Source: Anaerolineae bacterium
GTDB lineage: Bacteria; Chloroflexota; Anaerolineae; Aggregatilineales; J027
Direction of reading: 5' to 3'
Length of the DNA: 50,138 bases
Assembly: GCA_021463865.1 (NCBI GenBank)
Contig: JAJTXY010000030.1
Coordinates: forward strand, 1-50,138
In this document: positions 1 through 50,138 of the stretch, piece by piece
Numbering within the stretch: position 1 is the first letter of the stretch
Layout of the letters: each line of letters starts with the position of its first letter
The notes under the pieces: model-generated
Seen by the model: the letters and a program-made list of their open reading frames with translations, nothing else
Told to the model about the DNA's origin: nothing
Database searches by the model: none
Position numbers and translations under genes: made by a program

Positions 1-44
1 ATCCGCAAGTGTTTTGGATACCTTCTGGGTAAGCCTAGTTTCAG

Positions 45-65
45 CACGGCGGCTTTAGCCCCGTG
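45..65. repeat. Small hairpin downstream of fabD
   Basis: CACGG (45-49) pairs with CCGTG (61-65), with an inner GGC/GCC pair around TTTA. It lies just past the fabD stop codon in the fabD reading direction. There is no T-run, so it is not a classical terminator; it could be an mRNA 3' end structure or a dispersed intergenic repeat. No reading frame of interest was found in bases 1-95. Confidence 0.4.
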
Positions 66-95
66 TCCCCAAAAATCGGTTCGCCAACAACATCG

Positions 96-1061
96 TTAAC
101 TGTCTAACCAAGCGGCTAATTGGGCAGGGTTTTCGATGCCAATAGCCGTGACCTCTTTGTTGATACGTTTGATTAATCCAACCAAAACGGCCTTGGGGCC
201 AAGTTCCACGAAATGGGTAATGCCAGCTTCCACCATCGCTTGAACGCTCTCTGTCCAGCGCACAGGTGAGGTCAATTGGGCGCTGAGTTCATCCTGAATC
301 ATGTCGGCAGTGGTGAGCGGGGCGGCGGATACATTGCCAATCACAGGGGTCGCCGGGACAGTAATGGGGGTTTTTTTGACGGCGGTGCGGAATTCTTCCT
401 GTGAAGTCGCCATTAAAGGGGAATGGGCGGCGATACTGACGGCTAATTTCAAGGCCCGTTTTACACCTCGCTCTTTGGCGAGGGTCAGGGCGTGATCCAA
501 TGTTTGGTCATCGCCAGAAATCACGGTCTGACCGGGGCAGTTGTCGTTGGCTACTACGACAATTCCTCCTGTTGCAGCACACGCATCCTCACAGAGCTGA
601 CGCAGTGCAACAATATCGAGGCCCAAGATAGCGGCCATTGCTCCCGGCGATTTTTCACCTGCCTCACGCATCAGGCGTCCACGTTCGCGTACCAATTTTA
701 GGCCCGGCCCAAATTCCATTGCTCCGGCGGCGGTTAGGGCTGTTAATTCACCGAGGCTGTGCCCCGCAACATTAGCAGGTGTCGCCTGTGATTGGCCCCG
801 TGCGGCAAGTTCAGCGTTGAGGGCAGCCAGCAGAGCAATCCCGGTGATAAAAAGGGCAGGTTGGGTGTTATATGTCTCATCTAGCTGCTCGGCAGGGCCT
901 TCAAAACATAATTTACTGAAAGGCAGGCCGAGTTGGACATCGGCTTGGGCAAAAACCTCACGGGCAGCAGGGTATTGGGTAGCGATCTCAGCCCCCATGC
1001 CAACCGCCTGTGAGCCTTGACCGGGAAAAACAAGCGCAGTCGTTTGCCAATTAATCATCAT
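96..1061 (-). CDS. fabD: Malonyl-CoA:acyl carrier protein transacylase FabD
   Basis: Transfers the malonyl group from malonyl-CoA to holo-ACP, supplying the elongation unit for type II fatty acid synthesis in the cytoplasm. The 321-residue length is normal for the family. Visible motifs are FPGQGSQ near residue 12, the nucleophile elbow GHSLGEL with catalytic Ser102, the RGRLM arginine motif near 128 and catalytic His213 in AAHSPLM. The start has AGGA six bases upstream; a second ATG follows immediately. It is the last gene of a long minus-strand run, 71 bases after the Pro/Gln-rich membrane protein, but no other fab gene is adjacent. A hairpin sits in the gap, so it may be transcribed separately. 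Confidence 0.96.
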   Translation of the reverse strand: MMINWQTTALVFPGQGSQAVGMGAEIATQYPAAREVFAQADVQLGLPFSKLCFEGPAEQLDETYNTQPALFITGIALLAALNAELAARGQSQATPANVAGHSLGELTALTAAGAMEFGPGLKLVRERGRLMREAGEKSPGAMAAILGLDIVALRQLCEDACAATGGIVVVANDNCPGQTVISGDDQTLDHALTLAKERGVKRALKLAVSIAAHSPLMATSQEEFRTAVKKTPITVPATPVIGNVSAAPLTTADMIQDELSAQLTSPVRWTESVQAMVEAGITHFVELGPKAVLVGLIKRINKEVTAIGIENPAQLAAWLDS

Positions 1062-1080
1062 TTCGTTTCCTATACAGCAA

Positions 1081-1106
1081 TAGAGGCGGATTTTGGCCCG
1101 CCCCTA
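1081..1106. repeat. Hairpin between fabD and the upstream gene
   Basis: TAGAGGCGG (1081-1089) pairs with CCGCCCCTA (1098-1106) with one mismatch and an 8-base loop. No T-run follows on either strand. GC-rich inverted repeats of this look are common in intergenic regions of environmental bacteria; the role is unknown. Confidence 0.45.
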
Positions 1107-1132
1107 CTGAACATTGCTAAAAAATCAGGCTA

Positions 1133-2683
1133 CTAGTAATTGACCTCGCCAGTGTCGCCAAAGGGTGACGGTGGTTGCTGACCGGGCTGCTGAGGAGGCA
1201 TGGGCGCACGCGGCGGTGGGGTGTACTGTCCACCCCCCTGTGGCGGGACACCGGGAGGCGGCCCTTGGAAAGGCTGCTGCTGCGGTGGCGGTTGTTGGGG
1301 ACGCGGTTGCATCGGTGGCTGCTGCTGGGGAGGCATTCCCTGCGGTGGACGCTGTTGAGGCGGCATTTGCGGTGGCATCCCTTGCGGTGGTGGCTGTTGG
1401 GGACGCGGCTGCATGGGTGGCTGTTGTTGTGGCGGTGGTGGCGCAAACTGTGGCGCGGGCTGTGGTGGTGGAGGCGCATATTGGGGCGGCGGTGTTTGGG
1501 GCATGGGGGCTAATGGCTGAGTGCCCGTTCCCATCACACGCATCGGAGGCTCAATCACCGCTTCACCTTCTTTTTGCCAGACCGCAATTTCAACCGTCAA
1601 GCGGTCAAAGAAACTGTGAGGTGGCAGGGCACCATCACCATACTGCATATCCACAATGCGAATTTGGGCACGTAGCGTTTGAGTTTCCAAGACCGTCGTC
1701 GCACCGGGAGCAGCCAATACGGGTTCGCCACGTGCGGCTAATTTGGCGCGGATGGCATCGTCGTTAAAAGCATGTTCAGACATCAAGACATGCGTTACAG
1801 TGCTGATGTCGTTCTTGTCAAATATCCAGACCTCGGTTGCGGTGACTTTCTTGGGATCGCCTACCCCGATGGTATCGGCAATACCCGATCCACATTCACC
1901 CAAAAAGGTGTTATTCGCATCAGCAAGTTCGATGGCGAAGGAGTCGTCATAGTAATTGTCACCCGCCAGATAGGTAGACATAAACTGGGTGACAGGTGCG
2001 GTGTCGAAAACAGTGCGCTGGGTCGCGGCCATTTCTTTGGCAACCGCACGCGCTTCACGTTCAGCCCGCAGCTTCATATCGGTCTCGGTGGGCGCACCCT
2101 TGGTAAGGCGCTTAATGACCGGGCCGATGAGGGGCAGGTCGTAGATGCCGTAGATCGCAAACAACAGAGTCGGCAGCAGCAAAACAATCAACATCCCCAA
2201 GAACCCAAGCAGCGGCACCATGACGTTATTCCAGAAGCCGGGATCAGGATATTGGTCAATCTTGGCTTGGGCATCGCCTTTGATGCTATCTGCGACTGGC
2301 TTGAGGGCCTCTAATTGACCAACCAAGACTGCATTATCCGCATTTTCATTTTGCAGGCGGGTAATGTCGTCGGTGGTGATGCCTGCGTCAATCAACTTGG
2401 TTTGGGCTTCTTCAACAGGATTGAAATCCGTCGCACCCTGAGTCGCCACAATTTCATTCCAAGTCTCATATTCAGCCGCGAGACCCTTGAGCCATTGGTC
2501 ACGATAGGTATCGCCCAACTGGACTGGCTCGGCATTATTTTCAAACTTGACTGGCACAATTACATAGACCAGCAGCATCCCCAATACGACGCCAAAAAGA
2601 ATCCAGAAAAAGCGCCGCAATGCGGGTTTAAAGGCGGTCAGAATGACATCGTATTGTTTGACAACATGAACGATTCTTTGCAT
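1133..2683 (-). CDS. Two-helix membrane protein with a Pro/Gln/Met-rich tail
   Basis: Not recognised as a named family. The 516-residue protein has a hydrophobic helix at about 24-46, a roughly 110-residue loop, a second long hydrophobic stretch at about 155-190, a charged globular region to about 375, and then about 125 residues made almost only of Pro, Gln, Met and Gly. The segment QQPPMQPRPQQPPPQ occurs twice in the tail. Two helices would place the globular part and tail on the same side as the short N-terminus, probably the cytoplasm, where the tail could act as a flexible linker or multivalent binding region. The start has GAGG eight bases upstream, and a promoter-like pair lies at 2771-2799. 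Long frames on the opposite strand are artefacts of the biased codons. Confidence 0.8.
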   Translation of the reverse strand: MQRIVHVVKQYDVILTAFKPALRRFFWILFGVVLGMLLVYVIVPVKFENNAEPVQLGDTYRDQWLKGLAAEYETWNEIVATQGATDFNPVEEAQTKLIDAGITTDDITRLQNENADNAVLVGQLEALKPVADSIKGDAQAKIDQYPDPGFWNNVMVPLLGFLGMLIVLLLPTLLFAIYGIYDLPLIGPVIKRLTKGAPTETDMKLRAEREARAVAKEMAATQRTVFDTAPVTQFMSTYLAGDNYYDDSFAIELADANNTFLGECGSGIADTIGVGDPKKVTATEVWIFDKNDISTVTHVLMSEHAFNDDAIRAKLAARGEPVLAAPGATTVLETQTLRAQIRIVDMQYGDGALPPHSFFDRLTVEIAVWQKEGEAVIEPPMRVMGTGTQPLAPMPQTPPPQYAPPPPQPAPQFAPPPPQQQPPMQPRPQQPPPQGMPPQMPPQQRPPQGMPPQQQPPMQPRPQQPPPQQQPFQGPPPGVPPQGGGQYTPPPRAPMPPQQPGQQPPSPFGDTGEVNY

Positions 2684-2770
2684 AAGCGTAGCCTCTATTC
2701 CGTCCGGCAGGCGGCCCGTGCAGGCGCGTCCTAATTCAACAGCAAATTTGAACTTTTATCATGAGAGGCC

Positions 2771-2799
2771 ATTGTACATTAAGCCACGCAAGTGTACAA
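2771..2799 (-). promoter_or_regulatory. Putative promoter of the Pro/Gln-rich membrane protein
   Basis: Reading the minus strand, TTGTAC (2799-2794) and TACAAT (2776-2771) are separated by exactly 17 bases, about 90 bases before the start codon at 2683. This suggests the gene is transcribed independently of manC. Confidence 0.45.
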
Positions 2800-2826
2800 A
2801 TTTGTGTCTCCCCTACGCTAAGAAGT

Positions 2827-3921
2827 TTAGAGCAGGTTTTTCTTGCCTGTCTCTTGAAGTTGGTTGACCACTGCCCGGATGTCTTGGGCCTTGTCTCGGT
2901 GGCAGATCAGTAGGGCATCTTCCGTATCAACGATTATCAGGTTTTCAACCCCGATGGTCACAACCAGACGATTACTCAAGACAAATGTTCCGCTCGTATC
3001 CAACATAATCGCATCGGTGTTTTTGCTGTGGATAACGTTTTGTTGCTCGTCGCCGCGCTCGATATGCAGCACTTCATACAAAGCTGACCAACTGCCAATG
3101 TCACTCCAGCCAATATCCGCGGGAATCACCGCAACCTCTTGGGCCTTTTCCATGATGGCAAAGTCCAGCGAGATTTTTTCCATCTCCGGCCACACTTTTT
3201 GGATCACGGCGGCATAGTCTGGCTTACCATAGGCTTGGCGAATAGTCTGCAAGTTTTGATAGATACCGGGCTTCTGTCTTTCAAATTCGGCCAGTGCTTG
3301 GGAGGCTTTCCAAATAAACATACCCGCGTTCCAGCTATAGCGCCCGCTGGTGACAAATTCGATGGCCGTGGCATGGTCGGGTTTTTCACGGAAGCCTTCC
3401 GACTTATAAACCTTATAGCCGCCAACGGTTTCAAGTAGTTCCCCACGTTTGATATAACCAAAGCCTGTCGAAGGATAGCTTGGGGAAATACCGAGGGTCA
3501 CGATTTTGCCTCTTTGGGCCATCTGATAGGCAGATTTGAGCACATTCAAAAATGCCTCAATATCGGTGATATGGTGGTCAGCAGTCAACACTGCAATCAC
3601 GGCATCGGGGTCTTGGGTGGCGATGTGGATGGTGCCTAATCCAGCCGCTGGGCCACTATCACGACCAAAGGGTTCGACAAGGAAATTTTCGGCGGGCAGT
3701 TCAGGGGTATCGCGGCGCAGTTCCTCGACGTGATTTTGACCCGTCACCACAAAAATGCGCTCTGGTGGCAGCAGTGGAAAAAGCCGTTCGACTGAAACCC
3801 GGAACATGGAATGTTCACTGACCAGTGGAAGTGATTGTTTGGGCCGATTTTGACGGCTAAGGGGCCAAAGACGTGTCCCACCGCCGCCCGCCATGATAAG
3901 TGCGTATAGATGCTCGGTCAT
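2827..3921 (-). CDS. manC: Mannose-1-phosphate guanylyltransferase (GDP)
   Basis: Makes GDP-mannose from mannose 1-phosphate and GTP, for cell-surface polysaccharide and glycan synthesis in the cytoplasm. The 364-residue chain is the single-domain form, without the C-terminal isomerase domain of the bifunctional AlgA type. The nucleotidyltransferase signature GGGGTRLWPLSR starts at residue 12, with the PKQ lysine at about 28. VEPFGRDSGPAA near residue 83, a TADH metal-site motif and an FREKP motif also fit the family. GGAG lies eight bases before the start. It follows dprA by 31 bases and probably ends that transcription unit. No other GDP-mannose pathway gene is adjacent. Confidence 0.93.
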   Translation of the reverse strand: MTEHLYALIMAGGGGTRLWPLSRQNRPKQSLPLVSEHSMFRVSVERLFPLLPPERIFVVTGQNHVEELRRDTPELPAENFLVEPFGRDSGPAAGLGTIHIATQDPDAVIAVLTADHHITDIEAFLNVLKSAYQMAQRGKIVTLGISPSYPSTGFGYIKRGELLETVGGYKVYKSEGFREKPDHATAIEFVTSGRYSWNAGMFIWKASQALAEFERQKPGIYQNLQTIRQAYGKPDYAAVIQKVWPEMEKISLDFAIMEKAQEVAVIPADIGWSDIGSWSALYEVLHIERGDEQQNVIHSKNTDAIMLDTSGTFVLSNRLVVTIGVENLIIVDTEDALLICHRDKAQDIRAVVNQLQETGKKNLL

Positions 3922-3952
3922 GATTGTTTCTCCAGTTGATTGTGGTGAAATT

Positions 3953-5092
3953 TCACTCAGCGTTCAGAGAGTCGTTGAATGAATCAAGGTCTACATTGGG
4001 GGACATTTGGAACATCATCGCGCCGACAGTCTGTACCAAGCCTTTGAGTTCCATAACCGTCATCATTGAGGCAACTTGATGAATGGGTAGACCGCTTTGA
4101 ATGCTGATGTCATCAAGATGAACGGGTTCGAGTGCAATGATTTCTAACAAGCGCACCTCTTCCGGCGAATCTGGCACTATTGATTTTACTGCTTGTTTCG
4201 TCTGAAGAGTGTAGCGACTTACATTGAGTTCTTCTAAGATGTCTTCCGGGCGCATGACCAACTTTGCCCCGTCTTGAATCAGACTGTTGGTGCCTTCACT
4301 GTTGGGAGAAGTGATATTACCGGGGATAGCAAAGACTTCACGTCCCTGATCGAGGGCGGATTGAGCGGTTAGCAGTGCGCCGCTACTTTTTGGTGCTTCG
4401 ACAATCAACACGCCAAGCGATAAGCCACTGATAATGCGATTTCGTGCCGGGAAATTTTCTGCAAGTGGGGGTGTGCCGGGGGGATATTCCGTAACAATCG
4501 CACCGAGTCCCTCCTCGACAATTTTGGTGGCAAGGGCGCGGTTCTCAGATGGGTAGAGCTGATCTATGCCATTCCCCATCACAGCGATGGTTCTTCCTCC
4601 TGCTGCAAGGGCGGCCTCGTGTGAAACTGTATCGAGTCCACGCGCCAGCCCACTGACGACAGTGACGCCTGCATGAGCCATCGCGGTTGCTATACGCCGC
4701 GCAATTTCTAGCCCATAGGTCGTGGCTTTGCGTGTCCCAACCATCGCAAGGGCGAGGTCATCTTCAGGGAAAAGCCGACCCCGAACGTACAATAGCGGTG
4801 GGCCATCCGGCACTTCCCGCAAAAGAGTCGGGTACTCATCATCATCGAGTGTGCAAATATGGGCGTGGACTCGCTGAATTTTATCAAAAATGGGGTCGAG
4901 GTTGGGTTCTTTGCGAAACTTGAGGAAAGTATTAAGGGCTTGTTCACCCAATCCGGCATTCAGGAGTTCTTGGGGATCAGCATTCCACGCTGCTTCCATA
5001 TCATGGTCAAAGTAGATCCACAGTGCCCGTAGTCGGCTTGGCCCAATGCCTTTGACGAGATTAAAACCAACCCAATAGTGTTCCCGGTGCAT
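3953..5092 (-). CDS. dprA: DNA-processing protein DprA (Smf)
   Basis: DprA protects incoming single-stranded DNA and loads RecA during natural transformation. The 379 residues show an N-terminal helix-hairpin-helix-like region (about 1-60), the Rossmann DprA domain with VGTRKAT (118-124), SGLARGLD (147-154), FPARNRIISGLS (214-225) and KSSGAL (235-240), and a C-terminal winged-helix region (about 305-370). It starts 15 bases after rimM with no clear Shine-Dalgarno, so translation may be coupled to rimM. It occupies the place where trmD and rplS often follow rimM. Presence of dprA alone does not show the organism is competent. Confidence 0.93.
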   Translation of the reverse strand: MHREHYWVGFNLVKGIGPSRLRALWIYFDHDMEAAWNADPQELLNAGLGEQALNTFLKFRKEPNLDPIFDKIQRVHAHICTLDDDEYPTLLREVPDGPPLLYVRGRLFPEDDLALAMVGTRKATTYGLEIARRIATAMAHAGVTVVSGLARGLDTVSHEAALAAGGRTIAVMGNGIDQLYPSENRALATKIVEEGLGAIVTEYPPGTPPLAENFPARNRIISGLSLGVLIVEAPKSSGALLTAQSALDQGREVFAIPGNITSPNSEGTNSLIQDGAKLVMRPEDILEELNVSRYTLQTKQAVKSIVPDSPEEVRLLEIIALEPVHLDDISIQSGLPIHQVASMMTVMELKGLVQTVGAMMFQMSPNVDLDSFNDSLNAE

Positions 5093-5107
5093 AGGTGCAA
5101 TGCGGGT

Positions 5108-5698
5108 TTAGGCGTCGTCGCCGTCGTCATCCGGCTCATCAGTATCATCTATCCCATCGCCGGGAAGCAGACCAATCAAGGGGGTAATGATAATTTTGCG
5201 GGTGGCCCGGTCAATGGACTGAATCACTTCATCCGTATCCGGGATGAGAACATCCCCTCTGCTGCCCCCGCGCAGCACATAAACATCATTGGCCCCCGTC
5301 TCCATGATTTCCGCTACGTCACCGAGATATTCGTCCGTGTCGGTGTAGACGGACATGCCCACGATTTCAAACAAATACACTTCGCCTTCTTCAAGAGGCA
5401 GGGTATCGCGGAGAGGGGACATGACAAATTTGCCGCGCAGAGATTCCGCCGTATTTCGATCCATGATGCCATCTAGGGCCAACAACATTACATCGCGCTC
5501 TTGGCGGAGACGCACCACTTTATAGCGGGTGGCGCTGCGACGGTCAAATTTGTCCGTACCGAGATAAACTGTATCAAGGCCTTCAAAAAACTCTGGAAAG
5601 CGGGTAATCACCTGCATCCGCAGTTCACCCCGAATGCCATGTGGCCGGACAACTTTGCCCAGCACAAGGAAATACGGTTCGGAGGGTTGATTAGTCAA
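5108..5698 (-). CDS. rimM: Ribosome maturation factor RimM
   Basis: RimM binds ribosomal protein S19 and helps mature the 16S rRNA 3' domain of the 30S subunit. The 196-residue protein opens with the family motif VLGKVVRPHGIRGELR near residue 12. It has the N-terminal RimM barrel to about residue 95, then a PRC-barrel with YLFEIVGM and a DVLIPDTDEVI segment. The last 15 or so residues are very acidic (Asp/Glu), a tail beyond the usual fold. Its start overlaps the khpA stop by 8 bases, implying translational coupling. The order rpsP-khpA-rimM is the widely conserved arrangement. Confidence 0.95.
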   Translation of the reverse strand: MTNQPSEPYFLVLGKVVRPHGIRGELRMQVITRFPEFFEGLDTVYLGTDKFDRRSATRYKVVRLRQERDVMLLALDGIMDRNTAESLRGKFVMSPLRDTLPLEEGEVYLFEIVGMSVYTDTDEYLGDVAEIMETGANDVYVLRGGSRGDVLIPDTDEVIQSIDRATRKIIITPLIGLLPGDGIDDTDEPDDDGDDA

Positions 5699-5918
5699 TC
5701 TTCAATGTCACCCGTTTGCCTTCACGTGCTGCCATTGCCCGCAGCAAAACCCGCAAGGCGCTGGCAACACGACCATCTTTACCAATTACCCGGCCTGCAT
5801 CCTCCGGGGCAACATGCAGCTTGAGAATGACCAAATTGCCATCTGGCTCGACAGCTACTTCCACTTGGGAAGGGTCATCTACCAGCGATTTGGCAACGTA
5901 TTCAACAAGTTCTTTCAT
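5691..5918 (-). CDS. khpA: KH-domain RNA-binding protein KhpA
   Basis: A 75-residue single KH domain protein of the KhpA/YlqC family. KhpA binds RNA, often with KhpB, and is tied to cell division and post-transcriptional control in Gram-positive species. The RNA-binding loop is GKDG (residues 46-49), followed by the ALRVLLRAMAAREGKR helix. It lies between rpsP and rimM, as in many genomes, and overlaps rimM by 8 bases. AGGG lies eight bases before the start. No KhpB/Jag partner is in this window. Confidence 0.92.
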   Translation of the reverse strand: MKELVEYVAKSLVDDPSQVEVAVEPDGNLVILKLHVAPEDAGRVIGKDGRVASALRVLLRAMAAREGKRVTLKID

Positions 5919-5963
5919 TTTAGCCCTCCACGATTAGGAAGACAGCGGTTAAAATTCAGGCCC

Positions 5964-6338
5964 TTAGTTAGCCGATTCCTTCTTGAGAGGGGCCATAAAG
6001 CGGGTCTTGGGATTGATTGGGCCAGCGGCTTCTTTCTTGGCAGCGGCTTCGGCAACCAATGCTTCCATGCTTTCGCCCTTTTGCAGACGTGCATAACGTT
6101 CCAGTGTGCCTGTTTTACGCAGGATCATATTCATGGAGTCGGAGGGTTGAGCACCATTACTTAACCAATACAGCATACGCTCTTCCGCAAATTCAACGGT
6201 TTCGGGCTGCGTGCGGGGGTTATAGTGACCCAGAATTTCGATATAGCGCCCATCCCGTTTGGCACGTTGATCGGCGGCGACAATACGATAGACAGCTTGA
6301 CCTTTTTGGCCTACACGACGCAAACGAATGCGTACCAT
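5964..6338 (-). CDS. rpsP: 30S ribosomal protein S16
   Basis: Structural protein of the small ribosomal subunit, important for 30S assembly. It starts with the diagnostic MVRIRLRRVGQK and carries YRIVAADQRAKRDGR and LGHYNPRTQP. The 124-residue chain is longer than the usual 80-90 because of a basic C-terminal extension (about 88-124, rich in Lys, Ala and Glu), which is common in some phyla. It lies 43 bases downstream of ffh and 45 upstream of khpA, in one transcription unit. Confidence 0.97.
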   Translation of the reverse strand: MVRIRLRRVGQKGQAVYRIVAADQRAKRDGRYIEILGHYNPRTQPETVEFAEERMLYWLSNGAQPSDSMNMILRKTGTLERYARLQKGESMEALVAEAAAKKEAAGPINPKTRFMAPLKKESAN

Positions 6339-6381
6339 GATTGTTTCATTGCTCCTTACAGCATGTATTCATTTTTCAGGT

Positions 6382-7719
6382 TTAACGGAGACCCGGCATT
6401 CGTGGAGGTCGTCCCCCCGCGCCACCAATCTCCTTCATCATTTTTTGCATATCACGGAACTGGCTCAGGAGTTGATTGATCTCCGGTACCGTTGTTCCAC
6501 TGCCTGCGGCAATCCGTTTTTTGCGGCTGGCATTTAACAATTTAGGATTTCGACGCTCTTGCGGAGTCATAGAGAGGATAATGGCCTCGACCCGTTTCAT
6601 CCGCTGTTGAGCGTCTTGGTCATTGATATTCAACTGCTTGCGTAGATTGCCCACGCCGGGAATCATCTCTAGGATTTTGGAGAAGGACCCCATACGACGG
6701 ATTTTTTGGAGTTGTCCCAAGAAATCTTCAAGGTTGAACTCGTTTTTCATCATCTTCTTTTGCAGGCGCAGGGCTTCTTCTTCATCGTAAAGCTGTTCGG
6801 CTTGTTCGATGAGGGAGAGCATGTCGCCCATACCGAGGATGCGTGAGGCCAGACGGTCTGGATAAAATACCTCAAACCCGTCTAATTTTTCGCCTGTCGC
6901 CAAGAACTTAATCGGAACCCCGGTCACTTCACGCATGGAAATGGCAGCGCCACCACGCGCATCACCGTCTACTTTAGTCAGAACCAACCCGGTCAGGCCG
7001 ACTCGTTGATTAAAGCCTTCGGCGATTCGCACCGCTTCCTGCCCCGTCATTGCATCCGCCACCAGCAAAATTTCCGCTGGGTTGGTGCGTGCTTTGATCG
7101 CTTCCAATTCAGCCATCAGATGGTCATCAATCTGCAAACGACCTGCTGTGTCTAAGATCACAACTGTCGCTCCAGCATTCTTGGCGGCTTCAACCCCTCG
7201 CGCACAGATGTCGGGCGGGGAGGATTGGATAGTTTCCGCATAGTATGGCATGTCAATTTGTTTGGCGAGCGTCACCAACTGGTCAATCGCTGCTGGACGG
7301 TAGGTGTCAGCGGCGACCAGCCATGGTTTACGATTATCGCGGCGCAGATGCAGAGCTAGTTTTGCCGCAGTGGTGGTTTTACCCGACCCCTGCAAGCCGA
7401 CCAGCATAATCACGCGCGGAGAGGGGCCGCTGAGATTCAGTCTGCCTGCTTCGCCAAGTGTGGCAACGAGTTCCTCATTGACGATTTTGATGACCTGTTG
7501 GGCGGGACGAAGGCTTTTTTGCACCTCGGCCCCGATAGACCGTTCACGCACCCGCTTGATAAAATCTTTTGTCACCTTGAGGTTAACATCGGCTTCAAGC
7601 AACGCAATACGCACTTCACGCAGCGCCGTATCTACATCGGCTTCGGTGAGTGTGCCTTTGCGCCCAAGCTGTCCAAAGACATCTTGCAGGCGGTCACTCA
7701 GGTTTTCAAACATCGGCAT
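6382..7719 (-). CDS. ffh: Signal recognition particle protein Ffh
   Basis: The SRP54 GTPase binds 4.5S RNA and signal sequences of nascent membrane proteins and docks with FtsY. The 445 residues contain the N-domain (1-85), the G-domain with the P-loop GLQGSGKTTTAAK (108-120), DTAGRL (190-195) and TKVDGDARGG (248-257), and a Met-rich M-domain (about 320-430) ending MQKMMKEIGG. The first of two close ATGs is chosen because it is nearer to the GCAGG motif. It heads the rpsP-khpA-rimM-dprA-manC run and has a strong promoter-like pair upstream. No 4.5S RNA gene was found next to it. Confidence 0.97.
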   Translation of the reverse strand: MPMFENLSDRLQDVFGQLGRKGTLTEADVDTALREVRIALLEADVNLKVTKDFIKRVRERSIGAEVQKSLRPAQQVIKIVNEELVATLGEAGRLNLSGPSPRVIMLVGLQGSGKTTTAAKLALHLRRDNRKPWLVAADTYRPAAIDQLVTLAKQIDMPYYAETIQSSPPDICARGVEAAKNAGATVVILDTAGRLQIDDHLMAELEAIKARTNPAEILLVADAMTGQEAVRIAEGFNQRVGLTGLVLTKVDGDARGGAAISMREVTGVPIKFLATGEKLDGFEVFYPDRLASRILGMGDMLSLIEQAEQLYDEEEALRLQKKMMKNEFNLEDFLGQLQKIRRMGSFSKILEMIPGVGNLRKQLNINDQDAQQRMKRVEAIILSMTPQERRNPKLLNASRKKRIAAGSGTTVPEINQLLSQFRDMQKMMKEIGGAGGRPPRMPGLR

Positions 7720-7768
7720 AGGGAATTTTTTACCTGCTCAATTTTGCCATGCTGTTGGAAACAGGCCG

Positions 7769-7797
7769 ATTTTACGGGAGGAAGGCTTGATAGTCAA
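7769..7797 (-). promoter_or_regulatory. Promoter of the ffh-rpsP-khpA-rimM run
   Basis: On the minus strand, TTGACT (7797-7792) and TAAAAT (7774-7769) are separated by 17 bases, 50 bases before the ffh start. This is a close match to the housekeeping sigma consensus. Confidence 0.6.
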
Positions 7798-7814
7798 GGT
7801 AAAAAGTGGGTTAA

Positions 7815-7858
7815 CAAAAAACCCCTCTATCGCCATTTATTCGGACAATCGAGGGGTT
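7815..7858 (-). terminator. Rho-independent terminator after dnaN
   Basis: Minus-strand AACCCCTC (7858-7851) pairs with GAGGGGTT (7827-7820) across a 23-base loop, followed by a T-run (A-run at 7815-7820 on the plus strand). It lies just past the dnaN stop codon and isolates dnaN from ffh. Confidence 0.7.
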
Positions 7859-7880
7859 AGAAGTCAATTGGTCAATGCGA

Positions 7881-9026
7881 TCAGCCGCCACGCATAGGCA
7901 TAATCACATGCACAAAATGGTCAAGACCATCGTCGTCGGTTTTCATTGGACGCACCACGCCGGGGTCGGTGGAGGTGTTGGTTTCAATCACCACCTGATC
8001 TTCTTTAATCACGTTCAGGACATCAATCAGATAGCGGATATTGAACGAGATGTCTACACTTGTGCCATCCACCGAGGCCGTCACCAAACTTTCGTTGTCG
8101 CCTTTTTCGTTGGATTGACCACGCACACGCATTTCGCCGGGGCCAACGCCATCATCGGAGGGGATAATCGAAATCTTGGTGGTAAAGGCATTGTCGCGGG
8201 CAAACACTTCTGAGCGCTTGCAGGCCAGCAGCAATTCATCCCGATAGACGGTGGTCAGGGTACTCTTTTTGCGTGGGATAATCCCCTCATAATCCGGGAA
8301 TTTGCCTTCAATCAGGCTAGAGACGACATCCACCTCCGCCAGATGGAACATGACTTGGCTGCGGCCTTCGGGCATGGAGATATAGATCAGTTCGTCTTCA
8401 TCCGAGATGATACGTGCCACCTCTTGAAGGGCCTTTGCAGGAATAATCACATTGACTACCTGCTTCACTGGATTTTCAATATAGGCTTTGCGTACCGACA
8501 GACGATAGCCATCCGCCGAGGCCAGTGTAATTACATTATTTTCAAAGCGGGCTAGAATACCCGTCAGCACGGGGCGGTTGTCATCTTTGGCGGCGGCGAA
8601 GGCGACCTGCTCAATCATCTCACGGAATTCGTGGGCAGGCACGGCTACCCCGTCCGCGCTGGCTTCGGGGATGAGCGGAAATTCAGAAGCATCAATGCCT
8701 TTGATATTGGTGGTTGTGCCACCGCAGCGCAGATTGACGGTCTGGGTGCGGACTTCCAATTCCATATCTACCCGTTCGGGCGAAAGGTTACTGACGAGTT
8801 CGTATAGAGTACGGGCTGGGAGGGTGACAGCGCCATCTTGTTCCACTTTGGCCCCAATCCAGACCGAAATGCCAAGTTCAAGATTGGTGGCGGAAAGTTT
8901 TAGGCGGGAGTCTTCGGTGGAAAGCAGCACATTCGCCAAGATGGGCAGGGTTGGGCGCGAACTAATCGCCCGGTTGACAATACTCAGACCTTTTTGCAGA
9001 TTTTCTTGCAGAACAGAAACACGCAT
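7881..9026 (-). CDS. dnaN: DNA polymerase III beta subunit (sliding clamp)
   Basis: Forms the ring-shaped clamp that tethers DNA polymerase III to DNA and binds other repair and replication proteins through its hydrophobic cleft. The 381 residues have the three-fold clamp-domain layout and typical beginnings such as VLQENLQKGLSIVNRAI. The end is HFVHVIMPMRGG, close to the usual C-terminal MPMR motif. It is not next to dnaA, recF or gyrB, so it is outside the classical origin cluster. It has its own promoter (9094-9121) and terminator (7815-7858), hence is probably monocistronic. Confidence 0.97.
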   Translation of the reverse strand: MRVSVLQENLQKGLSIVNRAISSRPTLPILANVLLSTEDSRLKLSATNLELGISVWIGAKVEQDGAVTLPARTLYELVSNLSPERVDMELEVRTQTVNLRCGGTTTNIKGIDASEFPLIPEASADGVAVPAHEFREMIEQVAFAAAKDDNRPVLTGILARFENNVITLASADGYRLSVRKAYIENPVKQVVNVIIPAKALQEVARIISDEDELIYISMPEGRSQVMFHLAEVDVVSSLIEGKFPDYEGIIPRKKSTLTTVYRDELLLACKRSEVFARDNAFTTKISIIPSDDGVGPGEMRVRGQSNEKGDNESLVTASVDGTSVDISFNIRYLIDVLNVIKEDQVVIETNTSTDPGVVRPMKTDDDGLDHFVHVIMPMRGG

Positions 9027-9093
9027 GTTGAGAGTTCTCCGCAGGGCTTCGCGCCGTAAATTTTCAAATTTTTGTGAATCGTGTAACCCAAAA

Positions 9094-9121
9094 ATTATAT
9101 CCTTAAACCCTGTAAACGCAA
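9094..9121 (-). promoter_or_regulatory. dnaN: Putative dnaN promoter
   Basis: Minus-strand TTGCGT (9121-9116) and a perfect TATAAT (9099-9094) are 16 bases apart, about 67 bases before the dnaN start. GGAG lies about ten bases upstream of that ATG. Confidence 0.55.
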
Positions 9122-9140
9122 GGGTTTCCGCACTGTTGTT

Positions 9141-9998
9141 CTAGCATCCGTTCGGAACGGAGATATTCGGCGCGATACCCAGTTGATCTACATCATATTG
9201 AAAAACAATACGACCCGTGACCGGACGATTGCCGAATAACAGCGTGGCCTGATAGACGTTCATTTCGACTTTGTAGCGGGTAACGACGTTGTACTCAGGC
9301 GAAACCCACAATTCACCTGTCAAAATATCAATCGCGTTGGTCGTTTGAACCGATGGGTAATTCATTTGGGAGGGTGTAAAGCCATATTGCCATGATTTGT
9401 AGCCGTTAATTAGTTCATTGGGGCGGCCCGTTGGCTGGGCCAAATTGACCCCACCCAATAATTGACCTGCCTGCAAGGTGGCAATATCGCGGATTTTAGC
9501 GGGATCGGTGATACATACGCCATTGGGATTAAGCATGTAGAAATTATTGCTCAGGCGCACCACGTCTAAATTGCTGGCATCCCCTGAGAAGACATTGCCC
9601 AAAAATTCAATGCGCACTTGCCGTGCCACATTAAAGTCATCGTTCCAAATTTCGATCCGCATGGTACTTTGGACACTGGGGGGATCGTCGGGGGTGGGTT
9701 CGCTATATGCGCCATCAAAGCTCACCGTGATGACGACGTGCGAATAAACCGCCGTGCGTAAATTGTCGTCAATGCCGGGGAAGGACACCGTTGCAAAACC
9801 CGCTGGCGGGGCGATCTGCGTTAAATAGATGGCTGTTTGTAAATCGGTCAGGGTGGCAAGGGTGGGCACCACTACATCGTCATCCCCTGTCAGCTTATCC
9901 ACCTCATCACACGCCCCGATCAACAAACCGATGAGACTTAGCACTAAGGCTACACTCCAAAATCGTACCCTTTTGGGATGACGACCCGTTTTCTCCAT
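9141..9998 (-). CDS. Predicted lipoprotein of unknown function
   Basis: A 285-residue secreted protein. A basic N-terminus and hydrophobic stretch (13-29) end in a lipobox LIGAC with Cys30, after which an acidic linker (DEVDKLTGDDD) follows. The rest is rich in beta-strand-like alternating residues (for example the region around TRYKVEMNVYQATLLFG). In that it resembles LolA/LppX-type lipoproteins that carry lipids, but this resemblance is weak and only inferred. It lies 11 bases after the O-methyltransferase gene and is probably the last gene of that three-gene operon. It should sit on the outer face of the cytoplasmic membrane. Confidence 0.75.
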   Translation of the reverse strand: MEKTGRHPKRVRFWSVALVLSLIGLLIGACDEVDKLTGDDDVVVPTLATLTDLQTAIYLTQIAPPAGFATVSFPGIDDNLRTAVYSHVVITVSFDGAYSEPTPDDPPSVQSTMRIEIWNDDFNVARQVRIEFLGNVFSGDASNLDVVRLSNNFYMLNPNGVCITDPAKIRDIATLQAGQLLGGVNLAQPTGRPNELINGYKSWQYGFTPSQMNYPSVQTTNAIDILTGELWVSPEYNVVTRYKVEMNVYQATLLFGNRPVTGRIVFQYDVDQLGIAPNISVPNGC

Positions 9999-10009
9999 TC
10001 CATATCTCC

Positions 10010-10681
10010 CTATAAAACCATTGCCGCAACAAGGCCATCCCCAACCGGGATGATGGTTGAAAGTAAGCGTTTATCTGCCGCGACTCGACGATTAAACGCA
10101 TCAATATGTTTCGCACCATTGGCACGGTGGGGATCGGGCATTTTGGCGACGATATTGCCATGTTGAAAGGCATTGTGCGCCATAATAAGGCCACCCTTAC
10201 GTACATGGTTAATCGCCCACTCCAAATAGACTTCATAGCCCTCTTTGTCGGCGTCAATAAAAACGAGGTCAAAAGGGCCATTAAGGGTCTTTAGATTTTG
10301 GGCGGCGTCCCCAACCAGAATATCCACTTTATGGCTAACTCTATTGGCATCCAGATTTTCACGGGCGATGTTGGCATGTTTGGGGTCTAATTCGAGTGTA
10401 ATCAATTTGCCATCATCGGGCAGGCCGCGTGCAATCCATGTCGCGCTGTACCCTGCCAATGTGCCGATTTCAACCACCTGTCTGGCTTGAATTAGGCGGG
10501 TGAAGAACATCAACATCCAGCCTTCTTCTGCGCGTAAATCAATCTGGGGGAGTCCCTGAGCAGCCGTTTTTTCGCTAATTTGGCGCTGGGCATCCGTTTC
10601 GTCTACGTACAACTCTACAATATATTGTGATAGGGCAGTTTGGATTTCAGGTTCAAAGACCAAATGGGAACGATGGGACAT
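10010..10681 (-). CDS. O-methyltransferase, caffeoyl-CoA OMT-like family
   Basis: A class I SAM-dependent methyltransferase of about 223 residues, similar to bacterial members of the caffeoyl-CoA/catechol O-methyltransferase family. The SAM motif is VVEIGTLAGYSATWIARGLP, with ITLELDP after it. DLVFIDADKEGYEVYLE carries the metal-binding Asp region and GGLIMAHNAFQHG the second metal motif, usually D-N, here H-N. The chosen ATG has AGGAG ten bases upstream; an ATG 18 bases earlier lacks this. The natural substrate cannot be told from sequence. Neighbours are the zinc-ribbon protein (14 bases upstream) and the lipoprotein. Confidence 0.85.
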   Translation of the reverse strand: MSHRSHLVFEPEIQTALSQYIVELYVDETDAQRQISEKTAAQGLPQIDLRAEEGWMLMFFTRLIQARQVVEIGTLAGYSATWIARGLPDDGKLITLELDPKHANIARENLDANRVSHKVDILVGDAAQNLKTLNGPFDLVFIDADKEGYEVYLEWAINHVRKGGLIMAHNAFQHGNIVAKMPDPHRANGAKHIDAFNRRVAADKRLLSTIIPVGDGLVAAMVL

Positions 10682-10695
10682 GATGTTTTGGCTCC

Positions 10696-10944
10696 TCAAC
10701 TAATCCAATCGCGGTTGGCAACATCCCAGTTTCGATGGCGATAGGCCCGTTTGCATTCGATACAGACAAGGGTACTATCGAGCCGACGATCTGTGCGCCA
10801 GCGGAAACGGACAGTCGCCAAATGATGGGAGCAGGTGGGACGATAGCATACCGGGCAATAATCACCTTTTTCAAGACCGGAATCAGTAAAGGCCCGCTGC
10901 TCTTCCGGGCGTGACTGGCATACATGACAATAGGGAACGGACAT
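10696..10944 (-). CDS. Small multi-cysteine zinc-ribbon protein
   Basis: An 82-residue protein that I cannot assign to a named family. It has four metal-ligand groups: C6/C9, C30/C33, C38 with H40/H41, and C61/C64, enough for two zinc sites in a cross-brace or treble-clef arrangement. Basic residues (RFRWRTDRR, 46-54) lie between the sites, which suits nucleic acid or protein binding. AAAGGAG lies about 11 bases before the start. It is the first gene of a three-gene minus-strand operon and is divergent from rplY. Its length and clean ribosome site support a real gene. Confidence 0.75.
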   Translation of the reverse strand: MSVPYCHVCQSRPEEQRAFTDSGLEKGDYCPVCYRPTCSHHLATVRFRWRTDRRLDSTLVCIECKRAYRHRNWDVANRDWIS

Positions 10945-10974
10945 CGGCTAAGTTTCTCCTTTACAGCGCCCCGC

Positions 10975-10983
10975 ATTATAGCA
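10975..10983 (-). promoter_or_regulatory. Extended -10 promoter of the zinc-ribbon/OMT/lipoprotein operon
   Basis: On the minus strand TGCTATAAT (10983-10975) is a perfect extended -10 element, 31 bases before the start codon at 10944. No good -35 is visible, as expected for extended -10 promoters. Confidence 0.5.
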
Positions 10984-11036
10984 TTTTTTGGGCGATTGAA
11001 TACGATTGGCCTCATCTTGGATTACATGACTACATA

Positions 11037-11065
11037 TTGACTTGCTATCCCCCCTCCGTTACAAT
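11037..11065 (+). promoter_or_regulatory. rplY: Promoter of rplY
   Basis: TTGACT (11037-11042) and TACAAT (11060-11065) are separated by 17 bases, giving a leader of about 155 bases before rplY. It is divergent from the zinc-ribbon operon promoter. Confidence 0.6.
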
Positions 11066-11176
11066 CGGCACGCCGCAAAAGCAGTCAGGCAAACCATTTC
11101 AAAATCATTATGCCTGTTCTAAGAAGCATCTTAATTGAATACAACAGTACGGCTCTGAACTGATCCATCAGCCTCG

Positions 11177-11210
11177 CCAAAAGAGGATAGTCAGTGACAA
11201 GAGCTTTTGG
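11177..11210 (+). promoter_or_regulatory. Leader hairpin adjoining the rplY ribosome-binding site
   Basis: CCAAAAG (11177-11183) pairs perfectly with CTTTTGG (11204-11210), and the ribosome-binding sequence TTGAGGAG begins at the next base. An upstream CCTC at 11172-11175 could pair with the GAGG. It may modulate L25 translation; this is inference. Confidence 0.35.
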
Positions 11211-11228
11211 TTGAGGAGTTCAACGAAA

Positions 11229-11879
11229 ATGAGTGAAGCAGTCGTCCTACAAGCACAACCCCGTGAAGTAATAGGCAAGCAAGTTAAACAACTGCGTGCC
11301 ATTGGTCAAATCCCCGGTGTGATTTATGGCCCAAGCCAAAATCCAGTCCATATTGTGATGGATTGGCCCCAACTGCGTACCGTCCTCATTCAAGCAGGTG
11401 GAACGCACTTGGTAGATGTCAAAGTCCAAGACCAGACCTTTACCACCCTTATCCGTGTAGTAGACCGTCATCCCGTGCGCCGTGATGTGCTGCACGTGGA
11501 TTTTTATGCGGTGAATCTGAATGAAACCATTATCAGCAGCATTCCGATTGAATTGATTAATGTAGAAAGCACGCAGGGACGCCTGCGAGGGCAGGTTGTT
11601 CAAGAAGCCCCAACGATTGAGGTTGAGTCGCTTCCCTCTGATATTCCAAGTAAAGTGATAGTAGACGTGTCAGTGCTTAAGGCTATCGGTGATATGATCC
11701 ATGTCTCGGATTTGCCCGCCCTTGAAAAAGTGACCTACGCTAGTGACCCCCATATGGTTGTGGTGCGTTCGGTCTACGAGGGTGTTGATACTGAGGCCGA
11801 AGAAGAAACCGCTGGCGAAGCTGCTCCTGCCGAACCAGAACGCATTACCCGTAAGAAGGAAGAATTCGAAGAAGAATAA
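11229..11879 (+). CDS. rplY: 50S ribosomal protein L25 (CTC/general-stress form)
   Basis: Binds 5S rRNA in the large ribosomal subunit. The 216 residues are the long CTC form: an N-terminal L25 domain (about 1-90; note PREVIGKQVKQLRAIGQIPGVIYG split around residues 9-32) and a C-terminal TL5-type beta domain (about 95-185), then an acidic and basic tail of about 30 residues. The ATG at 11229 is chosen because GAGGAG lies eight to ten bases upstream; an in-frame TTG at 11211 would overlap that site. It is transcribed alone, from 11037-11065 to the hairpin at 11925. Confidence 0.94.
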   Translation: MSEAVVLQAQPREVIGKQVKQLRAIGQIPGVIYGPSQNPVHIVMDWPQLRTVLIQAGGTHLVDVKVQDQTFTTLIRVVDRHPVRRDVLHVDFYAVNLNETIISSIPIELINVESTQGRLRGQVVQEAPTIEVESLPSDIPSKVIVDVSVLKAIGDMIHVSDLPALEKVTYASDPHMVVVRSVYEGVDTEAEEETAGEAAPAEPERITRKKEEFEEE

Positions 11880-11924
11880 TTCTGCTGTTGGAGTAGCTTG
11901 CTCCGATGCAAATGATGAAACTCT

Positions 11925-11957
11925 CGGACTGTCAGCGATGGCAGTCCGTTTGGTTTC
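11925..11957 (+). terminator. Terminator after rplY
   Basis: CGGACTG (11925-11931) pairs perfectly with CAGTCCG (11942-11948) over a 10-base loop, followed by TTTGGTTTCT. The T-run is interrupted, so termination may be partial. Confidence 0.5.
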
Positions 11958-11964
11958 TGTGGTC

Positions 11965-11988
11965 GAATGGTCAGGCATCTGACCATTC
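11965..11988. repeat. Perfect 9-bp inverted repeat before the membrane sensor gene
   Basis: GAATGGTCA (11965-11973) and TGACCATTC (11980-11988) are separated by six bases. A TACAAT box follows at 11995-12000, 41 bases before the sensor start codon. The position suggests an operator or a structured leader rather than a terminator, because no T-run follows. Confidence 0.5.
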
Positions 11989-12041
11989 AGTGGGTACAAT
12001 AAACAGACCAAGAAAGATCAACCAACAGTCAGTTGAGGATT

Positions 12042-14054
12042 ATGGATAGGCTAGACGGCGTTACCTTTTTCCAATTTACCAACGAAATTCTTTCCACCGC
12101 TATTGTCATCATCACCGCCTCGATGCTGTTATATAACATTACGCGCCATGTCAGAGATCGGGTGACCCGCGCCTCCAGTATTTTGTTGGGGTGTGTCACC
12201 ATTTCTTATATCGGGGACGTCTTTATCGCGCTGGAACCGAGCAAGCCACAGGCCCTTGAAAACTGGTTTCGATTTCAGTGGATCGGGTTAGCGATGATTC
12301 CAGCCGCTATGTTCCATCTCTCCGATGCGCTGTTGGCTACTACGGGACGAGTTTCACGCGGACGGCGGCGTCGCGCTTCACGCCTACTCTATGCCGTCGG
12401 AACGGTTTTTGCTTTGGCATCTTTATTTACCGATGCCATCGTTAAATCATTAGTTGAAAAACCCACATGGCATATGAAGCCGGGTGACTTCTTCCTTGTC
12501 TATACGGCGTATTTTCTGGTGGCAGTTGGTTTTGCGGTGTTTAATGTTGTGCGGGCACGCCGTCGCTGTCTAACGACGCATACCCGCCGCCGGATGACCT
12601 ATTTGTTGGCCGCATTTACCACTCCCGCATGGGGTCTTTATCCCTACTCACTGTTGCTGTCTATTTTTTTTGATGATGTGGGCACACTTTCCAATGTCTG
12701 GATATGGGTTGTCTTTAACATCGCTAATGTGGCGGTGTTGGCGATGCTGGCGTTTATGGCCTATCCGCTCTCGTTTTTTGGAACCCATCAGCCAGACCGG
12801 GTGGTTAAGGCCGAACTCCTTGAATTTATGCTGCGGGGACCTGTCACGGGCACGGTGGTATTGGCTGCCATCCAAATATTCGCGGAAGCCACCAGCGTTT
12901 TGGGAATAGAAGGCCAGCAGTTTATCTCATTTGCGGCGGTCACGGTGGTCTTGTGTATGCAGTGGATGTTCACGGTGATTATGCCACGTTTGGAAGGCTG
13001 GTTGGTTTATACCCATGACCAAGAGCAAGCAAGGCGATTGCAAACCATTAGTGAGCGATTGTTGACACGGGCTGATGCTGCCCAACTGCATGAAGCGATT
13101 CTTGCGGCGGTGTGTGACCAACTCCGAATCCCAACGGCATTTGTAGCATCTATTGGAGAATGGGGTGCCCATTTGGAACAGGTAGTAGGCCGCATTCCAG
13201 AAGAGGATCGGGCCGCCACCGAAGAATTTTTGACCAACGGATTTTCAAATGGTAACGATCATGATCCATTGCCGGATGGACTTAAGCGCTCAGGCCGATA
13301 CTTTAGCTGGCGATCATTTTGGCTAGTTCCCCTCTACAGCAAGGAAGGCGAAGAAAATACCCTCATGGGAATTATGGGTATTTGGGGACGTACCGCCGAA
13401 CCGAATCTAAATGCTGAGGAAGAGGATACATTGAATGCGCTTGTGCAGCGTTCGATACAGGTACTCATGGATGAACGCCTGCAACGGCGTATTTTCTCGA
13501 CACTGGGGGAATTGATTCCAGTTAGCAGCACGACCCTTCAAAGAACCAACGTCAGCACCTTTGGGCAAGTTTCGATCAAACCAGAAAAGGTTGAGGTTGA
13601 GCAAGACAGGCTTACGGACAGCCCTGAATTTATTGACTTGGTGCGAGATGCGCTACGTGATTATTGGGGTGGGCCAAAACTGGCCGAAAGCAAACTATTG
13701 GAACTGGGCATTGTTGACCATGTTGCCAAAACCGATGGCAACCGCGTTCATGCTCTACGGCGGGTATTGGTGGATGCAATTGAACGACTGCGGCCAGAGG
13801 GACAGCAAAACCTGACCAAAGCCGAGTGGATTTTATACAACATTCTTGAAATGCGTTTCATTCAAGGGCGGCGTGTGCGCGATGTGGCACTGCGCTTGGC
13901 GATGAGTAATGCTGACTTTTATCGTAAGCAGCGAGTGGCAATTGAAGAGGTGGCCCGTATCATTGCGGAAACAGAACAACGTCTTTTGGAAACAAACCAA
14001 GCCCAACCGCAAGCTGATTCTAACGATTCAACACTCGTCCCTGCCGATGCCTAA
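12042..14054 (+). CDS. Polytopic membrane sensor with GAF-like domain and C-terminal helix-turn-helix, no kinase
   Basis: A 670-residue protein. The first 240 residues hold about seven hydrophobic helices, like the 7TM sensor region of some histidine kinases; two more helices lie at about 262-308. A GAF-like domain follows (about 325-480). I see no HisKA, N-box, GGDEF, EAL or phosphatase motif. The C-terminal 150 residues hold a helical region ending in a likely helix-turn-helix (VRDVALRLAMSNADFYRKQR, around 618-637). It may bind DNA from the membrane or signal through contacts. ATG 12042 is preferred to an upstream TTG; GAGG lies only three bases before it. The response regulator gene follows after 112 bases. 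Confidence 0.75.
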   Translation: MDRLDGVTFFQFTNEILSTAIVIITASMLLYNITRHVRDRVTRASSILLGCVTISYIGDVFIALEPSKPQALENWFRFQWIGLAMIPAAMFHLSDALLATTGRVSRGRRRRASRLLYAVGTVFALASLFTDAIVKSLVEKPTWHMKPGDFFLVYTAYFLVAVGFAVFNVVRARRRCLTTHTRRRMTYLLAAFTTPAWGLYPYSLLLSIFFDDVGTLSNVWIWVVFNIANVAVLAMLAFMAYPLSFFGTHQPDRVVKAELLEFMLRGPVTGTVVLAAIQIFAEATSVLGIEGQQFISFAAVTVVLCMQWMFTVIMPRLEGWLVYTHDQEQARRLQTISERLLTRADAAQLHEAILAAVCDQLRIPTAFVASIGEWGAHLEQVVGRIPEEDRAATEEFLTNGFSNGNDHDPLPDGLKRSGRYFSWRSFWLVPLYSKEGEENTLMGIMGIWGRTAEPNLNAEEEDTLNALVQRSIQVLMDERLQRRIFSTLGELIPVSSTTLQRTNVSTFGQVSIKPEKVEVEQDRLTDSPEFIDLVRDALRDYWGGPKLAESKLLELGIVDHVAKTDGNRVHALRRVLVDAIERLRPEGQQNLTKAEWILYNILEMRFIQGRRVRDVALRLAMSNADFYRKQRVAIEEVARIIAETEQRLLETNQAQPQADSNDSTLVPADA

Positions 14055-14166
14055 CGATTTTCTAACTTGTACTTGCATTGATTGTTAATAGTATGGTAGA
14101 GTGAGGAAAAAGTTTGTATGTGCTTTCTAGTGACCCAATATTTGCCTGCCTATAAGGGGTTATGGA

Positions 14167-14853
14167 ATGTCGGAAAAAATTCTGGTTATAGACGACGAAG
14201 AAACCACCGTCCAACTTATTAGTATTTTGTTGGAGCGCCGGGGGTATGAAGTCATCAAGGCGTATCGGGCAGAAGATGGCTTGCGCAAAGCCTATCGCAA
14301 TCATCCTGATCTTGTTTTGTTAGACATTATGATGCCCAACATGGACGGGTGGGAGGTTTGTCGGCGCCTGCGGGAGCTTTCTGATGTGCCGATCATTTTC
14401 CTCACGGCACGCAGCGAAATCAAAGATGTGGTCAAAGGTTTGGAAATGGGAGCCGACGATTACATTGTCAAACCCTATGACAATGATGAACTGGTCGCAC
14501 GGGTCAAAGCGCATCTACGCCGTACACCAACGCCGACGGTTTCGGAAGAACTGGTATTTGATGGGGGCAATTTTCGCATCAATTTCCTTAACCGCGAGGT
14601 CAAGGTTAATGAGAAATTGGTACACTTGACCCCCAAAGAATTCAAACTTCTAGGAGTGTTGGTACGCAACGCAGGCCGTGTCATTTCGCGCACCGATCTT
14701 GTCAAGGAAGCGTGGGGGCCAGAATATGCCGACGCTACGGATAGTCTGAAATTATACATTCATTATCTCCGCCAAAAAATCGAACCAGATGCGATGAACC
14801 CAATTTACATTCTCACCTCACGCGGGGTGGGTTATCGTTTCGCCAACCGCTAA
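14167..14853 (+). CDS. OmpR/PhoB-family response regulator
   Basis: A 228-residue two-domain transcription factor. The receiver domain (1-120) has the acid pair Asp9/Asp10, phosphoacceptor Asp53 in LLDIMMPNMDG, Thr80 and Lys102 in VKPYD. The winged-helix DNA-binding domain (about 130-227) contains LTPKEFKLLGVLVRNAGRVI and ends GVGYRFANR. All phosphorylation residues are intact, so a histidine kinase should exist, but the adjacent membrane sensor has no kinase domain. The nearest kinase is 27 kb away at 41064-43364. A strong terminator follows. Confidence 0.93.
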   Translation: MSEKILVIDDEETTVQLISILLERRGYEVIKAYRAEDGLRKAYRNHPDLVLLDIMMPNMDGWEVCRRLRELSDVPIIFLTARSEIKDVVKGLEMGADDYIVKPYDNDELVARVKAHLRRTPTPTVSEELVFDGGNFRINFLNREVKVNEKLVHLTPKEFKLLGVLVRNAGRVISRTDLVKEAWGPEYADATDSLKLYIHYLRQKIEPDAMNPIYILTSRGVGYRFANR

Positions 14854-14880
14854 GTCTCGCTTTTTTACGAACCCCTCAAA

Positions 14881-14914
14881 ACAGGGTAGAGTGTGACATT
14901 CTACTCTGTTTTTT
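14881..14914 (+). terminator. Rho-independent terminator after the response regulator
   Basis: ACAGGGTAGA (14881-14890) pairs with TCTACTCTGT (14900-14909), with one G-T wobble, and is followed by a T-run. It separates the regulator from the cellulose locus. Confidence 0.75.
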
Positions 14915-14955
14915 ATGCCATCTATCACCATTGGCTCGTTCTGAAAATCACAAAT

Positions 14956-14983
14956 TTGACAACCTAAAAAATCGGGATATGAT
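14956..14983 (+). promoter_or_regulatory. Promoter of the CelR-like regulator gene
   Basis: TTGACA (14956-14961, perfect -35) and TATGAT (14978-14983) are 16 bases apart. The predicted start of transcription falls just before the operator at 14995, the classical layout for repression. Confidence 0.7.
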
Positions 14984-14994
14984 TAAAACAAGTT

Positions 14995-15008
14995 TGGGAG
15001 CGCTCCCA
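14995..15008. promoter_or_regulatory. CelR/CebR-type operator, copy 1
   Basis: A perfect 14-bp palindrome TGGGAGCGCTCCCA. From memory this is the exact consensus recognised by CelR of Thermobifida fusca and CebR of Streptomyces, LacI-family regulators of cellulose genes released by cellobiose. It lies just downstream of the -10 box of the LacI gene, implying autorepression. Confidence 0.85.
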
Positions 15009-15024
15009 CAATATTTATTCAATT

Positions 15025-15032
15025 TGGGAGCG
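15025..15032 (+). promoter_or_regulatory. CelR-type half-site
   Basis: TGGGAGCG is one half of the operator, set 30 bp (about three helical turns) after the first palindrome and on the same face. It could be a weak second site or chance; the right half is not conserved (GCG then TTT). Confidence 0.4.
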
Positions 15033-15065
15033 GCGTTTAACTAATTTTTCTTGGCGTGAACTGTT

Positions 15066-16100
15066 ATGGGTACTGATTTTGACAACGGTATCACCGATTT
15101 AAACCTAGAGGACATTGCACGCCTCAGCGGTGTTTCCCGTTCAACCGTTTCAAGGGTGGTCAATCACCATCCCAATGTCAGTGAAATCACTCGCCGCAAG
15201 GTGTTGGAAATTATTGAACGCTATAATTTCAAACCCCATCCCGCCGCACGCGCCCTAGCCTCCCAACGTGCCAACATCATTGGAATTCTCATTCCTCACA
15301 TTGTCAGCGACCTGTTTACAGACCCATTTTTTTCCATTCTGTTGCAAGGCATTACTACTGCCGCCAATTCTGTGAATTATAGCCCTATCCTATGGCTGAC
15401 GAGTGCCAACGTAGATGAGAGTGCTTTTTACGATCAGGTGTTCAATGACCGTCTTGCGGATGGCATGATTGTTGCATCCGCCACCGTAAATGCCTCATTC
15501 ATCAAACGTCTTGATCAAAGGGGCAAGCCCTACATCATCATAGGCCGGCCTTTTACCGCTTATGAACAAAGCAGTTATGTGGATTCGGAGAATGAGCAGG
15601 GTGCTCGTATGATGGTCGAGCATCTTATCAAACAGGGTCGGCGGCGTATCGGGATGATTACAGGTCGGTCAGGGCTGACATCGAGCCATGATCGTTTGCA
15701 AGGGTATATCAGCGCCCTGCAACATGCCGATATTCCTATAGATATGCGCCTCATTACCCCGGCTGGTGATTATTCGGATGCGAGTGGTTATACAGGTATG
15801 AAACTGCTGCTGCATCATCGGATAGATGCGGTGTTTGCCGCCAATGATGTCATGGCCGCCAGTGCAATGCGGGCCATTAAAGAAGCGGGCCTGCGTATTC
15901 CAGAAGATATTGCCATCGGTGGTTTTGATGATATGGGGATTTCCCGTACTACTGAACCCCAGTTAACTACTGTTCAACAGCCAATTACCCAACTAGGAGA
16001 TTATGCGGTGCGCGGCTTGATTGATCTGCTAGAAGGCAGAGTTGAGCCGCCCTATCAGCAAATGCTCCCGGTGAAATTGATCGTCCGTCAATCGACCTAA
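15066..16100 (+). CDS. LacI-family regulator, CelR/CebR-like, of the cellulose locus
   Basis: A 344-residue repressor. The N-terminal helix-turn-helix (about 13-60) reads LNLEDIARLSGVSRSTVSRV with the hinge helix region PHPAARALASQ. The periplasmic-binding-like effector domain (about 70-340) shows typical GMITGRSG, AVFAANDVMAASAMRA and GGFDDMG motifs. Palindromes at 14995 and 16113 flank the gene, one in its own promoter and one in front of the sugar-binding protein gene, so it should control both. The inducer is probably cellobiose or a cello-oligosaccharide, judged from the operator and the neighbouring GH8, GH1 and GH94 genes. No clear Shine-Dalgarno precedes the ATG. Confidence 0.92.
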   Translation: MGTDFDNGITDLNLEDIARLSGVSRSTVSRVVNHHPNVSEITRRKVLEIIERYNFKPHPAARALASQRANIIGILIPHIVSDLFTDPFFSILLQGITTAANSVNYSPILWLTSANVDESAFYDQVFNDRLADGMIVASATVNASFIKRLDQRGKPYIIIGRPFTAYEQSSYVDSENEQGARMMVEHLIKQGRRRIGMITGRSGLTSSHDRLQGYISALQHADIPIDMRLITPAGDYSDASGYTGMKLLLHHRIDAVFAANDVMAASAMRAIKEAGLRIPEDIAIGGFDDMGISRTTEPQLTTVQQPITQLGDYAVRGLIDLLEGRVEPPYQQMLPVKLIVRQST

Positions 16101-16112
16101 TTTTGTTAGGCG

Positions 16113-16134
16113 ATGTTGGGAGCGCTCCCAACAT
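16113..16134. promoter_or_regulatory. CelR/CebR-type operator, copy 2, before the sugar uptake operon
   Basis: The core TGGGAGCGCTCCCA (16117-16130) is identical to copy 1 and is extended by four further paired bases on each side (16113-16134), a 22-bp perfect palindrome. It lies 13 bases after the LacI stop and 108 bases before the binding-protein start. No clear -35/-10 pair was recognised upstream. Confidence 0.85.
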
Positions 16135-16241
16135 TTAGGAGAATTTTTAAAGGAGGGTATTCCGCAGAATCACAAATGAAACCTAATCAGTTCGTATTTG
16201 GCCTTAAAAATTTCGCTAGAGCCTATAAGGAGCTAAATGTC

Positions 16242-17645
16242 ATGTCCAAGTTTTTGAAGAGGGGCCTCCCCGTATTAGTAATTGTTGCCCTGCTGGTTGT
16301 GGCGTTGCTGCCCAGTAACAATGCCAAGCCTGCCAAAGCCCAAGACCCGGTGACCATCCGGATTTTTGTCGGCGTTGGTACTGGCTATCTGCCCGAACAA
16401 CAGGCTGCTCAGGTTGCGTTGGCTGATGAATGGAATGCCGCGCACGAAGACATCAAGATCGAATTCGAATTCCATGACAACGAAACCGCCCGTGACGAAC
16501 TGCTGACGCAGGTTTCCGGTGGTGATGTTCCTGCTATCGTGGGGCCAGCCGGTGTCCGTACCGTGTTTGAAGTTAGCGACCTGTGGGCCGACATTACTTC
16601 CTATATTGAACGCGATGGCGACCAACTGAATCTGGATGACTTCGACGCCACCAGTTTTGGTCTGTATCAACTGGGTGATCGCCAAATTGCTATTCCGTTG
16701 GGTGTCTATCCATCTTTCATCTATGTAAACGAAACACTGTTTGCTGATGCCGAAGTCGAACTGCCCCCCACCGAATACGGTGCTTGGACATATGAAGACC
16801 TACGCGCCACCGCGATGGCCGTTACTCAAGACGCCAATGGTGTCTACAATGGTGAAGAGGGCTTTGATCCAGCCGCTATCGAAGTTTACGGCTACTATCC
16901 GTTCTGGACCAACTTCCGCGCCAGCACCATCGGCTTCAGCCCAGATGATGCCGGTGTCCTAATTGGCGAAGATGGAACCGTCACCGCTACGTTCAATCAA
17001 GATGCTTTCCGTCAGGCCGTCAAGTTCTTCCATGACGGTATTTTTGTTGACCACTTCATCCCCAATGCCGACGCTGAAGGCGCGATTGGCGAAGGCGTGA
17101 CCAACCCCTTCACCTCCAACCGTATTGCGATGGGCCGTAGCCACACATGGCTGTTCGGCGGTATCAAGTCCGCTATGGATGATGGCAATTTCACCGCCGA
17201 CTGGAACGTCTATCCTGTACCAGCGGCTCCCAATGGCAAGATTACAGCGGCTGTTCATGCTGACACCTTCGCCATTATGGACGGGTTTGAAAACAAAGAC
17301 GCGGCTTGGGAAGTTCTGAAGTGGCTTACCGCCCCTGAACAGGCCTTGGCGCTGTGCCAAGTTTACGGTTGTATGCCCGCTCGTTTGTCTGTCCGCAGCG
17401 AATGGGAATCCTACTGGCTAGAAGCCTTCCCCTTCCTGAATCTCGACGTGGTTTATGGTGCGTTGGAATATCTCGATGCCCCCAATCACGAAGGTTTCAT
17501 GCCCAATTACGCTCGCGCTTGGGACGCCCTCGAAGCCTTCTGGCAGGTCGTTCGTTCCGATCCAGCGGTAGATACGGATGCTGGTTTAGACGCGCTTAAC
17601 GCTGAAGTTCAAGGCATCTTCGACGAAGCTGCCGCTGCCGAATAA
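16242..17645 (+). CDS. Extracellular sugar-binding protein of CUT1 ABC transporter (cello-oligosaccharide, predicted)
   Basis: Captures sugar outside the cell and delivers it to the permease pair that follows. The 467 residues start with a classic signal peptide (basic MSKFLKR, hydrophobic core, cleavage probably after AKPAKA). No lipobox Cys is present, so it is not an evident lipoprotein. The mature part looks like solute-binding family 1 (MalE-like): EWNAAHEDIKIEFEF near the start and a Trp-rich C-terminal half. ATG 16242 is chosen since AAGGAG lies nine bases upstream and it gives a proper signal peptide; in-frame ATGs further upstream would spoil it. The CelR-type operator and the GH8/GH1/GH94 genes point to cellobiose or longer oligomers. 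Confidence 0.9.
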   Translation: MSKFLKRGLPVLVIVALLVVALLPSNNAKPAKAQDPVTIRIFVGVGTGYLPEQQAAQVALADEWNAAHEDIKIEFEFHDNETARDELLTQVSGGDVPAIVGPAGVRTVFEVSDLWADITSYIERDGDQLNLDDFDATSFGLYQLGDRQIAIPLGVYPSFIYVNETLFADAEVELPPTEYGAWTYEDLRATAMAVTQDANGVYNGEEGFDPAAIEVYGYYPFWTNFRASTIGFSPDDAGVLIGEDGTVTATFNQDAFRQAVKFFHDGIFVDHFIPNADAEGAIGEGVTNPFTSNRIAMGRSHTWLFGGIKSAMDDGNFTADWNVYPVPAAPNGKITAAVHADTFAIMDGFENKDAAWEVLKWLTAPEQALALCQVYGCMPARLSVRSEWESYWLEAFPFLNLDVVYGALEYLDAPNHEGFMPNYARAWDALEAFWQVVRSDPAVDTDAGLDALNAEVQGIFDEAAAAE

Positions 17646-17670
17646 TAAGAAGAGTACCTCCTCTCACTCT

Positions 17671-17705
17671 GACTCCTTCTTCAGTGTTAAACTGGAGAAG
17701 GGGTC
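17671..17705 (+). repeat. Strong hairpin between binding-protein and permease genes
   Basis: A 15-bp stem (17671-17685 with 17691-17705; two G-T wobbles) with a 5-base loop, 26 bases after the binding-protein stop. No T-run follows, so it probably stabilises the 3' end of an abundant binding-protein mRNA rather than terminating, as proposed for hairpins after malE-like genes. Confidence 0.65.
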
Positions 17706-17742
17706 AACCCAATCATTGTTTAGGAGGATAAAGGATTTTCCA

Positions 17743-18804
17743 ATGGCAACAGTGCAATCTGCCCCTACCACTCAAGTACAAGCACCCGCTGTAGAAGAAA
17801 AACGTATCAAACTTACACCGCGCCGTGCGCAGATTCTTTGGGGATATTTTTTCTTAATTCCGTGGATTCTTGGCTTTTTCCTGTTCCTGCTTGGGCCAAT
17901 GATCGCCTCGCTCTATCTCTCGATGACCGACTACAACATCCAACGACCCGGCGAGACCGATTTTATTGGCACCGAAAATTATGAAAAAATATTCTCGCTG
18001 CAAGTTATTCGTGACAGCGGGGATGAAGTAAATTTCAAACCGGGCTATACCGAGGCTTTTAGGATTGCCTCATTCCACTTTGGATCGCGGGATCATGAAG
18101 TTTGGAAGGCTATCCAAGTAACGCTCACCTTTGCGATTATCTCGCTGCCCGTCAATCTGGGCCTCGCGCTGTTTTTTGCCTTGCTGACCAACACCAAAGT
18201 GCCGGGAGTCAGGCTGTTCCGCACCATTTACTACCTGCCGAGTGTTATTCCGGCGGTTGTATCGGCCACCGTGTTTCAGCAATTTTTGCGCGGACAGGAT
18301 GGCTGGTTAAATGTCTATCTCTTAAGTCCATTGGGCTTAGGAAGTCCAGAGTGGTTGCAGGAACCAAGCCTCGCCGTGCCCGCCCTGACCATTATTGGGA
18401 CATGGGGGATTGGCACGACCATGCTGATGTTCCTTGCCGGGTTGCAAAATGTGCCGACTGAGTTATACGAGGCCGCTGAGGTAGACGGGGCCAATTATTG
18501 GTCGCGTTTCCGCAACGTAACCCTACCGATGATTTCGCCTGTTATTCTCTATAATCTGGTGATTGGCTTAATCGGCACCTTCCAATATTTCGTGGTAGCC
18601 TATGTCTTGACCCCGCGTGGGGCAGGCGGCAACGATCTTTCGATGTATTTTTATAATCTTCATCTCTATCGAGAAGCCTACGTGTTTTTTGATATGGGCT
18701 ATGCCTCCGCATTGGCTTGGATCCTATTTATTGTAGTGCTGATCGTCACGATCTTGGTCTTCCGTAGCTCAAGCCGCTGGGTCTTCTATGCGGGAGGTAA
18801 ATAA
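17743..18804 (+). CDS. CUT1 ABC transporter permease, MalF-like
   Basis: One half of the membrane channel for sugar import. The 353 residues hold six predicted helices, starting with ILWGYFFLIPWILGFFLFLL and typical SLYLSMTDYNI. The EAA loop that docks the ATPase is YEAAEVDGANYWSRF. Between the first two core helices there is about 30 extra residues (about 80-115) compared with the usual layout. The ATG at 17743 is preferred over an in-frame TTG at 17716 because AAAGGA lies seven bases upstream. The partner permease starts three bases after its stop. No ATP-binding subunit is in the locus, so a shared MsiK-type ATPase elsewhere is implied. Confidence 0.92.
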   Translation: MATVQSAPTTQVQAPAVEEKRIKLTPRRAQILWGYFFLIPWILGFFLFLLGPMIASLYLSMTDYNIQRPGETDFIGTENYEKIFSLQVIRDSGDEVNFKPGYTEAFRIASFHFGSRDHEVWKAIQVTLTFAIISLPVNLGLALFFALLTNTKVPGVRLFRTIYYLPSVIPAVVSATVFQQFLRGQDGWLNVYLLSPLGLGSPEWLQEPSLAVPALTIIGTWGIGTTMLMFLAGLQNVPTELYEAAEVDGANYWSRFRNVTLPMISPVILYNLVIGLIGTFQYFVVAYVLTPRGAGGNDLSMYFYNLHLYREAYVFFDMGYASALAWILFIVVLIVTILVFRSSSRWVFYAGGK

Positions 18805-18807
18805 GTA

Positions 18808-20292
18808 ATGGAACGTCTACGCGGATTTATAAGCAACGATAACATCAACCAGCGCGGTTATATGAAGCGCGAGGTCTATAAGGTCATCGGCATGGGTACG
18901 CTGCTGATGATTATGATTGGGGTAGCAACGATCTATCTCAGTCCGCTCGTCTATATGGGCAGCACCGCCCTCAAAACTGAAGGGCAGTTGTCTGATCCTG
19001 ATGACCCCATTGTTCCGATGTCTCCCCAGACCTATCATTATGTGAGTCCTGAAGTTGAAACTTTCCGCTACACTTATCGCCATCCGCAGACGCTTGACTA
19101 TCAGGGTCAAACACTGATGGTCTATGAAGTCATTCAACAAGGCAGAATCAATAAATATGCCTTCCTTGAAGCCCGCGATAATGTGAGCGTGTTTATTGAC
19201 AGTGAGAATCCTGAAGCGCCCCCCATTGAATTGGAAATTGCCGTTGAAGACCTTGATCCGGCGCTTGTTAACGAGCGACTGGAAGTGAATCTCTATAACG
19301 TGAATTATGAAGATGTCCAAGGTAAATTTGGCTTAGTCGAAGAATTAGAGGGCAATCGAACCTTGTGGATGGATCCTGAAGAAATCAGTGAGCCACCCTT
19401 TGAACTACCCATTGCAGCCTCAGATGCTGAGATCGTTCGCTTCGAACAAGACCTCATTTTGTATGAGGTGCCGGTGGATGGTGATATCCGTGAATTGGCA
19501 CTACTGGAAACCGGACGGCGCGGTGCAAAGTTCATTGACCCCGAAAATCCGGATGCTGAACCACTCGAATTGGATGTGCGGGTACGCGGGTTGGACAAAG
19601 TGTGGGAACTTGACCCCCACCCCGAAAACTTTACTGACGCGATGGATTCCATCAACTACTTCAAGCTGTTTGGCAATACGTTGTTCATTGCTGTGGTCAG
19701 TGGGCTTGGGGCGATGGTTTCGGCAACATTGGTGGCCTATGGGTTTACCCGCTTCAACATCCCCTATGCCAATATTCTGTTTATCATTTTGCTTTCAACC
19801 ATTGTACTGCCACCCCAAGTCACGCAAATCCCAACCTATATCGTCTACAACAAATTCGGTTGGATTGGGACGTTCTTCCCGCTAATCGTGCCGCATTTCT
19901 TTAGCAATGCCTACAACGTCTTTTTGCTGCGCCAATATATGATGGGTATCCCGCTCGATATGGACGAAGCAGCCCGTGTGGACGGGGCGAACCCATTCCA
20001 AATTTTGTGGTACGTTATTGTTCCGGCGGCACGTCCAGCCCTCGTCGCGGTCTATCTGTTCCACTTCCTGTTTTCGTGGAACGACTTCCAACAACCTCTC
20101 ATTTACTTGGGGGGCGGTTCGGAAAATACCGTGTTGGCGGTTGGCTTGGCAAACTTCACCCGTATCTACTCCTCGCAGCAAAATCTGATGATGGCGGCGG
20201 GGATATTGACCATGCTCGTTCCATTGGCGGTCTTCTTCTTCGCGCAACGCATCTTCATGCAAGGTGTGGTCATTACGGGGGTCGAAAAATAA
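18808..20292 (+). CDS. CUT1 ABC transporter permease, MalG-like, with large triple-repeat extracytoplasmic insert
   Basis: Partner permease of the preceding gene. At 494 residues it is about 210 longer than a normal MalG-type protein. The first helix (about 27-50) and SLK-like TALKTEG are followed by an insert of roughly 215 residues (about 62-275), after which the normal core resumes at ENFTDAMDSINYFKLFGNTL. The EAA loop is MDEAARVDGANPFQ. The insert contains three related units (about 102-149, 160-202, 216-264), each with a YxV segment, a G-x-L/A-LxE segment, a FIDPENP-like segment and a PPxEL-like end. It should face the binding protein. GGAGG lies eight to nine bases before the start; GH8 starts at the last base of its stop codon. 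Confidence 0.92.
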   Translation: MERLRGFISNDNINQRGYMKREVYKVIGMGTLLMIMIGVATIYLSPLVYMGSTALKTEGQLSDPDDPIVPMSPQTYHYVSPEVETFRYTYRHPQTLDYQGQTLMVYEVIQQGRINKYAFLEARDNVSVFIDSENPEAPPIELEIAVEDLDPALVNERLEVNLYNVNYEDVQGKFGLVEELEGNRTLWMDPEEISEPPFELPIAASDAEIVRFEQDLILYEVPVDGDIRELALLETGRRGAKFIDPENPDAEPLELDVRVRGLDKVWELDPHPENFTDAMDSINYFKLFGNTLFIAVVSGLGAMVSATLVAYGFTRFNIPYANILFIILLSTIVLPPQVTQIPTYIVYNKFGWIGTFFPLIVPHFFSNAYNVFLLRQYMMGIPLDMDEAARVDGANPFQILWYVIVPAARPALVAVYLFHFLFSWNDFQQPLIYLGGGSENTVLAVGLANFTRIYSSQQNLMMAAGILTMLVPLAVFFFAQRIFMQGVVITGVEK

Positions 20293-22175
20293 TGAAACGT
20301 CTGGTTTCGGCTCTTTTACTTCTTGGATTAATGGTGGGTGGTGTCAGTTGGGCGCAGGATGGGGGTTCTCCCCTCGCGCCTGCTGAAATTCCCGGTGAGG
20401 CTCTCTATATCCCCTTCCCGGTCGCTATCACGTTGGATGGTGATCTATCAGATTGGGCAGGGGTGCCTGTTTCTGTGGTTGATCGCGGGCCAAGCCCTTC
20501 GGCAAACCCGGCTGAAAACGGGTCATTCACCGTAGCGGTGGCAGCGGACACTGACAATTTGTATATTTCCATGACCATGCCTGACCAGAATATCATCACA
20601 GGTCAGCATGGCAGTGAGTATTGGAATGAAGACTCATTGGAATTCTATCTTAATCTGTCTGGTGAACTCGCCACTCGTACCTACAGCGACACGATTTTTC
20701 AGGTCAACATCAACGCGGGCGACATTGGCAACACCGACCCGGCGGCAATTACCGTGACAGGGGTCAATGGTTCCAGAGCGCCTGTACAAGCCTTTGTATT
20801 TAAGACCGATGATGGGTGGGGGTTTGAAGCCCAAGTTGCCCTGAATGGCGTCGTTGCTCCGACACATGGTTTAGAAATTGGCTTTCAGGCCCATGCAAAC
20901 GGTGCAAGTTCGGCAGACCGCGATGTGAAACTAATCTGGTCAAATGCTGATAAAGGCGATAATTCTTGGCAGAATCCCAGTGTTTTTGGACGGGGCATCT
21001 TTTTCGAAGTGGGTCGCACCGATATTCCTGTACCCGCCCTACCAGAGGAACCCGTCGGTTTTGAAATGGACGATGCTGATTGGTCGGCATTGGTACGCGC
21101 CAGTTGGGAAGGCTACAAACAGAATTACATCTTCTGTGGCGAGAACTGTGGCAATAATATGGGCCTCGTTTTTGACCCCAACATGGGCTATCAATCTGTC
21201 AGTGAGGGTATCGGCTATGGAATGTTAATGGCCGTGCTCATGAACGACCCACTCACCTTCAATACGATCTATGACGCAGCCTATCAAATGATGCTCGATC
21301 CAGAGACGGGCTTATTGAATTGGCGCATAGATAACACGGGTACGATCACGGGTTTTGGTTCCGCGACTGACGCCGAGGAAGACATCGCACTTGCCTTGAT
21401 CTTCGCGGAAAAGCGGGTTGAGCGTTCGGAATGGACACAGCATCCCGAACGGGCCTATGGCGAATATGCCAACCACTGGATTGACGCCATTTATGAATAT
21501 GAAGTTGGCGATGGTCGTTATCTCACCCCCGGTGATGATTGGGCAGGTGAGGGCCAAGAAATCCTCAATCTCTCCTATTTCTCGCCCGCATGGTATCGCA
21601 TTTTTGACGATTTTCAGGGAACGACTCGCTGGCAGCCCGTTATTACCTACGGCTATCGCACACTCTATGTTACGGATGGTGCGCGATTGGGCCTAGCCCC
21701 TGATTGGTCAACTTCGGAAGGTGGCCCGGCCTATGATTATTGCAATGCGACAGGCCGTCCCCTCGATACATGTAAATATGAGATGACTTACGATGCCATC
21801 CGGGTGCCGTGGCGCATTGGTTTGGACTGCATCTGGTTTGGCGATTCGCGGGCGTGTGATTGGTCAAAACGCAGCGCACGATTTCTAAATACCCTACCCC
21901 CGGATCAGTTCGCCCGAATGTATGACATGAACGGCGTCTCCGTCGTGGATTATCAAAACGAGTTGATGGTCGCTATGTGGCTGGTGGCTGCTCATGCTGC
22001 CGAAGATACCGCCCTTGAAAATCGGTTGGGTGAATTGCTGTATGGTTATGCAGGCAGCGTACTAGGATCCGGTTATTGGAGCGGTACATCTCAATTCTAT
22101 TTCGGTCAAAGTTTGGCTTGGTTCGGGGCAGCGGTTGTATCGGATGACTTCCGCAATCTGTATGCCGAACCCTGA
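20292..22175 (+). CDS. Secreted endo-beta-1,4-glucanase, CBM9-like domain plus GH8
   Basis: Predicted cellulase cutting internal beta-1,4 bonds outside the cell. The 627 residues begin with a signal peptide (MKRLVSALLLLGLMVGGVSW, cleavage about 21). A CBM9-like carbohydrate-binding domain spans about 35-245, opening with the typical ITLDGDLSDWAG. The GH8 (alpha/alpha)6 domain spans about 258-622. SEGIGYGM carries catalytic acid Glu305, ATDAEEDIALAL carries the conserved Asp360, and YDAIRVPWR carries the probable base Asp501. The ATG overlaps the permease stop by one base (TAATG), so translation is coupled; a longer in-frame reading from 20007 would lack a signal peptide. Substrate could also be other beta-1,4 glucans. 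Confidence 0.92.
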   Translation: MKRLVSALLLLGLMVGGVSWAQDGGSPLAPAEIPGEALYIPFPVAITLDGDLSDWAGVPVSVVDRGPSPSANPAENGSFTVAVAADTDNLYISMTMPDQNIITGQHGSEYWNEDSLEFYLNLSGELATRTYSDTIFQVNINAGDIGNTDPAAITVTGVNGSRAPVQAFVFKTDDGWGFEAQVALNGVVAPTHGLEIGFQAHANGASSADRDVKLIWSNADKGDNSWQNPSVFGRGIFFEVGRTDIPVPALPEEPVGFEMDDADWSALVRASWEGYKQNYIFCGENCGNNMGLVFDPNMGYQSVSEGIGYGMLMAVLMNDPLTFNTIYDAAYQMMLDPETGLLNWRIDNTGTITGFGSATDAEEDIALALIFAEKRVERSEWTQHPERAYGEYANHWIDAIYEYEVGDGRYLTPGDDWAGEGQEILNLSYFSPAWYRIFDDFQGTTRWQPVITYGYRTLYVTDGARLGLAPDWSTSEGGPAYDYCNATGRPLDTCKYEMTYDAIRVPWRIGLDCIWFGDSRACDWSKRSARFLNTLPPDQFARMYDMNGVSVVDYQNELMVAMWLVAAHAAEDTALENRLGELLYGYAGSVLGSGYWSGTSQFYFGQSLAWFGAAVVSDDFRNLYAEP

Positions 22176-22206
22176 TTTTTAGATGATTACACCTACAGGA
22201 GCCATG

Positions 22207-23538
22207 ATGGCATTTCCAAAGAATTTCCTGTGGGGTGCTGCGACAGCGAGTTACCAGATTGAAGGAGCCGCTCGCCTCGATGGTCGGGGCGAGTGTATCT
22301 GGACTCGTTTTTCGCACACTCCCGGCAAAGTTATGAACGGTGACACAGGGGATGTTGCCACCGATCACTATCATCGTTATGTTGAAGATGTCGCGTTGAT
22401 GAAGGAACTGGGGCTACAGGCCTATCGCTTCTCGGTTTCGTGGCCGCGTGTCATCCCCAACGGGACAGGCGCAACCAACCGCGCCGGACTGGATTTTTAT
22501 GATCGGCTGGTGGATGAGCTTCTAAGCGCGGGGATTATTCCAGCCGTGACCCTTTATCATTGGGATTTACCCCAAGCCCTGCAAAATCGAGGGGGTTGGC
22601 TCAATCGGGAAATTGTGGGGTGGTTCTCCGATTATACCGATCTAATGACCCGCCGTTTGGGAGATCGCGTCAAAAATTGGATCACAATTAACGAGCCATT
22701 TGTAGCCGCGTTTGTTGGGTATGGGTTTGGCGCTCATGCCCCCGGCTATACAGATCCGCGTGCGGGACTGCTGGCCGCCCACCACATGTTGTTGGCGCAT
22801 GGGGCTGCAATGCGGGTTATTCGCCCAAATGTAGCGAATTCTGTCGCTGGTATTACGCTTAATCTCAGTTGGGTTGATTCAGCGACCTCTAGTGAGGCAG
22901 ATATTCAAGCGGCCCGTCGGCATGACGGCTTTGTGAACCGCTGGTTTATAGACCCCGTTTTTAAGGGTGAATATCCCGCCGATATGCTCCAACTTTATGG
23001 CAGCGCGTTGGACGACATTGATGTAACCGAGATCAAGCAGGCGGCTGTGCCCCAAGATTTCCTCGGCATCAACTACTATACCCGCAACGTGATTAAAGAT
23101 GATCCGAACGGGCATTATCTAAAAACCCACGAGATTAAGCCGCAAGGTGCTGGCTACACTCAAATGGGTTGGGAGCTTTCTCCGGGGAGTCTAACCCAAC
23201 TGTTGGTGCGGTTGCATCAAGAGTATGCACCGAAAGCCTTGTGGATAACCGAAAATGGCGCAGCCTACCCCGACCCCGACCCGGTAAATGGCATGGTTGC
23301 TGACCCCGAACGCACCGATTACCTTAAAACCCATGTTGCCGCCGTTGAAGCTGCCATCCAACAAGATTCGCCCGTCACAGCCTATTTTGTGTGGAGCCTG
23401 CTCGACAATTTTGAATGGGCCTATGGTTATGATCGGCGTTTCGGCATCATCCATGTAGATTTCAACACCTTAAAACGCACGATGAAACAAAGCGCTTTAT
23501 GGTATCGAGATTTTATAGCAAAAGTCACAGCAGGTTAG
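22207..23538 (+). CDS. Beta-glucosidase, GH1
   Basis: Retaining cytoplasmic glycosidase that hydrolyses cellobiose and short cello-oligosaccharides to glucose. The 443 residues match usual GH1 length. FLWGAATASYQIEGA is the N-terminal signature, acid/base Glu163 lies in TINEPF and nucleophile Glu349 in WITENG. There is no signal peptide. ATG 22207 is preferred because AGGAG lies five bases upstream; the ATG at 22204 leaves too little room. It follows the GH8 gene by 31 bases and precedes GH94 by nine, so all three are one operon. Specificity for other beta-glycosides cannot be excluded. Confidence 0.95.
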   Translation: MAFPKNFLWGAATASYQIEGAARLDGRGECIWTRFSHTPGKVMNGDTGDVATDHYHRYVEDVALMKELGLQAYRFSVSWPRVIPNGTGATNRAGLDFYDRLVDELLSAGIIPAVTLYHWDLPQALQNRGGWLNREIVGWFSDYTDLMTRRLGDRVKNWITINEPFVAAFVGYGFGAHAPGYTDPRAGLLAAHHMLLAHGAAMRVIRPNVANSVAGITLNLSWVDSATSSEADIQAARRHDGFVNRWFIDPVFKGEYPADMLQLYGSALDDIDVTEIKQAAVPQDFLGINYYTRNVIKDDPNGHYLKTHEIKPQGAGYTQMGWELSPGSLTQLLVRLHQEYAPKALWITENGAAYPDPDPVNGMVADPERTDYLKTHVAAVEAAIQQDSPVTAYFVWSLLDNFEWAYGYDRRFGIIHVDFNTLKRTMKQSALWYRDFIAKVTAG

Positions 23539-23547
23539 GGGGACAGG

Positions 23548-25980
23548 ATGCGCTACGGTTATTTTGATGATGACGCCTGTGAATATGTCATTACTCGACC
23601 TGATACCCCCCTGCCATGGATTAATTATCTAGGGAACGAAGCCTATTTTGGCATTATCTCGAATACAGCGGGTGGTTATTCGTTTTATCGAGATGCCCGA
23701 CTGCGGCGTTTGACCCGCTATCGGTATAATAATGTGCCGTTTGATACGGGTGGACGTTATCTCTATGTGCGGGATAACACCTCCGGGGAATATTGGTCAC
23801 CTTCGTGGCAACCAACACGCACTCCACTCGACGAATACGCCTGTTATCATGGATTAGGTTATACGCGAATCGCCTCAAAGAATTATGGAATTGAGGCTTC
23901 CACCCGCTATTTCGTGCCATTGGGTGAAAACCTCGAAATCTGGCAGTTGACTCTGACCAATCATCGCAGCACCCCGGCAGATCTATCGGTATTTTCGTCG
24001 GTAGAATTCTGTCTGTGGGATGCCAACGACGACATGACCAACTTCCAGCGCAATTTTAATATTGGTGAGGTCGAGGTCGAAGGTAGCACGATTTATCATA
24101 AGACTGAGTATCGGGAGCGGCGCAATCATTTTGCCTATTTCGCCTGTTCCGAGTCATTGGCGGGTTTTGATACATGGCGTGACACCTTTTTGGGGGCCTA
24201 TCGCAATTGGGATACTCCTCTGGCTGTCGAACGCGGCGAGTCGTTTAATTCCATCGCGCATGGATGGGCACCGTTGGGGTCACATCATATCAAAGTGAGC
24301 CTCGCACCCTATGAAACGCACCAGATTATTTTTGTCTTGGGTTATCATGAGAATCCAAAAGATCAGAAATTTGATGAGCAAGGGTTGATTAATAAAAGCA
24401 CTGTTCGCCCTATCATCCAAAAATATCTCAATCCGGTGCAGGTCGAACGCTCATTTACCGATTTACAGCTTTATTGGGAGAAAACAGCGGGAGTGTTGCA
24501 AGTCAACACCCCCGATATTCATACCAACCGCATGGTCAACGTATGGAATGCCTATCAATGTATGGTGACGTTTAATATGTCACGCTCGGCTTCCTTCTAT
24601 GAATCAGGGATTGGCCGAGGCATGGGTTTCCGCGATTCCAATCAAGACCTGTTAGGTTTTGTTCATATGGTGCCTGCCCGTGCGCGGGAACGCATTCTTG
24701 ATATTGCTGCTACGCAACTACCTACTGGGGGCGCTTATCATCAATATCAACCCCTCACCAAACGTGGTAACGATGCCGTTGGGGGCAACTTCAATGATGA
24801 CCCGCTCTGGTTGGTGCTGGGGGTTGCGGCCTATATCAAAGAGACAGGCGATTGGGCTATCTTGGATGAATCTGTGCCGTATGATAACCGCCCCGGCAGC
24901 GAAACTCCACTTTATGAACACCTAGAACGCAGCATCCAATATACGTTAGATCGGCTTGGCCCACATGAGTTGCCACTGATTGGGCGTGCGGATTGGAATG
25001 ACTGCTTAAATCTCAATACCTTCTCCGAAGAACCCGGTGAATCCTTCCAAACAACCACCAATAAAGATGGCAAGGTTGCCGAATCTATCTTTATCGCAGG
25101 GTTGTTTATTCTTGCTGCCCAAGAAATGATCGAAATGGCCCAGCAGCGGGGTGTGGATGTTCAGTGTTATCAAGATGCCGCCGCCAAGATGGAAACCACC
25201 ATTTATGAACATGGCTGGGACGGCAATTGGTTTTTGCGAGCCTATGATAACTTCGGTGACAAAGTTGGTTCGACTGAATGTGCTGAGGGACAGATTTTTA
25301 TCGAACCGCAGGGTATATGCGTCATGGCGGGTGTCGGCCTGCAAAATGGGTTTGCGCGTAAAGCCCTCGATTCTGTGGGAGCACATCTGGCGACCCCACA
25401 TGGCATCGTGTTACAGCAGCCACCCTATTCGCGCTACTATGTCCATTTGGGCGAGATTTCGTCCTATCCCCCCGGCTACAAAGAAAACGCGGGGATTTTC
25501 TGCCATACCAATCCTTGGATCATGATTGCCGAGGCGGTGGCTGGCAATGGCAACCGTGCGTTTGATTACTACGCACGTCTCAATCCATCGGCCCGCGAAG
25601 AAATCAGCGAAGTACATCGCTGTGAGCCGTATGTCTATGCTCAGATGATCGCGGGTAAAGATGCTCCGACGCATGGAGAAGCGAAAAATTCGTGGCTTTC
25701 TGGGACAGCGGCGTGGAATTATGTCGCTATCACCCAATGGATTTTGGGTATCCGGCCCACTTTTGCCGGACTCCAAGTTGCCCCTGTCATCCCCGATGAT
25801 TGGCAGGGCTTTAGTGCCACCCGGCAGTATCGTGGGGTAAGCTACCATATTGAAGTAGTGCGCGTTGGGCCGGGTAATCAATTGCAGCTTTCCGTTGAAG
25901 GCCATCCGTTAGAGGGAACGGTTGTCCCCTTCAATTTAGATCGCCCCGAGGTTCATGTCAAGGTGAGTATCGGTGCGTAA
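23548..25980 (+). CDS. Cellobiose phosphorylase, GH94
   Basis: Splits cellobiose with inorganic phosphate into alpha-glucose 1-phosphate and glucose in the cytoplasm, saving ATP compared with hydrolysis. The 810 residues fit family length. Recognisable parts are the opening MRYGYFDDDACEYVITRPDT, the substrate loop GMGFRDSNQDLLGFVHM (358-374) and the catalytic motif RADWNDCLN (acid Asp482 or Asp485), plus GNFNDDPLW. It is the last gene of the cellulose operon, nine bases after GH1 with GGGGACAGG just before the start. A terminator follows at 26016. Some GH94 members use cellodextrins or N,N'-diacetylchitobiose, but the context favours cellobiose. Confidence 0.95.
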   Translation: MRYGYFDDDACEYVITRPDTPLPWINYLGNEAYFGIISNTAGGYSFYRDARLRRLTRYRYNNVPFDTGGRYLYVRDNTSGEYWSPSWQPTRTPLDEYACYHGLGYTRIASKNYGIEASTRYFVPLGENLEIWQLTLTNHRSTPADLSVFSSVEFCLWDANDDMTNFQRNFNIGEVEVEGSTIYHKTEYRERRNHFAYFACSESLAGFDTWRDTFLGAYRNWDTPLAVERGESFNSIAHGWAPLGSHHIKVSLAPYETHQIIFVLGYHENPKDQKFDEQGLINKSTVRPIIQKYLNPVQVERSFTDLQLYWEKTAGVLQVNTPDIHTNRMVNVWNAYQCMVTFNMSRSASFYESGIGRGMGFRDSNQDLLGFVHMVPARARERILDIAATQLPTGGAYHQYQPLTKRGNDAVGGNFNDDPLWLVLGVAAYIKETGDWAILDESVPYDNRPGSETPLYEHLERSIQYTLDRLGPHELPLIGRADWNDCLNLNTFSEEPGESFQTTTNKDGKVAESIFIAGLFILAAQEMIEMAQQRGVDVQCYQDAAAKMETTIYEHGWDGNWFLRAYDNFGDKVGSTECAEGQIFIEPQGICVMAGVGLQNGFARKALDSVGAHLATPHGIVLQQPPYSRYYVHLGEISSYPPGYKENAGIFCHTNPWIMIAEAVAGNGNRAFDYYARLNPSAREEISEVHRCEPYVYAQMIAGKDAPTHGEAKNSWLSGTAAWNYVAITQWILGIRPTFAGLQVAPVIPDDWQGFSATRQYRGVSYHIEVVRVGPGNQLQLSVEGHPLEGTVVPFNLDRPEVHVKVSIGA

Positions 25981-26015
25981 GATGTCCTAAACACTCCTAA
26001 ATCTCCTAGCTCTAG

Positions 26016-26051
26016 CCCCTCAACTCGACCAAAGTTGGGGGGTCTTTTTTT
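26016..26051 (+). terminator. Rho-independent terminator of the cellulose operon
   Basis: CCCCTCAACT (26016-26025) pairs with AGTTGGGGGG (26033-26042), followed by a T-run. It ends the operon that starts near 16113. Confidence 0.75.
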
Positions 26052-26190
26052 ACCACCTCCGTCCAAAGACTGAGCAAAAACCCACCGATTGGATGAATAT
26101 GAAACGAGCTACCTGCGGGAACATATCAGGAAGACCTTTCGTCCCATAATTGAATCTATCCCCTCATTCTCCACAGGAGGCAAATTCTTG

Positions 26191-28287
26191 ATGAAATTTT
26201 CCAACCGGGTCCTGTCTACGATCTTAATATTGATGATTGTACTGGCCGCTGTTGTTCCATTGTCCTCTGTTCATGCGAATCCATCCCGCCAAACCGATCT
26301 TCACGGCTTGGTCGCGGTCTCTTTCCCCAGTGGCAGGGTTTCACCGGACGCCACCAAAATCGCCACACGCTATGTACCTACCGAATTTATGGATGGCTAT
26401 AATGCAATGGCGGAACGTGAGGGCGGTGTTGGTGGTGTCACCGATGCCTACGATATTGCGGTCTATGACATTGTCACAGGCGAAAGGACGACCATCGCAG
26501 GTCAACCCGCCGATGCGTCCTATTTTGTGGAGGGGCAAGAAGACCGTTATAACGTGCGGTCTAACCCCACTTGGTCGCCCGATAGCACCCAGTTGGCATG
26601 GACGGTTAATGAAAATAGCTCCGTTTATGGCGGGGCATTCCAATTAGTCATTTATGACCTTGCCACTGCCACAGAATCCATTGTGGTTGGTGGCCTGTCG
26701 CAGGATGGCATGATTCAAGTTGTCGGCCCTGACCTCATCTGGACAGAGGCGGGGATTTCGGTGCTCTATAATAATGACTTCCACTTCCAAATCGTGACTT
26801 ATCAACCCGATGGTCAGTTGATTTCAACCATAGACCTGCCCGAACCGATGGCGCAATTTTTGCCAGTCATCACGGACGACGGTACTCAAATCGCTATGCA
26901 GAGTTTTCAACAAGTGTGGTTATTGGCTGATCTGCAAACGGGCACAGTTGCCGATGCGGGTGGTGTGCCTGAATTATTCAGCCCCTCCTCCGATTTCCAA
27001 ACCCTGAGCGTTTTCCAGCAAATCCGTGTGGACACGATTGCCCAAATTTATGTGGGCTACCCTGATGGCCGTAGTGAACGCCTCAATGCTGCTGATTTGC
27101 CCGTGATTTCACCGGATGGCGCGAGTATTGCTTACCGCATGGGTGGTAAGGTGATTATTCAAACCGCTGATTCTATCACGGAAGTGGACGACCCTGCACT
27201 GGCAACCGGGAGTTTAATTTGGGGGCCGCAGGCATGGCGTCTACGTGAAGGTGCGCCAAATGGATTTGCCAGCATGTCCCCCGAAACCCAAGCCGATATG
27301 TCCAATACTCCCCTGCTGATGAGCATAAGTAGCGATTTGTGGGCGTGGCGCAATACGGATGCTGCTCCGACGCGCATTACCAGCACCGGAGATGTCAGCC
27401 CTGCTGTGATTTCACCGGATGGCACACAGGCGATTTTCCGCACCACTACGGGTCGGTTTGGGGGTGGTTTTTCAACCTACCGAGATATTTGGCTGCTCGA
27501 TTTGACCACTTATGAAACCCGCCCTTTGATGCAAGGTGACGCCACTGCCCCCGGCAACGATATTGTACGCCTATCGCCAACTTGGTCGCCCGATGGCACA
27601 CAGGTGGCATGGTTGGAAATGACGGATCCCGGATTTACCCATCAACTGGTGATCTTTGATGTGAGCGAAGGCACGTTTAGTGTTTTGGCGTCTGATTTGT
27701 CTTACCCGGACGGCGTATTCTCGGCGTGGGTGGTTTGGGGCAATTCTGGTATCGCGGTTGTCTACGATCTGCTTAACAATGAGACTGAAGCGCGGGTTTA
27801 TAATCCTGATGGTACGCTGCTGCTTAATATGAATCTAGGCGACATCGGGAGTCCCTATAATGTCATTTGGGTCAACGACGCCGGACAAGCTAAAGTCGCA
27901 CTCTTTAACAGTGGGATTGACAGCGAAGGACTGACTTTGATTGACCCAACCACTGGTACAACCACCTCTGCCGCCGCGCTAGAAATGGTCAGCCCGGCGG
28001 CTACCGATGATGCGTTTACGGCCTTTAGTGACGATCACGGCAAATGGCAGGTTTTAAATGCCGATGGTCAGAGCATTGATAGGTTGGGATTTGCCCATTA
28101 TTCGGCCTTAAACATGATTTCCATTGCGCCGGATGGTCATTCATTTGTCTTCAGCCGCTATGGACAGGTGATTGTGTGGCATAACGGCGAAGCAATGGTG
28201 GTTCCAGCAACCGGCACAGAATATTCAGGCGAACAACCGTTTGTGGCATGGGGTTATGCCACCTATCGTATCCGTCCGACACAATAA
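26191..28287 (+). CDS. Secreted TolB-like beta-propeller protein
   Basis: The 698-residue protein has a signal peptide (basic N-terminus, hydrophobic core to about 24, cleavage after VHA) and then repeated blades of the WD40-like PD40 type: TWSPDSTQLAWT, VISPDGASIAYR, VISPDGTQAIFR, TWSPDGTQVAWL and IAPDGHSFVFS. About seven such units are visible. It is likely an extracytoplasmic beta-propeller of the TolB/dipeptidyl-peptidase-propeller kind, without a visible peptidase domain. AGGAGG lies ten bases before the ATG; an in-frame ATG at 26089 lacks this and the signal peptide. A terminator separates it from the cellulose operon, so a role in cellulose use is only a guess. Confidence 0.85.
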   Translation: MKFSNRVLSTILILMIVLAAVVPLSSVHANPSRQTDLHGLVAVSFPSGRVSPDATKIATRYVPTEFMDGYNAMAEREGGVGGVTDAYDIAVYDIVTGERTTIAGQPADASYFVEGQEDRYNVRSNPTWSPDSTQLAWTVNENSSVYGGAFQLVIYDLATATESIVVGGLSQDGMIQVVGPDLIWTEAGISVLYNNDFHFQIVTYQPDGQLISTIDLPEPMAQFLPVITDDGTQIAMQSFQQVWLLADLQTGTVADAGGVPELFSPSSDFQTLSVFQQIRVDTIAQIYVGYPDGRSERLNAADLPVISPDGASIAYRMGGKVIIQTADSITEVDDPALATGSLIWGPQAWRLREGAPNGFASMSPETQADMSNTPLLMSISSDLWAWRNTDAAPTRITSTGDVSPAVISPDGTQAIFRTTTGRFGGGFSTYRDIWLLDLTTYETRPLMQGDATAPGNDIVRLSPTWSPDGTQVAWLEMTDPGFTHQLVIFDVSEGTFSVLASDLSYPDGVFSAWVVWGNSGIAVVYDLLNNETEARVYNPDGTLLLNMNLGDIGSPYNVIWVNDAGQAKVALFNSGIDSEGLTLIDPTTGTTTSAAALEMVSPAATDDAFTAFSDDHGKWQVLNADGQSIDRLGFAHYSALNMISIAPDGHSFVFSRYGQVIVWHNGEAMVVPATGTEYSGEQPFVAWGYATYRIRPTQ

Positions 28288-28307
28288 CGCCACCGAACAA
28301 GGAAATT

Positions 28308-28344
28308 AAAAAGGGCAGCGATTGAAAGAATCAATGCCCTTTTT
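28308..28344. terminator. Bidirectional terminator between convergent genes
   Basis: AAAAAGGGCA (28308-28317) and TGCCCTTTTT (28335-28344) form a stem with a 17-base loop that itself contains a GATT/AATC pair. It serves the propeller gene (plus) and the FHA gene (minus). Confidence 0.75.
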
Positions 28345-28367
28345 GTTATCCTATTCGGAAATTTAAA

Positions 28368-29471
28368 CTACGATGTCGAAGTCGTGGCTGGGGCAATCTC
28401 CTCGCTGGCAAGTTCGATGGTACTTAGGCTGACGATTTGCAAGGGAGGGAACAACTTCTTGATGACCCCCTTTTTATCGTCGGCGGAGAGTGTTGGGGCA
28501 GATTGGGCCAGCATATCGTTCGCTAACTGGAATAGATTGCGGGCCAATTCTTGGCGCTGGCGTTTGGCTTCTGATTCGCCTCCCGGTGCATCCATTTCGG
28601 TCTCGCTGAGTTTTTCGACCTTGCGGTAGACCTCCAGCGATTTCACTTGCTGCTTGCGCCAAGGCAAGATTACGGCTTTGACAAGGCTAATGGCATCCGG
28701 TATACCATCAATCGCCACACGAATATGTGAATGTTGGACGCTGGCGCTGATGGTGTTGATATGGACTTCGGAATGGCTGCGTTCGGCGGCTTCATCTATC
28801 ACAAATTGAATTTGGGATATTGCGTTGAGATATGGCCCTATCGTAGTGACAAGGTGATCCGGCGTCAATTTGCTGGTGGTTTCTTCGCCGTCTTCGGTTT
28901 CCACCAAGAAAATGGTCTGCTCATTGTAGACTGCCGAATTGAAATAGGCATAAATAGTAAGCTGACCGAGGCGGACTTGATCGCCATTTCGCAGGACGTA
29001 GGCCTTAAAAGGGGTCAATTTGTTTTCATTGAGCCATGTGCCATTGGTGCTGGCAAGGTCTTCAATGGTATAGCGTTTGTTGATGAAACTGATCAGGGCG
29101 TGCTGGCGGGATACCCCTAATAGATGCGCTCCATAATTATTGAGGTCTACGGTGGGAGGACGTTCACCGGGAATATGGCGGCCCAAGATGATTTTGCCAC
29201 GTCCTTTGACCAGCATGGGTTCACTTTCGCCCATCACAAACAACGCAATGGCATCGCGGTGGGTGCGGGTCAGTTGGGCTGCATGTTCAATTCGGGCTAG
29301 TCTTGCAGGCTGATCAGGGACTGGGACTGTAGTTACTTCGTCCCCTTTGAGGCTCTTGGTGACACCGCGTGGCGCACCAGTCGGCAGCGGTCGTTTACAT
29401 TGGAGGCACTGGGTTTGTTCAGTCGAATTCTCATACCCACAGCTAGGGCATACAATCACGTCTTTTTGCAT
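28368..29471 (-). CDS. FHA-domain protein with N-terminal zinc ribbon
   Basis: A 367-residue soluble protein. The N-terminal zinc ribbon has Cys8, Cys11, Cys22 and Cys25 (CPSCGYEN and CLQCKRPLP). An FHA domain, which binds phosphothreonine, lies at about 75-175, with the key GR (97-98), SRQH (121-124) and STNGT (141-145) motifs intact. The last 190 residues are helical and charged, with no recognised domain. FHA proteins usually act with Ser/Thr protein kinases, none of which lies in this window. The ATG at 29471 starts directly before the zinc ribbon; upstream in-frame ATGs have no ribosome site. The sortase gene is upstream on the same strand, 140 bases away. Confidence 0.85.
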   Translation of the reverse strand: MQKDVIVCPSCGYENSTEQTQCLQCKRPLPTGAPRGVTKSLKGDEVTTVPVPDQPARLARIEHAAQLTRTHRDAIALFVMGESEPMLVKGRGKIILGRHIPGERPPTVDLNNYGAHLLGVSRQHALISFINKRYTIEDLASTNGTWLNENKLTPFKAYVLRNGDQVRLGQLTIYAYFNSAVYNEQTIFLVETEDGEETTSKLTPDHLVTTIGPYLNAISQIQFVIDEAAERSHSEVHINTISASVQHSHIRVAIDGIPDAISLVKAVILPWRKQQVKSLEVYRKVEKLSETEMDAPGGESEAKRQRQELARNLFQLANDMLAQSAPTLSADDKKGVIKKLFPPLQIVSLSTIELASEEIAPATTSTS

Positions 29472-29571
29472 AATTTCAGTTTCCCTACTAGGTTGTACTG
29501 GTCTTTCCATTCGCAGTACACACGAATTTATAAAAGGAATAAATAACCAGTAAATTTGCCTTTGATCTGAT

Positions 29572-29596
29572 AAAACCACTTATCTCTTTAGATAAG
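29572..29596 (-). terminator. Weak terminator after the sortase gene
   Basis: Minus-strand CTTATCT and AGATAAG (29596-29590 and 29585-29579) form a 7-bp stem with a 4-base loop, followed by TGGTTTT. It lies 15 bases past the sortase stop. The T-run is short, so read-through into the FHA gene is possible. Confidence 0.4.
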
Positions 29597-29611
29597 CATT
29601 CCCTTGAAAAA

Positions 29612-30250
29612 TCATTGGGCAACATTCAATAGTTCAATCTTCTTGGCTTGAACGATCAACCTCGTTCGATAAGTATTGGATAAAAAATTATAATCGGCAC
29701 AAGTAACAAGCGTAAGTAGGTCGTTGTTTATTTCTGAAATAACATTTAGATCATTTGCGTCTGTCTCAAAAACTTGAGTCACAGTATACCGAATTTTGTG
29801 TTCCCCCGTATACAAAATTACTATATCACCCAACGTCAGTTCGTCCAATTTTGCAAAAACCCCCGGCGTACCATCCCGTAATTCAACATGGCCCACCAAG
29901 ATCACATGGCGTTCGCTGCCCGGCCTTGCAGTGCCTTCCAAATAGCCTACTTTTTGGCCGAGATTAGCCACATCCCAGCCGTTATTAGTCAAATAAACCT
30001 CTGTCACATCTGCATAGACCTGTGCCGCCGGAATCAGCAAAACAGGCCCTTGAGTTTGTGTGGGTGTCTGCAATTCTATCCGCAGGGGGGTGTCGGTTGG
30101 GTTGCTCAATGGGGGCGCTATGACAGCGAGACGCCATAGCATGAAACTACTTCCAATCACAATCCCCGCTACAACTGCTACACTCAAACAAGCAATAGGA
30201 TGCTTTGGTTGTTTTCTAGGCCTCATTATTTTTATGATGACCACTAACAT
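29612..30250 (-). CDS. Sortase-family transpeptidase (class D/E-like)
   Basis: A 212-residue membrane-anchored cysteine transpeptidase. The N-terminal helix lies at about 19-45. The catalytic domain carries His121 (VGHVE), Cys184 (LVTCADY) and Arg195 (YRTR), the complete sortase triad. Sortases attach proteins with LPXTG-like motifs to the cell wall, or build pili. No candidate substrate with such a C-terminal signal was seen in the window, so the enzyme is an orphan here. The first ATG is used, with AAAGG about ten bases upstream. A weak TATAAT (30276-30271, minus strand) lies only 21 bases before the start. Confidence 0.87.
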   Translation of the reverse strand: MLVVIIKIMRPRKQPKHPIACLSVAVVAGIVIGSSFMLWRLAVIAPPLSNPTDTPLRIELQTPTQTQGPVLLIPAAQVYADVTEVYLTNNGWDVANLGQKVGYLEGTARPGSERHVILVGHVELRDGTPGVFAKLDELTLGDIVILYTGEHKIRYTVTQVFETDANDLNVISEINNDLLTLVTCADYNFLSNTYRTRLIVQAKKIELLNVAQ

Positions 30251-30291
30251 CGCTAAAAACCTTTAACTTGATTATACGCTAGTATCCTGAC

Positions 30292-30313
30292 GTTAGCCTT
30301 GCAATTTGCTAAC
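30292..30313. repeat. Inverted repeat between sortase and pheT
   Basis: GTTAGC (30292-30297) and GCTAAC (30308-30313) flank a 10-base spacer in the divergent intergenic region. Function unknown; it could be an operator for either gene. Confidence 0.3.
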
Positions 30314-30342
30314 AATTCATCCCGTTTCTGTCAACCTCTACA

Positions 30343-30371
30343 TTGTCGAAATGACCACTTGGCTTTACTAT
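30343..30371 (+). promoter_or_regulatory. pheT: Putative pheT promoter
   Basis: TTGTCG (30343-30348) and TACTAT (30366-30371) are 17 bases apart, 55 bases before the pheT start. The leader is too short for a T-box and shows none of its motifs. Confidence 0.4.
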
Positions 30372-30425
30372 TAAATACCTTGGATGCCGTGTAAAGAAAA
30401 TATTTAGCAGGAGTTTGGACCGGCG

Positions 30426-33023
30426 ATGCGTGTACCTATCTCATGGCTGCGTGATTTTGTAGATATTCCGGCGGATGTGTCGGTGGAATACCTTGCCGAG
30501 CGTTTGACGCTGGCCGGATTGGAAGTAAAAGGGATCGAATATCGGGGCATTCCCCAAAGTGCCGAGCGATTTGGCGTCCCACCAAGCGACCACTTGGTAT
30601 GGAATCGGGAAAAAATCCTGTTGGGCTATATTTATGAAGTAACCGCCCATCCCAACGCCGACAAGTTGGTATTAGCCGAAGTGGATTATGGTGGCCCTCA
30701 ACGTGAAACCGTTGTAACCGGTGCCCCCAATTTGTTTGAATATAAAGGTCAGGGCCAACTGAATCCACCTTTGCTGACCCCCTTTGCCCTTGAAGGTGCG
30801 GAAGTCATTGACGGACATGGCGACGGCGTGCAGCGTATGATCCTCAAAGAAAAGGCCCTGCGCGGGATTCCGAATCGCTGTATGGTCTGTTCGGAAATGG
30901 AACTAGGTATTTCCAGCGAACACGAAGGCATCATGCTGCTGGAATATGCCACCTACAGCCGCTTTGCCCCCGGTACGCCATTTGTCGATGTCATGGGGGA
31001 TGCCATCCTTGAAATTGATATTTTGCCGAATATCGCCCGCACTATGAGCATGTTGGGGGTAGCCCGTGAGGTGGCGGCACTGCTGGATTTACCCCTGCAT
31101 GAGCCGGACTACACCCTGCCACCCGCCAAAGGGGAACCTGTTGAAAAAGCGATTGGCATTGAAATTACCCATCCCGAACTGAATCCGCGTTTCACGGCTG
31201 CCCTGCTGCGGAATATCACCATCAAGCCGTCGCCCGCATGGATGCAGCACCGCCTGAAACTGGTCGGTCAGCGTCCGATCAACAATGTGGTGGATGTGAG
31301 CAATTATGTCATGTTTGAACTCGGCCAACCAACCCACGCCTTTGATTATGATATTCTGGCGCGGCGTGCCAAAGGTAAGCGACCTACCATCATTACCCGC
31401 CTACCTGAAAATGGCGAAGAACTCACCACGCTGGACGGCAAAACCCACAAACTTGCCCCACACAATTTATTAGTGGCGGATACGGCGGGTTCATTGAGTT
31501 TGGCGGGGGTGATGGGCGGCCTTGAATCCGAAGTACAAGATGTTGACCCAGAAAAGGGCTTCCCCGGCTCTCAAAATATTCTGTTTGAAGCAGCATCTTG
31601 GAATTTCATCAACATTCGCAAAACCCAAAGCAATCTGAAAGTCTACAGCGAGGCCGGAGCGCGATTTTCACGTGGGGTACATCCGGCAATGGCAATGCGC
31701 GGCTTGATTCGCGGTATTCAATTGATGGTCGAGGTTGCGGGTGCGGAATTGGCCCCCGGCATTGTAGACAATTATCCCGCTCCACCCGAAGTCGTCACCG
31801 TTGAACTGCCGATGGCCGATGTGGAACGCCTGCTGGGATTCGATGTGCCGATTGCCGAAGCCGCCTCCCTGCTGCGCCGCCTACAGTTCAAGGTGGAACA
31901 AAAAGCTGACACCTTGATTGTCACCGTACCCGATCACCGCATGGATATTGCCACAGGGGTGATTGGTCGTTCGGATTTGACCGAAGAAATTGCCCGAATT
32001 TTCGGCTATGACCGTATCCCGAATACGATTATGTTTGATGAACTGCCACCCCAACGTGGCAACCCGGCGTTGGATTTGGAGGAGCGTGTGCGGGATTTGT
32101 TGGCCCAAGCCGGATTGCGCGAAGTGATTAATTATCGTTTCACTACACCCGAACATGAATCCCTGTTGACGCCAGATGGAGCGGATCAGTCATGGCCCAA
32201 ACGTGATTATGTTGAAATCGCCAATCCAATCAGTATGGAACGCACGGCCTTGCGCCAAACCTTGCTAACGGGACTGTTGGATAATGCCATCACCAATATT
32301 CATCACCACCCACGTCAACAATTGTTTGAGATTGGCCCGGTGTTTTATGCCAAACCGAATGACCTGCCTGATGAATTCCGGCATCTCGGTCTGCTGATGG
32401 CTGGCCCACGCGATGTCGCAGGTTGGATGGGTGGTGCTTCGCTCGATAATGTAGATTTTTATGATTTGAAGGGGGTACTGGAATCGCTGCTGACCAATCT
32501 CAAGATTCCGGCACGATCCATTTCATATGCTGCCACCGAACATGCCAGCTTCCACCCCGGACGGACGGCCCTGCTTAAGATCAATGGCAAGGAAGTTGGG
32601 GTGATCGGGGAAGTTCACCCGTTGGTGCGTGAAGCATTTGGATTGGGCATGGATTTGAAGAAACCTGTTTTGGCGGCAGAACTCGATCTGGATGTGCTGC
32701 TGTCGTTTGTGCCCGCCGATCACACCGTGCAAGCCCTGCCACAGCTACCCCCAGCCTATCGGGACATCGCAGTGGTGGTGTCGGAAAGCACACAGGCGGC
32801 TGATTTGGAAAATATCATCTGGCAGTCGGGTGGCAAGGTCTTAAAAGAGGTCAAGTTGTTTGATGTCTATCGTGGTCAGCCCATTCCCGAGGGTCAAAAA
32901 TCGCTGGCCTACTCCTTAACCTTCCAAACCGACTCACAGACCCTCACCGATAAGGCCGTTAATGGCATCCAACAGCAGATTATCCGTGCGCTCGAAAAAG
33001 CGGGGGCAAAACTACGCGCCTAA
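30426..33023 (+). CDS. pheT: Phenylalanine-tRNA ligase beta subunit
   Basis: With PheS forms the alpha2beta2 enzyme that charges tRNA-Phe. The 865 residues are longer than the usual 790-810; the extra length is spread over several loops. The N-terminal tRNA-binding OB domain (about 45-190) contains LGYIYEVTAHPNADKLVLAE. The B3/B4 editing region follows (about 215-420), then the B5 domain, the catalytic-like core and the C-terminal anticodon-binding (FDX-ACB) domain with PAYRDIAVVV. AGGAG lies 12 bases before the start. Unusually pheS is not next to it: it lies at 36633-37667 on the other strand. Confidence 0.96.
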   Translation: MRVPISWLRDFVDIPADVSVEYLAERLTLAGLEVKGIEYRGIPQSAERFGVPPSDHLVWNREKILLGYIYEVTAHPNADKLVLAEVDYGGPQRETVVTGAPNLFEYKGQGQLNPPLLTPFALEGAEVIDGHGDGVQRMILKEKALRGIPNRCMVCSEMELGISSEHEGIMLLEYATYSRFAPGTPFVDVMGDAILEIDILPNIARTMSMLGVAREVAALLDLPLHEPDYTLPPAKGEPVEKAIGIEITHPELNPRFTAALLRNITIKPSPAWMQHRLKLVGQRPINNVVDVSNYVMFELGQPTHAFDYDILARRAKGKRPTIITRLPENGEELTTLDGKTHKLAPHNLLVADTAGSLSLAGVMGGLESEVQDVDPEKGFPGSQNILFEAASWNFINIRKTQSNLKVYSEAGARFSRGVHPAMAMRGLIRGIQLMVEVAGAELAPGIVDNYPAPPEVVTVELPMADVERLLGFDVPIAEAASLLRRLQFKVEQKADTLIVTVPDHRMDIATGVIGRSDLTEEIARIFGYDRIPNTIMFDELPPQRGNPALDLEERVRDLLAQAGLREVINYRFTTPEHESLLTPDGADQSWPKRDYVEIANPISMERTALRQTLLTGLLDNAITNIHHHPRQQLFEIGPVFYAKPNDLPDEFRHLGLLMAGPRDVAGWMGGASLDNVDFYDLKGVLESLLTNLKIPARSISYAATEHASFHPGRTALLKINGKEVGVIGEVHPLVREAFGLGMDLKKPVLAAELDLDVLLSFVPADHTVQALPQLPPAYRDIAVVVSESTQAADLENIIWQSGGKVLKEVKLFDVYRGQPIPEGQKSLAYSLTFQTDSQTLTDKAVNGIQQQIIRALEKAGAKLRA

Positions 33024-33034
33024 ACTATGCGGTA

Positions 33035-33073
33035 AAAAATGCCCTGTGTAAATCCATCACGCAGGGCATTTTT
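33035..33073. terminator. Bidirectional terminator after pheT and the FadN-like gene
   Basis: AAAAATGCCCTG (33035-33046) pairs perfectly with CAGGGCATTTTT (33062-33073) over a 15-base loop, with A- and T-runs at both ends. It serves both convergent genes. Confidence 0.8.
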
Positions 33074-33127
33074 GTTTTCGATAAAAGGATAGTCTTTGTT
33101 CAAGGCCGCCCTTTGAGAAATTACCGA

Positions 33128-35524
33128 CTAATTACGTAGAGGGGAGCCGTTTTCCAACATATATTGGATGCGGGCCAGTGTTTTTTCCTCGTGCATCAAG
33201 GACAGGATGGCTTCACGTTCCAGATCAAGGATATACTGCTCATCCACCCACTGTGGTTCGCTGAGACCGCCACCAGTTAGGATATAGGCCAGTTTGTTGG
33301 CGACCACAATGTCATATTCGGTGGCATAGTTGCCTTCACGCAGCATCCACGCCCCGACTTCCAATGCCGATAGTGCGTCGCGTCCCGCGGCCCAAATTTT
33401 GCCAGACCGCAGTGGCACATAATTGGGAATCAGGTGCAGCACTTCGCGTTTGGCCTCGGCTAATAGATGGTCACGGTTCATCACGATACGGTCACCGGGG
33501 AGCAGGAAGCCCATTTCGCGGGCCTGCATTGCACTTTCGGACACCTTTGCCAGCGCGATTTGTTCAAAGACCTTTTGCAGATGGGGCAGGATATCAGCGT
33601 TCGGAGTAGCTTCCATGACCGGATTGACCACGCGACGCAGCAGTTCTTTGCAGCCGCCCCAGCCGGGAATCAGACCAACGCCAAATTCGACCAGTCCCAT
33701 ATACAATTCGCTGTGAGCCACAATTCGCGCTCCGGCCATTGTGATTTCCGCGCCCCCACCCAACGTCATACCAAAGGGAGCGGTCACAACAGGCTTGGGA
33801 GCGTAACGCAGCATTTGATACAGCGTTTGAGCCGAACGCACGCCGTAATCGAGTTGATCCCATTGTTCGCTGTGAACCCCCATTACGACCATCATGAGAT
33901 TCGCACCGACGGAAAAGTTGTCGCCCTGATTGCTGACTACCAATCCATCAAAATGATCGTCTAGCCGCTTCAGAGCTTTATCTACCATCTCGATGATGTC
34001 GGCATCAATGGCGTTCATCTTGCTGTGGAATTCCAGCAAGCCAACGCCATCGCCCATATCAAGCAAACTTGCGCCTTCCAGCCGTTCGACTTCTTTGCCC
34101 TCGGCGCGGAGGGTGTTGATGATGATAACCCGCTTATCTTCCTTGAGTGGAACGTAGCCCTTCTGGGTTGGGTCATAATAACCGACGACGACGCCCTTGT
34201 CGTTGCGCTGATAGAAGGTTGGGTGTCCGCTGTCTACCATCTCAAATACCCAACCCGCCACTTCGTAACCGCTGGTGGCGAGGCGTGGCAAGGTTTCGGC
34301 TACACCGACAGCATCCCAGATTTCAAATGGGCCAAGTTCGTGGGCAAAGCCCCATTTATTGGCATTATCAATGTCCACAATTGTGTTGGCGATCTCACCC
34401 AATTTCAGCGAGGCATAGGTAAACAGGGCAGCGTGCAGATGCCACAGATATTGCCCGGCGCGATCCTCTTCATTAATCATGGCCTTGATGCGTGCGCCTG
34501 TATTTTCGATCTTGCGGTGTTTACCGACACTCTCAAACCGAACTTTTTGCGGCTCTTCATATTCCAGTGTCTGCAAATTCAGGGGCATGTGGACTCGTTC
34601 ACCCTTAACCGTGACGGTTTTATAGAAGCCCTGTTTGGTTTTGCGCCCCAAAAATTTATTACTCATCAACCAATCAAACAATTGATCGGCTTTTTCGTGA
34701 TGCAGCACATCGCGCCAAGGGTCATTCACCACTGCGTCATATAAATTGCGACCCACATACACACTGACATCAATCCCGACCAAATCTTGCAGACGGAAAG
34801 TGGCGGTTTTGGGGTGTCCGATTAGTGGGCCAGTGATGGCGTCTACTTCTTCCACCGTATAGCCATTATCCAGCGCGTAATTAATGCCAACACTGCCGAT
34901 GATGCTGATAAAGCGGTTGGCGATGAAGTTGGGGGTGTCCTTGCACAAGACACAGCCTTTACCAAGTCGCTCCGAGCCAAATTTGAACATAAAATCCACA
35001 AGGGCCGGGTCGGTTTCGGGGTGGGGAATGATTTCCAATAGTTTTAGGTAGCGGGGCGGATTAAAAAAGTGTGTGCCGAGGAAATGGCGGCGGAAATCGT
35101 CGCTGCGCCCCTGACAAATGGCGGCAATGCTTAGGCCGGAAGTATTGGTCGTGATGATTGAGCCGGGTTTACGCACGGCATCAATCCGCGCCATCAAGTC
35201 CTGTTTAATCGGCAGTTTTTCAATGATGACTTCGACCACCCAATCGGCATCGGCTAATTTTGACAGGTCGTCTTCGGTGTTGCCTGTCGTGACCAATTCC
35301 ACATCAGCGGCTTTAAAAAATTGGGCGGGTTTGCTTTTAATCAAATTCGTGAGATTGCCGTTGACAATTGCATTTCGTTTCGCGGGAGCATCACCGGGTT
35401 TGGTATCCGGGGCGGGGATGTCGAGCAGCAGCACTGGGATGCCGACACTGGCTAACAGCGCCGCAATCCCACCACCCATCGTACCAGAGCCGATGACTGC
35501 CGCCTTGCGAATTTGATAACTCAT
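33128..35524 (-). CDS. FadN-like 3-hydroxyacyl-CoA dehydrogenase/enoyl-CoA hydratase
   Basis: A bifunctional beta-oxidation enzyme of 798 residues: NAD-dependent oxidation of 3-hydroxyacyl-CoA and hydration of enoyl-CoA. The domain order is that of Bacillus FadN, dehydrogenase first. The Rossmann motif GSGTMGGGIAALLASVG starts at residue 12, and GTHFFNPPRYLKLLEII holds the catalytic His. The 3HCDH C-terminal domain follows, then a crotonase domain (about 490-700) with LGGGAEITMAGAR and VEFGVGLIPGWGG, which keep both catalytic Glu positions. GAGG lies seven bases before the start. No thiolase or acyl-CoA dehydrogenase is adjacent; it looks monocistronic between terminators at 33035 and 35693. 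Confidence 0.92.
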   Translation of the reverse strand: MSYQIRKAAVIGSGTMGGGIAALLASVGIPVLLLDIPAPDTKPGDAPAKRNAIVNGNLTNLIKSKPAQFFKAADVELVTTGNTEDDLSKLADADWVVEVIIEKLPIKQDLMARIDAVRKPGSIITTNTSGLSIAAICQGRSDDFRRHFLGTHFFNPPRYLKLLEIIPHPETDPALVDFMFKFGSERLGKGCVLCKDTPNFIANRFISIIGSVGINYALDNGYTVEEVDAITGPLIGHPKTATFRLQDLVGIDVSVYVGRNLYDAVVNDPWRDVLHHEKADQLFDWLMSNKFLGRKTKQGFYKTVTVKGERVHMPLNLQTLEYEEPQKVRFESVGKHRKIENTGARIKAMINEEDRAGQYLWHLHAALFTYASLKLGEIANTIVDIDNANKWGFAHELGPFEIWDAVGVAETLPRLATSGYEVAGWVFEMVDSGHPTFYQRNDKGVVVGYYDPTQKGYVPLKEDKRVIIINTLRAEGKEVERLEGASLLDMGDGVGLLEFHSKMNAIDADIIEMVDKALKRLDDHFDGLVVSNQGDNFSVGANLMMVVMGVHSEQWDQLDYGVRSAQTLYQMLRYAPKPVVTAPFGMTLGGGAEITMAGARIVAHSELYMGLVEFGVGLIPGWGGCKELLRRVVNPVMEATPNADILPHLQKVFEQIALAKVSESAMQAREMGFLLPGDRIVMNRDHLLAEAKREVLHLIPNYVPLRSGKIWAAGRDALSALEVGAWMLREGNYATEYDIVVANKLAYILTGGGLSEPQWVDEQYILDLEREAILSLMHEEKTLARIQYMLENGSPLRN

Positions 35525-35630
35525 GGGGATTCCTCTTCTCCTATTTTGAATTCTCTAGCGTAAAGACTGACTCGCGCTTCGCAGTCAGGGGGATATATTA
35601 TTCAAATCGTCATTTGATTATCGGGAGAAG

Positions 35631-35636
35631 ATTATA
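35631..35636 (-). promoter_or_regulatory. Possible -10 box of the FadN-like gene
   Basis: A perfect TATAAT on the minus strand, 107 bases before the start at 35524. No convincing -35 is present. A hairpin (CTGACT/AGTCAG, 35567-35590 region) lies in the leader and has no T-run. Confidence 0.35.
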
Positions 35637-35692
35637 CCCACAGTTGCGAAATGTGGCACAAAATTTCTGCTGTGTTGGGCAAAACAGAATAG

Positions 35693-35723
35693 AAAAAATC
35701 TTTAGAAGGTTAAATTCTAAAGA
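35693..35723 (-). terminator. Terminator after the CoxM-like gene
   Basis: Minus-strand TCTTTAGAA (35723-35715) and TTCTAAAGA (35707-35699) form a perfect 9-bp stem, followed by TTTTTT (35698-35693). It ends the pheS-containing transcript before the FadN-like gene. Confidence 0.6.
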
Positions 35724-35767
35724 TATTTATGATTCGTTGCCCACAAAAGATTAAGGCATGTATGCTT

Positions 35768-36580
35768 TCAAAGCTGTGATAATACGCGCCGCACCAAGAG
35801 TTTTGCCATCTCAGTTCGATATTCGCGGCTGCCCCAATGGTCACTCGGCGGGTTGAGTTTGAGGACGGCGAGTGCGCGGTCAACATCCCCATTGGTTTCG
35901 ATGAGGATTTCATCTACTGCCCCCAGCGGAATTGGGTGGTCAGCCACACCGCACAACGCCAACCGGACATCATGCCATTTACCATTCGCATCCCGGTCAA
36001 GATAGCCTACTGCGCCAACAATCGGATCATCGGCGGGGGTGCGGGCCACTTTTTCAAAGGCATGGCGGGCGGTGGATGTGCCTTTTTCGAGGGCGATCTC
36101 GGTGATAAGGGCCTGTTGAACTTCCTGCTTGGGTGCGGTCAGCCAATTGTGAATAAAACGCGGCCAGCCATTGGCATCCACTTGGGCATCGAGGGCGGTG
36201 AGGGCGGTTAACAAAATCGAATTGGGCCGCTGTTCCACCAACACATCGCCAATTGTAAGCGTGTTGCGTTGATTAATGGGGGCTTCTAATTTCAGCATTT
36301 CCGCCATAAATCCGGCGTTGGGGATTTTTTCCGCCAATTCCAAACAGGTTTGATGGGCCTTTTCCAATGTCATCATACTGCCCAATGAAAAACCCGCATC
36401 AAAAACACGGTGACGATCTAATTTTAATTTGGAGAGGTCAACCACTGCTGTCACATGAGTTGGCGATTCACGATGCAGCGCCACGCCTCCGTATAAGGGA
36501 CGGGTATTGCGTTCGGTCAATAAATGAATCGCTTCGTCAATCGTGGTCGGGTGGTGAATGGTATTTAGTCGAATGAGCAT
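35768..36580 (-). CDS. CoxM-like FAD-binding subunit, divergent orphan
   Basis: A 270-residue protein with the layout of the FAD-binding subunit of molybdenum hydroxylases (CoxM/xanthine dehydrogenase FAD subunit): N-terminal FAD-binding halves to about residue 165 and a C-terminal CO_deh_flav_C-like domain with a helix-rich end. In place of the usual AGGTDL flavin loop it has YGGVALHRES, and in place of the second typical GGN(I/L) region it has APINQRNTLTIGD. No molybdopterin or 2Fe-2S subunit is nearby. FAD binding may be lost or altered. It lies 52 bases after pheS on the same strand and may be co-transcribed. GAGG is seven bases before the start. Confidence 0.7.
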   Translation of the reverse strand: MLIRLNTIHHPTTIDEAIHLLTERNTRPLYGGVALHRESPTHVTAVVDLSKLKLDRHRVFDAGFSLGSMMTLEKAHQTCLELAEKIPNAGFMAEMLKLEAPINQRNTLTIGDVLVEQRPNSILLTALTALDAQVDANGWPRFIHNWLTAPKQEVQQALITEIALEKGTSTARHAFEKVARTPADDPIVGAVGYLDRDANGKWHDVRLALCGVADHPIPLGAVDEILIETNGDVDRALAVLKLNPPSDHWGSREYRTEMAKLLVRRVLSQL

Positions 36581-36632
36581 ATTTTCGCCTCAAAAAAGTA
36601 GGAGAGGTCAAAACCTCCCCCAATTATAGCAC

Positions 36633-37667
36633 CTAGAACTGCTCTAAAAAGCGCAGGTCGTTGGCCCAGAAATTGCGAATGTCATCAATGCTGTGTTTCC
36701 GCATGGCGATGCGCTCTGGCCCCATGCCAAACGCGAATCCACTCCACACCGTCGGGTCATAGCCACCATTTTGCAGCACCACCGGATGCACCATCCCGCA
36801 CCCCATAATCTCAATCCACCCGCTATATTTACAGACTGAGCAGCCTTCACCGCCACATAGCGAACACGACACGTCCACTTCCATGCTGGGTTCGGTGAAG
36901 GGGAAGTAGGAGGCGCGATACCGCACTTGGGCGTCCTGCCCATACATGCGTTTGGCGAATTCGGCAATCGTGCCTTTCAAATCCGACATGCGAATTCCTC
37001 GACCCACTGCCAAGCCTTCCACCTGATGGAATTGAATTTCACTACGGTTGCTGATTTGCTCATAGCGATAACACATCCCCGGCAAAATGACGCGGATGGG
37101 CTTCGTGCCGTTATCCCCATATTCCCACATCGCCCGAACTTGCCCACCGGAGGTATGGGTACGCAAAATCACATCTTCTTGCGTGGTATAGAACGTGTCT
37201 TGCATATCCCGCGCCGGGTGATAGGGCGGGATATTCAACATCGTGAAGTTGACCTCATCCGACTCGACATCCCGTGAACGATAGACTTGGAAACCCATCT
37301 CACCCCAAATAGCTTGAATCCGCCGCAGCATCTGCGTGCTGGGATGTAACCCCCCTGTTGGACGTGGACGCCCCGGCAGGGTGACATCCAATTCGCCTTC
37401 TTCCAATGACCGCCCCAATTCAATCTGGCGGATAGCAGTGGCACGCTCTTCATGGGCTGTGACCAATAGATTTTTGATGTCATTGGCCCGTTTGCCGAAG
37501 GCGGCGCGTTGATCTTCGGGGAGTTTGCCCGTTTCGCGCAGCATCAGGGTTAACTGGCCTTTGCGACCTAGAAACTTAATTTCCCACCCGTCGAGGGTCT
37601 CTGAATCATTGATGCTCTTTAGTTCCTGAAGCGCATCTTGGTAAACTTTTTCGAGTTCCGCTTGCAT
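36633..37667 (-). CDS. pheS: Phenylalanine-tRNA ligase alpha subunit
   Basis: Catalytic subunit that activates phenylalanine and charges tRNA-Phe with PheT. The 344 residues have an N-terminal coiled-coil (about 1-85), TGGLHPSTQMLRRI, motif 2 with YRYEQISNRSEIQFHQVEGL, a Cys-rich loop CSLCGGEGCSVCKYSGW typical of many bacterial PheS proteins, and motif 3 GFAFGMGPERIAM. It begins three bases after the stop of the small membrane protein gene, with GAGGTGAGGA just before the ATG. Both genes lie behind a T-box riboswitch, so expression should rise when tRNA-Phe is uncharged. Confidence 0.97.
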   Translation of the reverse strand: MQAELEKVYQDALQELKSINDSETLDGWEIKFLGRKGQLTLMLRETGKLPEDQRAAFGKRANDIKNLLVTAHEERATAIRQIELGRSLEEGELDVTLPGRPRPTGGLHPSTQMLRRIQAIWGEMGFQVYRSRDVESDEVNFTMLNIPPYHPARDMQDTFYTTQEDVILRTHTSGGQVRAMWEYGDNGTKPIRVILPGMCYRYEQISNRSEIQFHQVEGLAVGRGIRMSDLKGTIAEFAKRMYGQDAQVRYRASYFPFTEPSMEVDVSCSLCGGEGCSVCKYSGWIEIMGCGMVHPVVLQNGGYDPTVWSGFAFGMGPERIAMRKHSIDDIRNFWANDLRFLEQF

Positions 37668-37670
37668 TCC

Positions 37671-38105
37671 TCACCTCATCATGAAATAGAAACTGAGTGA
37701 TAGTAGCACTAGCCATAGGGTTGATGCGAAAAATATCTCAATTCGGCGGCGCATCCGGGCTTGATAACCCACTGGCTCATGATACCCCGAACGCCACAGG
37801 GCAATACCCATTGCAATCAGCGATGACCATACCCCGATGACCACGATAATGATGCGTTCGATAGGGTTGGCAGGCATATTTAAAACTTGCTCCTGAAAAA
37901 TCAGGGTAAACAGTACCAACCAAGTCACCAATAGAAAACGCTCAAAATAGGGCAGCCATGTCGTTCGCAGCGTATTTTCAGAGAGTTGGGCTTCATGGAG
38001 AGGAGTCCGACCTCCGCTGACATATGCCCCCATTGCACGCGACACAACATCGTACAAAGTTTTATCAATACGTCTGCCCTCTGGCTTATCTTCGGGTGGT
38101 TGCAT
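37671..38105 (-). CDS. Small membrane protein, first gene of the T-box operon
   Basis: A 144-residue protein of unknown family. After a hydrophilic N-terminal 50 residues there are about three hydrophobic segments: around 56-75 (FLLVTWLVLFTLIF), 84-100 (IIIVVIGVWSSLIAMGIALW) and 123-142 (LWLVLLSLSFYFMM). ATG 38105 is chosen because AAGGAGG lies 7-8 bases upstream; an ATG 36 bases earlier would fall near the riboswitch terminator. It sits between the Phe-specific T-box and pheS, and is separated from pheS by three bases, so both respond to phenylalanine charging. A role as a phenylalanine-related membrane protein is possible, but its small size is unlike a known amino acid transporter. Confidence 0.75.
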   Translation of the reverse strand: MQPPEDKPEGRRIDKTLYDVVSRAMGAYVSGGRTPLHEAQLSENTLRTTWLPYFERFLLVTWLVLFTLIFQEQVLNMPANPIERIIIVVIGVWSSLIAMGIALWRSGYHEPVGYQARMRRRIEIFFASTLWLVLLSLSFYFMMR

Positions 38106-38138
38106 AAACGACCTCCTTAACCTAAGGCCATGAAAATG

Positions 38139-38445
38139 CAAAAACGCCCATCCATGACACGATTTTTTCCGAAAAACCGTTATCAGGGACGAGCGCCGTA
38201 TATTTCACCGAACTCGCGGTACCACCCTGTTTGCCCGGTCACATGACCAAGCCACTTGATTCCCACCCATTAACGCCGGGTTACACGGAGCTACCTACAC
38301 AGCAAATTATTATGCCTTCAGCAGTCGGCTCAGGAGTGAATTCGGCGGGTTGCGGCGCGGTGGTGGCTTGCAGCCAATGGCCTCCACTCTCTGATAATTG
38401 CGCTTCCAATAGCCCGCGTACTGGTCTCCGTCAATGCCTTTGGTG
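38139..38445 (-). promoter_or_regulatory. T-box riboswitch, phenylalanine specifier (TTC)
   Basis: On the minus strand the leader of about 300 bases has the full T-box signature. The universal motif AGGGTGGTACCGCG (38228-38215) is followed by the pairing element CGTCCCT (38191-38185). The Stem I region has GACGGAGACCAGTA near 38432, the distal AGAGAGTGGAGG and GGCTGCAAGCC elements, and the specifier context GAA-TTC-ACTCCTGAGC. The specifier TTC (38340-38338) reads Phe. A terminator (stem 38191 to 38145 with T-run at 38144-38140) competes with the antiterminator. It controls the membrane protein gene and pheS. No coding gene overlaps; this fills most of the 535-base gap up to 38643. Confidence 0.93.
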
Positions 38446-38451
38446 AAAATG

Positions 38452-38480
38452 AGTATGCCAGAAAGTTACCTATGGGTCAA
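38452..38480 (-). promoter_or_regulatory. Promoter of the T-box/pheS transcript
   Basis: Minus-strand TTGACC (38480-38475) and CATACT (38457-38452) are 17 bases apart. Transcription would start near 38445, just before Stem I of the T-box. Confidence 0.5.
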
Positions 38481-38595
38481 TAGGATGGCCTTCAACTTGG
38501 GAAACCCTCAATGCTTTTTGTTATAATTTTACGATACACCTTAGCTATATCCTGTTATTAAGGATTGAAATTTCAAGAACTACGCTAAAATGAAC

Positions 38596-38601
38596 TATAA
38601 T
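38596..38601 (+). promoter_or_regulatory. Possible -10 box of the partner-switching cassette
   Basis: A perfect TATAAT 41 bases before the GTG start of the STAS gene; no good -35. A second TATAAT lies at 38522-38527. Confidence 0.35.
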
Positions 38602-38642
38602 CCTATCTGCGTTGATCACTATAACGAGAAACGAGAAGTCGT

Positions 38643-38981
38643 GTGGAACTCCAAACCAAACAACTAAATCCCCAAGCAGTTCTCATACACATCAACGGAC
38701 GTTTTGATGCGGCAGTGGTTGAGCAGGTCAAACGGGTATGGATTGAAGACGAGACGATTCAATTTGTCGTTGCTGATCTTTCAGAAACTACCTTTATTGA
38801 CTCTATCGGCTTGGCGACCCTTGTCAGCGGCCTAAAATCCACTCGACAGCGGGGTGGCGAACTCATTTTGTTGAAACCAACCGAACCTGTCAAAGTCATT
38901 TTGGAACTGACGCGCATGAACATGGTTTTTAAGATGGCCGCGACCCTAGATGAAGTGGAAGCCCTCACAAAAGCATCATGA
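38643..38981 (+). CDS. STAS-domain anti-sigma factor antagonist
   Basis: A 112-residue single STAS domain of the RsbV/SpoIIAA type. In partner switching, the unphosphorylated antagonist binds the anti-sigma kinase and frees its target. The phosphorylatable residue is Ser54 in FIDSIGLATL. It starts with GTG; the site has only a weak GAGAAG ribosome match. Its TGA overlaps the ATG of the next gene (ATGA), implying translational coupling with the SpoIIE-type phosphatase. Together with the downstream RsbW-like kinase it makes a complete three-part switch. No sigma factor gene is nearby, so the output is unknown. Confidence 0.93.
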   Translation: MELQTKQLNPQAVLIHINGRFDAAVVEQVKRVWIEDETIQFVVADLSETTFIDSIGLATLVSGLKSTRQRGGELILLKPTEPVKVILELTRMNMVFKMAATLDEVEALTKAS

Positions 38982-40234
38982 CTGATCGAACGCTGGATGA
39001 GGTTTTCGCCTATAAAAAACGCATTGCCGAGCTTGAGTCTGAGCTTGACGAAATGACCATTGCTTTAGCCCAAGCATGGGATCAGTTGGTGCCATTTTTG
39101 CAGGCTGCCCCCACCCAAGCCACCTCGACCCTCGATATTGTGCCAGTGCTGGAATCCATCATCGCCGCTATTGATGCACGGATGGGTGGGGTTTATCTCA
39201 AACACGATGATGAATGGCTGACGATTCCGCTTGAAATGGTCAATGTACGCGATTTTTACAAACATCTTGACCAATTGGAATCGGGCCAGATCATCCATAT
39301 GCACAACATTCCGGCATGGCATGGTAGGCCAACGCATTGGATGTTTATGCCCATTCTTATAAATGGGAAAGTCGTTGGCGCAATCGGGGTAGGGCTTGAG
39401 GAGGGTGAGCGCGAATTTACGGCTTTGGATGCACGGGTATTGACCCGTATGACCGAACGCGCCGCCAGCCAAATTGTTGCCGCCAATCTAGCTGAAAGCC
39501 AAGCCCGCGAAGCCCAACTTGCCCGTGAAGTCCAAATCGCCAGCCTTATTCAACGGTCTATCCAACCCTTGACTGTGCCACGCTTACCCACCATTGAAAT
39601 GGCCGCCCATTGGATGCCTGCCTCAACCGTTGGCGGGGACGCATGGGGCTGGGCGTTACAGCCCGCTGGTCAACTGGCCTGCTTCATTCTGGATGTGGCG
39701 GGTAAGGGGCTTCCGGCGGCGTTGGGGGCGGTTTCGCTGCATACCGCACTCAAAATGACCCTGCATCTCGGTCTAAATCCAGTGGATGCGCTGGCAACGG
39801 TGAATAATGAGGTCTATGAAGCCTATACCAACGCGGGCCTTTTGGCGACGGCTACCGTCATCAGGATTGACCCCAGCAGTGGTGAGGTTGAACATGCCAA
39901 CGCTGGTCACACGCCGACCCTTGTACGGACTGGAAACAAATGGTCGCTCTGGAACGCCTCAACCCCACCGTTAGGAGTTTTGCCAGATATTAAGCCACAA
40001 TGCGACTATCGAATTCTACAATCGGGCGACCTGCTCATTTGTTATAGTGACGGTTTCAGCGAAATTGAGACCCCGCAGGGACTATGGGGAACGCAGGGAC
40101 TATTACAAGCTATCCCAGCCCATGCCACGAATGTTGAAATTGCGGTTCAAAATATCATGGCGGCGGTTGAAAATCTTCCAAATTATGGCGCTGCCGCTGA
40201 TGACCAAACCATTATGGGCCTGTCATTTTTGTAG
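38978..40234 (+). CDS. GAF-like/SpoIIE-family PP2C phosphatase (RsbU-like)
   Basis: Predicted to dephosphorylate the STAS antagonist and so activate the switch. The 418 residues hold a short coiled-coil (10-35), a GAF-like sensor (about 45-170), a signalling helix with EAQLAREVQIASLIQRSIQP and a SpoIIE phosphatase domain (about 190-418). Metal-site motifs are VGGDAWGW (Asp221), FILDVAGKG (Asp239), CYSDGFSE and ADDQT. The usual second Asp of the GGDxxD motif is Gly224 here, which may change metal binding. It overlaps the STAS gene by four bases (ATGA) and is followed by the RsbW-like gene after 21 bases. Confidence 0.92.
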   Translation: MTDRTLDEVFAYKKRIAELESELDEMTIALAQAWDQLVPFLQAAPTQATSTLDIVPVLESIIAAIDARMGGVYLKHDDEWLTIPLEMVNVRDFYKHLDQLESGQIIHMHNIPAWHGRPTHWMFMPILINGKVVGAIGVGLEEGEREFTALDARVLTRMTERAASQIVAANLAESQAREAQLAREVQIASLIQRSIQPLTVPRLPTIEMAAHWMPASTVGGDAWGWALQPAGQLACFILDVAGKGLPAALGAVSLHTALKMTLHLGLNPVDALATVNNEVYEAYTNAGLLATATVIRIDPSSGEVEHANAGHTPTLVRTGNKWSLWNASTPPLGVLPDIKPQCDYRILQSGDLLICYSDGFSEIETPQGLWGTQGLLQAIPAHATNVEIAVQNIMAAVENLPNYGAAADDQTIMGLSFL

Positions 40235-40255
40235 AGATGGCCTAGTAAGGCATTG

Positions 40256-40657
40256 ATGATGGTATATGACAAAATGATCATTGCTGCGGATTTTGCTGAA
40301 CTGCATAAGGTTTCAGAATTTATTGAGGGTGTACTTGACCGAGCGGATTCTCACGCACGTTCTCAAATGGTCTTGGCAATCCACGAATTATGCCTCAATA
40401 TTGTTGAACATGCCTATGCTGGGGCACCCGGCAGCATTGAATTGGAAGTCTTTTTAGAGGACGGGCAGTTTGAACTGCAAGTCCATGATGATGGCCCACA
40501 CGCTTATTTTGGTACGCCCGAAATTGTTCCGCCTGATCCTAATGATTACCCTGAGGGTGGCTGGGGATTGTATATCTTGCATCAAGTCATGGACAATATC
40601 AAATATCGGCGGCTGGAAGCGGGTAATGAATGGCGACTGTTAAAAAATTTGGAGTAA
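40256..40657 (+). CDS. RsbW-like anti-sigma factor/serine kinase (GHKL ATPase)
   Basis: A 133-residue GHKL-fold ATPase of the RsbW/SpoIIAB type, which phosphorylates the STAS antagonist and sequesters a target such as a sigma factor. The N-box is in HELCLNIVEHAYAG, the G1 box in VHDDGPHAYF and the G2 box in GGWGLYIL. ATG 40256 has TAAGG five bases upstream; a second ATG follows at once and a TTG precedes it. It lies between the phosphatase and the CheY-like gene, seven bases before the latter. Confidence 0.91.
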   Translation: MMVYDKMIIAADFAELHKVSEFIEGVLDRADSHARSQMVLAIHELCLNIVEHAYAGAPGSIELEVFLEDGQFELQVHDDGPHAYFGTPEIVPPDPNDYPEGGWGLYILHQVMDNIKYRRLEAGNEWRLLKNLE

Positions 40658-40664
40658 TCGAGTA

Positions 40665-41036
40665 ATGACCCCCATAGTGTTAGTGGTAGATGATGAAAGC
40701 GTGACACGGCGGCTCGTCGCTTACACCCTTAAGACGTTAGGGATTGAAGTCGTTGGGGCTGCGGACGGATATGAGGCGCTTGCTATTGCTAAAGAACAGG
40801 TTTTTAACCTTGCAATTGTGGATATTGGCCTGCCAGATATGGACGGTTTTGAATTGATTCGCCATCTTAAAGCTGATGATAAAAATGCCAACATTCCCAT
40901 TATTACCTTTACGGCACGGAACGAACCCCAAGATGAGGCAGTAGCTTTTGAATTAGGCGCGGTTGGGTTTCTCTATAAACCATTTAGCACCCAAGAACTG
41001 CGTGAGATTGTGACCCGCCATCTGCAAATGGAATAG
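40665..41036 (+). CDS. Single-domain response regulator, CheY-like
   Basis: A 123-residue receiver domain without an output domain. It keeps Asp9/Asp10, phosphoacceptor Asp53 in IVDIGLPDMDG, Thr83 and Lys105 in LYKPFST. It probably passes phosphate or binds a partner protein. It is the fourth gene of the partner-switching cassette and ends 27 bases before the stop of a large histidine kinase on the opposite strand. A link in which the kinase phosphorylates this receiver and so affects the switch is plausible but unproven. Confidence 0.93.
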   Translation: MTPIVLVVDDESVTRRLVAYTLKTLGIEVVGAADGYEALAIAKEQVFNLAIVDIGLPDMDGFELIRHLKADDKNANIPIITFTARNEPQDEAVAFELGAVGFLYKPFSTQELREIVTRHLQME

Positions 41037-41063
41037 CCTTACTGCTACTCGAATTTTTGAGGC

Positions 41064-43364
41064 CTAATCCCCAACGGGTAATTTGCCAACATCATACAAA
41101 TGTCCGGTAGTTTCATGTTTGCTTTCAGTGGGTAGGCTCAGTGTAAATTTAAAGAGACTGCCGTGCCCCACCTCGCTCTCCACTTCGATTTTCCCACCCA
41201 TCAGTTGTACAAGTTGCTGTGCGATTGCCAAACCCAGTCCCGTTCCGCCATAGCGTCGAGTGCTTGACCCATCGCCCTGCATAAAACTATCAAAAATTCG
41301 AGCGATTTGTTCTGGGGGGATACCGATACCCGTGTCTTGCACCTCAAAACGTAGTCGGGCCAGCGCTGGTGTAACAGCCACCTGCCGAACCGCGATTCGT
41401 ATTTCGCCATCCTGTGTAAATTTCACTGCATTGCTGGCAAGATTGTAGAGCACTTGGTACAGGCGGTTTCTATCGCCAATAACCCGTACTCCTGCTTCTA
41501 TCTCCGCCACAAAGGTCAGGTGTTTGGCTTGCAACTGCCGGTCCAAATTTGCCTGTACCTCCGCGACCAATTTATTCAGGTCAATGAGTTCATTTTCGAG
41601 TACCAATCGCCCCGCTTCAATTTTGGAGAAATCCAAGACGCTGTTCACGATATACAGGAGTTTTTGGCTGCTTTCATGGGCGGCTTCCGTAAAATCGTAC
41701 TGTTCAGAGTTGAGAGGGGTCTCCAATAGCAGTTCCAACATACCAATAATGCCCGTCATGGGGGTGCGCAGTTCATGGCTCATGTTCGATATGAACTCAC
41801 TTTTTATTTTTGCTAGGCGAAGTTCTTCGTCGCGGGCCTGAATGAGCAGATGGGCATTTTGCTGGCGTTCCAACAAGCGGGCATAACTTTCGGCAATCGT
41901 TCGAAGTGTGGTAATTTCTTCTGGTAGCCATTCACGGGTGCGCCGTCTTTCATCAAACCCAATGAATCCTTGCACCCGACCCCCAAAATAGAATGGCAGC
42001 ACCAAAACAGTCTCAATTTTTTGGCGTATCAAAGCTTCGCGTATATCGGGAGGTAGTTCAGAATTATACGTCGGTGCGATCACACCATTGTGCGTGAGTA
42101 GCGGCACAAGGGATGGGAAAAGCTCCTCATAAGGTATATCTTGAAGAAGCTCGAATTGGCTTTGAATTTCTGGGGCGCACCATTCCAACACCTTATCCAT
42201 CAGGGGTTCATGGTCCCTAAAGTGAAATACGAAGGCCCGCGTCACATCGAAAAATTTACCAGTGATTGCCATTGCCTTTTGCATGGCCGCGTCGGCGTCT
42301 TCATCATGTAAAAACAGATGGGTGATTTGCCGCAAGACTTGTTCGAGTTCTAACAATCGCGCCTGACGTTGCTTGGCATGGGCCGCATCCGTGATATCTC
42401 GATAATGCCAAAGATTCCCTAAGTGTTCCCCAGCAAAAGTAATGGGCGCATAATCACGCTCCAATACCCGTCCATCTTTAAGCACCAGTTCTTCGGCAAC
42501 CACTATTGTTCTTGCGCCCAGAATGGCATCAACGCGCTCATTGAAATCCGGATCAGCAAATAAATGCGGAGAGGCTTCGGCGGCTGCGCGGCAGTCGTTC
42601 CCAATCAGCGATTGTGGTGAGACAGTGATCCTGAAGAGCTTACAAAAAGCCTCATTGATGAGCACTATTTTACGGTGTTCATTTTCCACCAAAATCCCAT
42701 CTTGTAGATTCTCAATCAGGGCACTTAGACGTTGTGTGGTGCGTTGAAGTTCATCGTGAATCTTTTTCCCGTCGGTTATGCAGCTTTGTAATTCTTGTTG
42801 GTGATCCGCTTCTAGTTGATTATGATGATGGATGGAGAGGACGAGCAGCGTATTGATGAAGGTCAGGAACAGGATGGAATAAAGAATTTCATCCTGAAGA
42901 AGAAAACCCCATAAGATCAACAGGGGCACTATCGAAAGTATCGCAATGATGATGGTTGTACGCAGGGGTAGCAGTAGACCACTTAGCAGCACGACCACCA
43001 CCAAATAAATCGCATATCCCCCTATGACCGATGAGTCAATGATAATGGAGGTATAGATACCTGAAAAGGTAAGGACAACTGCCAGTCGTGCCGCCAATTT
43101 ATAGTATGGTGAACGACTGAGCCGATAGATAACAGATAGCCCTATTAAAACAAGAAAAATAAGCCCTAGTTCAATATATTGAACAATGCGACGCTGGTTG
43201 CTTACTTCAACACTTAAAACAAGACTAACAAGAGTAAGTCCGACAAATAGAATGAGCACTGAGGTTAAGAGACCCGCTTGTCGTCTCGCGTCGGGGTACT
43301 CAAGCGAAGGGCGTGACCGGGTTAGCTGCTGCCAAAGATTCTCAAAATATTGAGTAGGGTTCAT
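41064..43364 (-). CDS. Membrane histidine kinase with PAS and GAF domains
   Basis: A 766-residue sensor kinase. Six hydrophobic helices lie at about 31-178 with short loops, so it probably senses through the membrane. A PAS domain (about 212-325) and a GAF domain (about 345-495) follow, then a HisKA dimerisation domain with phosphoacceptor His530 in FISNMSHELRTPMTG and a HATPase domain (about 635-755) with NLASNAVKF, DTGIGIP and GGTGLGLAIAQQ. No receiver is fused. It is transcribed towards the CheY-like gene, and its promoter region is divergent from the second LacI gene. It is the only histidine kinase in the window and a possible partner for the response regulators at 14167 or 40665. Confidence 0.94.
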   Translation of the reverse strand: MNPTQYFENLWQQLTRSRPSLEYPDARRQAGLLTSVLILFVGLTLVSLVLSVEVSNQRRIVQYIELGLIFLVLIGLSVIYRLSRSPYYKLAARLAVVLTFSGIYTSIIIDSSVIGGYAIYLVVVVLLSGLLLPLRTTIIIAILSIVPLLILWGFLLQDEILYSILFLTFINTLLVLSIHHHNQLEADHQQELQSCITDGKKIHDELQRTTQRLSALIENLQDGILVENEHRKIVLINEAFCKLFRITVSPQSLIGNDCRAAAEASPHLFADPDFNERVDAILGARTIVVAEELVLKDGRVLERDYAPITFAGEHLGNLWHYRDITDAAHAKQRQARLLELEQVLRQITHLFLHDEDADAAMQKAMAITGKFFDVTRAFVFHFRDHEPLMDKVLEWCAPEIQSQFELLQDIPYEELFPSLVPLLTHNGVIAPTYNSELPPDIREALIRQKIETVLVLPFYFGGRVQGFIGFDERRRTREWLPEEITTLRTIAESYARLLERQQNAHLLIQARDEELRLAKIKSEFISNMSHELRTPMTGIIGMLELLLETPLNSEQYDFTEAAHESSQKLLYIVNSVLDFSKIEAGRLVLENELIDLNKLVAEVQANLDRQLQAKHLTFVAEIEAGVRVIGDRNRLYQVLYNLASNAVKFTQDGEIRIAVRQVAVTPALARLRFEVQDTGIGIPPEQIARIFDSFMQGDGSSTRRYGGTGLGLAIAQQLVQLMGGKIEVESEVGHGSLFKFTLSLPTESKHETTGHLYDVGKLPVGD

Positions 43365-43515
43365 GTCATACTGTTATAAATCATCGTAAACTATCTTATA
43401 GATAAGCATAGCACAGACCACCCAAAATGGCTCTTAATATTTCCATCATCTAACACATCTGCTCCTTTAGAAAAAACTGGAAAAAAAAGACTACCCCCCT
43501 GATAAAAAAATAGAG

Positions 43516-43538
43516 TATAATAGTTAAACGCTTAACTA
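43516..43538 (+). promoter_or_regulatory. -10 box and candidate operator of the second LacI gene
   Basis: TATAAT (43516-43521) is followed directly by the inverted repeat TAGTTAA-ACGC-TTAACTA (43521-43538), which overlaps its last base. The central CG and 18-bp size suit a LacI-family operator. The -35 is poor. No second copy was seen before the binding-protein gene. Confidence 0.6.
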
Positions 43539-43569
43539 CTATTTATTTTTAAGATCAGATTGAATTTTT

Positions 43570-44592
43570 ATGCCAACTTTAGCTGAAGTTGCTGAAAAAG
43601 CAGGCGTTTCGATAGCCACTGTCTCAAAAGTGCTATCCAATACTCCCTATTTCACTGAGGAAACTCGCCGCAAAGTGATGTCAGCGGTTGAGGAATTAGG
43701 GTATTTGCCGAATTTGGCGGCTCGTGCGCTGTCCTCTGGCAAAACCCATCTCATCGGAGTGGTCTTTCCCTACGTCTATGAAGGCATCTTCACCGATCCC
43801 CTTGTGCAATATATCTTGGAAGGCATTGAAGCAGAATGTAACGCGCGTGGTTACAACATCCTTCTCAGCACACCTCGCCTCAGCGCTGATGGCCCAGACG
43901 AAAATTATCGCCGGTTGCTTCAAAGCAGTTATTTAGATGGCATCGTTGCCTTAGATAACGTGCCGCTCAGTTCCGTTCTATCGCCCGCCTTGCGGAAAAA
44001 CACCCCTGCTGTCGCTATTGGCTATGGTGATCATCCCAATTACGTTCGCAGTGATGACCTTCAAGGCAGCACGGCTTTAATGGAACATATCACTGGTTTG
44101 GGACATCGGCGCATTGGGATATTGACTGTTGATGAGTCCTTGCACTATTCCATTCAAATGCGCCATTTAGGGCTGGATCAAGTGGCAGAGGAGGCCGGGT
44201 TAAATTATGTCCATCTGCCCAAATATGATCGAGGTGATTTTTCAATCGCCAGTGGGATGCGGGGGGCAGCAGCACTTTTGGAACAATACGACGACCTGAC
44301 CGCACTGGTCTGTATCAATGACCGTATGGCGTTGGGCGCAATTCAGCAAGTCCAAAAAATGGGTCTCAAAGTGCCCGATGACATCACCATTGTGGGTTAT
44401 GACGACATCCTCTCATCTCAACTATTTTCCCCGGCGCTCACCACGATTGACCAGCGTGCCCCGGAGCTAGGACATCAGGCAGCCCAAATGCTATTTGCGC
44501 TTCTCAATAATGAAAATCCCGACTCGGTGGTTATTCCGACCCAACTGCGTGTCCGAGAATCATCGGCCCCACCGAAAGTATCTCGCCAGTAA
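43570..44592 (+). CDS. LacI-family regulator of the beta-galactoside locus
   Basis: A 340-residue repressor. The helix-turn-helix is at the N-terminus (TLAEVAEKAGVSIATVSKVL, 3-22) with LPNLAARALSSGKT as hinge. The effector domain (about 60-335) has HITGLGHRRIGILTVD, ALVCINDRMALGAIQ and IVGYDDILSS. It precedes a sugar-binding protein, two permeases and GH42, so its inducer is probably a beta-galactoside, though this is inferred only from context. The inverted repeat at 43521-43538 in its own promoter suggests autoregulation. Confidence 0.92.
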   Translation: MPTLAEVAEKAGVSIATVSKVLSNTPYFTEETRRKVMSAVEELGYLPNLAARALSSGKTHLIGVVFPYVYEGIFTDPLVQYILEGIEAECNARGYNILLSTPRLSADGPDENYRRLLQSSYLDGIVALDNVPLSSVLSPALRKNTPAVAIGYGDHPNYVRSDDLQGSTALMEHITGLGHRRIGILTVDESLHYSIQMRHLGLDQVAEEAGLNYVHLPKYDRGDFSIASGMRGAAALLEQYDDLTALVCINDRMALGAIQQVQKMGLKVPDDITIVGYDDILSSQLFSPALTTIDQRAPELGHQAAQMLFALLNNENPDSVVIPTQLRVRESSAPPKVSRQ

Positions 44593-44700
44593 AAATGCCA
44601 TTGGAAAGGAGAAGGTCTGAGCGATTGAAAAAAGCGGGAGTTGACTTTTATACCCTTGTTTTCTGTGAATCCGTTTCGAGTGATTTAGGAGGTCTCTAAA

Positions 44701-45966
44701 ATGTTTAAGCGTTTACTCGTATTGGTGATTCTGGCGGCGCTGCTGCTGCCCGTATTTGCGGTCAATGCACAGGATGAAATTACCCTGCGTTGGCGCACCC
44801 GCCCTGACAATCAGGCCGAAATTGATGTTTACCAAGCTGCCAGCGACGAAATTGATGCCGCGTGGGATGGCGTAACCCTGCAATATGAACCCGGTGGTTC
44901 CGAAACCGCCAGCTATCAGGACGTGCTGATTACTGAACTGACTGGTGGCACTGCCCCCGACGTGTTTTGGATTCCCGGCACCGATGTGGCCCGTTTTGCA
45001 AAGTTGGGCTTGATCCTGAACCTGAACGACCTTGCGGCCCAGTCCGAAGGTTTCAGCAAGGACGATTTCTATCCTCAGATTATGGAACACCTTAGCTACT
45101 CACTGGATGGCAGTGATACTCTGTGGGGATTACCCCGCGATGCCTCGGCCTTTGCCGTCTACTACAACGAAGACCTTTTTGACGAAGCAGGCCTAGATTA
45201 CCCGGCGGAAGGCTGGACATGGGAAGACTTCCGTGCCGCTGGTGAAGAAATCACGGCGCTGGGTGGTGACATCAAAGGCTTCGGTATGAGCAACTGGTGG
45301 GGGCCATATGGGTACTTCATCAATGCCGCTGGCTCCAGCTTCTTCAATGAAGACTATACGGGTTGTGGCCTAGCGAATGAAAATACGGTAACTGGTTTGG
45401 ATTTTATGGCGAGCCTCTATAACGACGGCTTGGCTGTTCCTTATGGTGAAGACCCCGAACCTGTCTTCCTCGCGGGCAATGTTGGCATGTTCATGAATGG
45501 TCGTTGGGCGACTCCCGGCGTGGTGGCAAATGCCACATTCGGTTGGAATGTCGCTGAACTACCTGTTGGCCCCGGCGGCCCCAGCAACTGGCTGTTCTGG
45601 GGCGCATATGTGGTCAACGCCAACACCGAACACCCGCAGGAAGCATGGGAATTGGTCATGAAACTGACTAGCCCTGAAATTCAAGGCAAGATCGCTGGTT
45701 TGGGTGCCAATATCCCCAGTCGCGTGGGTGGTTCAGGTGTGGATGACTTCCTCGCCACCTTCGCTGATTTGGAACTGAACAACCAAGCTTTTGTCAATGG
45801 TTTGGGTTATGGTGTCGCTGAAAATCCCGTTTGGGCAGGAGACTGGTCCAGCATCGGCACTGCGCTTGACAGTGGTGTTGCTGCTGTGGTTGCTGGCGAT
45901 CTATCCGCTCAGGAATTCGCCGACACCATCTGTGCTCAGGTTGATCCATTCTTTGCTACTGAATAA
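44701..45966 (+). CDS. Extracellular sugar-binding protein of the second CUT1 transporter
   Basis: Solute-binding protein of family 1, 421 residues. The signal peptide is MFKRLLVLVILAALLLPVFA with cleavage near VNA; no lipobox Cys is present. The mature part has the usual LIGTELTGGTAPDVFWI-like segment (ITELTGGTAPDVFWIPG) and Trp-rich ligand-cleft segments such as WGPYGYF. AGGAGG lies eight bases before the start. It is separated from the permeases by a strong terminator-like hairpin at 45979. The neighbouring GH42 gene suggests galacto- or lacto-type oligosaccharides as ligand. Confidence 0.92.
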   Translation: MFKRLLVLVILAALLLPVFAVNAQDEITLRWRTRPDNQAEIDVYQAASDEIDAAWDGVTLQYEPGGSETASYQDVLITELTGGTAPDVFWIPGTDVARFAKLGLILNLNDLAAQSEGFSKDDFYPQIMEHLSYSLDGSDTLWGLPRDASAFAVYYNEDLFDEAGLDYPAEGWTWEDFRAAGEEITALGGDIKGFGMSNWWGPYGYFINAAGSSFFNEDYTGCGLANENTVTGLDFMASLYNDGLAVPYGEDPEPVFLAGNVGMFMNGRWATPGVVANATFGWNVAELPVGPGGPSNWLFWGAYVVNANTEHPQEAWELVMKLTSPEIQGKIAGLGANIPSRVGGSGVDDFLATFADLELNNQAFVNGLGYGVAENPVWAGDWSSIGTALDSGVAAVVAGDLSAQEFADTICAQVDPFFATE

Positions 45967-45978
45967 AACAATCTTCAT

Positions 45979-46007
45979 GGGGGGGATGGGTAATCCTCCC
46001 CTTTTTT
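45979..46007 (+). terminator. Intra-operon terminator/attenuator after the second binding protein
   Basis: GGGGGGGAT (45979-45987) pairs with ATCCTCCCC (45993-46001), one G-T wobble, followed by TTTTTT (46002-46007). It should reduce transcription into the permeases, giving more binding protein than channel. Confidence 0.75.
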
Positions 46008-46050
46008 CCCCGATAATTATTTGAGCTACGACAAGGGGGATGGAAATTAC

Positions 46051-47730
46051 ATGACTACTTTGGCACAAACCGGGAGCATTAGCCCAATGAAAGAGCGAAA
46101 AAATCTTCCATTGGCAATCCCCGCCAGTATTGTTTTGAATATTGCAACTATTATTATCAGTGTTTTGCTGGCATTGAGCATTTTTGATTTAGACGAGTTT
46201 TATGCCTTAGGCGATACCGTTCAATATTTTGTGGGGGGTATTGCGCTTGTTCCTGCGATTGCCGCCGCTGCTGCGGTTATCCTGCTGATTATGAAAAATC
46301 CAAATGGACGTTTTTTGTCTCTCGCCCTGCATTTCTTGGGAATGATTGCCGCGTCCATTTATTTGCTGCACATCTGGGGTGTCTTTACGGGCTTTGATGC
46401 CATTGCAGGTGCCCTGTATGAAAATTCTGCGTGGTTGTGGGGCCTCGTCATTGCGTATGCCCTCTATTGGTTTGCAGGTCGTCTGGATAATAGTAAACCT
46501 CTTAGCAGTCGTATCGAGATGATAGCGGTTGGAATCGGCATGTTGGCGCTGATCGGCCTCCTCTTCTTTGGTGGCATTTTGGAAGCGACAGCCGACATCT
46601 TGGGCAAGTACGACCAACTAGAGACATGGGTGGTTACTGCCCTCATGGTCATCTTTGGGATTGTGGCCTATGGCATACTGACACTAGGAGAATATTTTGG
46701 CGAGACCACCGACCAGCGCACCGCATGGCAGGGGTGGTTGATGCTGTCCCCCAATATCATCGGTTTTACGATTTTTTTCGCAGGGCCGCTACTGCTGTCA
46801 CTCTACCTCAGCTTTACGGATAGTGTCGGCGTCAAGGAGCCGAATTTCATTGGGCTGGATAATTACAGCCAAGCCCTTTCGCTTCAATTTAAAACGCAGG
46901 GCGAAGACGACCAATATGCTCAGGATGCGCTGGATGCAGGCTACCGCGTCTTGGAAACCGTCACAGTCGGTGATAAAACAACAGTTATCGGGGCGAAAGA
47001 TGTCTATTTTTGGATTAGCCTCCGCAATACTTTTATGTTTTGTTTGATGCTGATTCCCCTAGCGACTATCCCTGCGCTGCTGTTGGCAGTGGTGCTCAAT
47101 TCCAAGATACCCGGCATGAAGATTTACCGCGCAGCATTCTTTTTGCCGTCTGTCGCGGCGGTGGTCGGGATTGCTCTGATTTGGCGTATCGCTCTGTATA
47201 GCTCTAGCATCGGCTTTATCAACTACGCCCTGACTGAATTTACGAGATTCTTGAACGCTACTTTTGGCACATCTTTTGCCGATACGGAAATCGGCTGGCT
47301 CAGTGATACGCGCTATATGATGTTCTCAATGGTACTGATGGCGGCGTGGCAGGTGGTGGGGTTCAACATGGTGCTGTTTTTGGCAGGCATTCAAGGGATT
47401 CCGAACGACCTGTATGAAGCGGCCCAAGTGGACGGCGCGAATCAGTTGAATCAATTCCGCTTTATTACACTCCCGCAGCTTCGCCCAACCACCTTTTTTG
47501 TGATTGTGACGACCATCATCAATGGGTTGCAGGTCTTTAATGAACCCTTTGTGCTGTTTCGTGGTGCGGCCTTCCCGGATGAAGTACGCACCGCCGTGTT
47601 GAATCTCTACCTTAGGGGTTTCCAAGATATTCTATTCGGCTATTCTTCGGCGTTGGCATGGATGTTGTTTGCCATCATTTTTGTGGTCACGCTTATCCAA
47701 TTCCGCCTCAACCGCGATAAGACAGCCTAA
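46051..47730 (+). CDS. CUT1 ABC permease, MalF-like, with six-helix N-terminal extension
   Basis: A 559-residue permease. Its last 330 residues are a normal CUT1 core starting at GWLMLSPNIIGFTIFF, with EAA loop YEAAQVDGANQLNQF. Between core helices 1 and 2 about 50 extra residues occur (around 273-318). The first 215 residues are an additional membrane domain with about six hydrophobic helices (22-45, 56-80, 88-110, 125-142, 155-178, 192-212), ending just before the core. I do not recognise this domain; it is not the short MalF N-terminal extension. ATG 46051 is preferred over an in-frame TTG at 46021 because AAGGGGG lies about ten bases before it. The partner permease starts 12 bases after its stop. 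Confidence 0.9.
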   Translation: MTTLAQTGSISPMKERKNLPLAIPASIVLNIATIIISVLLALSIFDLDEFYALGDTVQYFVGGIALVPAIAAAAAVILLIMKNPNGRFLSLALHFLGMIAASIYLLHIWGVFTGFDAIAGALYENSAWLWGLVIAYALYWFAGRLDNSKPLSSRIEMIAVGIGMLALIGLLFFGGILEATADILGKYDQLETWVVTALMVIFGIVAYGILTLGEYFGETTDQRTAWQGWLMLSPNIIGFTIFFAGPLLLSLYLSFTDSVGVKEPNFIGLDNYSQALSLQFKTQGEDDQYAQDALDAGYRVLETVTVGDKTTVIGAKDVYFWISLRNTFMFCLMLIPLATIPALLLAVVLNSKIPGMKIYRAAFFLPSVAAVVGIALIWRIALYSSSIGFINYALTEFTRFLNATFGTSFADTEIGWLSDTRYMMFSMVLMAAWQVVGFNMVLFLAGIQGIPNDLYEAAQVDGANQLNQFRFITLPQLRPTTFFVIVTTIINGLQVFNEPFVLFRGAAFPDEVRTAVLNLYLRGFQDILFGYSSALAWMLFAIIFVVTLIQFRLNRDKTA

Positions 47731-47742
47731 GGAGACCAGACC

Positions 47743-49269
47743 ATGCAAAAGGAACCGAACCACGAACTCAAAGTTTGGGCGTCACGCGGTTGCATCCACC
47801 TGTTTCTGCTAACTTTCGGCTTTATCATGTTGTTTCCCTTTATTTACATGATTTTGGCCTCGTTAAAAAACAATCAGGATTTTGCGAGTAATCCTCGCCG
47901 CCTGCTGCCTTTTACCCAACTCGACACGGATTTTCAGGATACCCAAGTCCCGCTATATTCCTTCGACGTTAATGGCAGCAAGCTGGATGCTGTGATTGCA
48001 AGTGGTGATGATGATAAGGTTGAGTTCGGGTATTTGACGACTCGCGCGTTACTTGAAGCTGAACTTAAGAATGATACCCACGCCAATGCCCGCCGCCGAC
48101 CCGAAATCTACTTAGCACTCCCAATGGGTTGGATGGGCAGTAACGGCACAGAAATTGAACTTGACAAGGCTACTGGAACGGAGATTATCTTAAGCCGAAC
48201 CGATACCAAAATTGAATTGACGGATCGCAATAACCAGACGAACGAATTTACGGGCTACAGCGTCACCATTGATGGGCAGACGCCCACTACTCTTTTGACC
48301 CTTTACGACATTACGGTTCCCCTGTTTGCCTACAGTGGTAATCGGCTAAAAGGGGATGAATGGGTGCTGGTCAACACCGGACGCGAAGAGACTCTCTTAG
48401 ATAAGGAGGGTAATGATCGGGGGTATCTGGTTTTTGAACTGCACAGTGGGGCATCTGTTCAAGAATTGCTGATGGCTTCCAATTCAACGGTGACAGCCTT
48501 CGTTGACCCCGAAAATATTGACTTTGTGGTGTATACCACCCCCGTCGAAACGGTCAAAGCGGCGGAGAAAATTGAGTTCCAACTCGAAAACTATAACACC
48601 GTATTGGGACGTGGGGAAGACCAGAGCCTCAAATTAGACCGCCCTCTCGTCAACACCATTCTCGTGACAATCTCGGTGGTGTTGGGGCAAATTGTTACTT
48701 CGGTTTTTGGGGGTTATGCCTTTTCACGGATTGATTTTAGAGGGCGTGACACGCTGTTTCTGGCCTATCTTGGTTCAATCATGATTCCCTTTGTTGTCTT
48801 GATCGTGCCGATGTACAAGCTCATGGTGGCGATAGAGTGGAATGATCGTATTGTTTCCTTGATTGTGCCTTGGATATTTTCAGCTTATGGCACATTCCTA
48901 ATGCGTCAGTTCTTTGTAACCTTTCCCAAAGAAATCGAAGAGGCCGCCTTGCTGGATGGATGCAGCCGCTTGCGAATCCTGTGGCGCATCTTTGTCCCCC
49001 TCAGCACTCCGGTCATTGCTACACAAGCCATTTTCACGTTCCTCTATGCGTGGAACAGTTTCATCTGGCCGCTGGTGATTATCAGTACCAATAATAAAGA
49101 CAATCACGTGCTAACCCTATCACTGATTACCTTGAGCAACATCCATGCCGATAAACCCAACTTGGTACTGACTGGGGCCGCCGTGATGATCTTGCCGCCG
49201 ATTTTGGTGTTTATCCTTGCCCAGAAATATTTTGTGGAAGGGATCACTTCCTCTGGCTTGAAAGGATAA
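47743..49269 (+). CDS. CUT1 ABC permease, MalG-like, with large extracytoplasmic insert
   Basis: Partner of the preceding permease. At 508 residues it carries about 220 extra residues between helix 1 (about 17-40) and the next helix (about 302). The core resumes at FQLENYNTVLG and has the EAA loop IEEAALLDGCSRLRI. The insert has three recurring pieces: VPLYSFDVNGSKLDAV near 69, VPLFAYSGNRLKGDEW near 192 and SVQELLMASNSTVTAFVDPE near 238. The last two recall the repeats in the first locus (18808-20292). The insert would face the binding protein. No ATPase gene follows. Confidence 0.9.
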   Translation: MQKEPNHELKVWASRGCIHLFLLTFGFIMLFPFIYMILASLKNNQDFASNPRRLLPFTQLDTDFQDTQVPLYSFDVNGSKLDAVIASGDDDKVEFGYLTTRALLEAELKNDTHANARRRPEIYLALPMGWMGSNGTEIELDKATGTEIILSRTDTKIELTDRNNQTNEFTGYSVTIDGQTPTTLLTLYDITVPLFAYSGNRLKGDEWVLVNTGREETLLDKEGNDRGYLVFELHSGASVQELLMASNSTVTAFVDPENIDFVVYTTPVETVKAAEKIEFQLENYNTVLGRGEDQSLKLDRPLVNTILVTISVVLGQIVTSVFGGYAFSRIDFRGRDTLFLAYLGSIMIPFVVLIVPMYKLMVAIEWNDRIVSLIVPWIFSAYGTFLMRQFFVTFPKEIEEAALLDGCSRLRILWRIFVPLSTPVIATQAIFTFLYAWNSFIWPLVIISTNNKDNHVLTLSLITLSNIHADKPNLVLTGAAVMILPPILVFILAQKYFVEGITSSGLKG

Positions 49270-49316
49270 TCTATTTTCGAGTAAGCTATATCAACATTTG
49301 AAACTGGAAACTTAAG

Positions 49317-49343
49317 GGGGACGGCTCACATCGGGTCGTCCCT
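49317..49343 (+). repeat. Hairpin between permease and GH42 genes
   Basis: GGGACG (49318-49323) pairs with CGTCCC (49337-49342), with one outer wobble. No T-run follows, so GH42 may still be co-transcribed. Confidence 0.4.
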
Positions 49344-49406
49344 CGTTCATCACTGAATAAGCGCCGTATTTTAATTAACCCCTCAATTAGATGGAGCAGT
49401 GTCCTC

Positions 49407-50138
49407 ATGTCCGTTTTGACCGGATGTGCCTACTACCCCGAACAATGGCCCAAAGAGTATTGGCCCAACGATGCCCGTATGATGCGTGAAGTCGGCCTCA
49501 GTGTCGTGCGCCTTGCCGAATTCGCATGGGATAAGATGGAGCCAACCCCCGGCGTCTATGAATTTGATTGGCTGGAAGAGGTCATCGAAATTTTGGCGGC
49601 GGAGGGCCTCAAAATTGTTCTCTGCACGCCCACGCCAACCCCACCTCCTTGGCTAACCCATCTGTATCCCGACATTCTGCGTGTGAATGAGCAGGGGATT
49701 CGGATTAGCCCCGGTGCGCGGCGTCAACCCTGTGGCAATGTTCCGGCTTTCCAAGAACACGCTTCTAATATTGCAACTCGTATTGCCGAGCGATTTGGAC
49801 AACATCCGGCGGTCATTGGCTGGCAGATTGACAACGAATTTGGTGTGGGGCAGACTACCCGCTGCTATTGTGATCACTGCCGTCGCCGATTTCATGGATG
49901 GCTGCGCGAAAAATACGGCACACTTGATGCCCTAAACGCCGCATGGGGTACGCAGTTTTGGGGCATGACCTACCGTGATTGGGCACATATCCCGATTCCC
50001 GGTATTACCACTGAACCACAAAGCCCCTCCATGCTGCTAGACTATCGTCGTTTTTCGTCCAATACATGGGAACGGTTTCAGCGTAGGCAAATTGAAATTC
50101 TGCGCCCCTTGTCCCCCGGACGTTGGATTACCCATAAT
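49407..50138 (+). CDS. Beta-galactosidase GH42, 5' part (cut by window end)
   Basis: The first 244 residues of a GH42 enzyme, which is usually about 650-700 long and hydrolyses beta-galactosides. The opening TGCAYYPEQWPKEYW is the family signature. Acid/base Glu144 lies in QIDNEFG. Cys109, Cys153, Cys155 and Cys158 have the spacing of the zinc cluster of the Thermus A4 enzyme. No signal peptide is present, so it acts in the cytoplasm on imported sugar. GGAG lies ten bases before the ATG. The frame is open to the end of the window; the nucleophile Glu and the trimer domains lie beyond it. Confidence 0.93.
   Translation, partial: MSVLTGCAYYPEQWPKEYWPNDARMMREVGLSVVRLAEFAWDKMEPTPGVYEFDWLEEVIEILAAEGLKIVLCTPTPTPPPWLTHLYPDILRVNEQGIRISPGARRQPCGNVPAFQEHASNIATRIAERFGQHPAVIGWQIDNEFGVGQTTRCYCDHCRRRFHGWLREKYGTLDALNAAWGTQFWGMTYRDWAHIPIPGITTEPQSPSMLLDYRRFSSNTWERFQRRQIEILRPLSPGRWITHN

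Follow-up and report, generated by a model that had tools for sequence, protein, structure and literature searches.

Why does a MalG-type sugar permease carry about 215 extra residues between its first two transmembrane helices, and what could they do there? Type I sugar importers are usually taken as a fixed compact core with small MalG loops. The permease in question is encoded in a contig of an Anaerolineae bacterium (JAJTXY010000030.1), and the window refers here to the whole stretch of that contig which was analysed (50,138 nucleotides).

The permease and its insert

The malG gene is an ORF with an ATG start (18808..20292, plus strand) that encodes a protein of 494 amino acids, in which TM1 and the permease core were recognised. 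The core comprises about residues 283-494 (19654..20289, plus strand) according to Pfam and PDB matches and the translation, in which the EAA-loop motif DEAARVDGA could be read. The gene also follows the SBP-MalF-MalG order expected of a MalG-type CUT1 permease (SBP, solute-binding protein). As the sole Pfam match, BPD_transp_1, spans residues 309-486 (54 bits against the Pfam cut-off of 26.4), the insert precedes the permease core.

The loop between TM1 and TM2 (P1 loop) has approximately 236 residues, including the approximately 215 extra ones, and the core begins after the insert, in agreement with the first-pass annotation. That annotation had also put ordinary MalG loops at about 40 residues. 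In the window genome 18 of the 23 MalG proteins found are without the unit described below, and their P1 loops have 26-68 residues, with 32-40 in 14 of the 18. The insert is acidic, with 16 Lys and Arg compared to 49 Asp and Glu in residues 57-275. Searches of Pfam, NCBIfam and PDB with the window MalG gave no match covering it: the NCBIfam matches started at residue 265 or beyond, and the 13 matching PDB sequences all aligned inside residues 277-493. Thus, an annotated domain with an assigned function, which the first-pass annotation had named among the findings that would refute its reading, was not encountered with Pfam, NCBIfam or binding-module profiles.

Repeat relationship of the three units

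The insert has an N-terminal lead (residues 72-94; 19021..19089, plus strand), which in a weak full-length model forms an extra strand ahead of unit 1. Unit 1 (residues 95-153; 19090..19266, plus strand) is backed by HMM match and pairwise alignment, the divergent unit 2 (residues 155-211; 19270..19440, plus strand) by pairwise scores, and unit 3 (residues 212-272; 19441..19623, plus strand), which is nearest to the single unit of other MalG proteins, by HMM match and an AlphaFold2 model.

Smith-Waterman alignments were compared with 5000 shuffles. Unit 1 against unit 3 scored 107, with a shuffle mean of 24.8 (sd 4.7) and none of the 5000 shuffles as high; the score was 55 (p 4e-4) for unit 1 against unit 2, and 34 (p 0.053) for unit 2 against unit 3. 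An HMM made from 35 single-unit MalG loops, with the window protein left out, matched unit 1 (i-E 2.5e-10) and unit 3 (i-E 1.8e-17). Unit 2 was matched neither by this HMM nor by hhalign against the family profiles, and is seen in pairwise tests only; we rejected it as an ordinary member of the family and kept it as a divergent unit. It did match one unit of the longer array of another locus, L205 (score 64 against a shuffle maximum of 55 in 500 shuffles). Judged from these scores, unit 1 is clearly homologous to unit 3. Since the pairwise scores link unit 2 both to unit 1 and to the L205 unit, while HMM and hhalign miss it, we read the insert as three units of which the middle one is strongly diverged. 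The proposal that the insert is built of three related units is therefore supported by shuffle tests and HMM, with unit 2 as the divergent one. No direct DNA repeat of at least 15 bases was found, and the duplication is therefore old.

Predicted fold of the unit

Unit 3 was modelled with AlphaFold2 from 15 rows (three units from each of five orthologues). The model has a pLDDT of 75 and a pTM of 0.60, with a pLDDT of 85-87 in four of its seven ten-residue blocks, and shows strands at 11-16, 19-29, 32-36 and 46-48 followed by a short turn helix. This beta meander fits the small beta domain suggested at first. The full-length prediction from six sequences failed (pLDDT 41.7, pTM 0.21); in the low-confidence full-length model the strand pattern of the insert nevertheless recurs three times (101-142, 162-201 and 218-255).

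A Foldseek search with the unit 3 model gave nothing significant (best E 0.61). In VIA-align, SH3-like barrels came out on top, from Z 5.5 downwards; the top classes are the myosin SH3-like domain, the retroviral integrase C-terminal domain, Tudor, chromo and SH3. Because Z values up to 5.5 are common by chance, the fold stays a proposal, and the unit is probably, according to its model, a small beta meander of about 55-75 residues that resembles SH3-like barrels. In a Pfam scan of 22 units at E <=1, the matches were confined to DUF3592, HMBD and LBR_tudor, none better than E 0.06, and no SH3, SH3b or CBM family was among them. PDB profile matches to the insert (eIF3A at E 0.02, others at 0.24 or worse) were taken as chance.

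Distribution of the unit

The survey covered Chloroflexota and plasmid-borne sequences of Alphaproteobacteria. Matches to the window loop were present in 14 of 151 genomes of the phylum, among them the window genome, and in 56 of 396 genomes of the class at E <=1e-8. Among the latter, a full 272-residue match to the query was found only in the window genome and three others of its genus, and none of the others extended beyond about 110 residues. With a profile built on single-unit loops, 46 of 400 genomes gave a match. With a unit-only profile in six frames, 30 of 41 genomes near that of the window matched at E <=0.1, 28 of these at E <=1e-3, and longer arrays appeared. A single-protein search of genome contigs returned only the four near orthologues. 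Hence, the profile search and phylum survey suggested earlier show that the unit recurs in many MalG proteins; the triple repeat, which had been presented as a one-off, is one state of an array of one to six or seven units.

Among plasmids, 169 records match a rhizobial single-unit loop, with organism names including Rhizobium, Sinorhizobium and Roseomonas. In plasmid tblastn, the window loop and a two-unit loop had matches solely in Rhizobium, Sinorhizobium and Neorhizobium, and a class A single-unit loop had none. Viral contigs scanned with two loop alignments yielded no relative.

The lengths of the collected MalG P1 loops cluster at about 35, about 98, 151-161 and 233-236 residues, the last being the window protein and its orthologues; 52, 67, 68 and 107-135 lie outside these clusters, as do two further long loops of 244 and 259. 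In this survey all rows without a unit are from the window genome. The loop of 259 residues belongs to a second MalG-type permease in the window (47743..49269, plus strand; 508 aa), which sits in the two-unit clade and in which only one unit was recognised. It is part of a second LacI-SBP-MalF-MalG cluster (43570-49269), whose MalF has 569 aa and an N-terminal extension with extra predicted helices. More generally, the MalF proteins of the two-unit MalG clade (window 46021-47727 and L120-L127) have 552-571 aa, about 200 more than most others, and in the three examined extra predicted helices lie ahead of the core. A different P1 insert, of 244 residues and with no unit found, occurs in L016, also of the window genome, where the partner MalF has about 785 aa; perhaps, as far as the sequence tells, this is another domain grafted at the same place.

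Counts from an iterated HMM were dropped: the loops scanned had also served for its training, and its envelopes had spread into flanking sequence. Its E-values were circular, and the counts were therefore redone with two non-iterated HMMs, which gave 0 matches per shuffled set on 13 long loops. Both of these miss window unit 2. One of them, which accordingly does not see that unit, counted in 128 non-redundant MalG loops one unit in 80, two in 21, three in 3, four and five in 1 each, and none in 22. The arrays of L194 and L195 (the L207 and L208 systems) have three units each by both HMMs, that of L206 has six by one and four by the other, and that of L008 none or one. L205 has three or five by the two HMMs; pairwise score adds a sixth (303-349), and inspection by eye a seventh. 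The MalG of L215 (L215:996-3884), with 963 aa and a P1 loop of 701 residues, has none or three weak units.

All 121 unit-bearing ORFs in 174 loci have a MalG core. This restriction is weaker than it looks, because the loci are partly redundant, with many copies, and were mostly found through unit-bearing loops. In the six-frame unit-only search, with matches worse than E 0.05 left out other than those checked, the two non-MalG matches that were checked (L222 and L223) are weak and were taken as chance. Among the loci examined the unit is, by its sequence matches, confined to the MalG P1 loop.

Relations among the arrays and selection on the insert

By hhalign, homology connects the units of the two large MalG groups (probability 97.8, E 1e-12). 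In a quick tree of 78 MalG cores, with no-unit rows from the window genome only, the triple-unit clade lies inside a 43-row clade (support 100) that is otherwise single-unit, and is separate from the two-unit clade. The same picture comes from a MalF tree of 37 rows (17-row clade, support 100/99). A tree of 102 MalG cores omits 10 listed near-copies and all but 5 no-unit rows, and the window row is represented by near-identical orthologues. There, L205 joins the window type (support 99), L206 joins L194 and L195 (support 85), and L215 falls in a third group with rhizobial proteins (support 99). Fourteen changes of unit-number label are needed on this quick tree, some of the labels being unsure. 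L107 is mislabelled as one unit, as its TM1 was called too late, and L100 was relabelled from two matches to one.

Such frequent shifts would be expected if growth of the array were mostly neutral, that is, if the loop tolerated tandem duplication and the units beyond the one proximal to TM2 were functionless. The strong divergence of unit 2 points the same way, and so does the weaker constraint on the insert, with dN/dS values of 0.09-0.15 in four orthologue pairs compared to core values of 0.02-0.05 in the three computable pairs. However, these values also show that the insert is under purifying selection, and even unit 2 gave 0.17-0.25 in four orthologue pairs. Moreover, the four named orthologues (L055-L058), from MAGs labelled Chloroflexi or Anaerolineae, share with the window MalG the length of 494 aa and the layout. 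We consider mostly neutral growth rather unlikely.

Operon and neighbouring genes

The gene order in the window is LacI-SBP-MalF-MalG-GH8(CBM9)-GH1-GH94, with all genes on the plus strand. A LacI-type regulator, recognised by Pfam (15066..16100), is followed by the SBP (16113..17645) and by the MalF-type partner permease (17743..18804), which has a 45-residue segment in its first core extracytoplasmic loop. The listed start of the SBP is probably too early (stretch 16113-16241); an in-frame ATG at 16242, which opens a signal-peptide-like stretch, is likelier. Downstream of malG lie genes for a CBM9 and GH8 protein (20292..22175), whose ATG begins on the final base of the malG stop codon, a GH1 protein (22183..23538) and a GH94 phosphorylase (23548..25980). 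The enzyme set GH8, GH1 and GH94 is one that we take, from knowledge of these families, to indicate cello-oligosaccharides, and the predicted sugar of the importer is probably fragments of cellulose. The orthologous loci L055-L058 all keep the operon genes of the window.

In L205, the SBP, MalF, GH8 and GH94 proteins span 60-71% identity with those of the window (SBP 71%, GH8 67%, GH94 71%), and no GH1 gene was found between GH8 and GH94 in the stretch examined. From these identities L205 apparently corresponds to the window operon, its array being longer, with 6-7 units instead of 3. The MalF of L205 (L205:1172-2875) has a first core extracytoplasmic loop of 256 residues. With two unit HMMs this loop outscored all of 2000 shuffles (13.3 and 8.0 bits), with no single domain above 5.9 bits and an E of 0.026 among all MalF proteins, which weakly suggests degenerate units in it. 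L206 stands further from the window: its MalG is 47% identical to that of the window over the last unit and the core, and GH1 62%, and a CBM9-GH3 protein replaces GH8. A GH8 gene assigned to L206 from a blast match was rejected, since according to Pfam it was the CBM9 part that matched and the protein is a GH3.

The units might instead shape the outer vestibule and share in sugar specificity, as the MalG P1 loop sits over the entrance, and the systems occur together with enzymes for plant polysaccharides. Against this, L205 has GH8 and GH94 like the window and yet 6-7 units compared to 3, although this is one operon pair only, and L206, with 6 units, has GH1 but CBM9-GH3 and not GH8. Similar cargo genes together with a different unit number, as in L205 and the window, fit reach or contact better than substrate choice, and a part in specificity appears quite improbable.

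The units could also bind polysaccharide or cell wall like SH3b or CBM modules, and so hold the importer by its substrate or by the secreted CBM9-GH8 enzyme. The SH3-like resemblance of the unit model and the CBM9-GH8 protein in the window operon are in line with this, as are the GH28 genes that adjoin, together with GH88 or GH105 genes, the single-unit MalG in two annotated rhizobial operons, and the two Trp residues conserved in 94% of 35 single units. Both of these Trp are, however, missing from the three window units, no binding-module profile matched, and units were not found in other proteins in the loci examined or the six-frame search. Binding of glycan or wall is therefore unlikely in our judgement.

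Binding protein and MalF partners

Of the 32 unit-bearing systems seen with wide flanks, 31 have an adjacent SBP gene; over the full set of 42 the number is 40. The SBPs of class A single-unit systems have a median length of 491.5 residues (n 14) compared to 437 for no-unit paralogues (n 8); the Mann-Whitney test (p 1e-4) included one added triple-unit row, and the rows are not independent. Class B single-unit SBPs (n 3, median 436) showed no difference from the no-unit ones, and those of two-unit systems differ from them by about 22 residues only. L142 (313 aa) and L133 and L151 (no SBP found) were left out of these groups. The length of the array does not track that of the SBP: L206 has 6 units and an SBP of 461 aa, and L207 has 3 units and one of 458 aa.

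In 37 MalF proteins the loop segment has 45-54 residues in 14 of 14 partners of multi-unit MalGs, five of which are one lineage, and 14-29 in 15 of 15 partners of single-unit ones; with no-unit MalGs, two of eight MalF segments have 49 and 89 residues. Among the new systems, with L221 of the window genus left out, the MalF loop is short (14-27 residues) in 7 of 12 with multi-unit MalGs, and coupling of the MalF and MalG loops was rejected as a general rule.

Proposed function of the array

The domain described by the data is real, can expand, apparently has no name yet and sits in a transporter of known kind. We suggest that the array, a tandem series of small beta domains that can grow in P1 of the MalG subunit of a CUT1 sugar importer, may be an extendable arm that docks the SBP; the first-pass annotation had likewise supposed that the unit may hold the binding protein or the substrate. 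The arm would stand above the membrane and contact the SBP, and the loaded SBP could be captured, turned into position or retained close to the translocation gate, much as by E. coli MalF P2 from the opposite half; with each added unit the arm would reach further or offer more surface for contact. We infer this role because the array sits in the MalG P1 loop, which is reported to contact MalE: going by its title, a study by Daus from 2007 reportedly found contacts of MalE with both MalF P2 and MalG P1. Presumably P2 is at the matching place, since we take MalF TM3-TM4 to be equivalent to MalG TM1-TM2.

Docking is favoured by the P1 position, the restriction of units to MalG, the purifying selection, the SBP gene beside 31 of 32 systems and the longer SBPs of class A single-unit systems; it is weighed down by a unit number unlinked to SBP length, by the MalF-loop link, which failed in new systems, by the 18 unit-free proteins among 23 MalGs of the window genome, and by the middling quality of the unit 3 model with its weak structural matches. 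On balance we give it slightly less than an even chance. A wider account is more doubtful and only tentatively put forward, namely that an SH3-like family confined to the MalG P1 loop forms an adjustable arm of 1 to 6 or 7 units which captures the SBP, has expanded separately in several clades of MalG and maybe entered the MalF of L205. A single loop that grows from no domain to 6 or 7 would offer a graded set of natural lengths with which to study SBP recruitment, and a domain unseen by Pfam and NCBIfam would gain a name.

Comparison with known systems

No description of the unit was seen in titles or abstract openings of the open-licence PMC literature, among the matches listed. SH3-like barrels (Tudor, retroviral integrase C-terminal domain, myosin SH3-like domain) have a strand arrangement similar to that predicted for unit 3, but with Z at most 5.5 and no sequence relation found, and the likeness implies no function. 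In solved CUT1 complexes (SugB 7cad/8ja7, MalG 2r6g) homology to the window MalG is in the core, within about residues 284-493, and no chain matched the insert.

A large insert at this position of MalG is already published for Thermotogales. MalG1 and MalG2 resemble the window MalG in having a large insert between TM helices 1 and 2, a hydrophilic region of about 500 aa which, in the parts of the report consulted, is described as without significant similarity to proteins known then and of unknown function, and for which those parts describe no repeat (Noll 2008, PMC2246101); the two inserts are likened by description only. In E. coli, P2 of MalF is a large extracytoplasmic domain that, as far as the consulted parts of the sources go, directly contacts MalE (PMC3150292, PMC2246101). 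P2 is one domain of 180 residues in MalF, whereas the window MalG carries a tandem array, and the two are likened by position and role only.
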